Shown in pieces: positions 1 through 45,456 of a stretch of DNA of 45,456 nt; the first letter of the stretch is position 1, and each line of letters starts with the position of its first letter. This stretch comes from Nitrospirota bacterium (GTDB taxonomy: Bacteria > Nitrospirota > Thermodesulfovibrionia > Thermodesulfovibrionales > JdFR-85). Under the pieces are notes generated by a model. That model saw only the letters and a program-made list of their open reading frames with translations. It had not been told where the DNA came from and ran no database searches. Made by a program: the position numbers and the translations under genes. Location: positions 1 through 45,456 of the forward strand of contig JAYWMQ010000037.1 in NCBI GenBank assembly GCA_035873375.1. The letters are read 5' to 3'.

Positions 1-60
1 CCTCCTGTTTAAGATTTTGTTTGGGTTAGCGCCTATATCTTAACAGGAGGTTTCTTTTTC
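1..60 (+). terminator. Intrinsic terminator of an upstream gene
   Basis: A hairpin with arms at 1-15 and 37-50 (CCTCCTGTT..AAGAT against ATCTTAACAGGAGG, one bulged T) is followed by a T-rich run at 51-59. The T run lies on the plus-strand side, so this should terminate a plus-strand gene that ends before the window. Confidence 0.7.
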
Positions 61-87
61 TTAATAGCTATTAATTTCCTATCTCCT

Positions 88-128
88 ATACTAAAATGGG
101 AGAGTCTAACCTGTCCCATTTTTAGTAT
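88..128. repeat. Hairpin repeat, copy 1
   Basis: Arms at 88-101 and 114-128 pair over about 14 bp with one bulge; the loop reads GAGTCTAACCTG. The core TGGGAGAGTCTAACCTGTCCC resembles TGGGAGAATCCAACCTGCTCCC at 45318-45340 near the other end of the window, so this is a dispersed repeat rather than only a terminator. Confidence 0.55.
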
Positions 129-130
129 AT

Positions 131-172
131 AACGTTGTTACTTACTATGCATAACTTATATGCATTATTAAA
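131..172. repeat. RAYT-associated repeat, copy a
   Basis: The stretch AACGTTGTTACTTACTATGC followed by ATAACTTATATGCATTATTAA matches the sequences flanking the RAYT transposase near 42.4-43.4 kb (shared words: ACGTTGTT, ACTATGCA, TATGCATTAT). It lies about 42 kb from that gene. Confidence 0.5.
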
Positions 173-191
173 TCCCCCTTCGATATAGAAG

Positions 192-240
192 TCAGGGACA
201 TCCTTGCACACTATGCATAATTTATACATTAGTAAGTTCC
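192..240. repeat. RAYT-associated repeat, copy b
   Basis: TCAGGGACATCCTTGCACAC, then CTATGCATAATTTATACATTAGTAAGTTCC. It keeps the CAGGGAC box, the TATGCA core and the AAGTTCC end of the copy beside the transposase gene at 42353-42405. Confidence 0.5.
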
Positions 241-249
241 GCCTCATTC

Positions 250-290
250 ATCACCGCTGGTTCGATTTCACTGCACTGACTTGTTAGACT
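250..290 (-). repeat. attC-like remnant overlapping a gene end
   Basis: On the minus strand the end of the DUF2442 gene reads GTCTAACAAGTCAGTGCAG, then a stop and AAATCGAACCAGCGGT. GTCTAAC fits the RYYYAAC pattern of an integron attC inverse core, and the order CTAACAA..TC..AAATC..CCAGCGGT recurs at 44613-44672. No matching GTTRRRY core is visible downstream, so at best this is a half site or remnant. Confidence 0.3.
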
Positions 291-549
291 TTTTTGGTCT
301 TGGGGCAGGTGTACCGTACAACATTCCCTCAGCACTTATATCCTCATCAATATCAGGCCAACGTATCCCCTCACCATCTCCGATAATTTCATAATGTGCC
401 CGCTGCTCAGGTGTAGCCTCTGATAATCTCCATGACCATGCAAGAGGAACGCTAATTGTTCGTCCATCAACAAGATATGCTGTAATTGAGTCGTCAGTAA
501 CGTCCACATCTTTAATTTTAATTTCCTGGAGCTTAACCACAGTGTTCAT
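268..549 (-). CDS. DUF2442 domain protein (pair 1)
   Basis: The 93-residue product is recognised as DUF2442 from the pattern of a short beta-rich start followed by SITAYLVDGRTISVPLAWSW and RWPDIDEDISAEGML. DUF2442 proteins are small, of unproven function, and are often found next to DUF4160 proteins in mobile or toxin-antitoxin-like settings. Its start overlaps the end of the DUF4160 gene by 17 bp, which implies co-translation. The last six codons lie in an attC-like sequence, so the natural C-terminus may have been replaced. I can give no biochemical function. Confidence 0.8.
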   Translation of the reverse strand: MNTVVKLQEIKIKDVDVTDDSITAYLVDGRTISVPLAWSWRLSEATPEQRAHYEIIGDGEGIRWPDIDEDISAEGMLYGTPAPRPKKSNKSVQ

Positions 550-769
550 ACCATGCCTCCGTTATTATGTCTCTCTTGTTATAAATAATCTCTCGAATAG
601 CATTCAACTCCTTCGGTGAAAATCCGCTATTCTTAGATAAAGCAATCGGCTCTAACCAAAACTTACAAGTCATATTTTCTCTTTGAATATGTATATGTTT
701 CGGTTCATTGCAATCAAAACTATAAAAGTAAAATCTATATGGGCCCTCAATATTTTTTATTGTTGGCAT
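533..769 (-). CDS. DUF4160 domain protein (pair 1)
   Basis: The 78-residue product has the DUF4160 signature: MPTI at the start, then YRFYFYSFDCNEPKHIHIQ, a pattern in which the conserved acidic-Pro-His-x-His stretch is intact. It is the first gene of a two-gene unit with the overlapping DUF2442 gene downstream. The family has no established activity. Its constant pairing with DUF2442 and its His-rich core suggest a two-component module, possibly toxin-antitoxin-like (inference). The start ATG follows a region without a strong ribosome binding site. Confidence 0.8.
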   Translation of the reverse strand: MPTIKNIEGPYRFYFYSFDCNEPKHIHIQRENMTCKFWLEPIALSKNSGFSPKELNAIREIIYNKRDIITEAWYEHCG

Positions 770-1106
770 ATAGCTAATTATCGGGGAATTGTATGAGTTT
801 TGTCAAAATAAATCTTCTTTTTAATCAGCATACCAAAGCTGCAATCAGGCAAGTGAACCACTATCTGCTCGTATTATTCTTTAAAGCATAACCGTTATTA
901 TACTTATTATACACTTTTCCGTATAATACCAAACTCACCACAAAAAATATCAAACCATAAAAGTCAACGGGCGGTAGGGGCAACGGATTTGTCATGCTTT
1001 CTAAGCACTTACCATATTTTAGTAGTTGCATATCACCCGTTTTGTAATGATAATCAGAAAACTGGATTCTCAGCAGCGGCTATTATCCGTCCGCAGGAAT
1101 GAGTTG
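770..1106. other. Gene-free stretch between the two DUF pairs
   Basis: I see no convincing gene or RNA here. GTATAATACCAAACTCAC at 919-936 resembles GTATAATACCAAAATCAC at 1675-1692 upstream of the second pair, so the regions ahead of the two pairs share sequence. 970-1060 looks like degraded repeat sequence. Confidence 0.4.
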
Positions 1107-1358
1107 TTATGGAGAAACTTTTTCTATCTCTTTGCTGTGTTCATATAAAAATTCAGGATCTAAATCTACATGATTGTCCCATTCTATTGCGTCAAAATTA
1201 ACCCTTACCGTTTTAAATTTATTGGGGTCTTTTAACTCTGAAAACTTTCCCAAAGACAAATATGGCTTTAAATCAAATATCCTCTCTTCTTCATTTTCAA
1301 ATTCTAATAGAACTTCATATCCATCTAAAGCCTTTACTGATTTAATTCCAATATACAT
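1107..1358 (-). CDS. DUF2442 domain protein (pair 2)
   Basis: This 83-residue product is a closer match to typical DUF2442 than the first copy: it begins MYIGIKSVKALDGYEVLLEF, continues with a RIFDLKPYLSLGKFSELKD block, then FKTVRVNFDAIEWDNHVDLD and ends EFLYEHS. Such proteins are about 80-90 residues, so it looks complete. It follows the second DUF4160 gene with an 11-bp gap on the same strand, repeating the gene order of pair 1. The two DUF2442 proteins are very different from each other, so this is not a recent tandem duplication. Function unknown. Confidence 0.85.
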   Translation of the reverse strand: MYIGIKSVKALDGYEVLLEFENEEERIFDLKPYLSLGKFSELKDPNKFKTVRVNFDAIEWDNHVDLDPEFLYEHSKEIEKVSP

Positions 1359-1369
1359 AATTACCTCCC

Positions 1370-1636
1370 TTATTTAAGGGGTTCAATTTTAAAAGGTAAC
1401 TCGCCTTTTGATGCCAGTTTCCAGTTTGCAATAAGCTCATCTTTATGAAGCTCTGACCATGCCAATACTAACCGCGTCTGTTTCTTTGGTAAATTGCCAT
1501 CAATTAATTCACATTTTTGAATATCAAAAATAGCTTTATACTCCTGATAGTACGCGTGAAAATGTGGAGGATTATGTTCCCCTGGAGCACAATAGATTCT
1601 AATTATGATGCCGTAAAACATTGATATCGTTGGCAT
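1370..1636 (-). CDS. DUF4160 domain protein (pair 2)
   Basis: The 88-residue product starts MPTISMFYGIIIRIYCAPGE and carries HNPPHFHAYYQ, the defining Pro-Pro-His-x-His signature of DUF4160, followed by the usual helical tail (VLAWSELHKDELIANW). It is the upstream member of a second DUF4160-DUF2442 unit. Its sequence differs greatly from the copy at 533-769, so the two units were probably acquired separately. No function is established for the family. Confidence 0.85.
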   Translation of the reverse strand: MPTISMFYGIIIRIYCAPGEHNPPHFHAYYQEYKAIFDIQKCELIDGNLPKKQTRLVLAWSELHKDELIANWKLASKGELPFKIEPLK

Positions 1637-1860
1637 ATATTCATTTTACCATAACAAGTTAGTAAGTAGTTTAACGTATAATACCAAAATCACTATTTAA
1701 ACTTCCCCCTCCCCACTTAAGAGCTTGTTTTGCGTAAACCCTTGTTTGTCACACCAGAACTAAATTCAGGGCATTGTTTCAGGTTTGCCAAGGCAAATAG
1801 ACTGCGTCTCGTAACTTATTGGTTTTAAGAGATTCTGAAATAAATTCAGAATGACATACT
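1637..1860. other. Gene-free stretch with a REP-type hairpin
   Basis: No gene is visible. At 1831-1855 a short hairpin (ATTCTGAA paired with TTCAGAAT, then GAC) belongs to the ATTCTGAA..TTCAGAATGACA repeat family seen again at 6873-6922. The rest shows no structure I can name. Confidence 0.45.
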
Positions 1861-2003
1861 AATTAGAGTTTGTGTATAAATGTCTTTTTGTCGTCATGCC
1901 GGACTTGATCCGGTATCCGGAAAGCATTGAAAACACTGGATTCCGGCTTAAGAACTACCGGAATGACAGATAGAGAGACTGACTTTATACACAGACTCTA
2001 ATT
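1861..2003. mobile_element. MITE-like element with terminal inverted repeats
   Basis: The left end AATTAGAGTTTGTGTATAAA (1861-1880) and the right end TTTATACACAGACTCTAATT (1984-2003) are inverted copies with a single mismatch; the match continues a few bases inward with one extra base. The 143-bp element has no reading frame. Its interior contains REP-like sequence (GCCGGACTTGATCCGGTATC and GATTCCGGCTTAAGAACTAC). No clear target duplication is seen, so transposition is inferred from the ends only. Confidence 0.5.
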
Positions 2004-2035
2004 ACATATGCAGGGATGAAATATTACAAAATATG

Positions 2036-2044
2036 TGATATAAT
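2036..2044 (+). promoter_or_regulatory. Extended -10 promoter of the structured RNA
   Basis: TGATATAAT at 2036-2044 is an extended -10 element (TGnTATAAT). It ends six bases before G2051, where the structured region begins. No good -35 box is visible, which is common with extended -10 promoters. Confidence 0.6.
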
Positions 2045-2050
2045 ATTTAT

Positions 2051-2160
2051 GGTGAGCGGTGACTACTGGTCCAAGTAACCGGTTCGAGGTCTAAGGCCGG
2101 GGCGTCAGGACATGATCCTGATTATCAGGAGCGCCGACCTCAGTGTAGCACCGTCTCACC
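2051..2160 (+). ncRNA. Unrecognised structured small RNA, about 110 nt
   Basis: The two ends pair: 2051-2056 with 2155-2160, 2058-2061 with 2149-2152, and 2063-2066 with 2145-2148, giving a 14-bp closing stem with small bulges. Inside are a short hairpin at 2067-2081, a stem pairing 2086-2091 with 2136-2141, and an inner stem pairing 2101-2104 with 2132-2135. The tip can fold two ways, because 2116-2121 (TCCTGA) can pair with TCAGGA at either 2105-2110 or 2125-2130. A promoter ends just upstream and there is a short T run at 2179-2183. It lacks the SRP, 6S, tmRNA, RNase P and tRNA hallmarks I know, so the class is unknown. Its 3' end abuts the convergent amidotransferase gene. Confidence 0.55.
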
Positions 2161-2164
2161 ACCC

Positions 2165-2872
2165 TTATCCCCCTGCCCTTTTTATAAATGCCTCAAAAAT
2201 CATCCGTGAGAGTTCACTGTCTCTATCCCGGCCACTGGTTTCATGCTTTAAAACCCTCTCCGGGTGCCATTGAACACCGACGAGGAAGGGATAGTCTTCC
2301 TTGTAAATACCCTCGATTATGCCATCCTCTGCCTCTGCAAAGGATTTCAGTCCATCCCCGAGGTTTGAGACTGCCTGGTGATGGAATGAATTGATGGTGA
2401 ACTCTGAAGACCGAAGGTTTAAGACAGGGGCAAAGGAATCGATAATCTCAATAGTATGCAGACCGCTTCTGTGGTCGATGGCATTGTTAACCTGTAGTTC
2501 AATATCCTGATAAATCGTCCCTCCAAGGGCAACATTTACGAGCTGCATACCGTAGCAGATTGCAAGGACAGGCTTCCGTCTCTTTAAAATCTCCGTTAAA
2601 AGGCCAAGTTCAAAGTCCGTCCTTTCTTTTTTAACAAAATTAAACCTTTCAAGGGGCACTGATATCTCCTCTCTGAGATACTCAGGCAGCAGGTCATCTC
2701 CCCCTGACAGCAGAAGGCCGTCTATCATATTGGCAATCCGGCTGATATCATCCCTCACAGGTGCGATAATCAGGGGCAGACCTCCGGATGACGCAACGGC
2801 AGAGACATAATCCTGCCTGAGCTTAAAGGTCTCATTATCCATATCAGCAGTTATACCGATAACAGGCTTCAT
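2165..2872 (-). CDS. Class I glutamine amidotransferase, gamma-glutamyl-GABA hydrolase family
   Basis: This 235-residue cytoplasmic protein belongs to peptidase family C26 (PuuD-like), which hydrolyses gamma-glutamyl amides. The catalytic triad is visible: Cys106 in LAICYGMQLVN, and His203 and Glu205 in GVQWHPE. Also typical are LLLSGGDDLLP (residues 53-63) and SFHHQAVS (162-169). It lies 14 bp after a D-aminoacylase gene in the same direction; its ribosome binding site overlaps that gene's stop codon. The two probably act together on acylated or gamma-linked amino acids, perhaps from cell-wall turnover (inference). The true substrate cannot be read from the sequence. Confidence 0.85.
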   Translation of the reverse strand: MKPVIGITADMDNETFKLRQDYVSAVASSGGLPLIIAPVRDDISRIANMIDGLLLSGGDDLLPEYLREEISVPLERFNFVKKERTDFELGLLTEILKRRKPVLAICYGMQLVNVALGGTIYQDIELQVNNAIDHRSGLHTIEIIDSFAPVLNLRSSEFTINSFHHQAVSNLGDGLKSFAEAEDGIIEGIYKEDYPFLVGVQWHPERVLKHETSGRDRDSELSRMIFEAFIKRAGG

Positions 2873-2886
2873 TTAAATAAAACACC

Positions 2887-4449
2887 TCATTTCAAAACCC
2901 TTCCGGAGACGGTTCCCGTCAGCTCACAATCCCTCAAAGCCAACGCACCATTGACAAATACATGGACAACGCCTTCCGGTCTTTTGTAAGGCTCTTTAAA
3001 CGTGGCCCTGTCAATAATTCTATCATAATCGAATACGGCTATATCCGCATAATACCCCTCTTTTATGAGTCCCCTGTTCTTGAGTCCAAAAGTCTCGGCA
3101 GGAAGGGATGTTATCTTTTTTATTGCATCCGGCAGGCCCATAAGCCCTTCGTCCCTCACATACCTGCCGATGAACCTCGGAAATGTGCCAAAACCCCTGG
3201 GGTGTGGTTTTCCAATGCGGGTTGGCCCTGACAAAGACCTGACAGAGCTGTCTGACCCTATCATTGTATATGGAAGACAGAGGAATTGCCTGAGGTTGTC
3301 CTCATTCATGGAAAAGAATATCGCCCCTACCCTCGCCTCTTCCTCTATAACAAGATCGATCAGGACATCCACAGGCTTTTCCCCCAGCTTTAAAGAGATA
3401 TCAAGGATATTTTCGCCCTCCATCCACCTGTTTTCATCTCTTGTAACTGATGAGATATAAACACCACCCCAGTAGTCATCTCCCTTTTGCCCAATCTCCG
3501 ACTTTATCCTTGCCACCATTTCAGGGTCCCTCAGACACCTCAGCTCATCATCCACTCCGCCCTCATAGACCCATGAAGGCAATATTGTATCAAGGTCAGT
3601 GCCGGCTGCAACGTAGGGATAACGGTCACAGGTCAGACTGATCCCCTTACCCCTGACACTATCCATTAACTCAACAACCTGCTCTATCTTCCACCAGTTA
3701 TGCCTGCCTGCTGTCTTTATGTGTGATATATGGACTTTAACCTGAGCCTCTCTTGCAATCCTGATAACCTCTTCAATGGACTCCAAAAGGGCGTCACCTT
3801 CACTCCTCATGTGGGATGTATAGATTCCGCAAGGGTTTTCAGATGATAAAACCCTTGAAAGCTCCGCAGTATCGGAATAAACGCCGGGCGGATATATAAG
3901 CCCTGTTGATAGCCCGATTGCACCGTCTCTTATGGCATCCGACAGCAGTCTTTTCATTGCGGACAGGGCGTTTTCGTCAGGGGGATTGCTCTTATAACCC
4001 ATTACTGATGCCCGGATGTTTCCGTGGCCGCAGAGTGTTGCAAAGTTTATTGCAATGCCCCTGCTTTTGAGGATAGCGAAATATTCGCTGAACGAGGACC
4101 ACCTCTCCTCAATGCCCAGCTCCATTAAATCCTGCTCCCTCCGCTCAGCTGCCTCACCATATAGCGGAGCTGCAGACAGGCCGCAGTTGCCGTTTATCTC
4201 AGTGGTTACCCCCTGGAAAAGCTTACCCTCCGCCCTTCCGTCAGCCAGAATTGTAAATTCCGAGTGTGCATGGCTGTCGATAAATCCCGGAGTTACTGTA
4301 AGCCCCGCTGCATCAAGCACTACCCTTGCATCAACCGCATCCCTGCCGATATAGACTATCCTGTCTCCCTCTATCCCGACATTTGTCTCTATCGGCTCCA
4401 TTCCGCTGCCGTCAATAACAACGCCGTTTTTTATGAGACAATCAATCAT
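2887..4449 (-). CDS. N-acyl-D-amino-acid deacylase (D-aminoacylase)
   Basis: The 520-residue amidohydrolase-superfamily enzyme removes acyl groups from N-acyl-D-amino acids. Metal-site residues expected for the family are present: His60 and His62 in GFIDSHAH, Cys89 in GNCG, His213 in YTSHMRSE, His243 in HISHIKTAGRHNW, and Asp400 in MIGSDSS. The N- and C-terminal beta strands (MIDCLIKNGVVIDGSG; ADIAVFDYDRI) form the usual composite sandwich domain. Length is normal for D-aminoacylases. AAAGGA precedes the ATG. It heads a two-gene operon with the amidotransferase. Some relatives are dihydroorotase- or dipeptidase-like, so the exact substrate remains uncertain. Confidence 0.85.
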   Translation of the reverse strand: MIDCLIKNGVVIDGSGMEPIETNVGIEGDRIVYIGRDAVDARVVLDAAGLTVTPGFIDSHAHSEFTILADGRAEGKLFQGVTTEINGNCGLSAAPLYGEAAERREQDLMELGIEERWSSFSEYFAILKSRGIAINFATLCGHGNIRASVMGYKSNPPDENALSAMKRLLSDAIRDGAIGLSTGLIYPPGVYSDTAELSRVLSSENPCGIYTSHMRSEGDALLESIEEVIRIAREAQVKVHISHIKTAGRHNWWKIEQVVELMDSVRGKGISLTCDRYPYVAAGTDLDTILPSWVYEGGVDDELRCLRDPEMVARIKSEIGQKGDDYWGGVYISSVTRDENRWMEGENILDISLKLGEKPVDVLIDLVIEEEARVGAIFFSMNEDNLRQFLCLPYTMIGSDSSVRSLSGPTRIGKPHPRGFGTFPRFIGRYVRDEGLMGLPDAIKKITSLPAETFGLKNRGLIKEGYYADIAVFDYDRIIDRATFKEPYKRPEGVVHVFVNGALALRDCELTGTVSGRVLK

Positions 4450-4591
4450 GTTTTTATCCTTTCACAAAGAGGCATGTTATAAACCCTATTTTACACCACA
4501 GCAACAGGATTTTTGGGTTCTTTCTCGTTTTAAGGGATAAAAAAACGTGCAGGATAGGTTAAAATATTAAAATAAAGGCTTCAAAAAAATA

Positions 4592-4648
4592 GATTCCGGC
4601 TTAAGAACTGCCGGAATGACAGATTTGGGAACCGGAATGACAGATTTG
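4592..4648. repeat. REP-like repeats
   Basis: GATTCCGGCTTAAGAACTGC then CGGAATGACAGAT repeats, with one base changed, the interior of the MITE-like element at about 1940-1972. A second shorter copy, AACCGGAATGACAGATTTG, follows at once. They sit just upstream of the DUF1460 gene. Confidence 0.6.
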
Positions 4649-4669
4649 AAAGTGGAGCATTAAAACATA

Positions 4670-5470
4670 TTGAAGACCGTCCTGGTAATAATAATACTTC
4701 TGACATCATTGACAAGCATCCATACAACTGCTGCTGCCGGGGAGGATGAGCGTATACTCCTGGGCAGGTGGACGCAGGATGAACTGGGCCGCATTATAAG
4801 TGAAGCATCTGAAATCAGGGATGTTGGCAAACGCATAGACTTCCTTTCCGGACGGTTTCTGGGCGTGAAATATCAAGCGTCAACATTAATTGGAGATATG
4901 AACACACCGGAGGTCTTTGTTATAGATCTGCAGGGGGTCGATTGCTTTACATATCTTGATTACATTGAGGCGATGAGGCTGTCAAGGTCCTTTTCTGAAT
5001 TTAAGGAAAACTTAAAAAGAGTGAGATACCGGTCGGGAAAAGTTGCATTTGAAAACAGGAACCATTTTTTTACTGACTGGAGCGTCTTTAATTCAGCCTA
5101 TGTTGATGATATCACCGGAAAGATCGGTGGTCTCAGGACAAAAAGCATCCGGAAAGTGCTGAATCTCAGGAAAGACGGGACTTATTTTCTGCCCGGAATT
5201 ACACCCAGAGAGCGGGAGATTCAATATATCCCCTCAGACGCTATTGATGAAACCGTTATAAAGAGGCTCAGAACAGGGGATTACGTCGGGATTTATACCA
5301 AAATACAGGGGCTGGATGTCACGCATACGGGAATTATTATAAAAAAGCAGGGCAGGGTTTATCTGAGGCATGCCTCTTCAGCAAAGACCAAAAGGAAGGT
5401 GATTGAGCAGGATTTGATTGCATATATCTCAAAAACACCGGGCCTGATCGTGCTCAGACCTAAAGAGTGA
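4670..5470 (+). CDS. DUF1460 exported protein (amidase-like, NlpC/P60-type fold)
   Basis: The 266-residue protein matches DUF1460 proteins, annotated as N-acetylmuramoyl-L-alanine amidase-like and thought to act on cell-wall peptides. An N-terminal hydrophobic signal sequence (residues 1-22) predicts export. Candidate catalytic residues are Cys92 in QGVDCFTYLDY, His219 in DVTHTGIII, and His234 in YLRHASS. The start is TTG, with GGAG about 12 bases upstream, since no ATG fits. The next gene, endonuclease IV, overlaps its stop codon. Enzymatic activity is inferred from the family; some members lack proven activity. Confidence 0.75.
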   Translation: MKTVLVIIILLTSLTSIHTTAAAGEDERILLGRWTQDELGRIISEASEIRDVGKRIDFLSGRFLGVKYQASTLIGDMNTPEVFVIDLQGVDCFTYLDYIEAMRLSRSFSEFKENLKRVRYRSGKVAFENRNHFFTDWSVFNSAYVDDITGKIGGLRTKSIRKVLNLRKDGTYFLPGITPREREIQYIPSDAIDETVIKRLRTGDYVGIYTKIQGLDVTHTGIIIKKQGRVYLRHASSAKTKRKVIEQDLIAYISKTPGLIVLRPKE

Positions 5471-6408
5471 AAACCCCTGTAAATAACAATAGGGGCCTGA
5501 TTCAAAAGCGCGGGATGCGCAGGCTGGGAGTGCACACGTCCATTGCCAACGGCATTCACCTGTCTTTAAAGAGGGCCAAAGCCCTGTGTTGCAGCACTGT
5601 TCAGATATTTTCACATAATCCAAGAATCTGGGCCACAAAAAAGATAAATAATGAAGAGATTGAAAATTTCAGGGAACTAAAGACAGTCCTTGATATCAGA
5701 CCTGTCTTTATCCATTCATCCTACCTTATAAACCTTGCCTCTCCGGACAGGGAGGTCAGAAAAAAGTCCATAAATCTGCTATCCCATGAAATACAGACTG
5801 CGCATCTGCTGAGGGCTGACTATATTGTGCTGCATCCGGGAAAGGCAGTGGGCCGGGATATTAAGGAGGCAATAGGCAGGGCATCAGAGGCCCTCTCCTT
5901 ATCATATAAAAACACCGATGGAGGGGTGGGTATTTTACTTGAAAATACAGCAGGACAAAAGGGAGATATCTCATCTACCATACCCATGATCTCTGAAATT
6001 ATTGAAAACACCCCTCCGGGATGTGTGCAGGGTTTATGTTTCGATACCTGCCACGCCTATGCTGCCAGATATGATATCACTAAAATGGAAGGGCTTGAGA
6101 GGCTGAAAGGGGAAATCATAAAGTATATATCTCCACTGAAGGTTGAACTCATACACCTTAATGACTCAAAAAAGGGATTTGCCTCAGGGGTGGACAGACA
6201 TGAGCATATTGGTGAGGGAACCATCGGACTCTCGGGTCTTGAGCGGTTTCTCTCCTTCCCGTTCTTCAATGCAGTGCCCCTGATACTTGAGACCCCTAAA
6301 AAGTCTGATGACGACGACTGGAAAAACCTTGAAAAAGTGAGAGAGTTGCTCGGATGGGATGAAGCCGGGTGTCAGCCAAAGGTTGATGAAATCCATATCC
6401 CCACATAA
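5467..6408 (+). CDS. nfo: Endonuclease IV
   Basis: This is the AP endonuclease of base-excision repair, a zinc-dependent TIM barrel that cleaves DNA 5' of abasic sites. Family motifs in order are LGVHTSIANG, QIFSHNPRIW, VFIHSSYLINLASP, IVLHPGKAVG, LLENTAGQKGD, CFDTCHAYAARYDI, ELIHLNDSK, GVDRHEHIGEG and PLILETP, supplying the His/Glu/Asp metal ligands. The longest frame starts at a GTG overlapping the previous stop (313 residues). The ATG at 5515 (MRRLGVHTSI, 297 residues) better fits the family N-terminus, but no clear ribosome binding site decides. Its last 37 bp overlap the convergent downstream gene. Confidence 0.93.
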   Translation: MKTPVNNNRGLIQKRGMRRLGVHTSIANGIHLSLKRAKALCCSTVQIFSHNPRIWATKKINNEEIENFRELKTVLDIRPVFIHSSYLINLASPDREVRKKSINLLSHEIQTAHLLRADYIVLHPGKAVGRDIKEAIGRASEALSLSYKNTDGGVGILLENTAGQKGDISSTIPMISEIIENTPPGCVQGLCFDTCHAYAARYDITKMEGLERLKGEIIKYISPLKVELIHLNDSKKGFASGVDRHEHIGEGTIGLSGLERFLSFPFFNAVPLILETPKKSDDDDWKNLEKVRELLGWDEAGCQPKVDEIHIPT

Positions 6409-6854
6409 TGGGTCAGAACTATAACGATTGCAGCTATAGAGAGGTGCTCGGCAATTACCTTCACGGGATTAGTCTTCTGTGTCCTGGCCATGGCGTAACT
6501 GAGAAGACACAACGCCGATAACCCCCATGCCATGCTTACAAACACTGCCACCAGGAGATCGAAGAGCAAAACAGGAATAATAAATGTCAATGAGAAGAGA
6601 AACTTGGAAAAAAAAGTGGCCACTGTTGCCAGCCATATCTCTTTCACTGTATGTCTGTTTTCAGATTCCTCGGAGATATGAATACCCAGGGCGTCTGAAA
6701 AGGCGTCCGCTATGGCAATCGTTAAAATACCCCCGATAACAACAGGCTTTGAATGTGTACCTGAATACAATCCAACCATTAAGCCAAGTGTTGTAATAAT
6801 GCTGGAGGTTAATCCAAAACTGAAACCTATGTTCAATGAGTGATTTTTAATCAT
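6372..6854 (-). CDS. VIT1/CCC1-family membrane protein
   Basis: The product is a small polytopic membrane protein resembling the vacuolar iron/manganese transporter family. The GFSFGLTSSIITTLGLMVGL segment, the following helix with IADAFSDALGIHISEESE, and three further hydrophobic helices are the support. I place the start at ATG 6854 (160 residues). The open frame continues to 6932, but the extra 26 codons (with ICHSELDSESPN) are simply translated REP repeat. No strong ribosome binding site precedes either start. Substrate is unproven; Fe(II) or Mn(II) transport is the family expectation. Confidence 0.65.
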   Translation of the reverse strand: MIKNHSLNIGFSFGLTSSIITTLGLMVGLYSGTHSKPVVIGGILTIAIADAFSDALGIHISEESENRHTVKEIWLATVATFFSKFLFSLTFIIPVLLFDLLVAVFVSMAWGLSALCLLSYAMARTQKTNPVKVIAEHLSIAAIVIVLTHYVGIWISSTFG

Positions 6855-6872
6855 ATCTATATTGATGTTTGG

Positions 6873-6922
6873 AGATTCTGAATCAAGTTCAGAATGACAG
6901 ATAATCAAGTTCAGAATGACAG
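6873..6922. repeat. REP-like repeat, two partial copies
   Basis: GATTCTGAATCAAGTTCAGA followed by ATGACAGATAATCAAGTTCAGAATGACAGAT: one hairpin copy plus a direct half copy of the family also seen at 1831-1855. Confidence 0.6.
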
Positions 6923-6932
6923 ATAACGACAT

Positions 6933-7155
6933 ACATTGTTTTTTTCTGTTTGTGTAACAAATGTTTAATCAGCTAAAACTCTGTATTTATTTGCCGGTTT
7001 ACTAATATGGCTGTTTTTCAGTTAGAGATTGCTTCGCTCCGCTCGCAACGACAAAAATGGCCATTTTCAGACTTTTTATGGCTTCATCAAAGATACCTGC
7101 TTATTTAATTGTAACAGGTTACAGCACTGGATTGAAAATGGTTTGAACCTGAATT
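6933..7155. repeat. Intergenic stretch with a REP-type palindrome
   Basis: No gene is visible between the VIT-like gene and the hppA terminator. At 7025-7052 GAGATTGCTTCGCTCCGCTC then GCAACGAC is a widespread bacterial repeat type with a GCTTCGCTCCGC core. AAAATGGCCATTTT at 7056-7069 is a perfect palindrome. Confidence 0.45.
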
Positions 7156-7190
7156 AAAAAAAGGGAGAAGCACGGGGCTTCTCCCTTTTT
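7156..7190 (-). terminator. Intrinsic terminator of hppA
   Basis: AAAAAGGGAGAAG and CTTCTCCCTTTTT pair perfectly around a short loop, with a T run on both strands. It lies 23 bp past the hppA stop and may act in both directions. Confidence 0.85.
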
Positions 7191-7212
7191 AGAATTACGA
7201 TTCAAAACAGGA

Positions 7213-9246
7213 CTATACAAGAAGTGGAGCAATAACAAGAGACACTATGGACATCAACTTGATAAGTATGTTCATTGAAGGACCTGAGGTATCCTTAAAC
7301 GGATCACCCACTGTATCACCTACAACAGCGGCCATATGAACATCCGATCCCTTACCACCATAGTGGCCCTGCTCAATGTACTTCTTTGCATTATCCCATG
7401 CACCGCCGGCATTTGCCATCATCAGTGCAAGTAATACCCCTGTTACTGTTGCACCTGCCAGCATACCGCCAAGGGCCTTGGGTCCAAGAAGGAAACCAAC
7501 AAGGACGGGAGCGAATATGGCAACCACCCCCGGCAGCACCATCTCCTTGAGGGCAGCTGAGGTACTTATATCAACACACCTCTTTGTATCTCCCTTAACT
7601 CCCTCTTTTCCTTCAAGAAGTCCGGGGATTTCCCTGAACTGACGCCTTATCTCTTCAACCATCTTCATGGCTGCCTTTCCCACAGAGGTCATTGTAAGGG
7701 CACCTATGAAGAAGGGGATAACGCCTCCGATGAGGAGACCTATGACCACAATAGGGTCGGTTAATACTATAATAAATTCCTTGCCGGTCTTTGCAGTTAT
7801 AGACTGTGTGTATGCCGAGAAGAGGGCAAGTGCAGTGAGTGCTGCAGAACCTATCGCAAAACCCTTGCCGATTGCAGCTGTTGTGTTTCCGAGCGCATCA
7901 AGACTATCGGTAATCTTCCTTGTATCCTCACCGAGGCCTGCCATCTCCGAGATACCACCTGCATTGTCTGCAATGGGGCCGTAGGCATCAACACTCATGG
8001 TCACTCCAATCGTTCCAAGCATACCGACTGCAGCTATACCTATTCCATAGAGTCCTGCAATCTTGGAGGCTATAAAGATGATAACACATATAGCAAGAAC
8101 CGGAAGTGCCGTACTCTCAAGACCTACAGCAAGACCTGTGATAATATTTGTTCCTGCACCTGTCTTGCTTGATTCAGCTATCTTTCTTATCGGAGATGCT
8201 GATGTGTAGTACTCTGTCAATAGTCCAATCGATATCCCTCCGAGTGAACCAACGAATATTGTCCAGAAGACCGCATTGCTCACTTCCATTGCCGAACAGG
8301 CAAAATAGGAGAAGACAAGGAAGAGGGCTGCAGCGATAAAGGTGGAATACCTCAGTGCCGCCGCCGGATTAAACTTCTCAAGCACCCTCATTGAGAATAT
8401 GCCGATTAAGGATGCAATAAAACCCATAACAGCTATGGTGATCGGCAGGATCATCAGGGTAGAGCTGCTGCCAAGCTGTGCTATCTGGGAACCTGCCACT
8501 GCTGTAGCGCCAAGGGCTATTGTAGCAATGATTGAACCAACATAGGACTCAAAAAGGTCGGCGCCAAGGCCTGCAACGTCCCCGACATTATCACCTACAT
8601 TGTCTGCAATAACACCAGGGTTGCGGGGATCATCCTCCGGAATTCCTGCCTCAATCTTTCCAACAAGGTCTGCACCAACATCAGCAGTCTTTGTATAAAT
8701 ACCCCCTCCAACACGCATAAAGAGGGCAATGGATGAGGCACCCATGGCAAATCCATTAATCTCATAAGCGTTTGCAGGTGTACCGTAGTTCAGATAAAAG
8801 AAGAACACACCTATGCCGATAAGGCCGATACTTGTTATGGAAAGACCCATCACGGCTCCACCGTTAAAGGCAACGGAAAGGGCCCTTGCTGCATCCGGCT
8901 TGTACCTGTTTGCTGCCTCGGCAGTCCTCACATTTGCCTTTGTTGCAGACATCATACCGAAATATCCTGCAACAACGGAACAGAGGGCCCCGCTGACATA
9001 GGCAATAGCAGTACCCGGCCCAAGGCTGGGAACAAACCAGACAAGTACGGCAATGGCTGCTACAACAAAAAAGAGGATTGAGTACTGCCTCTTCAGATAA
9101 ACCATTGCCCCGGCATGTATCTCGTCGGCTATTTCAACCATCAGCCCGGAACCGGCCGGTTGACTCGCCACTCTCAGGTAAATAATCAAAGCGATTATTA
9201 AACCACCTGCGCCCAATATGGGCGCATAACTTGTAAATGCTTCCAT
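7213..9246 (-). CDS. hppA: Membrane-bound ion-pumping pyrophosphatase
   Basis: This 677-residue integral membrane enzyme hydrolyses PPi and uses the energy to pump H+ (or Na+) out of the cytoplasm. The substrate-binding signatures are intact: [18 protein letters not shown] (180-197), [19 protein letters not shown] (205-223) and [16 protein letters not shown] (420-435). GNTTAA at 453-458 has alanine where potassium-independent enzymes carry lysine, so a K+-dependent enzyme is predicted. In this context it removes the PPi made by Sat, pulling sulfate activation forward and conserving part of the ATP cost. A GGAGGT site precedes the ATG. It is separated from the CBS gene by 183 bp and probably has its own promoter. 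H+ versus Na+ specificity cannot be judged here. Confidence 0.95.
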
Positions 9247-9429
9247 TAAATATACCTCCTGTAAGATTTTTAATATATTCCGGCAAAATGCCTGTATTCA
9301 AAAATAATGCGTCACCCCCGCAAAAGCATGAGTCCGGAAATATGTGATATTACCGGATAGCTGCATTTGCGGAAATAACGGTTATAAAGTTATTTATGTC
9401 TTCCATTCCAGCTTAAAAACCGGTGATCA
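9247..9429 (-). promoter_or_regulatory. Probable hppA promoter region
   Basis: On the minus strand TTGAAT and TATATT stand 18 bases apart, about 25 bases ahead of the hppA ribosome binding site. The spacing is acceptable but the boxes are only moderately good. Nothing else is evident in this gap. Confidence 0.35.
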
Positions 9430-9870
9430 CTAAACGTACTTATCTGAAATATATTCCTTGAGGAAATGTATCTCGGCATTGAGTTTCTTGACATGGGTCT
9501 TCACCACGTCCCTGATAGAGATGATTCCGGAAAGCTCACCCCTCTCCACGATCGGCATATGGCGTATGCCATTCTGTATCATTACAACCATCACATACTC
9601 CACTTCATCCTCAGGCTCTGCAACCAGAAGGTTCTCACTGTGCACCATTATATCCCTGACCTTCAGGTCTTTCATCTGGCATTCGGTACTGGCCACAATC
9701 TTGAGCACATCTCTTTCAGTAATCAGACCAACAAGTTTTGTGTCGTGCTCAACTATAAGGGCCCCGATATTTCTCTGCATCATCTTGGATGCAGCGTCGG
9801 TAATCGAAGACTCGGCTCCTACAGTAATTAATTCTCTACCCTTGTCATTTAAGATATCCTTGACTTTCAT
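9430..9870 (-). CDS. Two-CBS-domain protein coupled to qmoC
   Basis: The 146-residue soluble protein consists of two tandem CBS domains and nothing else: the first around residues 1-65 (MKVKDILNDKG, IGALIVEHDTKLVGLITERD), the second around 70-130 (VRDIMVHSENLL, IRHMPIVERGELSGIISIRD). CBS pairs commonly bind AMP, ADP or ATP. Its ATG overlaps the qmoC stop (ATGA), which implies coupled translation. Since the operon's pathway produces AMP from APS, a role as an adenylate sensor for this pathway is a reasonable inference but unproven. Confidence 0.85.
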   Translation of the reverse strand: MKVKDILNDKGRELITVGAESSITDAASKMMQRNIGALIVEHDTKLVGLITERDVLKIVASTECQMKDLKVRDIMVHSENLLVAEPEDEVEYVMVVMIQNGIRHMPIVERGELSGIISIRDVVKTHVKKLNAEIHFLKEYISDKYV

Positions 9871-10985
9871 AATGTTATATCCCTCCCCGTCATCTTGGAA
9901 TATGTTATTGCCAGGGTTCTATATCCCATATGAGCGAGTTTTGAATAAGGGAAATAGACAATCGTGTAAAAAACAAACAAAAGGTGAATGAAATACATGG
10001 GATATGCAAGGGAAGCAATCCCTGCCAGCCTGATAACTTCCGTCAGTATGCCGGTGATGGCAAGCAGGAGTATCATGACTACAAAGGTCCAGTCAAAGGA
10101 CGAGCTCCTTGTATCAAAGCCCTTATCCTTTGTCCTGTTGAATATCAAGATCAGGACTCCGACAATAAGTGCAAGCGCACTCAGGTTGGCAAGCCATTTC
10201 ATTGGATCCGTCAGTGGAATGGGAGAATGTATTTTGGGCACATAATAGTAGTAGGTTATCCATATTGTGGTTATCAGGAGGCCCAGGAATGCATAGAAGA
10301 CAAGCATATGGCCGTTTTTGCGGTCTGCATTGACCTCGCACTTCTCAAATCTCTTGTGGGTCAGAATCTCTACTACTGTCTCTACAAGGGCCGGAACAAA
10401 TCCCTTTGAATATGACAGGCCGTTCTGTTTGCTCATTTTTGTCCAGAAACCGTTCAGACTTATAAGGTAGCTGATACCGGTAAGGGCAACTGCAGACATA
10501 AAGATAATCTCAATGTAGCTGATCGGAAAGAATTTGGAATAGACTATCTTGTCGCCTTCCGGAATCCCGAGATGACCTGTTAATCCAAGCACGGCTAAAA
10601 AGAGTGCAAACGGAATCGCGAGTGCCACAAGTGTCTTCTTGGGATCGGTCACGACATTTCCCATGAAAGCCGGAACCGCGTTCTCCTTTATAACCTTCTG
10701 TCTCATTACACTGAGCACGTCCCCGGGCCTTGCACCCCTTGGACAGTATTTTGTACAGTCGTTACAGTTATGGCAAAGCCAGATATCGGGATCAGCTGCA
10801 AGTTCATCTTTCATTCCCCACTGGGCCATAACCATCTCCTTCCTGGGAAACGGTTTATTATCAGGAGACATGGGGCATACAACAGAACATGTTGCGCACT
10901 GATAACACTTTTTTAATGTATCACCACCGGCTTCCTTCAACTCCCTTACAAACTGAATATCCGGTGTTATTATATTGTCCGGCAT
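9867..10985 (-). CDS. qmoC: Quinone-interacting oxidoreductase subunit QmoC
   Basis: QmoC is the membrane subunit that takes electrons from menaquinol to QmoAB and on to APS reductase. The N-terminal HdrC-like part has two [4Fe-4S] motifs: Cys27, 30, 33, 37 in CYQCATCSVVCP and Cys71, 74, 77, 81 in CHNCNDCTKYCP. The C-terminal part, from about residue 105, has roughly six hydrophobic helices resembling HdrE/NarI cytochrome b, with His residues for haem. I chose ATG 10985 (372 residues) because GGGAGG lies six bases ahead; a TTG two codons earlier would be too close. It follows qmoB and overlaps the CBS gene by four bases. Confidence 0.93.
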   Translation of the reverse strand: MPDNIITPDIQFVRELKEAGGDTLKKCYQCATCSVVCPMSPDNKPFPRKEMVMAQWGMKDELAADPDIWLCHNCNDCTKYCPRGARPGDVLSVMRQKVIKENAVPAFMGNVVTDPKKTLVALAIPFALFLAVLGLTGHLGIPEGDKIVYSKFFPISYIEIIFMSAVALTGISYLISLNGFWTKMSKQNGLSYSKGFVPALVETVVEILTHKRFEKCEVNADRKNGHMLVFYAFLGLLITTIWITYYYYVPKIHSPIPLTDPMKWLANLSALALIVGVLILIFNRTKDKGFDTRSSSFDWTFVVMILLLAITGILTEVIRLAGIASLAYPMYFIHLLFVFYTIVYFPYSKLAHMGYRTLAITYSKMTGRDITL

Positions 10986-11032
10986 ATACAACCTCCCTTA
11001 TTTAGTCATGGTCATTTACATATAACCTTTAT

Positions 11033-13261
11033 TTAAAATCCTTTATATGGATTTGGTCCGAGTTCCTTCAGTCTCTCTGAGAATTTATCAAGTATCTCCG
11101 GAAGCTTATCCCATTCATTGATAGCAAGCTGCACCTGCTGAACCCGCTCTGCCTCAAGCATCAGCCTGTCAAGTGTCTCCTGGACCTTTCCCAACCTCTC
11201 ATTCGCCACCTGACTTCCCTTGATAAAGTGACACTGGTAATCATCGCCATACTTGCATCCAATCAGCATAATACCGTCAATACCTTTTGAAAGAGCGTCT
11301 GCAATCCAGACAAGGTTTGTTCCGCCAAGACACCTGAGAGAAATAAACCTGAAATTAGGACTGTACTGTATCCTGTTCTGACCGGCAAGGTCGAGTGCAG
11401 GATAGGCATCATTCTCACAGATAAGCCCCAAAATGAACGGCTCCTCACTCTCGTCAGGCACATCAACCGATCTTATCATTGAAGATATCATGTCAATGCT
11501 GTAGTTCTTGAAATTAATGATCCTCTGCGGACAGGCCCCCATACAGGTACCACAGCGGCGACAGCGGTATGGATGTTCCTGAGGTGTGCCCTTTTCATCT
11601 TCGTCAAGGACACCGAATGGACATTCAACAGTACATCTGCGGCACTGAGTACACGACTCAAGCCTGAATTCAGGAAATGTCTGATCCCCCGACCTCGGAT
11701 GCACGGCCTTGCCCTGAGAGGTAAGCTCGAGGCACTGTATCGCCTTAAGAGCAGCCCCGGCTGCATCAGCCGATGCCTGGAGTGCATCCATGGGATGCCT
11801 TACAGCCCCGGCAGCGTATATGCCCGTCCTCCTCGTCTCATATGGAAAACAGATAAAGTGGGAATCCGGAAAGCCGTACTTGAGATGCGGCATCTCAGGG
11901 CCCTGCCTGTAGGAAAGATTCAGCGAAATAGGAACGGGCTCAAGCTCCTCGGTCACACCGTCCGTTGTCTCCTTTTTCGTAATAGTTCCTATGTATTCAG
12001 GGGTCAGATTGTTGACCTCGTAATCCTCGGGGATCATGTTTGTCAGCATGCCGGTGGCAAGAACAACTATGTCAGCCTTTATCCTGACTGTCTTGCCAAG
12101 CAGGAGATTGTTTACCTCAACAAGCAGACTGCCGTCCGCTTCCTCTTCGATACCAAGTATCTCTCCCTTTGCAAGGAATATCCCTTCATCATCCTGGGCT
12201 GCCTTGTAGAAGTTTTCATATAATCCGGGTGTCCTCATATCCTTGTAGATAATGTAGGCACCGGCATCCGGATTAGACTCCCGTACGTACATGGCCTGCT
12301 TTAGAGAGACATTACAGCAGACACTTGAACAATAAGGCACATGGGCCTCATCCCTCTGCCCTGCACACTGCACAAAGACAACACTCTGAGCCGGCTTGCC
12401 GTCTGATGGTCTTGCTATCTTGCCATTCAGGGCTATCTCTTCCATCTCAACATTGGTAACAACATTCTTGAATTTTCCATAACCAAGATTGTCAAGCTTC
12501 GATGCATCATAAGGCTTCCAACCTATTGCATAAACAATTGCACCAATGGTGAACGTCTCTTCAGAGCCGCCCTTATCTACGGTAACATCGTACATCCCCG
12601 GCTCTCCGGCTATATTTTTAATAGTTGTAGATGTATATATCTTTATATTTTCGTTATCATTCGCTGCCGCTATCTTTGAATCAATACCGGGTTTCTCGAG
12701 TTCTGTAAAAGGTGCTTTTGTCGGAAGGACCTTGTACATCTTTTTTGACCAGCCGCCAAGTTCAGCCTCTTTTTCAACAAGCACTACCTGACTGCCTGCC
12801 TTTGCAGCCTCAATGGCAGCAGTCAAACCTGTCACACCGCCACCCACAACGAGAATGGTCCTGTTAAGGTCGGTAATCTTCGGCTCAGGCGGCGCAGACT
12901 TACTGGCCCTTGTTATCCCGAGGCTGAGATAATCCTCTGCCATTGCCTGGGTCTCCTCTGTATTCGGAGGATGAGACCATACAACGTGTTCTCTCAGATT
13001 AACCCTCTCCGTTACATATTTTAAGGGATCATAGTCAAACACATCATAATTGACCCTCTGGGAACAGGCCGCAACAACAATCTTGTTAACCCCTTCATTG
13101 TTAATGTCATCCCTGATAATCTGGGCACCTTCCTGACTGCAGAGAAATGGATGTGTCCTGCATATCTGGGCCTTTGCAATCTTCTGAAGATTCTCTATAT
13201 TCAGCGATTCACCAATACCACAATCTGTACAGATATATATTCCCAACTTGCTTTCACTCAT
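11033..13261 (-). CDS. qmoB: Quinone-interacting oxidoreductase subunit QmoB
   Basis: The 742-residue iron-sulfur flavoprotein is homologous to heterodisulfide reductase HdrA with an MvhD-like tail. Visible parts: an N-terminal Cys-containing region (CTDCGIGESLN), a dinucleotide-binding motif VVGGGVTGLTAAIEA near residue 135, HdrA-type segments (FVQCAGQRDEAHVPYCSSVC), two [4Fe-4S] motifs CTQCRRCTVECP and CRRCGTCMGACP around 545-580, and an MvhD domain from about 600 (LRCLGGTNLVWIADALSKG). It relays electrons between QmoC and QmoA/AprAB. A GAGGAGGT site overlaps the qmoA stop, so the two genes are tightly coupled. Confidence 0.94.
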   Translation of the reverse strand: MSESKLGIYICTDCGIGESLNIENLQKIAKAQICRTHPFLCSQEGAQIIRDDINNEGVNKIVVAACSQRVNYDVFDYDPLKYVTERVNLREHVVWSHPPNTEETQAMAEDYLSLGITRASKSAPPEPKITDLNRTILVVGGGVTGLTAAIEAAKAGSQVVLVEKEAELGGWSKKMYKVLPTKAPFTELEKPGIDSKIAAANDNENIKIYTSTTIKNIAGEPGMYDVTVDKGGSEETFTIGAIVYAIGWKPYDASKLDNLGYGKFKNVVTNVEMEEIALNGKIARPSDGKPAQSVVFVQCAGQRDEAHVPYCSSVCCNVSLKQAMYVRESNPDAGAYIIYKDMRTPGLYENFYKAAQDDEGIFLAKGEILGIEEEADGSLLVEVNNLLLGKTVRIKADIVVLATGMLTNMIPEDYEVNNLTPEYIGTITKKETTDGVTEELEPVPISLNLSYRQGPEMPHLKYGFPDSHFICFPYETRRTGIYAAGAVRHPMDALQASADAAGAALKAIQCLELTSQGKAVHPRSGDQTFPEFRLESCTQCRRCTVECPFGVLDEDEKGTPQEHPYRCRRCGTCMGACPQRIINFKNYSIDMISSMIRSVDVPDESEEPFILGLICENDAYPALDLAGQNRIQYSPNFRFISLRCLGGTNLVWIADALSKGIDGIMLIGCKYGDDYQCHFIKGSQVANERLGKVQETLDRLMLEAERVQQVQLAINEWDKLPEILDKFSERLKELGPNPYKGF

Positions 13262-13267
13262 AAATCT

Positions 13268-14521
13268 CTACCTCCTCACCAGACTTTGTATACTCTTTAA
13301 AGCAGCCCCGGTGGCACTCTGCACCGAAGTAGTGACATCATTAGGCCTACCGGCAACTCCCGCAACATAAATACCTGCTGCCTGGCCTTCCGATATTGCA
13401 AAACTGCTCTCTTCCGTCTTTATCGTTGATACAAGGCCATTGTTTTTCAGAGCTGATTCCATCCCGGCAGCCAGCACCACCATATCCACCTTCTGGTGTA
13501 CCTTGCCACCACCAACTATATCCTCTGCCGTAACGATCGCCCCTCCGTCACCATCCTCTTCAATCTTGGCAACCTTGCCCTTTATCATCTCTATATTCTC
13601 ATCCGACTGTATCTTTCTCAGGAAATCCTCATACTTGCCGGGAGTCCTGAGGTCTATATAAAAGATGTATACTTTTGATTCAGGATTCTTCTCCCTGATA
13701 TATGTAGCCTGTTTCATGGATGCCATGCAACATACTGCGGAACAGTAGGGGAGGTGATTTTCATCCCTTGATCCGGCACACTGTACAAAGGCGATACTCT
13801 GCACATCCTTTCCATCGGAAGGCCTCTGGATCTTGCCCTTTGTCGGCCCGTTCGGTGCAGACAGCCTTTCCATCATCATATTCGTAATGACATTCTTTAT
13901 CTTGCCGAATCCAAGGTTCTCCATCTTTGTTGCATCATAGGGATTCCAGCCGGTGGCCGTGACTATACTGCCTACATTGAGCTCAACTGTCGAGGGCTTC
14001 ATGTCAAGGTCTATGGCGCCGTACTTGCAAACCTTAACGCACTCGGAGCATGCCGACCCCTTACAGGCCTGTTCGTCAATCACATGCCTCATCGGAAATG
14101 CCATGTCATGCGGACGGTATATAGCCTTTGTTTTATCCATGCCGAAGTTATAGTCATTCGACCTCTCTGCAGGGCAGGCCTCAACACACTTGTCGCAAGC
14201 AGTGCACTTCTCGTTGACATACCTCGAATTGACCTTTATACTGACATTAAAATCTCCTTCGCTGCCGCTTATGCTCTCAACCTCGGAGAGGGTATAAAAC
14301 TTTACTTTCGGATTCTGCTTGATACGCCTGAAGTTTATCTCCAGACCGCAATAGGGTGGACACAGTTTCGGAAAATACTTGAATAACTGGGCAACCCTTC
14401 CGCCAAGATAAGGATTCTTCTCGACAATCGTTGCGTCATATCCGGCCTCAGCAGCTTCAATAGCAGTGGTTATACCGCTTATTCCGCCACCGATTATAAG
14501 AATACTCTTTTGATCTCCCAT
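13268..14521 (-). CDS. qmoA: Quinone-interacting oxidoreductase subunit QmoA
   Basis: QmoA is a soluble HdrA-like flavoprotein of the Qmo complex. It opens with an FAD-binding motif, ILIIGGGISGITTAIEAAE, and contains two iron-sulfur motifs, CTACDKCVEACP near 105 and the group CKGSACSECVKVC near 160, followed by FVQCAGSRDENHLPYCSAVCC. I place the start at ATG 14521 (417 residues), six bases after GGAGG; the open frame extends ten codons further upstream without such a site. It follows aprA after a 129-bp gap with a strong hairpin and precedes qmoB by only 6 bp. Confidence 0.94.
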   Translation of the reverse strand: MGDQKSILIIGGGISGITTAIEAAEAGYDATIVEKNPYLGGRVAQLFKYFPKLCPPYCGLEINFRRIKQNPKVKFYTLSEVESISGSEGDFNVSIKVNSRYVNEKCTACDKCVEACPAERSNDYNFGMDKTKAIYRPHDMAFPMRHVIDEQACKGSACSECVKVCKYGAIDLDMKPSTVELNVGSIVTATGWNPYDATKMENLGFGKIKNVITNMMMERLSAPNGPTKGKIQRPSDGKDVQSIAFVQCAGSRDENHLPYCSAVCCMASMKQATYIREKNPESKVYIFYIDLRTPGKYEDFLRKIQSDENIEMIKGKVAKIEEDGDGGAIVTAEDIVGGGKVHQKVDMVVLAAGMESALKNNGLVSTIKTEESSFAISEGQAAGIYVAGVAGRPNDVTTSVQSATGAALKSIQSLVRR

Positions 14522-14606
14522 ATTTATCCTCCGTTTACTTTGAAAATTCAAGCTTTCAGACTGTTAGAGAAACAATCTGAAAACTTGAACTCTCAAAGCA
14601 GGAATT

Positions 14607-14645
14607 ATTTGGATGGACAGGGATAAACACCCTGCCCATCCAAAT
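14607..14645 (-). terminator. Strong hairpin between aprA and qmoA
   Basis: ATTTGGATGGACAGGG and CCCTGCCCATCCAAAT pair over 16 bp with one mismatch around a 7-base loop, 6 bp after the aprA stop. There is no T run after it on the minus strand. It is more likely an mRNA-stabilising or partial-termination hairpin that lets aprBA be expressed above qmoABC (inference). Confidence 0.65.
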
Positions 14646-14650
14646 ATGAA

Positions 14651-16654
14651 TTAGTCTACCAGCTGAACGTATGGGACCTTTTTGACTTCCCACTCGCCTG
14701 TATCAACATCGTACCTGGAATTCACAAAACACTTCCAGTTGTCATCGTCAATAAAATCGTGATCTCCCCTGTAATAATAACCAGGATACCTCGACTCCTC
14801 CCTGAAGAGAATATGACGTGCATGGGCTTCAACTGAAAGGATCCTGTGGTAATTCTCCCAGCATCTCATCAGCTCATGGAGGTCGGCAGCGGCCATCTTG
14901 GCAGCGTCCTCTTTAAGCACCTGGAGCTTCCTGAGACCTTCTTCAAGCATGGCCTTGGAAGTCATATACCAGGTGGAGCAACCACCAAAGTACTCGTCGG
15001 CAATCTTCTGGAGCCTTGCCTGGAGCATCTTTGGTTTGATGTAGTTGGGGTTCATTGCAGGATCGGTTGTGGCATTCTTGTACTTCTCGAATACCTCGTA
15101 AGGGAGATAGATATCAGAAGCAATCTCGTCAACGTTCTGTTTCAGAGTTGGAACGTAATCCTTGTTGTCAAGGATGAATGCAGTGGCATTCTTTGCCGCA
15201 ATCCTTCCCTCTGCATGGGAGCCTGAGGAGAACTTGTGACCTGATGCGCCACAGATGTCACCCATCATAAAGAGTCCGTCAACGGTTGACATCCTGTTGT
15301 ATCCCCAGTTCCACTCGGCAGGTGCGCCCAAATCATCCGGGCCGCTTACCCAGAAACCTGCACAACCGGCATGAGAGCCGAGGAGATATGGCTCAGTAGG
15401 CATAATCTCGGAAGGGGTCTTGTCCGGCTCGACATTCTCACAAGCCCAGAGTCCGGCCTGACCGATACACATGTCAAGGAAGTCCTCCCATGCCTCAGCC
15501 TCAAGATGTTTGATCTTCTTCTTGGCCTCTTTTTCACCAAGTTTCTCAACAAATTCCTTGTTGATGGCCTGCATTGCTTCATGGGTCCTCATGATGATCG
15601 GCCCTTTGCCCAGTTTCATATCTCTCATCATCAGATGGTTCCTGATGGCGGTACCCATCTTGTCGACATAGCTACCGTACTTGGTCCTTGCCTCTGCAAG
15701 GGCCTCTTCATTTGCACAGTAGTCTTCACCAAGGCTATTGGTTGCCTTTGCCTTGAAGAAGAGGAACCATGCGCCGACAGGACCATAGCCGTCCTTGAAT
15801 CGTGCAGGGACAAACCTGTTCTCCATCATCGTCAGCTCAGCGCCAACCTGCATGCCGAGGGCATAACCTGAACCGGCGTTCCATACAGGATACCATGCCC
15901 TGCCCTTACCTTCTTCAGATGACCTTGGCTTGAAGACGTTAACCGCTCCACCGGCACCAAGGCACATTGCTTTAGCCTTAAAGAGATAGATCTTGTTTTC
16001 TCTCACGCTGAAACCGGCTGCTGCTGCAACCCTGTTCTCAACATTGGCATCCTTAAAGAGCTTGACTATAAATACCCTTTCAAAATGGTTCTCTTCCATT
16101 CCGGTTGCCTTCCTGTTAATCTCAAGGGCCTTCTTTGCAGCCTCTGCAACGATAACCTTGTAGGACTCACCGTTGATCATGATCTGCCATCTTCCGGACC
16201 TGACAGGTGTTCCACCGTCCTTCAGCATCGCCTTGCCGGCATCCTTTGCCTGAAAACCGTCAAGAGAAAAACCGTCATCACCCTTCTTCCAGATTGGGAG
16301 TCCCCACTCCTCAAAAAGGTGGACTGAATCGTCAACATGCCTTCCAAGGTCATAAACCAGGTCTTCCCTGATTATGCCCATAAGGTCGCTCCTGACATAC
16401 CTGACATAGTCTGCAGGGTCATTCTCGCCCATATAGGTGTTGATAGCTGAGAGACCCATGGCAACAGCGCCGCTTCTGTCGGTTGCAGCCTTGTCGATCA
16501 TGGTTATCCTGATCCCCTGAGGAGTTGCCCAGCGTGCAGCCTCATAAACAGCACCACAAGCGGACATACCACCACCGATAACGAGGAGATCGGTCTCAAT
16601 CTCGACAACCTCAGGCTTCTCGCAATATGAAAATGTACATGTTTCTTTTTCCAT
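14651..16654 (-). CDS. aprA: Adenylylsulfate (APS) reductase alpha subunit
   Basis: AprA is the FAD subunit that reduces APS to sulfite and AMP in the cytoplasm. It belongs to the fumarate reductase/succinate dehydrogenase flavoprotein family: FAD motif LLVIGGGMSACGAVYEAARW at 24-43, then DRSGAVAMGLSAINTYMGEN, the R/H-rich substrate region (LGSHAGCAGFWVSGPDD) and GDICGASGHKFSSGSHAEGR. At 667 residues it has normal length. It lies 17 bp after aprB in the same operon. Whether it runs in the reductive direction depends on the dsr genes, which are not in the window, but the QmoABC partner and hppA fit sulfate reduction. Confidence 0.97.
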   Translation of the reverse strand: MEKETCTFSYCEKPEVVEIETDLLVIGGGMSACGAVYEAARWATPQGIRITMIDKAATDRSGAVAMGLSAINTYMGENDPADYVRYVRSDLMGIIREDLVYDLGRHVDDSVHLFEEWGLPIWKKGDDGFSLDGFQAKDAGKAMLKDGGTPVRSGRWQIMINGESYKVIVAEAAKKALEINRKATGMEENHFERVFIVKLFKDANVENRVAAAAGFSVRENKIYLFKAKAMCLGAGGAVNVFKPRSSEEGKGRAWYPVWNAGSGYALGMQVGAELTMMENRFVPARFKDGYGPVGAWFLFFKAKATNSLGEDYCANEEALAEARTKYGSYVDKMGTAIRNHLMMRDMKLGKGPIIMRTHEAMQAINKEFVEKLGEKEAKKKIKHLEAEAWEDFLDMCIGQAGLWACENVEPDKTPSEIMPTEPYLLGSHAGCAGFWVSGPDDLGAPAEWNWGYNRMSTVDGLFMMGDICGASGHKFSSGSHAEGRIAAKNATAFILDNKDYVPTLKQNVDEIASDIYLPYEVFEKYKNATTDPAMNPNYIKPKMLQARLQKIADEYFGGCSTWYMTSKAMLEEGLRKLQVLKEDAAKMAAADLHELMRCWENYHRILSVEAHARHILFREESRYPGYYYRGDHDFIDDDNWKCFVNSRYDVDTGEWEVKKVPYVQLVD

Positions 16655-16671
16655 GTTTAAGCCTCCTTAAA

Positions 16672-17109
16672 TTACTTTATTGTGGGCAATGTTACGCCCG
16701 CACCCTGCTGGGTAAAATGTCCGGGCTCCTTGATTTTTGAAAGATCAGCCTCAGGTTTCCCTGCATAAGGATCAACGGAACCCTCCGCAGTTGTCCTGAT
16801 TGGGAACTTGAATCTCTTCAGTGTACCGTTTCTGAACTTGACCGTCCACATAATAGCATCGGTACCCCTGAGAGGAATAACATTTCCACCAAGGGGATTG
16901 AAATCCTGATACCCCCTGATCTCGATGCCCTGCTGAGGACAGATCTTAACACAGTTGTAACACTCCCAGCACTGATCAGGCTCCTGATTCCATGCCTTCA
17001 TCCTGTCACGATCAAGCTTCATCAGGTCATTGGGACAGATGTACATACATGCTGTCCTTTCCTGCCCTTTGCAGCCGTCGCACTTCTCAGTAATCACATA
17101 ACTTGGCAT
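16672..17109 (-). CDS. aprB: Adenylylsulfate (APS) reductase beta subunit
   Basis: AprB is the iron-sulfur subunit that passes electrons to the AprA flavin. Two [4Fe-4S] ligand sets are present within the first 60 residues: CDGCKGQERTACMYICP and CWECYNCVKICP. The longer spacing in the first set (insert after CDGC) is characteristic of AprB. The C-terminal tail (GHFTQQGAGVTLPTIK) wraps the alpha subunit in known structures. Length 145 residues is normal. GAGGAGGT precedes the ATG. It is followed directly by aprA and preceded by sat, with a probable terminator in the 136-bp gap. Confidence 0.97.
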   Translation of the reverse strand: MPSYVITEKCDGCKGQERTACMYICPNDLMKLDRDRMKAWNQEPDQCWECYNCVKICPQQGIEIRGYQDFNPLGGNVIPLRGTDAIMWTVKFRNGTLKRFKFPIRTTAEGSVDPYAGKPEADLSKIKEPGHFTQQGAGVTLPTIK

Positions 17110-17154
17110 ACTGAATACCTCCTCACATTAGATTTAGGTTTTACTGCAAACAAC

Positions 17155-17181
17155 AAAAAAATCGAGGTCCTCAACACCTCC
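17155..17181 (-). terminator. Probable terminator or attenuator between sat and aprB
   Basis: On the minus strand GAGGT..ACCTC forms a 5-bp hairpin followed by CGATTTTTTTG. It lies between sat and aprB. The stem is short, so it may only reduce read-through. A weak promoter-like pair (TTGTTG, then TCTAAT after 18 bases) follows toward aprB. Confidence 0.5.
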
Positions 17182-17245
17182 CTTCACTTAATATTGGTGA
17201 TTGACGAGTATAATTTTTCAATTGTCAATCGTAAATCATCAATCC

Positions 17246-18460
17246 TTATGCTCCCTCTGCGTACTTGTGCATCTTTATCTCAACCTTCTCTGAAAGCCCC
17301 TGATAGTACTCGCTCAGTATTTTCAGGACCACCGGACGGCTGAACTTGTCTGAAACCTCTTCACCCTCTGAAAGCATCTTCCTCAGCTTTGTACCGCTCA
17401 GTATCAGCCTGTCTTCCTTGCTGTGGGGGCATGTCTTCATTGAGGCCATGCCGTCACACTTGTAACAATAGAATGTCCAGTCGATCTTGAGGGGCTTTGT
17501 CTCAAGGGCATCCTCGGGTATCTCATCGAATATCTTCTGTGCATCAAAAGGCCCGTAGTAGTCACCCACACCGGCATGGTCACGGCCGACTATCAGGTGG
17601 CTGCAGCCGAAGTTCTGCCTGAAGAGTGCATGAAGAAGCGCTTCTCTCGGTCCTGCATATCTCATATCCAGAGGATAACCGCCGACTGTTATCGTGTCCT
17701 TGACATAGTAATTTTCAATAAGGGCATCTATTGCGCTCTGCCTGACATCTGCAGGGATATCCCCGGCCTTTAGCTTTCCGAGAAGCATATGGATATAGAC
17801 ACCGTCACATATCTCTATGGCGATCTTTGTCAGGTACTCATGGGAGCGGTGCATCGGGTTGCGGGTCTGGAAGGCTGCAACAGTTGACCATCCCTTATCC
17901 TCAAAATTCTTCCTGGACTCCTCGGGCCTCATGTAAACACCCTTGTATTCTTCAGGGAATCTTCCCTCACTCAGCACCTTGACCGGTCCGGCAAGGTTTA
18001 CCTCTCCCTGTGCCATAACCTTGGCAACACCCGGATGCTCGATATCATCAGTTCCAAATACCTTTTTGCACTCATGCACCTTGTCTATGGTGTATTTCTC
18101 CTTTACCGTCATTGTGGCCATCATCTCACCGGACTCTTCATCTACCAGGGCAACATCCTCTCCAATCTTGATACTGTCTGCATTGCCCTTTGTGGTGGAA
18201 AGCGTGATAGGGATTGGCCAGAAGGTTCCGTCCGTCATCTTGTATTCATCACATATGCCCTTCCAGTCTTCATATCCCATAAAGCCTTCAATAGGGGTAA
18301 AACCGCCTATCCCCATCATTATTAGATCGCCCGTCTCCCTTGAGGTCATCCTCACATCGGTAAGGGTCTTGGCTCTTTCTTTCTCTTCTTTCAGCTCATC
18401 ACCCTCAAGCAGCAGGGGCTTAAGCTTTTTCTCTTTACCATGTGGATTTACCAGTGCCAT
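17246..18460 (-). CDS. sat: Sulfate adenylyltransferase (ATP sulfurylase)
   Basis: Sat joins sulfate and ATP to give APS and PPi, the first step of dissimilatory sulfate reduction. The ATP-binding motif [13 protein letters not shown] (around 198-210) contains QxRNP and HxxH. A second conserved block is [21 protein letters not shown] four-ligand zinc-binding set ([20 protein letters not shown]) is followed by [10 protein letters not shown], as in homo-oligomeric bacterial/archaeal Sat. There is no APS kinase domain. It lies between adk and aprB with its own GGAGG site. Confidence 0.97.
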
Positions 18461-18538
18461 AAAATCCTCCTTAGTTATTTAGTCATTGTCATACAAATAC
18501 GGAAACCATTCAACAGTCTCCGCACTTACACTTTTCCC

Positions 18539-19183
18539 CTATTCACCAAGGATAGAGCAGATATTGGCAAAGATTTCGTCAATATCTCCTGTACCCTCAA
18601 CTGTCTTCAAGATACCTTTATTCTTATAGTATTCAATAAGGGGAGCTGTCTGGGCCTCGTAAACTTCAAGTCTCCTGCGGATGGTCTCCTCCTTATCATC
18701 ATCCCTCTGATAGAGTTCTCCACCACATTTATCGCATACACCTTCTTTCTGTGGGGGTGAAAAATAGATATTGTACATCTGACCACACTGCCTGCAGGTT
18801 CTCCTTCCGGTGAGTCTCTTCATCAGGATATCCATGTCAACATCTACACAGAGGGCAACCTGAAGGGGAATGTTTGTCTCTTCCAGAACCTTGTCAAGCA
18901 CTTCCGCCTGAGCAGTATTGCGCGGGAACCCGTCAAGGATAAAACCCTTTTTGCAGTCATCCCGGGTAAGTCTTTCCTTGACAAGACCGATTACTACCGA
19001 GTCAGGAACAAGCTCTCCCTTGTCCATATAGGCTTTTGCTTCTTTTCCGAGGGGGGTGCCGTCTGCAACGGCCTTTCTGAGGATATCTCCTGTGGAGATC
19101 TGGGGGATGCCGTACTTCTCAACAAGCTTCTTGGCCTGCGTCCCCTTCCCTGCTCCAGGTGCACCAAGCAGTACTATTCTCAT
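18539..19183 (-). CDS. adk: Adenylate kinase
   Basis: Adk converts AMP and ATP to two ADP. It opens [20 protein letters not shown] (P-loop), with the AMP-binding [11 protein letters not shown] block and a long LID carrying a zinc site, [22 protein letters not shown] 19183 (214 residues) is chosen because AGGAGGT lies upstream and it matches the family start; the open frame runs 22 codons further without support. As the first gene of the sulfate-activation cluster it recycles the AMP released by APS reductase, so each activated sulfate costs two ATP equivalents before PPi energy is recovered. Confidence 0.96.
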
Positions 19184-19240
19184 TAAAATACCTCCTATTG
19201 TATAGATTTTTGGTTTATGTATTAGCTCAGGAAACGCACT

Positions 19241-19270
19241 ATAGTACATAAAGAAAAAGTTTTATTTCAA
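19241..19270 (-). promoter_or_regulatory. Promoter of adk and the sulfate cluster
   Basis: On the minus strand TTGAAA (19265-19270) and TACTAT (19241-19246) are 18 bases apart, about 55 bases upstream of the adk start. This is the best sigma-70 type promoter in the cluster and could drive adk and sat. Confidence 0.65.
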
Positions 19271-19441
19271 GAAAAAAATTACAATCACAACATAAGATTT
19301 TCTTATATTTTTGATGGGGTTTTTCCAATTAAGACCAAATCATGCCATAGGGATAAGGTTATGGCGGGTGCAGGGGATTGCCGGAATTGACGGAAGAGAG
19401 CATCAGGAAAGAGTCAGTCCTTCTATAACCCCGGCAGAGAC

Positions 19442-21718
19442 CTACCTGTCGGAGGAGATAGCTTCAAAACCTCTTGTCATTCTGCTCTTCACTCTTTTAC
19501 GCCTAAAAACAAATATAATAAAAATACCACTACCCACTAAAAGGTACAGGGCATTGTTTATAACGTAAAGCACGAGGGCAAGGCCCAGCCTGATGACCGT
19601 CCTGAGAGTTTTGTGATTACCAATCTGTCCGGCAATGGCGGGAGACACCCTGTAATAAAACCTGGTCAATACCCTTCCGGGAGGATTTGTGAGGAGATAA
19701 TCGTCCCTGAAGTCTCTGAGCACCTTGAGCTCGGAATAGAGGGGACTGCCGGAGGCGGCAGCGGTTATTAAGCAGCCGCCCTTCCTTTTGCCGTCTCTGC
19801 CGTCACTTTCAATGGGCGTCACTCCTGTCCGGCGGCCCCAGTAGGGATTGTATCCCTCTTCAGCAAAGATGTACCAGGCAGTAGCCCCGACATGCACCCT
19901 GCTGAGATATTTCCACTCAAACCCTGTGGTGACCCCGTCATGACAGGCTGAAACAATACCTTTGCCGTTGTTATTGGTGGCGGATGTCATGGCCTTGCGG
20001 AGTTCAGAAACATAAATGCCTGATTTGCCGGTCTCACCGGTTATCTGATAGGCAACCGCCATCTGGGCCGTTCCTTCAAACCAGACACCGTCCCTGTCAT
20101 TATTGAAGTCAAACCCTTTAAAACCGTGATGTTCAATATAGGCATTGCCTTCTGCCCAGTTGAGGGCAGGATAGTAACCGTCCATTGCCATTACAGCCCA
20201 TGCCTGTATATCAACGGGGATGTTGGGACTGCCGAGTTTGTTCGGATTTTTATTTATGGTGCAGCCATCATCCAGGGTCCCTGTCCAGAAGTGTTCACCT
20301 TCATCATTCCACATGGATTCAACAAACCCCCTGGCACGAAGTGCCCTCTCCTTCCACCTGCCGTCTCCGGTCTCCTCATAGAGGAGCATAAAAGCGACAT
20401 ATATATCGATGTTATGTTCCGTAGCCTTGTAGAGGAGTTTCTCCTGTCCCCCGGGGTTGGAGGCTGACTTCTCCCAGCCGGCAAAGCCGCCTGTATATCC
20501 ACCGGCACACCTGTCATCCCTTGCCTCATTCTCTGTCCACTCACCCAGGGTCAATACCGCCTCAAGGTATTGACTACCCCCCGTCTTCCTGTAATAATCA
20601 AGCAGGGCGATCATCGGCCAGACTACATTCCCCGTATGAGTGCTCACCATAAATTCGTCCTCATACCAAGTGTAATCTTCCGCATTCCACCATCCCGGCA
20701 TCCGGACCGTTGCGGTTTTGCCCCTAGGATTCCAGCCCGGGAAGAGGGCCAGATCACCTCCCTGATATCCGTTTCTGAGGCGGCCGTCGGTAAAATAGCG
20801 ATCGTTATTGACAGCATAGACAAAGGCATCCGCCAGAAGACCGGCCCTTTTGAGATCTTCCGGTTCCCCCCTTGAGAGAAAGGCAATCAGGGCAAGGGCA
20901 TTGTCATAGCCAAAGGCTACGTTCTTCGTTAAGGTATCGAAATCCGACGATGAAGGAATCGTTTCATAGCTGACAAGGAAACGTGGCTCATCAAGCCTGC
21001 TCCTGTTGTAACTGATATCATCGAGGTAGAAGGTTATATCCCGGCCGTCATTCTTATCCGAATTTGTCACCCACGCAAAACCCCCGATAACGTAACTCAG
21101 GTCTGCACCTCCAAGGTCTATCGAATACTCCTGCCATCCGTCTGAAAGGGTTATATATCCGGAAGAGACTTTTGGGGAGGAATCAGGATATGTAGTGATG
21201 GGAAGCCCTGTTAGCGAATCCCTGCCGACTCCAAGGGCAAAGAACTCCACTCTTTCCCCGCCCTGCTCACCTCTTGCATGAAAGGTGAGTTTCGTGGCCC
21301 CTGATAAATCAAACCCTGCGTCAGGGTAGTCACCCCAGTTCTGCAGCGGCACGGTCTCTTCTCCCTCAAGAACGCCATTCATAAAGTACCACCCGCCCCA
21401 GTTATTCCCACCTGAATAAAACCTGTTCCTGATACAGGTGGCCCCTGAGAGACAATCGCCTCTAAACCCGGGGGCGATTTCAACCTTGTCAGCATCCCCT
21501 GTACTTGAAATCCTGCCGAGGGTGACAAAGTGGTTGCCTGCAGCGGAAAGGTCTGTGTATACGTAAAAGGCACTGTGGTATCTATCCATCACATCGTAAA
21601 GATGCTGAAAGGCAAGGTTCAGCCCCGCCTTTTCAGCATCAGCCACTGCTCCGGCGAACAAGAAGATTGCGGAGAACAGGAACAATATACCGCTCCATTT
21701 CTTCAAGACAACCTTCAC
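19442..21718 (-). CDS. Exported glycosidase-like protein with CFI-box C-terminus
   Basis: The 758-residue protein has an N-terminal signal sequence (about 1-28). A beta-rich region follows (about 90-240: TKLTFHARGEQGGERVEFFA, ..FYLDDISYNRS) resembling a carbohydrate-binding jelly roll, then a helical region rich in aromatic repeats (250-640) resembling six-hairpin (alpha/alpha)6 glycosidases. Near the C-terminus GGCLITAAASGSPLYSELKV, then LRDFRD and LLTNPPGR, is the CFI-box domain of surface-processed proteins, ending in a hydrophobic helix and a basic tail. The GTG start has GGAGG seven bases upstream. It is the last gene of an apparent operon with the solute-binding sensor kinase and its regulator. 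Carbohydrate activity is inferred from fold resemblance; no catalytic pair was identified. Confidence 0.6.
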   Translation of the reverse strand: MKVVLKKWSGILFLFSAIFLFAGAVADAEKAGLNLAFQHLYDVMDRYHSAFYVYTDLSAAGNHFVTLGRISSTGDADKVEIAPGFRGDCLSGATCIRNRFYSGGNNWGGWYFMNGVLEGEETVPLQNWGDYPDAGFDLSGATKLTFHARGEQGGERVEFFALGVGRDSLTGLPITTYPDSSPKVSSGYITLSDGWQEYSIDLGGADLSYVIGGFAWVTNSDKNDGRDITFYLDDISYNRSRLDEPRFLVSYETIPSSSDFDTLTKNVAFGYDNALALIAFLSRGEPEDLKRAGLLADAFVYAVNNDRYFTDGRLRNGYQGGDLALFPGWNPRGKTATVRMPGWWNAEDYTWYEDEFMVSTHTGNVVWPMIALLDYYRKTGGSQYLEAVLTLGEWTENEARDDRCAGGYTGGFAGWEKSASNPGGQEKLLYKATEHNIDIYVAFMLLYEETGDGRWKERALRARGFVESMWNDEGEHFWTGTLDDGCTINKNPNKLGSPNIPVDIQAWAVMAMDGYYPALNWAEGNAYIEHHGFKGFDFNNDRDGVWFEGTAQMAVAYQITGETGKSGIYVSELRKAMTSATNNNGKGIVSACHDGVTTGFEWKYLSRVHVGATAWYIFAEEGYNPYWGRRTGVTPIESDGRDGKRKGGCLITAAASGSPLYSELKVLRDFRDDYLLTNPPGRVLTRFYYRVSPAIAGQIGNHKTLRTVIRLGLALVLYVINNALYLLVGSGIFIIFVFRRKRVKSRMTRGFEAISSDR

Positions 21719-21774
21719 AATCCATCCTCCCTGTTGCAGGTCATTCTCACCATCTCCCGTCCGGAATTATTACC

Positions 21775-23796
21775 TCAGGCCTCGCTTAACCCTCCCGAAT
21801 CCCTCGACGCATATGCTCCAAGGTCAACATCCCCGTTGAATCTGCGGTTGATCCTGTCGAGAATGAACAACCTTAAGGCCTTGTGGGTATCGACTGAGAG
21901 CAATTTCAACACTTCACTCTCTGAAGCATGCCCCTTTTTCTCCCTGATAATCCTGAAGGCAATCGTTATCCCGTTATCGATATTAATGTAAAAGGTACCG
22001 TCATTTTTTATGTCAAGCCTCTTCTTGACCTCTTGCCTTTCACGCTCTCCCACCTTGATGGAGTCGAACTCCAGGAGTACTTCCTTAAGGTGCTCTATAC
22101 AGGCAACAGCCTTGGCCCAGTGTTCAACGTCTTTGATGGTAAAACCCTTGTGGAAACCCATCACGTAAGAATCCTTCTCCTCTTCACAGGAACTTATGGA
22201 AGGTATCTCCTCCAGAAGATCATCCACTCCTATAACCTCCTTGTTCACGGGAATGGAGGCTATGACCTTCTCTATAAAATTTCTGAGCCCCCTGACGTTG
22301 CCTTCGGACCAGGACTGCTCCTGAGCAACCCCCAGGGCCTCCTCTTTGATACCTATAACCCCTTTTCCGTACTTGGCAGAGAAGTCAGAGATAAAGTAAT
22401 AGATAAGTCTTGGAATGTCCGACTTTCTGTCCCTTAGAGACGGCAACTGGACGGAGAAGACATTCAGTCTCTGGTAGAGGTCATTCCTGAAACAGCCTTC
22501 TCTGACAAGGGCTGACAGGTCTCTGTTAGTAGCTGTAATAACCTTCACATCCACGCCAATCTCTTCACTGCCGCCGATTCTCCTTATACTCCTCGTCTCA
22601 AGCACCCTGAGAAGCTTGGTCTGCAACTGTAGCGGCAGTTCGGCTATCTCGTCAAGAAAGAGGGTCCCGTTGTCAGCCACTTCAAATAGCCCCTTCTTCG
22701 AAACAACCGCAGAAGTGAAGGCACCTCTTTCATGTCCAAAGAGTTCACTCTCAAGCAGGTTTTCCGGAATGGCGGCACAGTTGATAGCCACAAACTCTCC
22801 CTTTCTGCCCGAATGACCGTGAATCCCCCTGGCGATCAGCTCCTTTCCCGTACCACTTTCACCGATGACCATCACCGGGGAATCACCCTCTGCTGCGATC
22901 TCCGCCACCCCAATGGCCCTCACCAGGGCAGGATGGTTCCCGATAAGCTCTGAAAACTTCCCGAGCTTCCCCTTTCTCAGGTCCACGGCACGATTGAGCG
23001 CCTCCTCAATATAATCGTCATTGTCAAGCAGCCTTGCCCCTGACACCGCCCCCTCTTTCATGGCTTCCTTCAGCGCCTCAAAACCGTCTACATCCGCCAT
23101 TGTCGTAACCGCTACAAGCGGTATGTCTTTTCTGTGTTTGAGGAATCTCCTTATAAAGGTATATCCCGCCCTGTTGTCAACACCCACAACTCCGGCACAG
23201 ACAGGACTCCTCTCACAAGCCACGATCGCTTCCTCAAGGCTAAGGGGCATCACAAAGTCATAATTAAACTTGTTCCTGAAATACCTTGTCATCCCCTCGT
23301 CAATATTAAAGAGAACGATACGATCTGAAATCTCCCTTACAAGGAATTTCTCAGCCTTGACAAAGAGATTTGCAAGGTAAAGGATCTTCTCTGTCAGTGT
23401 TCCTATCCACGGAGTCCTGCTCTCTTTAAGGACAAAGTCGTTCACACCCTTAAGGAAATCCTCGTTCAGATACTTGTCCTGAACGCACCGGTTCGTCTCT
23501 CCGGTAATCATGATGATCTTTGTCCTCGTCGAGACCCCTCTTATGACGTCTATCAACTCCCTTCCGAGCCCGTCAATAACCATGCCTCCCTCTGTCTGGG
23601 GCAGGTTCAGGTCTATAACCGTCAGGTCCGGCAGACTGTCTTTAATAAACTTTTCTGCATCCCTGAACGTGAGACAGTGGTGAACCTCCAGTATCCCCTC
23701 ACCAACCGCACCCTTCAAACTTTTCCTGAGACTCTCCACAACGCCAATCTCGTCATCCACAATCAACAACCTGGGTCTCATCATCCCTCCCCTCAC
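21775..23796 (-). CDS. Sigma-54-activator-like response regulator without a DNA-binding tail
   Basis: Domains in order: a receiver (8-140; acidic DDE at 14-16, phospho-acceptor Asp62 in TVIDLNLPQTEG), a second receiver-like domain (158-275; possible acceptor Asp207), and an AAA+ sigma-54 activator domain. The AAA+ domain has Walker A GESGTGKE (312-319), GAFTSA loop (358-363, usually GAFTGA) and Walker B GTLFLDEIAEL (377-387). The last 150 residues lack a recognisable Fis-type helix-turn-helix and instead resemble nothing I can name. The GTG start shares its G with the sensor kinase stop; ATGs four and five codons later are alternatives. It is the obvious partner of that kinase. Confidence 0.85.
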   Translation of the reverse strand: MRGGMMRPRLLIVDDEIGVVESLRKSLKGAVGEGILEVHHCLTFRDAEKFIKDSLPDLTVIDLNLPQTEGGMVIDGLGRELIDVIRGVSTRTKIIMITGETNRCVQDKYLNEDFLKGVNDFVLKESRTPWIGTLTEKILYLANLFVKAEKFLVREISDRIVLFNIDEGMTRYFRNKFNYDFVMPLSLEEAIVACERSPVCAGVVGVDNRAGYTFIRRFLKHRKDIPLVAVTTMADVDGFEALKEAMKEGAVSGARLLDNDDYIEEALNRAVDLRKGKLGKFSELIGNHPALVRAIGVAEIAAEGDSPVMVIGESGTGKELIARGIHGHSGRKGEFVAINCAAIPENLLESELFGHERGAFTSAVVSKKGLFEVADNGTLFLDEIAELPLQLQTKLLRVLETRSIRRIGGSEEIGVDVKVITATNRDLSALVREGCFRNDLYQRLNVFSVQLPSLRDRKSDIPRLIYYFISDFSAKYGKGVIGIKEEALGVAQEQSWSEGNVRGLRNFIEKVIASIPVNKEVIGVDDLLEEIPSISSCEEEKDSYVMGFHKGFTIKDVEHWAKAVACIEHLKEVLLEFDSIKVGERERQEVKKRLDIKNDGTFYINIDNGITIAFRIIREKKGHASESEVLKLLSVDTHKALRLFILDRINRRFNGDVDLGAYASRDSGGLSEA

Positions 23797-26051
23797 TAAA
23801 ATTTCCTGATCTTCAACGTCATAACCGTCCCCTTGACATCATCTCCTTCAGTAGTTCCGAGCTCACCGCCCCACCTGCCCAGACTCCTCTCCACATCGCC
23901 AAGCCCGTGCCCCCTCCCCCGGAAACCTGACCGGAAACCTCTTCCATTGTCTGTAACCGCGATACATATAAATTCCTCTGAAACGGAAAGACTCACCCTG
24001 ATCTGAGGATCATCTATCTCACTGACCACGTCCTGGGCGTTCTGAAGGAGATTTCCAAGACAACTCCTCAAATCCTCAGGACTTACCACCATGGTGTCGC
24101 TCTTTTTCATGCCCGCCGGGAAGTCGTACTCAAAATCATGGCTTTTCCTCAACTCCATGATTATAGCCTCCAGCCTTTCGCAGTCAACGTAATACTTATC
24201 CTTCAACTCCTTCGACATTTCGTCAATAAAGGGACGAATTTTATTTTCAAAGTAATCGATGAGGACCGCCTCGTATTCCTCACGCGTGGGGGATTCACTT
24301 CCGACCCTCTCCTGATATCCCGTTATTACGGCCTTGCCTGAATCCAATATCCTCGTCATCTCATCAGGCCCGGCGGTCTTCAATCTCCTGGATTCCTCCA
24401 GTGCGGTTTCGAGATGACCTGAGAGGAGCCCCCTGAACCTTGCAACCTCTTCATCATCCTTAATACCCCCCTTGCAGACCTTTGCCCTGTGCAGCACATC
24501 CTTTATCCTGTGGAACTTTCTTACAGCATCAACCACTTCCATGCGGGAAGATCTCCTCTTCAGGAATAGCCACGCAAGAAAAAACAGGGTGCCACCGATA
24601 AACACGACTATTGCAATAACACCCCACTGAGGCAGCTTCTCTCTTCCCAGACTCCGTACAATCTCTTGCCGTGCCGCTCCGAACTCAGATGTTATTACAT
24701 CTCTGCGGCCTTCACCTTCTCCAACCCTCTGAAAAACATTTGCAATACGCCTGACCATTATCCCCTCAACCTCTCCCCACTCCGGAATGCTCGGATAGGA
24801 GCGGAACTCCTGCCTGATCAGGGTGAGGGGATAGGTGCAAAGTTTCGGGTCCTTGAGCAGGGCTTCAAAATTCCCTATCCTCGGAGAGAGCCCTGCGCCG
24901 GGATTACCCCTGAACGAAAGGAATTTCATGAGTTCCTTTGACGCCTCTTCTTCCATGGGACTGCGTGGGGAGTTTATCAAGGCAAGTTGACTGCCACCGG
25001 TAAAGATATTTCCAGAAGATACGGCAGGTCCTGACATGGAACCCGCGTTTACAAACCGATCAGGTCTTTCAGCCCCTGCCACTGCGTCCAGGATCCAGGG
25101 ACCTATGAATATCATTGCGTATTTACCCTTCAGGAAATCAGTCTCGATATCAACAAGACGGAGTGCCTTACCATCTTCGCCTTTCAGTGGGGCACACCCC
25201 TTTACCGCAAGGCCGGCATACCTGCTCATCCCCTCTATCGCCTGCTCATCCCCTATCCCCGGGACACCGTTGCCATTGACAATGTTTCCACCCCACCCCC
25301 AGATCCAGGTCATGGCACTATGCAGGGTGCTGTAATCATCCCCGGAAGTCGGTATTCCTACAAACCAGACACCCTTCTCTTTCACATTTGCCTTAAATTT
25401 CTCACAGGCCCTTTCCAGGTCATCCAGGGTCCTGAGGGATTCAGCCTTTATCCCTGCCTCCTCGAAAAGATCCCTGTTGTAAAACCAGGTCCTGATGTCA
25501 AGGACCCAGGGGATTGCATAGTAGCCCCCTTCGCCCGATATCCTGGAACTCTGAAGTGCAGAGTTTATGTATTCTCTCTCAACCGGCTTTACAACGTCGC
25601 TAATCTCTTTCAGCACCCCCTTCTGCGCAAGAGCTGCAGTCCAGGTAGAACCTATCTGGACAACATCAGCCCCCTCCTTCACGGCATCATCCAGTATCCT
25701 GTGGAGGGGGTTTTTGTGCCAGCCGATAAACATGACCCTTATTATCAGGTCTCCGCCCCTGAAATCAAGCCCCTTCTCCCTCAGGAATCCCTGCCTGAAC
25801 TTCTCGATACTCCGCAGAATCCCCCTGTTCTCCATCAAAACAAGCATAGACCTCTTCTCATCCTGTCCTATATCTATGCCTGCATACGGATATCTTGCGG
25901 CAAAATCTGTGAAATCTTCCGCTGAATAGGCCCTCTCGGGCAGGCATTCACCAGCCATAAGCCAGAGGGTTATTTCAGCACTCAGGGCAAGGGAAGGAGT
26001 CAACAGCAACAAAAAAACAGATAAAACTGTAAGTATCCGCATGAACCTCAT
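23796..26051 (-). CDS. Solute-binding-protein/histidine kinase fusion
   Basis: After a signal sequence (MRILTVLSVFLLLLTPSLAL) comes an ABC-type family-1 solute-binding domain of about 450 residues. It has a sugar-binder layout: DVVQIGSTWTAALAQKGVLKEI, YAIPWVLDIRTWFYNRDLFEEAGI, KGKYAMIFIGPWIL, GGSQLALINSP. Then follow one transmembrane helix (WGVIAIVVFIGGTLFFLAW), a helical linker, and a histidine-kinase ATPase domain with N box LRSCLGNLLQNAQDVV, G1 VTDNGRGF, G2 GRGHGLGDV and a final GTVMTLKI. No canonical H-box is obvious. ATG 26051 (751 residues) is preferred because AGGAAAGAGG precedes it. It probably senses an extracytoplasmic sugar or oligosaccharide and signals to the adjacent regulator. 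Confidence 0.8.
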   Translation of the reverse strand: MRFMRILTVLSVFLLLLTPSLALSAEITLWLMAGECLPERAYSAEDFTDFAARYPYAGIDIGQDEKRSMLVLMENRGILRSIEKFRQGFLREKGLDFRGGDLIIRVMFIGWHKNPLHRILDDAVKEGADVVQIGSTWTAALAQKGVLKEISDVVKPVEREYINSALQSSRISGEGGYYAIPWVLDIRTWFYNRDLFEEAGIKAESLRTLDDLERACEKFKANVKEKGVWFVGIPTSGDDYSTLHSAMTWIWGWGGNIVNGNGVPGIGDEQAIEGMSRYAGLAVKGCAPLKGEDGKALRLVDIETDFLKGKYAMIFIGPWILDAVAGAERPDRFVNAGSMSGPAVSSGNIFTGGSQLALINSPRSPMEEEASKELMKFLSFRGNPGAGLSPRIGNFEALLKDPKLCTYPLTLIRQEFRSYPSIPEWGEVEGIMVRRIANVFQRVGEGEGRRDVITSEFGAARQEIVRSLGREKLPQWGVIAIVVFIGGTLFFLAWLFLKRRSSRMEVVDAVRKFHRIKDVLHRAKVCKGGIKDDEEVARFRGLLSGHLETALEESRRLKTAGPDEMTRILDSGKAVITGYQERVGSESPTREEYEAVLIDYFENKIRPFIDEMSKELKDKYYVDCERLEAIIMELRKSHDFEYDFPAGMKKSDTMVVSPEDLRSCLGNLLQNAQDVVSEIDDPQIRVSLSVSEEFICIAVTDNGRGFRSGFRGRGHGLGDVERSLGRWGGELGTTEGDDVKGTVMTLKIRKF

Positions 26052-26257
26052 ACCTCTTTCCTGAAGCACACTGAAGTATCTCCCTGAATGGAAATCCGCT
26101 CTCATTTCCATGAAAACGTTTTATGGTCTCATTCACGCAATTTTCGGCAATATTCCCTTTCCCCTACATATTACTACAAGGTGGATACCTTATGTTTCTG
26201 TTTTTTTATTCTTTGAGCTGTATTTCCTGCAAGAATTCCTGACAAGGTAAGCTATGT

Positions 26258-26647
26258 TCAGAAAAACCCCTCCGTTACATCTATGGTATAGGTTTCACCA
26301 TCTGAAACAGAAAAGTTTCTTGTTTTAGTTGTACCGAAATTCGAGCTGCACCCTGAATTATCAGAGATGGAACACTGTGTCAATTCTACGGTGTGAGATC
26401 CTGTAGCTACACCGAATATGGTGCACTCACCGGGTTTCATGTCCGCGCCAAAGGCATACTCCTGCATAACCCATGACAATCCCGAGTCAAGGTTATTGAT
26501 CACCTTCAGGAAAGCAGGCCCGTTCGCGTTCGCCACCACATCGCAACTGGTCTCTCCATCATCACTGCTGCTCCCGCACGAAGTCATGAATACAGCAAGA
26601 AGTATTACCAAAAACACCCTTGTCAAGACTTTGAATGTAGTCCTCAT
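26258..26647 (-). CDS. Small lipoprotein of unknown function
   Basis: The 129-residue protein has a lipoprotein signal: MRTTFKVLTRVFLVILLAVF then MTSCGSSSDD, with the lipobox cysteine followed by Ser/Gly. The mature part is beta-rich with five further cysteines and no family I recognise. ATG 26647 has AGGAGG six bases upstream; the open frame extends 17 codons further without support. It lies between the sensor locus and the large repeat lipoprotein on the same strand. Confidence 0.7.
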   Translation of the reverse strand: MRTTFKVLTRVFLVILLAVFMTSCGSSSDDGETSCDVVANANGPAFLKVINNLDSGLSWVMQEYAFGADMKPGECTIFGVATGSHTVELTQCSISDNSGCSSNFGTTKTRNFSVSDGETYTIDVTEGFF

Positions 26648-26820
26648 AACGTCCTCCTCTTTTTGTTTTTGTACTCTCCTGGCAGCCAGATTCTCCACCT
26701 CGCGATCCTCCGTAATTTACAAGTCGTATTGGCCAGCAACGCCAACATTGAACGAGGGCACTGACTAATGAAGTAGAACCAGCCACACAGACAAACACGA
26801 ACTTTTCCCTGCGGGTAGGA

Positions 26821-26847
26821 GATAGCCGGCCACAATGGCCGGCTATC
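26821..26847 (-). terminator. Hairpin after the large lipoprotein gene
   Basis: GATAGCCGGCC and GGCCGGCTATC pair perfectly over 11 bp around a 5-base loop, about 30 bp past the stop. No T run follows on the minus strand, so it may stabilise the transcript end rather than terminate alone. Confidence 0.5.
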
Positions 26848-26877
26848 TGTGTCACTTGGTCTTATTTCTTCAATGCT

Positions 26878-29800
26878 TTACGGCGTATAGAAAGTTATTG
26901 ATACATCATCAAAGAACCATCCCGGCCCCACATAGGTTTTGTAAAAGTAAGGGCCACTATTGCCCTGTTTAAGAGCAAAGCCGATGCGAACTTTTTCCCC
27001 GGCATAGGCCGACAGGTCTACAAGCGGATAAGACCAGACATCTCCCGAATTCCCGCTGTAAGTTGTAAGTATAGTCCAGCCGCTCCAGACGCCGGGGGCC
27101 GTCTCCTTGGATACCTGAATGCTCGCGTTATCATAGGCTCCGATAGAGAACCACTGCCAGAAACGCAAATGAATCTCCTCACCGGTTGCGATGGCGGGAA
27201 GCTCTATGGAGGGGCTTACAAGTGCACCGTTTACATTATCCGGATAATTTCCATCAAGTACCGTACCGGTAAGGTTACTACCCGAATAGGCTTCACTTGG
27301 TCCGGCAGTCGGTGACCCAGCCTGCCACATGCCGTTGGATGCCCACCAGCCATCAAGACATCCGGTAAAGTCATAGAGATACGTATCGCCTGAATCTAAA
27401 ACAATAGTTTGGCCAACGGTTATTGATACGTCATCAAAGAACCATCCCGGCCCCACATAGGTTTTGTAAAAGTAAGGGCCACTATTGCCCTGTTTAAGAG
27501 CAAAACCGATGCGAACTTTTTCCCCGGCATAGGCCGACAGGTCTACAAACGGATAAGACCAGACACCTCCCGAATTCCCGCTGTAAGTTGTAAGTGTAGT
27601 CCAGCCGCTCCAGACGCCGGGAGCCGTCTCCTCGGATACTTGAATGCTCGCATTATCATAGCCTCCGATAGAGAACCACTGCCAGAAACGCAAATGAATC
27701 TCCTCGCCGGTTGCGATGGCAGGAAGCTCTATTGAGGGACTTACAAGTGCACTGTTTACATTATCAGGATAATTTCCATCCAGTACCGTACCGGCAAGGG
27801 TACTATTCGAATGGGCTTCACCTGGTCCGGAAGTCGGAACTCCTACTTCCCAGATACCGTTTGATGCCCACCATAAGCCTATGCCATCCTCGAAATCATC
27901 GAAGAAGACATATTTTTCAGCAGCTATCTTCCTGATGGCATCGCTCGCCACACCCGACACATTACCCGATTCATCCTTGAACCATGCATATACGAAAACC
28001 CTGTCTCCATCCGAGTAGGTGTTCGCGAAAGTGTAGGCGATATCAGCATTATAGTCAGTGGTTGGTGTAACAGCACTCCAGCCACTCGCATCAGGGTCTG
28101 GAGCAGCCGGTATGATACCCGTACCATTGTCAGTAATGTAGTAGGCGGCAACACCCACGTCATCCGTAGCTGAAATGCTAAGCGTTACACTGTCCGACGT
28201 GGTAGCCACTGCTCCGATATTGATGAATTCGCAACCACTGATTTTCTTCACCGATGTTGTGTTAACCGGCGGATCGACCACTGCAAAGCTCCAGGAATAA
28301 ACAGCCGCAAGTGCATTGTGCGCCAAATCAGTCACACCTGTGGTCGTTTTTGCAGTATAGGCATGTCCTATGACGAGGTCGTCAACCGGGTCAAAAAGGG
28401 CGGCCTTTGAAGTCACATCATACGTTACAGTCCCGGTAACCGAGGCAGAGGCAGTATCATCATAGAGCTTGAACGTGGAAGCCGTGATGGTGGAAGGATC
28501 CATCTTTTCCGAGAACGTGGCAATGATTGTAACATCAAGAGCAACGTCAACGGCACTGCTAACAGGATAGGTGGAAACAACAGCAGGCACCGTGCTGTCA
28601 GGCAGACAGGCCACTGTCACATCCGTAACATCTGCACCTGAGATAGAACCCGTACCCTTTGTTACACTGCATGTCTGACCGTCGGGATGAGTCAGCACAG
28701 TAACGTTGTAGGAAGCCCCGTCGGCAATGGCAGTTGCAAAGGTAAAGGCTCCATCCCCTGTGACAACAAGGTCGTCACCGCCGTTATTCTGCAGAGTCAG
28801 CGTTCCTGTAAGGCCGCTGACCGTGCCGCCCACTGCATAGGTATCAGCAGAGCAGAAGACGAGTATACCTGTCACGTCCGCACCCGGAATCGTGCCGCTT
28901 CCGTTTATTACTGTGCAGGTCTGGCTGGAGGGCTGTATTGCAACAGTAACACTGTAACTTACACCACTGCTGAGCCTTGTTGCAAAGGCAAAGGAACCGT
29001 CCGCTGTTATATCAAGTTCTTCGCCACCGTTAAGCTGCAGGGTCAGAGCACCTGAAAGGCCGCTGACCGTGCCACCCACTGTATAGGTGAAAACCGCACT
29101 GCCGTCACCAGTACCGTTACAGACATAGGCGGTATCGTCCACCTCATCAGGGTCGAGTATACCGTCAAGATCATCGTCAAGCCCCGTGTCAATCTTGATC
29201 CCGCCATTTTCACAGTTCGCCCCTGGAGATTCACTGCTCACGGAGACGAGGGATTTCAGGCCGTCTGCACCGTCCACTCCGTTGCATACATACGCAGTGT
29301 CGTCCACCTCATCCGGGGCGAGTACGCCATCCCGGTTATCGTCAAGCCCTGTATCAATCCTGATTCCTCCATTGGTACAGTTCGCCCCTGAAGGTTCGCT
29401 GCTTACGGAAACAAGGGAATTCAGACCGTTTGTGCCATCACCTGTGCCTGTGCCTGTACAGAGATAGGTTGTACTGTCCACTTCTGCCGTGTCGAGTACA
29501 CCGTCAAGGTTGTCGTCAAGCCCGGTATCGATCTTGATCCCGCCATTGGTACAGTTCGCGCCCGGCGGTTCGTCACTTACGGAAATGAGGGAACTCAGGC
29601 TGTCCGTACCGTCCACTCCGTTGCATACAAACGCAGTGTCGTCCACTTCTTCGGTACTGAGTATCCCGTCACTGTTATCGTCAAGTCCTGCCTCTATCTT
29701 TATGCCGCCATTAGTACAATTGTCTCCCTCCGGCTCCTGGCTTACGGATATAAGAGTACTCAACCCATCCGAACCAGACCCTCCATCAGAGCCGTTTGTA

Positions 29801-30213
29801 CCGTCTGTACCGTCACAGACATACCTTGTTTCATCAACCTCTTCGGAATCGAGAATAGCATTGTTGTTCTCGTCAAGCCCGGCCTCAATCTTTACGCCTC
29901 CATCGGTGCAGTTGTCACCGGAAGGCTCATCACTTATGGATATCAGGGAGAGCAGACCATCTGAGCCGTCTGTACCATTACAGACAATCTGCGTATTATC
30001 CACCTCTGAAGAATCGAGTATCCCGTTGCCGTTTTCGTCTATTCCCGTATCAATCGCAATCCCCCCATTTGAACACTCATCTCCAGGAGCAACCCCCGAG
30101 GTTTTTACTACCACAGACCGGTCAGTGACGGTTGTGTCATTACCCGACCCCCCACACCCGGCAAACATAAAGATCAACAATACAACAATGACATATAAAA
30201 AACTCCTCTTCAT
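26878..30213 (-). CDS. Large multi-repeat surface lipoprotein
   Basis: This 1111-residue protein has a lipoprotein signal (MKRSFLYVIVVLLIFMFAGC). Residues 40-375 carry six copies of a 50-60-residue repeat with the pattern NCxxGGxxIxxGLDxNxxGxLDxxEVDxTxxVCNG, a DUF7151-like motif with paired cysteines and calcium-loop-like acidic stretches. Two copies of a roughly 75-residue VGGTVSGLxGxLTLQxNGG repeat follow (about 380-540). Next is an SbsA-like Ig domain (VVSTYPVSSAVDVALDVTII) and then two nearly identical 160-residue jelly-roll-like domains at the C-terminus. Likely a cell-surface or adhesin-type protein (inference). GGAGGAAGGGA precedes the ATG. No enzymatic motif is seen. Confidence 0.8.
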   Translation of the reverse strand: MKRSFLYVIVVLLIFMFAGCGGSGNDTTVTDRSVVVKTSGVAPGDECSNGGIAIDTGIDENGNGILDSSEVDNTQIVCNGTDGSDGLLSLISISDEPSGDNCTDGGVKIEAGLDENNNAILDSEEVDETRYVCDGTDGTNGSDGGSGSDGLSTLISVSQEPEGDNCTNGGIKIEAGLDDNSDGILSTEEVDDTAFVCNGVDGTDSLSSLISVSDEPPGANCTNGGIKIDTGLDDNLDGVLDTAEVDSTTYLCTGTGTGDGTNGLNSLVSVSSEPSGANCTNGGIRIDTGLDDNRDGVLAPDEVDDTAYVCNGVDGADGLKSLVSVSSESPGANCENGGIKIDTGLDDDLDGILDPDEVDDTAYVCNGTGDGSAVFTYTVGGTVSGLSGALTLQLNGGEELDITADGSFAFATRLSSGVSYSVTVAIQPSSQTCTVINGSGTIPGADVTGILVFCSADTYAVGGTVSGLTGTLTLQNNGGDDLVVTGDGAFTFATAIADGASYNVTVLTHPDGQTCSVTKGTGSISGADVTDVTVACLPDSTVPAVVSTYPVSSAVDVALDVTIIATFSEKMDPSTITASTFKLYDDTASASVTGTVTYDVTSKAALFDPVDDLVIGHAYTAKTTTGVTDLAHNALAAVYSWSFAVVDPPVNTTSVKKISGCEFINIGAVATTSDSVTLSISATDDVGVAAYYITDNGTGIIPAAPDPDASGWSAVTPTTDYNADIAYTFANTYSDGDRVFVYAWFKDESGNVSGVASDAIRKIAAEKYVFFDDFEDGIGLWWASNGIWEVGVPTSGPGEAHSNSTLAGTVLDGNYPDNVNSALVSPSIELPAIATGEEIHLRFWQWFSIGGYDNASIQVSEETAPGVWSGWTTLTTYSGNSGGVWSYPFVDLSAYAGEKVRIGFALKQGNSGPYFYKTYVGPGWFFDDVSITVGQTIVLDSGDTYLYDFTGCLDGWWASNGMWQAGSPTAGPSEAYSGSNLTGTVLDGNYPDNVNGALVSPSIELPAIATGEEIHLRFWQWFSIGAYDNASIQVSKETAPGVWSGWTILTTYSGNSGDVWSYPLVDLSAYAGEKVRIGFALKQGNSGPYFYKTYVGPGWFFDDVSITFYTP
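26894..27350 (-). repeat. Intragenic duplication, copy 2 (C-terminal)
   Basis: About 455 bp nearly identical in nucleotide sequence to 27419-27877, offset 525 bp (175 codons). It encodes the final jelly-roll-like domain of the large lipoprotein. The few changes are mostly single bases. Confidence 0.9.
27419..27877 (-). repeat. Intragenic duplication, copy 1
   Basis: Partner of the copy at 26894-27350. The high nucleotide identity shows a recent duplication or continuing gene conversion within the lipoprotein gene. Confidence 0.9.
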
Positions 30214-30611
30214 TCCCTTCCTCCTTTTTTTGTGTTTTTATCTATTTCCGAGGTGTCAAGTTCTCTCCCTGCATGCACAAATTGAGTCCAAACGCTTCAG
30301 CCCCAATGAACAGCAGATGCAAGCCTTTACACCCCCTCCCGAAGGAGGACATATCAAGTTCCGTACCAGTCACGGAAAATCATTAACACTCTATTTTCAA
30401 AGGCTTTGTTTCTTTAAGTGTTCCTATGTGTCCGGTCTCCTTTCGGAAAGATCGAAAAACAGTTCCGATAAAATGAAATAACGATAAAGTGAAGGAAAGG
30501 GTTAGTTGACTCATTTTCTATCTGCATTTCCGGATCAAAAACCGCGACTGAGGAGAAAAAAGGCTTTATGTTAATATATAGACCGGTCTTGTCAGCAAGT
30601 ATTGAAAACCC
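30214..30611. other. Long divergent intergenic region
   Basis: This region separates the minus-strand lipoprotein gene from the plus-strand exchanger gene and contains no gene I can support. TTGCA preceded by GG at about -24 occurs on the minus strand near 30315-30330, but the spacing is 11 rather than 10, so a sigma-54 promoter is not convincing. GGAACTGTTTTTCGATCTTT on the minus strand near 30460 resembled no riboswitch I know. Confidence 0.4.
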
Positions 30612-30686
30612 ATGGATTTATATAGCATCAAGCCAGGGCCAGGAATGGATATGAATATGGATAATCAGAAGGCGTCAAGGCAATGA
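30612..30686 (+). CDS. Possible 24-residue leader peptide
   Basis: An ATG frame of 24 codons (MDLYSIKPGPGMDMNMDNQK and four more) ends in TGA overlapping the exchanger ATG as ATGA. No good ribosome binding site precedes it. It may couple translation of the exchanger or be chance. Confidence 0.25.
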   Translation: MDLYSIKPGPGMDMNMDNQKASRQ

Positions 30687-31777
30687 GATACATCACTCTG
30701 ACCTCTGTACTCACACTCATTACCGCAACAGCGTGGTTTCTGACCGGCAAGGCCGGTGCCAGTGCAGACCCTTCGTATACGTTAATAATAACCGGGCTTG
30801 TTGGGGGAATAATCATCATACTCGGCGGATGTGAGCTCTTTGCCAACGGCGTGGAGTGTTTTGGCGACAGGTTCGATATGTCCCATGCCACTGTGGGAAG
30901 CCTCCTTGCCGCAGTGGGAACCGCCCTGCCTGAAACCATAGTGCCTGTTCTTGCACTGATTTTTGCGAAAGGCGGACATGGAGAGGGAATTGCAGTAGGG
31001 GCCATACTCGGCGCACCTTTCATGCTGAGCACCCTGGCAATGTTTCTGCTTGGTGTAACGGTGATAATTCTCTGGATGAGCAAAAGGCGCCCCAGGCCAA
31101 GCATGAAGGTTAACGTTAAGGCCCTCAAGTTTGAACTGAAGTATTTCATCTCCGTTATGTTGATAGTCCTCATTGTGTCACTCGTAAAAAACGAGACCCT
31201 CAATCACGCAACGGCCGCAGTCCTGCTGCTCATCTACGCAGTCTTTTTCTACTACTCCCTGAAACACGAGGCCGAGGAAGGAGAACAATACACCGACAAC
31301 TTCCACCTCGGTATCTTTCTCGGCTGTCCGAGGACGTTGAGGTGGATTTTGATACAGATAGCTGTGGGCCTCTTCTTTATAATCATAGGGGCCTACCTCT
31401 TTGTGGATTATCTGACTGTAGCTTCCGTTAAATCAGGTATCTCTCCGCTCGTATTGTCCCTGTTAATAACACCGGTGGCAACAGAGCTGCCTGAAAAATT
31501 CAATTCCATCACCTGGACCCTGAAGAACAAGGACACCATTGGCATTGCCAACATAACAGGCGCCATGGTCTTTCAGTCAACAATACCTGTATCAATCGGA
31601 TTGCTCTTTACCGACTGGTCTCTTGGAAGTACGGAGATGCTGAATATCATCTTTGCCATCATAATGGCTGGAATAATCATGGGGTATGTCTCAATCAAAA
31701 AGGAACTGCCTGGCTGGCTGTTACTTACGGGAGGATTATTTTATCTATTGTATATCGCAAGGGTTTTTCTTTATTAG
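30683..31777 (+). CDS. Sodium/calcium exchanger-family membrane protein
   Basis: The 364-residue protein belongs to the Ca2+/cation antiporter superfamily. Two alpha-repeats are visible: the first, around 65-125, with SLLAAVGTALPETIVPVLAL and GAILGAPFMLSTL; the second, around 255-320, with ITPVATELPEKFNSITW and IANITGAMVFQSTIPV. The conserved acidic residues in the ALPE and ELPE positions are the expected cation ligands. About ten hydrophobic helices are predicted. Ion specificity is unknown. The ATG has only a weak AAGG upstream. It converges on pheS with 31 bp between stops. Confidence 0.85.
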   Translation: MRYITLTSVLTLITATAWFLTGKAGASADPSYTLIITGLVGGIIIILGGCELFANGVECFGDRFDMSHATVGSLLAAVGTALPETIVPVLALIFAKGGHGEGIAVGAILGAPFMLSTLAMFLLGVTVIILWMSKRRPRPSMKVNVKALKFELKYFISVMLIVLIVSLVKNETLNHATAAVLLLIYAVFFYYSLKHEAEEGEQYTDNFHLGIFLGCPRTLRWILIQIAVGLFFIIIGAYLFVDYLTVASVKSGISPLVLSLLITPVATELPEKFNSITWTLKNKDTIGIANITGAMVFQSTIPVSIGLLFTDWSLGSTEMLNIIFAIIMAGIIMGYVSIKKELPGWLLLTGGLFYLLYIARVFLY

Positions 31778-31808
31778 CAGGTTGCTGAAGGTTATTTGTG
31801 AGACGAGA

Positions 31809-32873
31809 TCAGAACTGTCTTAAAAACCTGAGATCATTTTCATAGAAAAGCCTGATGTCATCAATCCCGTACTTCAGCATGGTTAATCTCTCAACACCCA
31901 TACCGAATGCAAAACCTGTATACTTTTCCGTATTATAGCCCACGCCTTCAAAGACTTTCGGATGAACCATTCCGGCTCCAAGCACCTCAAGCCAGCCGGT
32001 CCCTTTACAGACCCTGCATCCTGCGCCCTTGCACAGAATACATCCGATATCAATCTCTGCAGAGGGTTCGGTAAATGGAAAATAACTCGGCCTGAACCTC
32101 ACAGGGGTATCAACGCTGAAAAGGCTGTGAACAAAGAGTTTAAGGACACTCTTAACATGGGAAAAGGTAATATTATCTCCAACCATAAGCCCTTCAACCT
32201 GATGAAACATAGGGGTATGAGATACATCTGCATCACATCTGTATACCTTGCCGGGGGCGATAAACCTCAATGGGGGGTTCTGGTTTTCCATAACTCTTAT
32301 CTGAACCGGCGAGGTGTGAGTTCTCAGGACCACGTCGCTTTCCGCTCCCCTTTTATCCACTTCATCTTTAATCTGCCTTTCGCCATCTGTCTCTACATAA
32401 AATGTATCCTGCATATCCCTGGCAGGGTGGTCCCTGGGAATATTGAGGGCCTCAAAATTATAATAATCCAGCTCCACCTCAGGCCCCTCTTCCACAGTAA
32501 ACCCCATGAAAAGAAAGATATCAATAATCTCATCAAGAACCCTGTTTATGGGATGCCTGCTTCCTACAGGGATATATTTACCGGGAATGGTTATATCAAT
32601 AGACTCGGTTGCAACCTTCTTTCTTGACTCAATGGAAGATAAATCTCTTTCCAGCCTCTTTATCTCCGCCTCCACATATCTCTTCAGGATATTTATCTCC
32701 TTACCCGCAGCAGGCCTTTCAGCAGGCGGCAACGCAGAAAGGGCCTTTAACCTCTGGGTTAAAAGCCCTTTTTTACCAAGATATTTTATCCTTAAATCAT
32801 TAAGTTGCTTCAGGGAAGTAATCCCTTCACACTCCCTGACAAACTCTTCCCTGAGCTTATTAATGTCCTCCAT
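31809..32873 (-). CDS. pheS: Phenylalanyl-tRNA synthetase alpha subunit
   Basis: PheS is the catalytic class II subunit that charges tRNA-Phe. It has the N-terminal coiled coil (1-85), then motif 2 around LRTHTSPVQIRVM and APGKVYRCDADVSHTPMFHQ, the FRPSYFPFTEPSAEID block, a CxxC..CxxC knuckle (CILCKGAGCRVCKGTG) and motif 3 GFAFGMGVERLTMLKYGIDD. At 354 residues it is of normal length. It follows rplT in the classic thrS-infC-rpmI-rplT-pheS order. The usual next gene, pheT, is absent: the neighbour is a convergent exchanger gene, so the beta subunit must be encoded elsewhere. Confidence 0.97.
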   Translation of the reverse strand: MEDINKLREEFVRECEGITSLKQLNDLRIKYLGKKGLLTQRLKALSALPPAERPAAGKEINILKRYVEAEIKRLERDLSSIESRKKVATESIDITIPGKYIPVGSRHPINRVLDEIIDIFLFMGFTVEEGPEVELDYYNFEALNIPRDHPARDMQDTFYVETDGERQIKDEVDKRGAESDVVLRTHTSPVQIRVMENQNPPLRFIAPGKVYRCDADVSHTPMFHQVEGLMVGDNITFSHVKSVLKLFVHSLFSVDTPVRFRPSYFPFTEPSAEIDIGCILCKGAGCRVCKGTGWLEVLGAGMVHPKVFEGVGYNTEKYTGFAFGMGVERLTMLKYGIDDIRLFYENDLRFLRQF

Positions 32874-32882
32874 CTTTATTGT

Positions 32883-33242
32883 TTACGCTGCCAATCCCTG
32901 CCTTGCCTTGTCAGCAAGTGCACCAAACGCACTGGGATCATGATAGGCAATATCAGCCAGAACCTTACGGTCAAGCCCTATTCCAGCCTTTTTAAGGCCG
33001 GAAATAAACTGACCATATGTCAGGCCCGTGCCCCTGGCAGCAGCATTTATCCTGATAATCCAGAGACTCCTGAATTCACGCTTCTTAACCCTTCTGTCCC
33101 TGTAAGCATAACTGAGGGCATGCTCCACAGCCTGCTTTGCTACTTTATAACACCTGCTTCTTGCCCCGTAATAGCCCTTGGCCCTTTCAAGGACCTTTTT
33201 TCTCCTTCTCCTTGTCTTGTAGCCACCTTTTGCCCTTGGCAT
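32883..33242 (-). CDS. rplT: 50S ribosomal protein L20
   Basis: The 119-residue L20 is an assembly protein binding 23S rRNA. It starts [20 protein letters not shown] and continues [20 protein letters not shown] and [18 protein letters not shown], all highly conserved. It lies between rpmI and pheS. In other bacteria L20 represses this operon by binding its mRNA; the 75-bp gap upstream is short and shows no obvious rRNA mimic. Confidence 0.98.
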
Positions 33243-33317
33243 ATCTCTAAACCTCCGATTAGTTGATTTTTATACTAAATGCTTATTCATTCAAATAACG
33301 CACATCCGGTAGCGAAT

Positions 33318-33515
33318 TCAGCTATAGGGCAATAATGACTTTATCGTCTTCTCCTGTGTCTTGTCCACAAGTGTGCCCGTCCTCAAATTCCTCATCCTTT
33401 TTCCGGGTTTACCGGTCAGGAGATGGCTTTTATTGGCCTTCCATCTTTTGACCTTCCCCGTACCTGTAACCTTAAACCTCTTGGCTGCCCCTCTGTGAGT
33501 CTTTATCTTTGGCAT
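33318..33515 (-). CDS. rpmI: 50S ribosomal protein L35
   Basis: The 65-residue L35 has the family sequence [20 protein letters not shown], then [20 protein letters not shown]. It lies between infC and rplT as in most bacteria. Length is normal. AGGAGG precedes the ATG. Confidence 0.98.
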
Positions 33516-33579
33516 ATACTTCCTCCTGTCTCAAATTTTGAGCTGCATGTTCACGTAATATAACTTTAATGAAAAAAGT

Positions 33580-34074
33580 CTACTTCGGTGCCACTATCAT
33601 TGTAATACTTTTACCCTCAAGCCTCGGCTTGGTCTCTATATTATACTTATCATCAAGCTGCGCTATAATCTTGTGAAAAACCTTCATGCCAAGCTCAGGT
33701 CTGACTATCTCCCTTCCCCTGAAAAACATTGTCACCTTGGCCTTGTTTCCGGCTTCAAGAAACCGGACGATATGTTTTATCTTTAACTCGAGGTCATGTT
33801 TATCTATCTGCGGCCTTACCTTTACCTCTTTGACTTCTATGGTCTTGCGATGGGTATGTTTTTTACTCTGCTGATACTTAAACTTCCCGTAGTCCATTAT
33901 CCTGCAGACAGGGGGTTTTGCATTTGACGCTACTTCCACGAGATCCAGACCCCTCTCCTCTGCAATCTTCAGGGCTTCCCGCAGGGGAACAATGCCAAGC
34001 TGTGCGCCGTCAGCATCTATCAGCCTTACCTCTCTTGCCCGGATCCTCTTGTTTACTCTGTATTCCTGTGCTAT
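33580..34074 (-). CDS. infC: Translation initiation factor IF-3
   Basis: IF-3 binds the 30S subunit and checks start codons. Conserved blocks include RAREVRLIDADGAQLGIVPL, LDLVEVASNAKPPVCRIMDY and KFKYQQSKK, and the C-terminal domain with KVTMFFRGREIVRPELG. No ATG, GTG or TTG lies at a proper distance from the strong AGGAGG at 34082-34087. ATA at 34072-34074 stands seven bases after it and begins IAQEYRVNKRIRAREV, giving 164 residues. A rare AUN start is the known autoregulatory device of infC (AUU in E. coli). A TTG at 34110 is possible but would place the ribosome binding site inside the gene. Confidence 0.93.
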   Translation of the reverse strand: MAQEYRVNKRIRAREVRLIDADGAQLGIVPLREALKIAEERGLDLVEVASNAKPPVCRIMDYGKFKYQQSKKHTHRKTIEVKEVKVRPQIDKHDLELKIKHIVRFLEAGNKAKVTMFFRGREIVRPELGMKVFHKIIAQLDDKYNIETKPRLEGKSITMIVAPK

Positions 34075-34179
34075 AACTACACCTCCTGGTTTTAAGGCTG
34101 CGTGTTGCAAGTCTTGTGTTTTGGGTTATAGTTTTCAGATTATATGCTTTAAAACATTATATAACCTGATTCATTGAAT

Positions 34180-36114
34180 CTACAATCTTGATGTCAGACT
34201 CCTTGACTCTATCTCCTCTCTTATCCACGTAATCAGATCCCCGAGCACATAGGGGCCGACGTTTTCGCCTCCGCGTTTTCTGACTGTCAGTTTGTCGGAC
34301 TCGGCCTCTCGGTCACCTATTATAACCAAATAAGGCACCTTTCTGACAGTGGCTTGACGCACCTTATACCCGACTTTCTCATTCTCAAAAAGGGCCTCAC
34401 ACCGCAGACCTGCATTTTTCAGACCCTTCAGAACGTCTTCGGCATAGCTGATATGCCTTTCTGCTACGGTTATTATACCAATCTGCACAGGAGAAAGCCA
34501 GAGAGGAAAGGCACCGGCATAATGCTCGATGAGAATACCGAAAAACCTTTCAAGTGAGCCCATCAAAGCCCTGTGAATCATTATCGGCTGATGCCCTCTG
34601 CCATCAACCCCCCTGTAGGAGATATCAAACCTCTCTGGTATATTAAAATCAACCTGTATGGTACTGCACTGCCAGGGCCTGCCAAGGGAATCCTTGACCT
34701 TTATATCGATTTTCGGCCCGTAAAAAACACCTTCGCCGGGGTCTATCTCATAATCAAGCCCCTTATGTTCAAGGGCAAGCTTCAGTGCATTGGTGGAACG
34801 TTCCCAGTTATCCGGAGTACCGACAAACTTTTCAGGCCTTGTCGACAGGTAGATATCGTAGGTCTCAAAACCAAAGGTCTTCAGTATAAAGAGGGTGAAA
34901 TCGAGCACCCGCTTAATCTCCTCTTCCATCTGATCTTCCATACAGAAGATATGCGCATCATCCTGGGTAAAACCCCTTACCCTGAAAAGTCCGTGAAGGA
35001 CCCCGGAGCGTTCATACCTGTAGACCGTGCCAAGCTCTGCATACCTGAGAGGAAGCTCCCTGTAACTCCTGAGGGCACTCTTGTATATAGCGATATGGAA
35101 AGGACAATTCATGGGTTTTATCTCATAATCAGCCCCTTCCACCTCCATCGGAGAATACATGTTTTCACGGTAGAAATCCCAGTGTCCGCTCTTCTCCCAA
35201 AGATTCAGCTTTGCCATGTGCGGGGTATAAAGGAGTTTATAATCATCCTTCAGGTGCTCTTCCCGCCAGAAATCCTCAATAGTCTTCCTTATAATTGCAC
35301 CATTCGGATGCCAGAGGATAAGACCGGGGCCTATCTCTTCATTTATACTGAAGAGGTCCAGCTCCCTGCCAAGCCTGCGGTGGTCACGCTTTTTAACCTC
35401 TTCAAGAAAGTTCAGGTATTCCTTCAGCTTCTTCCTGTCTTCAAAGGCAGTCCCGTAAATCCGCTGAAGCATCTTGTTCTTCTCGTCACCCCTCCAGTAA
35501 GCGCCTGCAATGCTCAGGAGTTTAAAGGCCCTGATATATCTTGTTGACGGGAGATGCGGCCCCTTGCAGAGGTCTGTAAACCCGCCCTCTTCATAAATGG
35601 AGACCTCGTTGTCCTCTATCTCCCGAAGGATTTCAACCTTGTACGGCTCACCCATCTTCTTAAAAAGTTCAATAGCCTCATCCCTCGGAAGCACCTTTCT
35701 GACAAAAGGGTTGTCCCTGTCAATGATCTCCTTCATCTTCTCCTCAATCCTCTGCAGGTCTTCAGGAGTAAATGGTCTCTCTATATCAAAATCATAATAA
35801 AACCCCTCCTCCGTAGAAGGGCCAATAGCTACCTTTGCCTCCGGAAAAAGCTCCTTCACAGCATGGGCCATCACATGTGATGTGCTGTGTCTGAGTATAG
35901 CAATACCATCCCCGGAACCAGGGGTCACAGGCTCAATCGTAACATCGTCTGACAAGGATTCAGCCTCGCTGACATCCAGAACAGAGGAATCATATCTTAT
36001 GGCAATGGCTCCAAGTTCCTTTAACACACCCGTTACCTTATCCCTTGAAACCTCTTTAACCTCTTTATTAGTCCTTATCCTGATAACAACCTCCGAAATA
36101 TTTGAATCCCTCAA
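34180..36114 (-). CDS. thrS: Threonyl-tRNA synthetase
   Basis: ThrRS charges tRNA-Thr and edits mischarged serine. Visible are a reduced TGS-like N-terminus (VVIRIRTNKEVKEVSRDKVT), the editing domain with RHSTSHVMAHAVKELFP and the conserved TDLCKGPHLPST, and the class II core: HPNGAIIRKTIEDFW, KPMNCPFH with the zinc-ligand cysteine, RVRGFTQDDAHIF, and a C-terminal anticodon domain (VQIGIITVAERHISYAEDVL). The open frame runs to 36249, but the added residues are not ThrRS-like. TTG 36114 after a G-rich site is my choice (644 residues); ATC at 36082-36084, just after GGAGG, is another non-standard possibility. First gene of the translation block. Confidence 0.95.
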   Translation of the reverse strand: MRDSNISEVVIRIRTNKEVKEVSRDKVTGVLKELGAIAIRYDSSVLDVSEAESLSDDVTIEPVTPGSGDGIAILRHSTSHVMAHAVKELFPEAKVAIGPSTEEGFYYDFDIERPFTPEDLQRIEEKMKEIIDRDNPFVRKVLPRDEAIELFKKMGEPYKVEILREIEDNEVSIYEEGGFTDLCKGPHLPSTRYIRAFKLLSIAGAYWRGDEKNKMLQRIYGTAFEDRKKLKEYLNFLEEVKKRDHRRLGRELDLFSINEEIGPGLILWHPNGAIIRKTIEDFWREEHLKDDYKLLYTPHMAKLNLWEKSGHWDFYRENMYSPMEVEGADYEIKPMNCPFHIAIYKSALRSYRELPLRYAELGTVYRYERSGVLHGLFRVRGFTQDDAHIFCMEDQMEEEIKRVLDFTLFILKTFGFETYDIYLSTRPEKFVGTPDNWERSTNALKLALEHKGLDYEIDPGEGVFYGPKIDIKVKDSLGRPWQCSTIQVDFNIPERFDISYRGVDGRGHQPIMIHRALMGSLERFFGILIEHYAGAFPLWLSPVQIGIITVAERHISYAEDVLKGLKNAGLRCEALFENEKVGYKVRQATVRKVPYLVIIGDREAESDKLTVRKRGGENVGPYVLGDLITWIREEIESRSLTSRL

Positions 36115-36252
36115 CAGTCCCCCCGTTTCTGCCGGAAACTGCGGGATTAGCTTAACCCGTCTTCTATCGATAGGAATTATACAGGATTTCCCGCTATGTT
36201 TGCAATTTATCGTCCTGACTTTCCCAAATTGCCGACAGAATACGGTCAAGTT

Positions 36253-36400
36253 ATAGAAAGGGACGAGGGTATGGAGTTTGAACGGGTTTAATCATCACTT
36301 ATGTCTCACCTGGATGGTGAGGCGTGATGATTACCTCGGGGTCCCGACCGGATGTCGGGACGAGAATGAGTGAAAATTCCATGCCCTCGTCCCTTTCTAT
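36253..36400 (-). promoter_or_regulatory. Structured leader element upstream of thrS (or MITE-like insertion)
   Basis: ATAGAAAGGGACGAGGGTAT then GGA (36253-36275) and its inverted copy at 36379-36400 form a 22-bp stem with one mismatch. Inside are two hairpins: TAATCATCAC with GTGATGATTA (36289-36332, itself enclosing CTCACC/GGTGAG) and GTCCCGAC with GTCGGGAC (36341-36361). GGGACGAG at 36357-36364 can instead pair with CTCGTCCC at 36386-36393, so two folds compete. It could be an autoregulatory leader or a mobile palindromic element. It lacks the T-box consensus. Confidence 0.5.
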
Positions 36401-36453
36401 CCTTATTATTTTTGGGTCATGTCTACCACAACTCCTGCATCTTCACTTTCCAC

Positions 36454-36483
36454 TTGACAACAATAATTCTTATCTGATATCAT
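36454..36483 (+). promoter_or_regulatory. Promoter of the PerR-like gene
   Basis: TTGACA at 36454-36459 and TATCAT at 36478-36483 are 18 bases apart, upstream of the regulator gene. The predicted start site falls at or just before the operator at 36492-36506. Confidence 0.6.
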
Positions 36484-36491
36484 CTCTTTAG

Positions 36492-36506
36492 TAAGAATGA
36501 TTCTAA
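36492..36506. promoter_or_regulatory. PerR/Fur-box operator
   Basis: TAAGAATGATTCTAA matches the PerR box TTATAATNATTATAA at most positions (12 of 14 by my count) and has a perfect AGAAT-G-ATTCT palindrome. It lies between promoter and start codon of the PerR-like gene, so autorepression is expected. Confidence 0.7.
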
Positions 36507-36515
36507 AGAGGAGGA

Positions 36516-37034
36516 TTGCAGATAGACAGGCACAGAGAGATAGGGTTTAAACTAACTCCACAGAGGCTGGCCATACTTGAATATCTCGAAGGTAACACGA
36601 GCCATCCCGCTGCAGAGGACATCTACCGGGAGGTAAAAAAGAGGTTTCCTACTATGTCCCTTGCAACTGTTTACAATACCCTTGAGGCACTGAAGAGGCG
36701 TGGAGGGGTTCTTGAACTCACAATTGACCCTGAAAGAAAGCATTATGACCCAAATACTGAGCCACATCACCATCTTATCTGTCTGAAGTGTAAAAAGATC
36801 GTTGATGTGCATAAAGATTTTAAGATAAATATCCCCCCGGATCAGAAACAGGGATTCAAGGTAACAGGAAATCATATAGAGTTTTACGGTATATGTCCTG
36901 AATGCATAAAAAAAGGAGGTGTTAATATGGCAGTCTTTAAGTGTGAAAGCTGCGGGGCCACAAAAGAAGGCAGGTGCAAACCAAAAAAGTGCCCGAAGTG
37001 CGGAGACACAGGCACAATGAAAAAGGAAGGATAG
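36516..37034 (+). CDS. PerR/Fur-type repressor fused to an RCKP rubredoxin-like knuckle
   Basis: Residues 1-85 form the winged helix (FKLTPQRLAILEYLEGNTSH, PAAEDIYREV, LATVYNTLEAL). Residues 86-135 form the dimerisation domain with the metal site HHHLICLKCKK and the zinc Cys pair CPEC. The family normally stops there. Here the frame continues into a 35-residue iron-binding unit (MAVFKCESCGATKEGRCKPK, then KCPKCGDTG), known as RCKP-type rubredoxin-like. AAAGGAGGT with an ATG at 36927 sits in frame inside the gene, so the tail may also be made separately. The start is TTG with AGGAGG nearby. It heads an oxidative-stress region and probably senses peroxide. Confidence 0.88.
   Translation: MQIDRHREIGFKLTPQRLAILEYLEGNTSHPAAEDIYREVKKRFPTMSLATVYNTLEALKRRGGVLELTIDPERKHYDPNTEPHHHLICLKCKKIVDVHKDFKINIPPDQKQGFKVTGNHIEFYGICPECIKKGGVNMAVFKCESCGATKEGRCKPKKCPKCGDTGTMKKEG
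36927..37034 (+). CDS. Possible separately translated RCKP rubredoxin-like protein (nested)
   Basis: An in-frame ATG follows AAAAGGAGGT by six bases, one of the best ribosome binding sites in the region. Starting there yields a 35-residue protein with two CxxC-like pairs (CESC, CPKC) like free-standing RCKP proteins of anaerobes. It is in frame with the repressor, with no stop between, so both long and short products are possible. Confidence 0.55.
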   Translation: MAVFKCESCGATKEGRCKPKKCPKCGDTGTMKKEG

Positions 37035-37097
37035 TAGGGGCGGGGTCTCCACGCCCTCTCTAAAAATCAAAAAAAAGAGGAGAAGGGGGATTAAGAA

Positions 37098-38138
37098 ATG
37101 AAGCGTAAAAGTTTGGGAGCATTCATCTTTTTTCTGATGTTCTTTGTAGTTTCACAGGCATATGCCGCAGATGTCCGGGAAAGGGCAAGCAAGACATTTA
37201 AGCCGATTCCCGAATCAGCCCCGGCCATTAAGGGAAATCCGGCAACCGGAATTAAGGTAGAGCTTGGCAAGATGCTCTATTTTGACCCCAGGCTATCATC
37301 CAGTGCACTCATTAGTTGTAACACCTGCCATAACGTCGGCATGGGGGGCATGGACTATCAGGAGACATCCACAGGTCATGGCTGGCAGAAGGGGCCACGG
37401 AACGCACCCACAGTGCTGAACTCCGTCTTTAACATAGCCCAGTTCTGGGATGGCCGGGCAAAAGACCTCATGGAGCAGGCCAAAGGCCCTGTGCAGGCAT
37501 CTGTTGAGATGAACAGCACTCCGGAAAGGGTTATAAAAACCCTCAAAAGCATGCCTGAATATATCCGGATATTTAAAGAGGCTTTTCCTGCCGGGAAGGA
37601 GCCTGTAACATTTGATAACATGGCAAAGGCAATCGAGGTATTTGAGGCTACACTACTTACACCTGACTCACGTTTTGACAAATATCTTAAAGGTGATAAA
37701 AACGCTCTCAGCAAGACAGAGACAGAGGGGCTGGGACTCTTTATGGATAAAGGCTGTTCCATCTGTCACGGTGGTGTCAACATGGGTGGACAGGGTTATT
37801 ACCCCTTTGGCGTGGTTGAAAGACCCGGGGCAGAGATTCTCCAGGGCGACAAGGGCCGGTTCAAGGTAACACAGGTAAAATCAGATGAATATGTCTTCAA
37901 GGCTCCCTCTTTAAGGAATATAGAGATAACGCCGCCCTATTTTCACTCAGGAAAGGTCTGGAACCTGAAGGATGCAATAACCATCATGGGTTCTGCCCAG
38001 TTAGGCATACAACTCACAGAGGCAGAGGCAGACAGAATCGTCTCTTTTTTAAAGACAACGACCGGGGTTCAGCCAAAAGTTGAATACCCTATACTGCCTG
38101 CTCCCACAGCAGACACGCCAAGACCAAAACTGGATTAA
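37098..38138 (+). CDS. Di-haem cytochrome c peroxidase
   Basis: The 346-residue periplasmic enzyme reduces hydrogen peroxide with electrons from c-type cytochromes or quinol. A signal peptide (1-23, ending AYA) is followed by two CxxCH haem sites, CNTCH at 74-78 and CSICH at 220-224, and by the CCP/MauG family blocks LGKMLYFDPRLS, RNAPTVLNSVFN, FWDGRAKDLMEQA and APSLRNIEITPPYFHSGKVWNL. AGGAG precedes the ATG. It follows the PerR-like gene by 63 bp in the same direction and is a plausible target of it. The exact electron donor is not evident. Confidence 0.93.
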   Translation: MKRKSLGAFIFFLMFFVVSQAYAADVRERASKTFKPIPESAPAIKGNPATGIKVELGKMLYFDPRLSSSALISCNTCHNVGMGGMDYQETSTGHGWQKGPRNAPTVLNSVFNIAQFWDGRAKDLMEQAKGPVQASVEMNSTPERVIKTLKSMPEYIRIFKEAFPAGKEPVTFDNMAKAIEVFEATLLTPDSRFDKYLKGDKNALSKTETEGLGLFMDKGCSICHGGVNMGGQGYYPFGVVERPGAEILQGDKGRFKVTQVKSDEYVFKAPSLRNIEITPPYFHSGKVWNLKDAITIMGSAQLGIQLTEAEADRIVSFLKTTTGVQPKVEYPILPAPTADTPRPKLD

Positions 38139-38205
38139 TCTGAAACAGAGTCTGCACGGAAAAATAACAATAAAAAAACGATATCCAGCAGATAGAAATA
38201 TTTAA

Positions 38206-38234
38206 TTGAAGGTTAAAGACTTCTATGCTACAAT
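38206..38234 (+). promoter_or_regulatory. Promoter of the FprA-rubredoxin-SOR operon
   Basis: TTGAAG at 38206-38211 and TACAAT at 38229-38234 are exactly 17 bases apart, about 38 bases before the fprA start. No PerR box as good as the one at 36492 is seen here. Confidence 0.7.
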
Positions 38235-38271
38235 GGGCTTATCAAAAATCTGAAACGGAGGAGTTTATAAA

Positions 38272-39489
38272 ATGAAGGCTGTTGAGATTAAACCGGACAT
38301 CTACTGGGTCGGAGCTATTGACTGGGCAGTAAGGGACTTTCATGGTTATGTAACACCAAACGGGACAACCTACAATAACTATCTGATTCTTGACTCTGAA
38401 GTTACCCTGGTCGACACTGTAAAACATGACTTTGCCGATATCGGAATAGGAAATATCAGGGAACTGACGGAACCGTCAAAAATCAGGAACATTGTAATCA
38501 ACCATATAGAGAACGACCATTTAACTGCGCTTGGCAGGGTGATGGAGCTGGCCCCTGAAGCCACCATCTATATAACAGAGCGCGGCAAAAAGGGGATGGA
38601 CAGGTTCTTTGACACCTCAAAATGGAATATAAAAATTGTGAAGACCGGCGATGAGCTCAGGACCGGAAAGTACACACTCCAGTTCATTGAAACGCCGATG
38701 CTGCACTGGCCGGACTCCATGATGACCTATGTAAAAGAGGCAAAGCTCCTTATCTCGCAGGATGCCTTTGGTCAGCACCTCGCATCAACTGCAAGGTTTG
38801 ATGATGATTTTGTGGATTGCGCCTCTCACACAGAGCTTGAGACCTCGGTAATCGATTACTATGCAAACATCCTGATGCCCTTTGGCACCCTTATAAAGTC
38901 AAAGATTGCACAGATTCAGAAGCTTGGGCTGGAGATTGACATGATAGCCCCTGACCACGGGATTATCTGGAGAAAGGACCCCCAAAAGGTTCTGAGGATG
39001 TATCTCGAAATGGCTGATGGCAAGGCAGACCTCAAGGTGGCAATAATTTACGACACCATGTGGCACAGCACAGAGCAGATGACGCTGCCCATAACGCAGG
39101 GTATTATGGACGAGGGAGTTGATTGCAAGGTTATCAAGTTGAGGGCCACACCGATGAGTGTTGCCATAAAGGAATTCTGGATGTCGAGAGGCTGTCTTGT
39201 AGGTTCCCCCACCTTGAACAATGAGGCATTCCCGTCTGTTGCAGAGTTTATCTATCATCTCAGGGGATTGAGACCAAAAAACAGGATTACAGGTGCCTTC
39301 GGAAGTTATGGCTGGGGCGGTGGTGCGGTAAAGTGGATTTACAACGAATTTCAGAACATGAAACTTGAAACCATGGGGCCGGGGGAAGAGGTACTTTACA
39401 GACCTTCAAAAGAGGATGAAGAAAAATGCTACGAGTTTGGCCGTGAATTTGCCCGAAGGGTAAAGGAATACCACAAAAACTACGAATAG
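38272..39489 (+). CDS. A-type flavoprotein, rubredoxin:oxygen oxidoreductase
   Basis: The 405-residue FprA/ROO-type protein reduces O2 to water, or NO in some relatives, with electrons from rubredoxin. The N-terminal metallo-beta-lactamase-like domain has the di-iron motif H78-x-E80-x-D82-H83 (NHIENDHLTAL), His145 (MLHWPDSM) and Asp164 (ISQDAFGQH). The flavodoxin domain from about 255 opens KVAIIYDTMWHSTEQM and contains VGSPTLNN and GAFGSYGWGGGAV for FMN binding. AACGGAGGAG precedes the ATG. The next gene encodes rubredoxin, its expected electron donor. Confidence 0.95.
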   Translation: MKAVEIKPDIYWVGAIDWAVRDFHGYVTPNGTTYNNYLILDSEVTLVDTVKHDFADIGIGNIRELTEPSKIRNIVINHIENDHLTALGRVMELAPEATIYITERGKKGMDRFFDTSKWNIKIVKTGDELRTGKYTLQFIETPMLHWPDSMMTYVKEAKLLISQDAFGQHLASTARFDDDFVDCASHTELETSVIDYYANILMPFGTLIKSKIAQIQKLGLEIDMIAPDHGIIWRKDPQKVLRMYLEMADGKADLKVAIIYDTMWHSTEQMTLPITQGIMDEGVDCKVIKLRATPMSVAIKEFWMSRGCLVGSPTLNNEAFPSVAEFIYHLRGLRPKNRITGAFGSYGWGGGAVKWIYNEFQNMKLETMGPGEEVLYRPSKEDEEKCYEFGREFARRVKEYHKNYE

Positions 39490-39504
39490 AGGAGGTAAAT
39501 CCAT

Positions 39505-39633
39505 ATGTACAAATGCAGTGTATGCGGTTATATTTACGACGATGCAAAAGAGGAAGTACCATTTTCAGAGCTGCCCGATGACTGGGCATGCCCTGTATGC
39601 AATGCACCCAAGGAGGCCTTTGAGCCGGTCTAA
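39505..39633 (+). CDS. Rubredoxin, short type
   Basis: The 42-residue protein carries one mononuclear iron with four cysteines in [10 protein letters not shown] (Cys4, Cys7) and WACPVC (Cys29, Cys32). Rubredoxins are usually about 52 residues; this one lacks about ten in the loop between the cysteine pairs, like the short Desulfovibrio desulfuricans form. GGAGGT precedes the ATG. It lies between fprA and the superoxide reductase gene and can donate electrons to both. Confidence 0.95.
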
Positions 39634-39664
39634 AAAGAGTATTTATACAAGGAGGTACAGCGAT

Positions 39665-40039
39665 ATGTCAGAAAAAAGCTTTTTTTGCGGAATAAACAGG
39701 CCCCAGGATCCTGCTAACATGACAGACCTGGAAAAGAAGCATACCCCGGTGATCGATTGTCCTGATACGGTAAAGTCAGGTGAACCCTTCCGGGTTAGCA
39801 TCAAGGTTGGCGAGATGCCCCACGTGATGGATGAAGGACATCACATTCAGTGGATCGATCTGTATTCCGGTGAGAATTTTAACGCAAGGGTCGAACTGAC
39901 CCCAGTATTCACAAGGCCGGAGGTAACCGTGACACTCCACAAGAGTGGTAAACACAGAACATCCACGTTAAGGGTTATTGAAAGGTGCAATCTTCATGGA
40001 GAGTGGGAGGCAACAAAGGAGATAACCATTACCGAATAA
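39665..40039 (+). CDS. Superoxide reductase (neelaredoxin type)
   Basis: The 124-residue enzyme reduces superoxide to hydrogen peroxide at a mononuclear iron site. Ligands are His26 in LEKKHTPVI, His53 in MPHVMDEG, His59 or His60 in GHHIQWIDLY, and Cys108 and His111 in ERCNLHGEW. The catalytic lysine is Lys24 or 25; the family usually has EKHxP, here EKKHTP. It has no N-terminal desulforedoxin domain, so it is the one-iron type. The start is ATG 39665 after GGAGGT. The peroxide it forms would be handled by the peroxiredoxin encoded next. Confidence 0.94.
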   Translation: MSEKSFFCGINRPQDPANMTDLEKKHTPVIDCPDTVKSGEPFRVSIKVGEMPHVMDEGHHIQWIDLYSGENFNARVELTPVFTRPEVTVTLHKSGKHRTSTLRVIERCNLHGEWEATKEITITE

Positions 40040-40061
40040 AAAAACACAGGGGGGACAGAAC

Positions 40062-40673
40062 ATGGAAGAGGTTTGCTGTTGTTTAAGGGTTGGACATGAT
40101 GTGCCGGACTTCACCATTGAAACCTATGAGCCGTCAAAAGGGGATTTTGGAGAGATAAGCCTCGAAACACAAAAGGCTGACAGGAAGTGGACAATCCTCT
40201 TCTTTTATCCGGCGGACTTTACCTTTGTCTGAGCTACGGAGTTTGCTGCTCTGGCAGAGCAGTACGAAAGATTCAGCAAGATGGGGGCTGAGGTAATTAC
40301 TGTCAGCACCGACACAAAGTTTGTGCATCTTGCATGGCAAAGGGAAGAAAAGATGCTGGAGAATGTCAGGTATCCGATGGGCTCGGACCCAACAGGAAAC
40401 CTTTCACGTCTCTTCGGTATATATGACGAAGAGACCGGACTTGCATTGAGGGGGACTTTTATAATCAGTCCTGAGGGAAAGCTCCTTAATTCCGAGGTAA
40501 ACTTCTATAACCTGGGAAGGAATATCGACGAGTTGATGCGGAAGTTCAAGGCGAACCTTCACCTTGCCAAACATACAAAAGAAGGTTGTCCATCGAAATG
40601 GAAGGACGAAGGGGACAAGACACTTACACCATCAGCGAAGTTAGTGGGTAAGGTCTACGAGGCATTGAAATAA
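40062..40673 (+). CDS. Selenocysteine-containing 2-Cys peroxiredoxin (UGA at the catalytic residue)
   Basis: One frame of 204 codons runs from ATG 40062 to TAA 40673, interrupted only by TGA at 40230-40232 (codon 57). Both sides are peroxiredoxin: upstream TILFFYPADFTFV, downstream ATEFAALAEQYERF, then SDPTGNLSRLFGIYDEETGL and ALRGTFIISPEGK. Family enzymes read FTFVCPTE, so the TGA stands exactly at the peroxidatic cysteine. A 7-bp hairpin follows at 40246-40262. Cys176 (EGCPSKW) is the resolving cysteine. It reduces peroxides and lies directly after superoxide reductase. TGA serves as a normal stop elsewhere in the window, so selenocysteine insertion is the best reading. A nonsense mutation is the alternative. 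Three cysteines at 5-7 are unusual. Confidence 0.9.
40233..40263 (+). promoter_or_regulatory. Candidate bacterial SECIS hairpin
   Basis: CTGCTCT (40246-40252) and AGAGCAG (40256-40262) pair perfectly around GGC, with a G-U and a U-A pair able to extend the stem. The loop begins about 23 bases after the U of the UGA, within the range known for bacterial SECIS elements, and has G at its start. Confidence 0.7.
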
Positions 40674-40708
40674 TTAACGGTTGTTGAAAGCAAAAGGAGG
40701 GATTAAGT

Positions 40709-40837
40709 ATGGCTGTCAGAAATACGGGAGAAAAGTACAGGTGCAATGTCTGCGGCAATGAGGTTGTGGTTACAAAGGTCGGGGGCGGAGAACTGGTCTG
40801 CTGCGGCCAGCCCATGGAATTGATGCCGGAAGAATAG
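40709..40837 (+). CDS. Desulforedoxin-like protein
   Basis: The 42-residue protein matches the FeS4 desulforedoxin domain: CNVCG (Cys12, Cys15), then VTKVGGGELVCCGQPM with adjacent Cys31 and Cys32, the CC pair that marks desulforedoxins. It would carry a rubredoxin-like iron as a homodimer. It corresponds to the N-terminal domain missing from the superoxide reductase encoded upstream, so the two functions are split here. AAAAGGAGG precedes the ATG. Confidence 0.93.
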   Translation: MAVRNTGEKYRCNVCGNEVVVTKVGGGELVCCGQPMELMPEE

Positions 40838-40848
40838 AGCGGATTAAA

Positions 40849-41418
40849 TTGAGAGTCATTACATTTCTTGGAAGTCCGAGGACAGAAGGAAACACAGAAC
40901 TCCTGCTGAGAGAGAGCATTCGGGCAATTGAAGAAGAGGGTCACTCGGTGACCCTCTTCAGGCCCTCACAAATGGAGCTCTCACCCTGCCTTAGCTGTGG
41001 TGCCTGTGAAGAAACCGGGGAGTGTGTAATAAGTGACGATATGGATGAGGTCTACAGCGCAATCCGTGAAGGAGACCGTTTTATTCTTGCCTCGCCTATA
41101 TTCTTCTTTGGCCTTACTGCACAGATCAAGGCCCTTATTGACAGATGCCAGTCCTTCTGGTGCGAAAAATACCTGCTTAAAAGACCAATCCCTGAAAAAC
41201 CAAATGGCAGAAAAGGATTACTTCTGATGGTTGGAGGCATGAAAAAAGAGGCCGGGTTCAGGTGCGGTGACGCCACAACAACCGCCTTTTTCAGGAGTAT
41301 CAGTGTCCCTGAGCACGAAACCCTCTTTTATCCCGGCATCGACGCCAAAGGAGCCATCAGGGAACACCCCACGGCCCTGAAAGAGGCTTATGAGGCAGCA
41401 AAGAGGTTGGTTTACTGA
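40849..41418 (+). CDS. Flavodoxin-family NAD(P)H/iron-sulfur flavoprotein
   Basis: The 189-residue protein belongs to the NADPH-dependent FMN reductase/iron-sulfur flavoprotein family. It opens MRVITFLGSPRTEGNTELLL (FMN phosphate loop), has a compact cysteine motif CLSCGACEETGECVISDD (around 47-64) suitable for an iron-sulfur cluster, and the flavin segment ASPIFFFGLTAQIKALIDRC. The TTG start, 11 bp after the desulforedoxin gene, has only a weak ribosome binding site, suggesting coupling. It may supply electrons to the small iron proteins of the operon (inference). Confidence 0.85.
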   Translation: MRVITFLGSPRTEGNTELLLRESIRAIEEEGHSVTLFRPSQMELSPCLSCGACEETGECVISDDMDEVYSAIREGDRFILASPIFFFGLTAQIKALIDRCQSFWCEKYLLKRPIPEKPNGRKGLLLMVGGMKKEAGFRCGDATTTAFFRSISVPEHETLFYPGIDAKGAIREHPTALKEAYEAAKRLVY

Positions 41419-41439
41419 GGTCCGATCTTAAAGCTGGCT

Positions 41440-42222
41440 TCAGCAGCTTGTCAGGTCATATTTCTCCAGGAAACCATCAGGAATATCAGAATGTTTTCTT
41501 CCTGACAGACCAAAATAGTACAAAGGCTTACCATCCATCGACATTCTGTGACGGTAGCGTTCCAAATGGTAAATATCCAGATACTTTGAAAATACCAGTT
41601 CACGAATCATTCGTGAAAATCCCGATGTGTCCGTGTGATCTAAAAAAGTCTCCTTGATATTAAAAGCAATCCATCCTTTACTCTGGATAAGGTTGAAAGC
41701 TGTAATAAAAGCCTTGGGCGGAATATCACCAAAACCAAGAGCTGCAACCGTCGTTAAGCAGTCCGGCATCCATGATGCTATTTCATCATGGAGATCCTGA
41801 TTAAGATTACAAAAATCCGCAACATAATACGCGTCATAAACCCCTAATCTATCCCTTTCCGCTGCCTGCTGGGCTTCATCAATGATATCCACACCAATTA
41901 ACCTTGAAACACCATGCTTCTTTAATGCTTCTCCCATCATTCCATTGCCTGCACCAAGATCCAAAACCCGCAATTCGCTAAGATTGTATTCAGATTGACT
42001 AAGGCTGTGCTTCAGAATTTCCGATATCTTTGCAGGAGATTGACACTTCAATCGCTCATAGAATAATTGCTCATACAAGTCCGGCTTATTATAGATGACG
42101 TCATAATCATGAAAACGGACCTTCTTCTTTCCTGCAGGCTCAATTAAATAAAAAAATGCTTCATCCTGTTCAAGTTCTTCTGTTCCTCTTTTGGGAAACT
42201 GAATTCTGTATCGTTTTTTCAT
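41440..42222 (-). CDS. Class I SAM-dependent methyltransferase
   Basis: The 260-residue protein carries motif I LRVLDLGAGNGMMGEALKKH and an acidic residue at the end of strand 2 (LIGVDIIDEA), then a post-motif segment TTVAALGFGDIPPKAF and GWIAFNIKETFLDH. The substrate is not recognisable; small-molecule methylation is as likely as any. It converges on the flavodoxin-family gene (21 bp between stops) and lies beside the RAYT element, so it may belong to the accessory region. Confidence 0.8.
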   Translation of the reverse strand: MKKRYRIQFPKRGTEELEQDEAFFYLIEPAGKKKVRFHDYDVIYNKPDLYEQLFYERLKCQSPAKISEILKHSLSQSEYNLSELRVLDLGAGNGMMGEALKKHGVSRLIGVDIIDEAQQAAERDRLGVYDAYYVADFCNLNQDLHDEIASWMPDCLTTVAALGFGDIPPKAFITAFNLIQSKGWIAFNIKETFLDHTDTSGFSRMIRELVFSKYLDIYHLERYRHRMSMDGKPLYYFGLSGRKHSDIPDGFLEKYDLTSC

Positions 42223-42352
42223 TATTTTCCTTTTCTTATCTTTATTTTAGCCCAACAAGTTATTATATAGAGTCTGAACTTACACAAAGTATATAAGTGT
42301 ACCAGACTGAAAGGGTAATTGACAAGCAGAGAGTGGGATGAATTTTAGTGCG

Positions 42353-42405
42353 AACTTCAGGGACGTTGTTGTGTGATATGCAAAACCTATGCATTATAAA
42401 GTTCC
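42353..42405. repeat. RAYT-associated repeat, left of the transposase
   Basis: AACTTCAGGGACGTTGTTGT, then GTGATATGCAAAACCTATGCATTATAAAGTTCC. Its first part is an inverted copy of 43409-43457 on the other side of the gene. It also overlaps the last codons of the transposase. Copies occur at 131-172 and 192-240. Confidence 0.7.
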
Positions 42406-43370
42406 TCTCCCCGCGCAATTGCACGTGTGGCTGTAGACGTAGCCACACCTAAGTGTCTCGCTATTTCAGCCGTGGACAAGCCCAGTTCCTCTATACTCCT
42501 GTAGGCTATTAATGCACGGGTTTGGCTCACTTTATTCCGGCGGCTGCCCCCCTGCAATTCTTTGATACTTACCTGCCTCTTTTTACATTCTTCCTTGATT
42601 ATATCTGTAATTGTCTTGCCTGAAAGACGTAATTTTAACTGTCGGATATCTTTCTCTTCTGCTTCCCTCAGTATATTTTGTACAAAATCACCTTCTCCAA
42701 GAATCCTTTCGTCAAATTCTTCCTCCTGATCCCTTCTCCTCATGGATAATACCTGAGACCATCCACCAAGGCTACGAACTAACCCGCCTCCTGTAAATTC
42801 TGAACCATACTTTATATTTAATCCTTTTTCCATAAATCTGCTGTATGCCTTTGTCGCAGCTTTTTCCCTGGTTCCAAACTGGGCAAGGACATATTCTGTA
42901 TCCATCCATTTGCATTTACTCTTTCCCATAACCGCACTGTGGCCGCTCCAGGGATAACTATTTAATGCTTCAATATCTTTTACAATACCAGACCTTATGG
43001 GGTTAAGGTGTATGTATCTTATCAATGCCAGCAAGTATCTGTCTTCTTCACATAATATCGATTTGTAACGGTTCTCAAATAAATGCCCGCTCCGGTTATG
43101 TCTCCGATTGAAATATATTGCATACCAGGTTAATAGTTTCCTCATAACCGTTGATATCCCTTTTTTTCCACTCTTGAATAATATATGCACATGGTTACTC
43201 ATTAACACCCACGCGTATACTGAACTCTTTGTTTCCGTTATATTTTCCCCTAACCTTTGCAGGAAATTCACCCTGTCCTGGTCATCCATGAAAATATCTG
43301 TTTTATTTATCCCTCTCACCATTATATGGTGCAAGGCTCCGGGTATGTCTAATCTTGGCTGGCGTGGCAT
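42387..43370 (-). CDS. REP-associated tyrosine transposase (RAYT)
   Basis: The 327-residue protein has an IS200-like Y1 transposase domain at 1-150. It opens MPRQPRLDIPGALHHIMVRG and has the HUH pair His60-x-His62 in MSNHVHILF; Y83 or Y86 is a candidate nucleophile, and RHNRSGHLFENRYKSI and IRYIHLNPIRSGIV follow. A C-terminal helix-turn-helix like that of DnaA domain IV (LSTAEIARHLGVATSTATRA) ends the protein. Such RAYTs move or maintain REP palindromes. Inverted repeats flank the gene and copies lie 42 kb away. It appears intact. Confidence 0.92.
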   Translation of the reverse strand: MPRQPRLDIPGALHHIMVRGINKTDIFMDDQDRVNFLQRLGENITETKSSVYAWVLMSNHVHILFKSGKKGISTVMRKLLTWYAIYFNRRHNRSGHLFENRYKSILCEEDRYLLALIRYIHLNPIRSGIVKDIEALNSYPWSGHSAVMGKSKCKWMDTEYVLAQFGTREKAATKAYSRFMEKGLNIKYGSEFTGGGLVRSLGGWSQVLSMRRRDQEEEFDERILGEGDFVQNILREAEEKDIRQLKLRLSGKTITDIIKEECKKRQVSIKELQGGSRRNKVSQTRALIAYRSIEELGLSTAEIARHLGVATSTATRAIARGEELYNA

Positions 43371-43408
43371 GATTAAATTTTATAACTTTATTCCCTTTTC
43401 TGTCAATA

Positions 43409-43457
43409 GTTTTGCATAGTAGGTAACAACGTCCCTGAGGTTGACGTCCCTGAAGTT
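43409..43457. repeat. RAYT-associated repeat, right of the transposase
   Basis: GTTTTGCATAGTAGGTAACA, then ACGTCCCTGAGGTTGACGTCCCTGAAGTT. Read on the other strand it matches the left-flank repeat (CAGGGACGTTGTT, ATGCAAAAC). The ACGTCCCTGA unit is itself doubled. Confidence 0.7.
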
Positions 43458-43482
43458 GCTGTGTATAAACTACAGTCATTTG

Positions 43483-43514
43483 TCATTCCCGTAAGTGAAG
43501 CGAGTCGGGAATCC
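43483..43514. repeat. REP-type hairpin
   Basis: TCATTCCCGTAAGTGAAGCG then AGTCGGGAATCC. ATTCCCG and CGGGAAT pair around a 15-base spacer. It is a common repeat type and lies upstream of the ParD-like/zeta pair. Confidence 0.5.
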
Positions 43515-43550
43515 CTCTTAAAAAACGATTATCCGAAAGCTTTATTGAGT

Positions 43551-43585
43551 GCTACATTGACAATTATGTAGCAATTTGCTACAAT
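43551..43585 (+). promoter_or_regulatory. Promoter and operator of the ParD-like/zeta pair
   Basis: TTGACA (43557-43562) and TACAAT (43580-43585) are exactly 17 bases apart. A perfect palindrome, GTAGCAATTTGCTAC (43568-43582), lies over the spacer and the -10, and a third half site GCTAC stands at 43551. This is the layout of an autorepressed toxin-antitoxin promoter. Confidence 0.75.
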
Positions 43586-43618
43586 TATAGCATAATAAAC
43601 ATAGATGGAGGGCAAGTC

Positions 43619-44029
43619 ATGAAAAGTTCTACTGTTGGTCCCGTTAGATTAGACCCTAAATTAATTGCACTTGCAAAAAAAGAAGGTTCAATAAAGAAAA
43701 GGTCAGTCCCTAAACAAATTGAATACTGGGCAGAACTGGGCAAAGCCATAGAGTCTGCAATAGACCTAAAAGACGTTTATGCAATAATCCAGGGCTTTTG
43801 TAAGCTTAACGTTGAATCATTGGAGTCAAACGCTGTGGACCCAAATAAAGTTTTTGATTCCCTCGAGAAAAAACGCAAAAGCGGAGAACTATCAAAAAAA
43901 GTGACAACTTCTTCAATATATTTTGAAGCAAGCCAAACAAAGCCTGGTCTTCTTGACAGGGTAGATATTACTACCGGCAAAAGACAAACAGGAAGATTTC
44001 ACAATGGAAAGTTCGAGATATGTGAATGA
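43619..44029 (+). CDS. ParD-like antitoxin
   Basis: The 136-residue protein resembles the ParD-like antitoxin family: it begins VGPVRLDPKLIALAKKEGSI, then KKRSVPKQIEYWAELGKAIE, which forms the ribbon-helix-helix-type DNA-binding part. The C-terminal half (ASQTKPGLLDRVDITTGKRQ) would bind the toxin. GGAGGGC precedes the ATG. It overlaps the toxin gene by four bases (ATGA) and probably represses its own promoter through the palindrome upstream. Confidence 0.85.
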   Translation: MKSSTVGPVRLDPKLIALAKKEGSIKKRSVPKQIEYWAELGKAIESAIDLKDVYAIIQGFCKLNVESLESNAVDPNKVFDSLEKKRKSGELSKKVTTSSIYFEASQTKPGLLDRVDITTGKRQTGRFHNGKFEICE

Positions 44030-44613
44030 CCGACTTAAAGCAACTCTGGGTATTGGCTGGTGGAAACGGAGCCGGGAAAACAACATTTTACGATAATTTC
44101 CTGGCCTCAAAAGGTATCAAACTTTTAAATGCTGACTTGATAGCCAAGGCAATCGATCCGGAGAACCCGGAAAATGTTGGCTATGAATCTGCGGAGTTAG
44201 CCAGGCAAATACGAGAAGATCTTATTGAGCAAGGAACAGCATTTTGTTTTGAAACAGTTTTTTCTCATGTGTCAAAGGTAGACTTCCTCGCTAAAGCAAA
44301 AGCTATGGGTTACGAAATTATTCTCGTCTACATACACCTGGTAACCCCGGAGCTAAATGAAGCCAGGGTTAATCAACGTATAAACAGTGGTGGGCACAGC
44401 GTTCCGGTTAACAAGATACATAGCCGCATACCACGCACTATGAAAAATATTGCATTGGCATTGCCCTTGACTGACGAAACCCGTTTTTTAGATAATTCCT
44501 CCCGGGACAATCCATTTCAACAAGTTGTAATTGTAAGGAAAGGCAGATGTATATGGAAAGTAAATCCACGGCCTCAGTGGGCAGTAGATATTATAAATGG
44601 CACTGAGGAGTAA
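44026..44613 (+). CDS. Zeta toxin family protein
   Basis: The 195-residue P-loop kinase has Walker A AGGNGAGKTTFYDNF (around 11-25), the conserved LLNADLIAKAIDPENP block and FCFETVFSH. Zeta toxins phosphorylate UDP-N-acetylglucosamine, but single-domain chromosomal homologues such as this may have other targets. Epsilon antitoxin is absent; a ParD-like antitoxin is encoded just upstream, with coupled translation. Its stop is followed by an attC-like palindrome. Confidence 0.87.
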   Translation: MTDLKQLWVLAGGNGAGKTTFYDNFLASKGIKLLNADLIAKAIDPENPENVGYESAELARQIREDLIEQGTAFCFETVFSHVSKVDFLAKAKAMGYEIILVYIHLVTPELNEARVNQRINSGGHSVPVNKIHSRIPRTMKNIALALPLTDETRFLDNSSRDNPFQQVVIVRKGRCIWKVNPRPQWAVDIINGTEE

Positions 44614-44672
44614 CGAGTGACCGAAATCAGCGGTCTCGTTTCACGCCTACCGCTGGATTTGATTGTTAGCCC
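44613..44672. repeat. attC-like imperfect palindrome
   Basis: TAACGAG at the left and GATTGTTAGCC at the right enclose AAATCAGCGGT and ACCGCTGGATTT, which pair with one extra unpaired base, as in integron attC sites. The outer cores fit GTTRRRY/RYYYAAC only partly. A related sequence overlaps the DUF2442 gene end at 250-290. Confidence 0.35.
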
Positions 44673-44676
44673 TCTT

Positions 44677-45000
44677 TCAGTAAATATCTAATTGTATTTT
44701 GATCGCCTCATTGATTTTCAGCATATCTTTTTCTGAAATGCTGCCGGCATGTTTGAATAGTCTCATCTTACTTACAGTAGCCAATTGATCGGCCATGGCC
44801 TTACTTTCTTTACCATCAAATATAACATGTGCCTCACTGGGATACAAACGATCCGTTTTGGTGGTAAGAGGGACAACCTGAACTCGATTGAGAAACTTAT
44901 TTGATGCATCATTGCTAACTATTACGGCAGGACGTTTTTTCCTGATCTCCCCGGCAACTGAGGGATCAAAGTTAACCCACCAGACCTCACCTCTTTTCAT
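44677..45000 (-). CDS. MazF/PemK-family mRNA interferase toxin
   Basis: The 107-residue protein has the MazF fold signature: [20 protein letters not shown], then [27 protein letters not shown] and a final [13 protein letters not shown]. The catalytic Arg and Thr/Ser positions ([14 protein letters not shown]) are intact. Such toxins cleave mRNA at short sequences and stop growth. It is the second gene of a pair; its first codons overlap the antitoxin gene by 14 bp. Cleavage specificity is unknown. Confidence 0.93.
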
Positions 45001-45217
45001 TCGCTATGTCCTTAAAAGTTGTTTCTGCCCAATCCAGGGCTTCTGCTTCTCTCTTCTTGTCTTTTGACATTTGGGAGTATGCTAATTCCAAATTTGGCCG
45101 GACTACGTGCGGGCGAACTAAATCCTCTATAAATTTGCTGATCTTGCGGGGGCCGATGGTCTTACGAAGACCTTCATAAACTTCCTCGTCTATAGTTATG
45201 GTCAACTTTTTTTGCAT
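44987..45217 (-). CDS. Ribbon-helix-helix antitoxin for the MazF-like toxin
   Basis: The 76-residue protein begins [20 protein letters not shown], a ribbon-helix-helix start in which the TITID strand contacts DNA, then [13 protein letters not shown]. The acidic, helical C-terminus ([20 protein letters not shown]) would wrap the toxin. GGAGG precedes the ATG. It precedes and overlaps the toxin gene and probably represses the promoter just upstream. Confidence 0.88.
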
Positions 45218-45232
45218 TAAAATCCTCCCTTC

Positions 45233-45272
45233 CGTATACGTGTAGTATACGTATTAAGGGCAGGCATGTCAA
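45233..45272 (-). promoter_or_regulatory. Promoter and operator of the MazEF-type pair
   Basis: On the minus strand TTGACA (45267-45272) and TATACT (45244-45249) are 17 bases apart. An inverted and partly direct repeat (GTATACGTGTAGTATACGTA) overlaps the -10 and is the likely antitoxin operator. Confidence 0.75.
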
Positions 45273-45317
45273 TAGCCGACTAAGCGACCAGAATATGGCT
45301 TATTTTATGAAGCCGGC

Positions 45318-45347
45318 AGTGGGAGAATCCAACCTGCTCCCTCCATT
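45318..45347. repeat. Hairpin repeat, copy 2
   Basis: AGTGGGAGAATCCAACCTGC then TCCCTCC resembles the hairpin repeat at 88-128 near the other end of the window. It lies just past the end of the PEP-CTERM gene. Confidence 0.5.
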
Positions 45348-45353
45348 AAAAAA

Positions 45354-45456
45354 TCATTCTTTTAAATATTGTTTTTTTCGATATAATACTAATCCAGCTA
45401 TACCAAACCCGAGAAGTAACATCGTACTTGGTTCAGGGACAGGTGCAGGGACACTA
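45354..45456 (-). CDS. PEP-CTERM sorting-signal protein, C-terminal end only
   Basis: The last 33 codons of a minus-strand gene run off the window end. They read SVPAPVPEPSTMLLLGFGIA, then GLVLYRKKQYLKE and TGA at 45354-45356. This is a classic PEP-CTERM tail: the VPEPST motif, a hydrophobic helix and a basic cluster, recognised by exosortase for sorting to the cell surface or exopolysaccharide. The rest of the protein is outside the window, so its role is unknown. Confidence 0.9.
   Translation of the reverse strand, partial: SVPAPVPEPSTMLLLGFGIAGLVLYRKKQYLKE

Follow-up and report, generated by a model that had tools for sequence, protein, structure and literature searches.

Selenocysteine (Sec)-containing peroxiredoxins are a kind of selenoprotein that is already known and forms an established family. 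The Sec-peroxiredoxin PrxU of Eubacterium acidaminophilum, with the motif PxxxTxxU, has been characterised experimentally (Sohling et al. 2001, as cited in PMC13188914), and "Peroxiredoxin, TxxU" is a catalogued selenoprotein family (PMC13188914). Sec-peroxiredoxin is also the second commonest known selenoprotein family in the Sargasso Sea (PMC1088965), and a 2006 survey reported it from several anaerobes (PMC1794560). The original prediction of a probable selenoprotein at the locus described here, which spoke of enzymes known from a few anaerobes, thus understated a family that is both widespread and catalogued.

The locus lies in a window of 45,456 nucleotides (the whole stretch of DNA that was analysed) from a Nitrospirota bacterium. 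Like PrxU and the TxxU family, its product combines a predicted peroxidatic Sec in a PxxxTxxU motif with an AhpC/TSA domain, encoded by a bacterial gene with an in-frame UGA. It differs from PrxU in its Nitrospirota host, in its UATE motif accompanied by one near-frozen hairpin, and, by score, in subfamily: the protein reaches 185.7 bits against the PrxU equivalog NF040737 (curated NCBIfam cut-off 270) and is slightly nearer to the AhpC equivalog TIGR03137 (197.9 bits, cut-off 272). Because both scores fall below their cut-offs, we file the protein as a Sec-peroxiredoxin that is neither PrxU nor AhpC proper. With Salmonella AhpC (1n8j/4ma9) it shares the fold and the peroxidatic and resolving positions; unlike that enzyme, it has a predicted Sec where the peroxidatic Cys would stand, Ala instead of the Pro that follows and an extra N-terminal Cys-Cys pair, and no full AhpF over the cut-off was found in its genome. 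What is new is how broadly the family occurs in Nitrospirota, together with the frozen hairpin, the probable reversions to Cys and a partly conserved oxidative-stress neighbourhood.

The peroxiredoxin gene and its in-frame TGA

When TGA is translated as Sec (U), positions 40062-40673 form one frame of 203 codons whose sole internal TGA is codon 57, giving a product of 203 amino acids (MEEVCCCL...YPADFTFVUATEFAALAEQ...EGCPSKWK...EALK, then stop). Translation table 11 lists just a C-terminal ORF of 130 amino acids (40281-40673) for the same stretch, and so the expectations of a complete AhpC-type peroxiredoxin if the TGA is decoded, and of a 130-residue fragment from ordinary gene calling, were both borne out. 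The 203-residue protein contains an AhpC-TSA domain (Pfam E 2.6e-36), and P50, T54 and U57 of the PxxxTxxU motif are conserved among homologues. The predicted structure, built from 36 homologues, is confident (pLDDT 88.9, pTM 0.86) and resembles Salmonella AhpC entries most closely (TM 0.81-0.89, ~40% identity); a sequence search of solved structures is concordant with them. This fold and the C-terminal resolving Cys, which had been predicted at residue 176 and is found there in EGCPSKW, are those of a typical 2-Cys peroxiredoxin. Features of the gene and its surroundings are collected in Table 1.

Table 1. Features of the peroxiredoxin gene and its neighbourhood (positions in the window)
Feature	Position	Strand	Remarks
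PerR-like Fur-family regulator, RCKP rubredoxin-like C-terminal domain	36516-37034	+	found close to the peroxiredoxin in 32/80 named loci
Di-haem cytochrome c peroxidase / MauG family protein	37098-38138	+	
FprA-type flavodiiron protein	38272-39489	+	found close to the peroxiredoxin in 24/80 named loci
Rubredoxin	39505-39633	+	
Superoxide reductase (SOR; desulfoferrodoxin ferrous iron-binding domain only)	39665-40039	+	SOR found close to the peroxiredoxin in 19/80 named loci
GGGGGG, purine-rich Shine-Dalgarno-like stretch	40049-40054	+	7 nt before ATG 40062; seen in the sequence itself
Predicted Sec-containing AhpC/TSA-type peroxiredoxin gene	40062-40673	+	203 aa through TGA; domain, relatives, fold
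In-frame TGA, predicted Sec codon U57	40230-40232	+	peroxidatic position in P50-x3-T54-x2-U57
Bacterial SECIS-type hairpin, 7 bp, apical loop GGC	40246-40262	+	synonymous codons nearly frozen; compensatory changes seen; stem degraded in Cys homologues
Resolving Cys176 codon, EGCP-x-KW	40587-40589	+	column nearly invariant among 36 homologues
Stand-alone desulforedoxin-like (desulfoferrodoxin N-terminal) domain, 42 aa	40709-40837	+	
NADPH-dependent FMN reductase-like flavoprotein	40849-41418	+	

We note two further traits of the protein. The N-terminal Cys-Cys pair (xCCGLxVGQ; 40062-40085) is kept in almost all Nitrospirota homologues, in Sec and Cys forms alike. The residue after the catalytic position (40233-40235) is Ala in 82 of 82 distinct Sec forms and Pro in the clade of Cys forms with the motif CPTE.

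Because its frame is broken under table 11, the gene could be read as a pseudogene of a Cys-peroxiredoxin that has acquired a nonsense mutation. The comparative data refute that reading. The same TGA occurs in dozens of species, dN/dS downstream of it lies between 0.01 and 0.07 against six relatives and is no higher than upstream where it could be estimated, the hairpin is frozen and there is no second lesion. Sequence comparison thus indicates purifying selection downstream of the TGA, and we give the pseudogene practically no credence. A sequencing error is ruled out by the presence of the same TGA in independent congeneric assemblies (96% and 93% identical) and in dozens of assemblies overall.

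The homologues bear on two points: (i) how widely the TGA is distributed; and (ii) what replaces it. Homologues occur in 33 of 41 genomes from the same order; codon 57 is TGA in 24 and a Cys codon in seven. A scan of named genomes yielded 80 loci, 79 of them readable at codon 57 (73 TGA, 6 Cys); they belong mainly to Nitrospirota (Thermodesulfovibrionia/-ales), and the remainder are in MAGs whose labels include Acidobacteriota, Planctomycetota, Rokuibacteriota and Deltaproteobacteria. With TGA and Cys loci in so many genomes and phyla, the gene is widespread. Thirteen distinct homologues have TGT or TGC aligned with the UGA, and so the exchange of Cys for Sec occurs exactly at codon 57, the position at which the TGA had been said to replace the peroxidatic Cys (YPADFTFV-U-ATE). 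Two features expected of a bacterial selenoprotein gene, a coding sequence conserved on either side of the UGA and Cys homologues that align Cys with it, are therefore both present.

The hairpin and the switches between Sec and Cys

A SECIS-like stem-loop in bacteria is expected just 3' of the UGA, with a G in a small apical loop (PMC1088965). The hairpin CTGCTCT-GGC-AGAGCAG (stem 40246-40252/40256-40262) was found exactly where it had been predicted; it has seven base pairs and a small G-containing loop, 20 nt after the UGA, and compensatory changes accompany the stem. How often would coding constraints alone produce such a structure? Twelve of the 1536 synonymous codings of AALAEQ form all seven pairs, as do 146 of 20000 draws from local codon usage, and the folding energy is -12.8 kcal/mol compared with -7.6 +/- 2.4 kcal/mol for recodings, 66 of 3000 of which fold as low. 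A hairpin that arose by chance over the AALAEQ coding is thus unlikely, although the evidence from the single sequence is by itself moderate and it is the comparative data that settle the matter.

Those data are of several kinds. An average of 6.87 of the seven stem pairs form in 82 distinct Sec sequences, as against 3.31 of seven in 13 distinct Cys sequences. Synonymous choice is frozen within the hairpin (Ala GCT in 77/78, Leu CTG in 81/81, Glu GAG in 76/77 and Gln CAG in 75/75), and the frozen codons extend to MAGs of lineages such as Rokuibacteriota, while the Ala codons that flank the hairpin use all four codons freely. Double compensatory changes preserve pairing at 40247-40261, 40249-40259 and 40250-40258. 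Against this consistency, the hairpin of L046, a distant homologue, is a different one, though it too has 7 bp and is similarly placed. When the gene region was scanned with Rfam, no match rose above chance level. Relatives lacking the hairpin, with decay beyond the TGA, had been named as what would speak against a selenoprotein; in the relatives, both the hairpin and the downstream frame are kept.

Trees built with the catalytic column masked imply repeated exchange between the two amino acids, with at least five Sec/Cys switches in a quick tree and five to six in the bootstrap trees of a more careful one, a bootstrap that is not fully settled. In four of the switches the Cys forms are nested within the Sec group, carry CATE instead of CPTE and have a hairpin that is partly or wholly eroded; remnants are seen in L142 and L184, which retain five of seven pairs, and in L206, which retains one. 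Since the method infers no root, the direction of the switches is judged from the nesting, the motif and what is left of the hairpin. Taken together these suggest that at least four lineages are probably reversions from Sec to Cys, recognisable because the Ala derived from UATE has been retained in CATE. The survey of 2006 (Table 1 of PMC1794560) listed 12 Sec-peroxiredoxins, with five Cys-to-Sec events and no Sec-to-Cys events. The CATE Cys-peroxiredoxins nested among Sec forms are those of loci L030, L031, L139, L142, L184, L189, L205 and L206.

Decoding of the UGA and an additional tRNA-Cys

The source genome (2.67 Mb, 99% complete) encodes selA (598 bits), selB (378 bits, the single match over the cut-off), selD (330 bits) and a tRNA-Sec with a UCA anticodon (73.5 bits). 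The original prediction had staked itself on the presence of selA, selB, selC and selD; with all four found, the objection that the machinery might be absent falls away. By its gene content, the genome thus holds all that is required for a Sec peroxiredoxin. The reading frame of selD (G000:C2:65053-65967, L095) likewise contains a TGA, in KVKAAG-U-AGKLGPGDL, with a hairpin, GGTC-CGGGT-GACC, after it. SelD is another predicted selenoprotein of the genome, and by virtue of its own UGA and hairpin it provides independent support for a working Sec pathway.

A second tRNA in the genome scores above the tRNA-Sec cut-off (58 bits to the tRNA-Sec model) and has the anticodon GCA and U73 (G000:C44:44398-44490; L002:1501-1593). 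An ordinary tRNA-Cys is also present, on another contig (C4:25959-26002); a pattern search beginning TCTGCAAA... missed ordinary tRNA-Cys genes, and a looser pattern recovered them. The tRNA-Sec-shaped tRNA-Cys(GCA) occurs in 22 of 41 relatives, L076-L093 and G002:C90 (L102) being among its loci. Its consensus fold is 8/5, with a long variable arm and a 5-pair T-stem; the 8-pair acceptor stem consists of seven consensus pairs plus a terminal G-C pair that the alignment shifts in some rows, and the compensatory changes include the last acceptor pair (columns 9/110). A class of tRNA-Cys described earlier, selC*, whose hosts include Nitrospirae (Mukai et al. 2017, as reviewed in PMC7609411), likewise has GCA, U73, a long variable arm and an 8-bp acceptor stem, but in that account it is 8/4 with a bulged A51a. 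Neither the bulge nor an 8/4 branch was seen in any of the 18 aligned sequences, whose T-stem has five pairs. As judged from its sequence, the additional tRNA-Cys is close to, and not identical with, the described selC* tRNA-Cys.

The coexistence of these tRNAs raises another scenario, in which the tRNA-Sec-shaped tRNA-Cys(GCA), perhaps through SelB, decodes the UGA as Cys in some or all cases, so that the enzyme is selenium-free or a mixture of Sec and Cys forms. The tRNA is indeed present besides the ordinary tRNA-Cys, its 8/5 body is backed by covariation, and SelB has been suggested to accept tRNA-Cys of the related selC* class (PMC7609411). However, the genome has a normal tRNA-Sec(UCA) and all of the Sec genes, a GCA anticodon pairs improperly with UGA, and no second selB scores over the cut-off. 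The tRNA is moreover unlinked to the Sec-peroxiredoxin, being found in 13 of 24 genomes with it and 9 of 17 without (Fisher p = 1), and we therefore do not use it to explain the peroxiredoxin gene. We regard Cys decoding as very unlikely, and it is similarly improbable that Sec-tRNA(UCA) and the tRNA-Sec-shaped tRNA-Cys(GCA) compete for the peroxiredoxin UGA. If such competition did occur, the cell could use a single gene to produce the enzyme with either selenium or sulfur.

At bacterial Sec codons, decoding is known to compete with termination. It is conceivable on that account that readthrough is regulated, a 56-residue N-terminal product being the default and the complete enzyme appearing only under ample selenium. 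There is no evidence of function for a 56-residue product, and in the predicted structure the residues before the TGA appear to be just part of the fold; regulated readthrough of this kind is in our judgement extremely improbable.

The reading that we favour is that 40062-40673 almost certainly encodes a Sec-containing typical 2-Cys (AhpC-like) peroxiredoxin in which the UGA at 40230 is decoded as Sec57. The Sec machinery, the TGA kept in relatives, the hairpin and the purifying selection downstream all support the selenoprotein originally proposed.

Neighbourhood and possible function

The peroxiredoxin gene is sixth in a series of genes on the + strand, in the order PerR-like regulator, MauG/CCP, FprA, rubredoxin, SOR, peroxiredoxin, desulforedoxin domain and FMN reductase. 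The two desulfoferrodoxin domains are thus separate genes (39665-40039 and 40709-40837) that flank it. At least one of these neighbours lies near the peroxiredoxin in 40 of the 80 named loci, some of which are too short to include flanks, and the PerR-like gene is the most constant. The oxidative-stress neighbourhood is therefore partly conserved: the placement of the gene beside SOR and FprA, singled out earlier as notable, is real, but it is common to part of the Nitrospirota relatives and so is not unique. Scanning the cluster for promoters and terminators gave results no better than shuffles, and we accordingly claim no operon borders.

By analogy with established bacterial selenium biology, SelB carrying Sec-tRNA(UCA) would bind the hairpin at 40246-40262 and the UGA at 40230 would be read as Sec57. 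Attack by Sec57 on its substrate, H2O2 or an organic hydroperoxide, would then yield a selenenic acid, which Cys176 could resolve as a selenenyl-sulfide, and a thioredoxin-type reductant would recycle the enzyme; the genome encodes two thioredoxin-reductase-like proteins. In a setting of PerR-like regulator, flavodiiron oxygen reductase, rubredoxin and SOR, with which it may be co-regulated, the peroxiredoxin would remove the peroxide generated by superoxide reductase. A peroxidase that clears SOR-made H2O2 would fit naturally into the oxidative-stress cluster.

Finally, the analysis rescues a gene that is cut short by standard annotation and shows how common Sec-peroxiredoxin is among Thermodesulfovibrionia and related Nitrospirota. 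We suggest that the gene set provides a natural series of probable Sec-to-Cys switches with decaying insertion hairpins.
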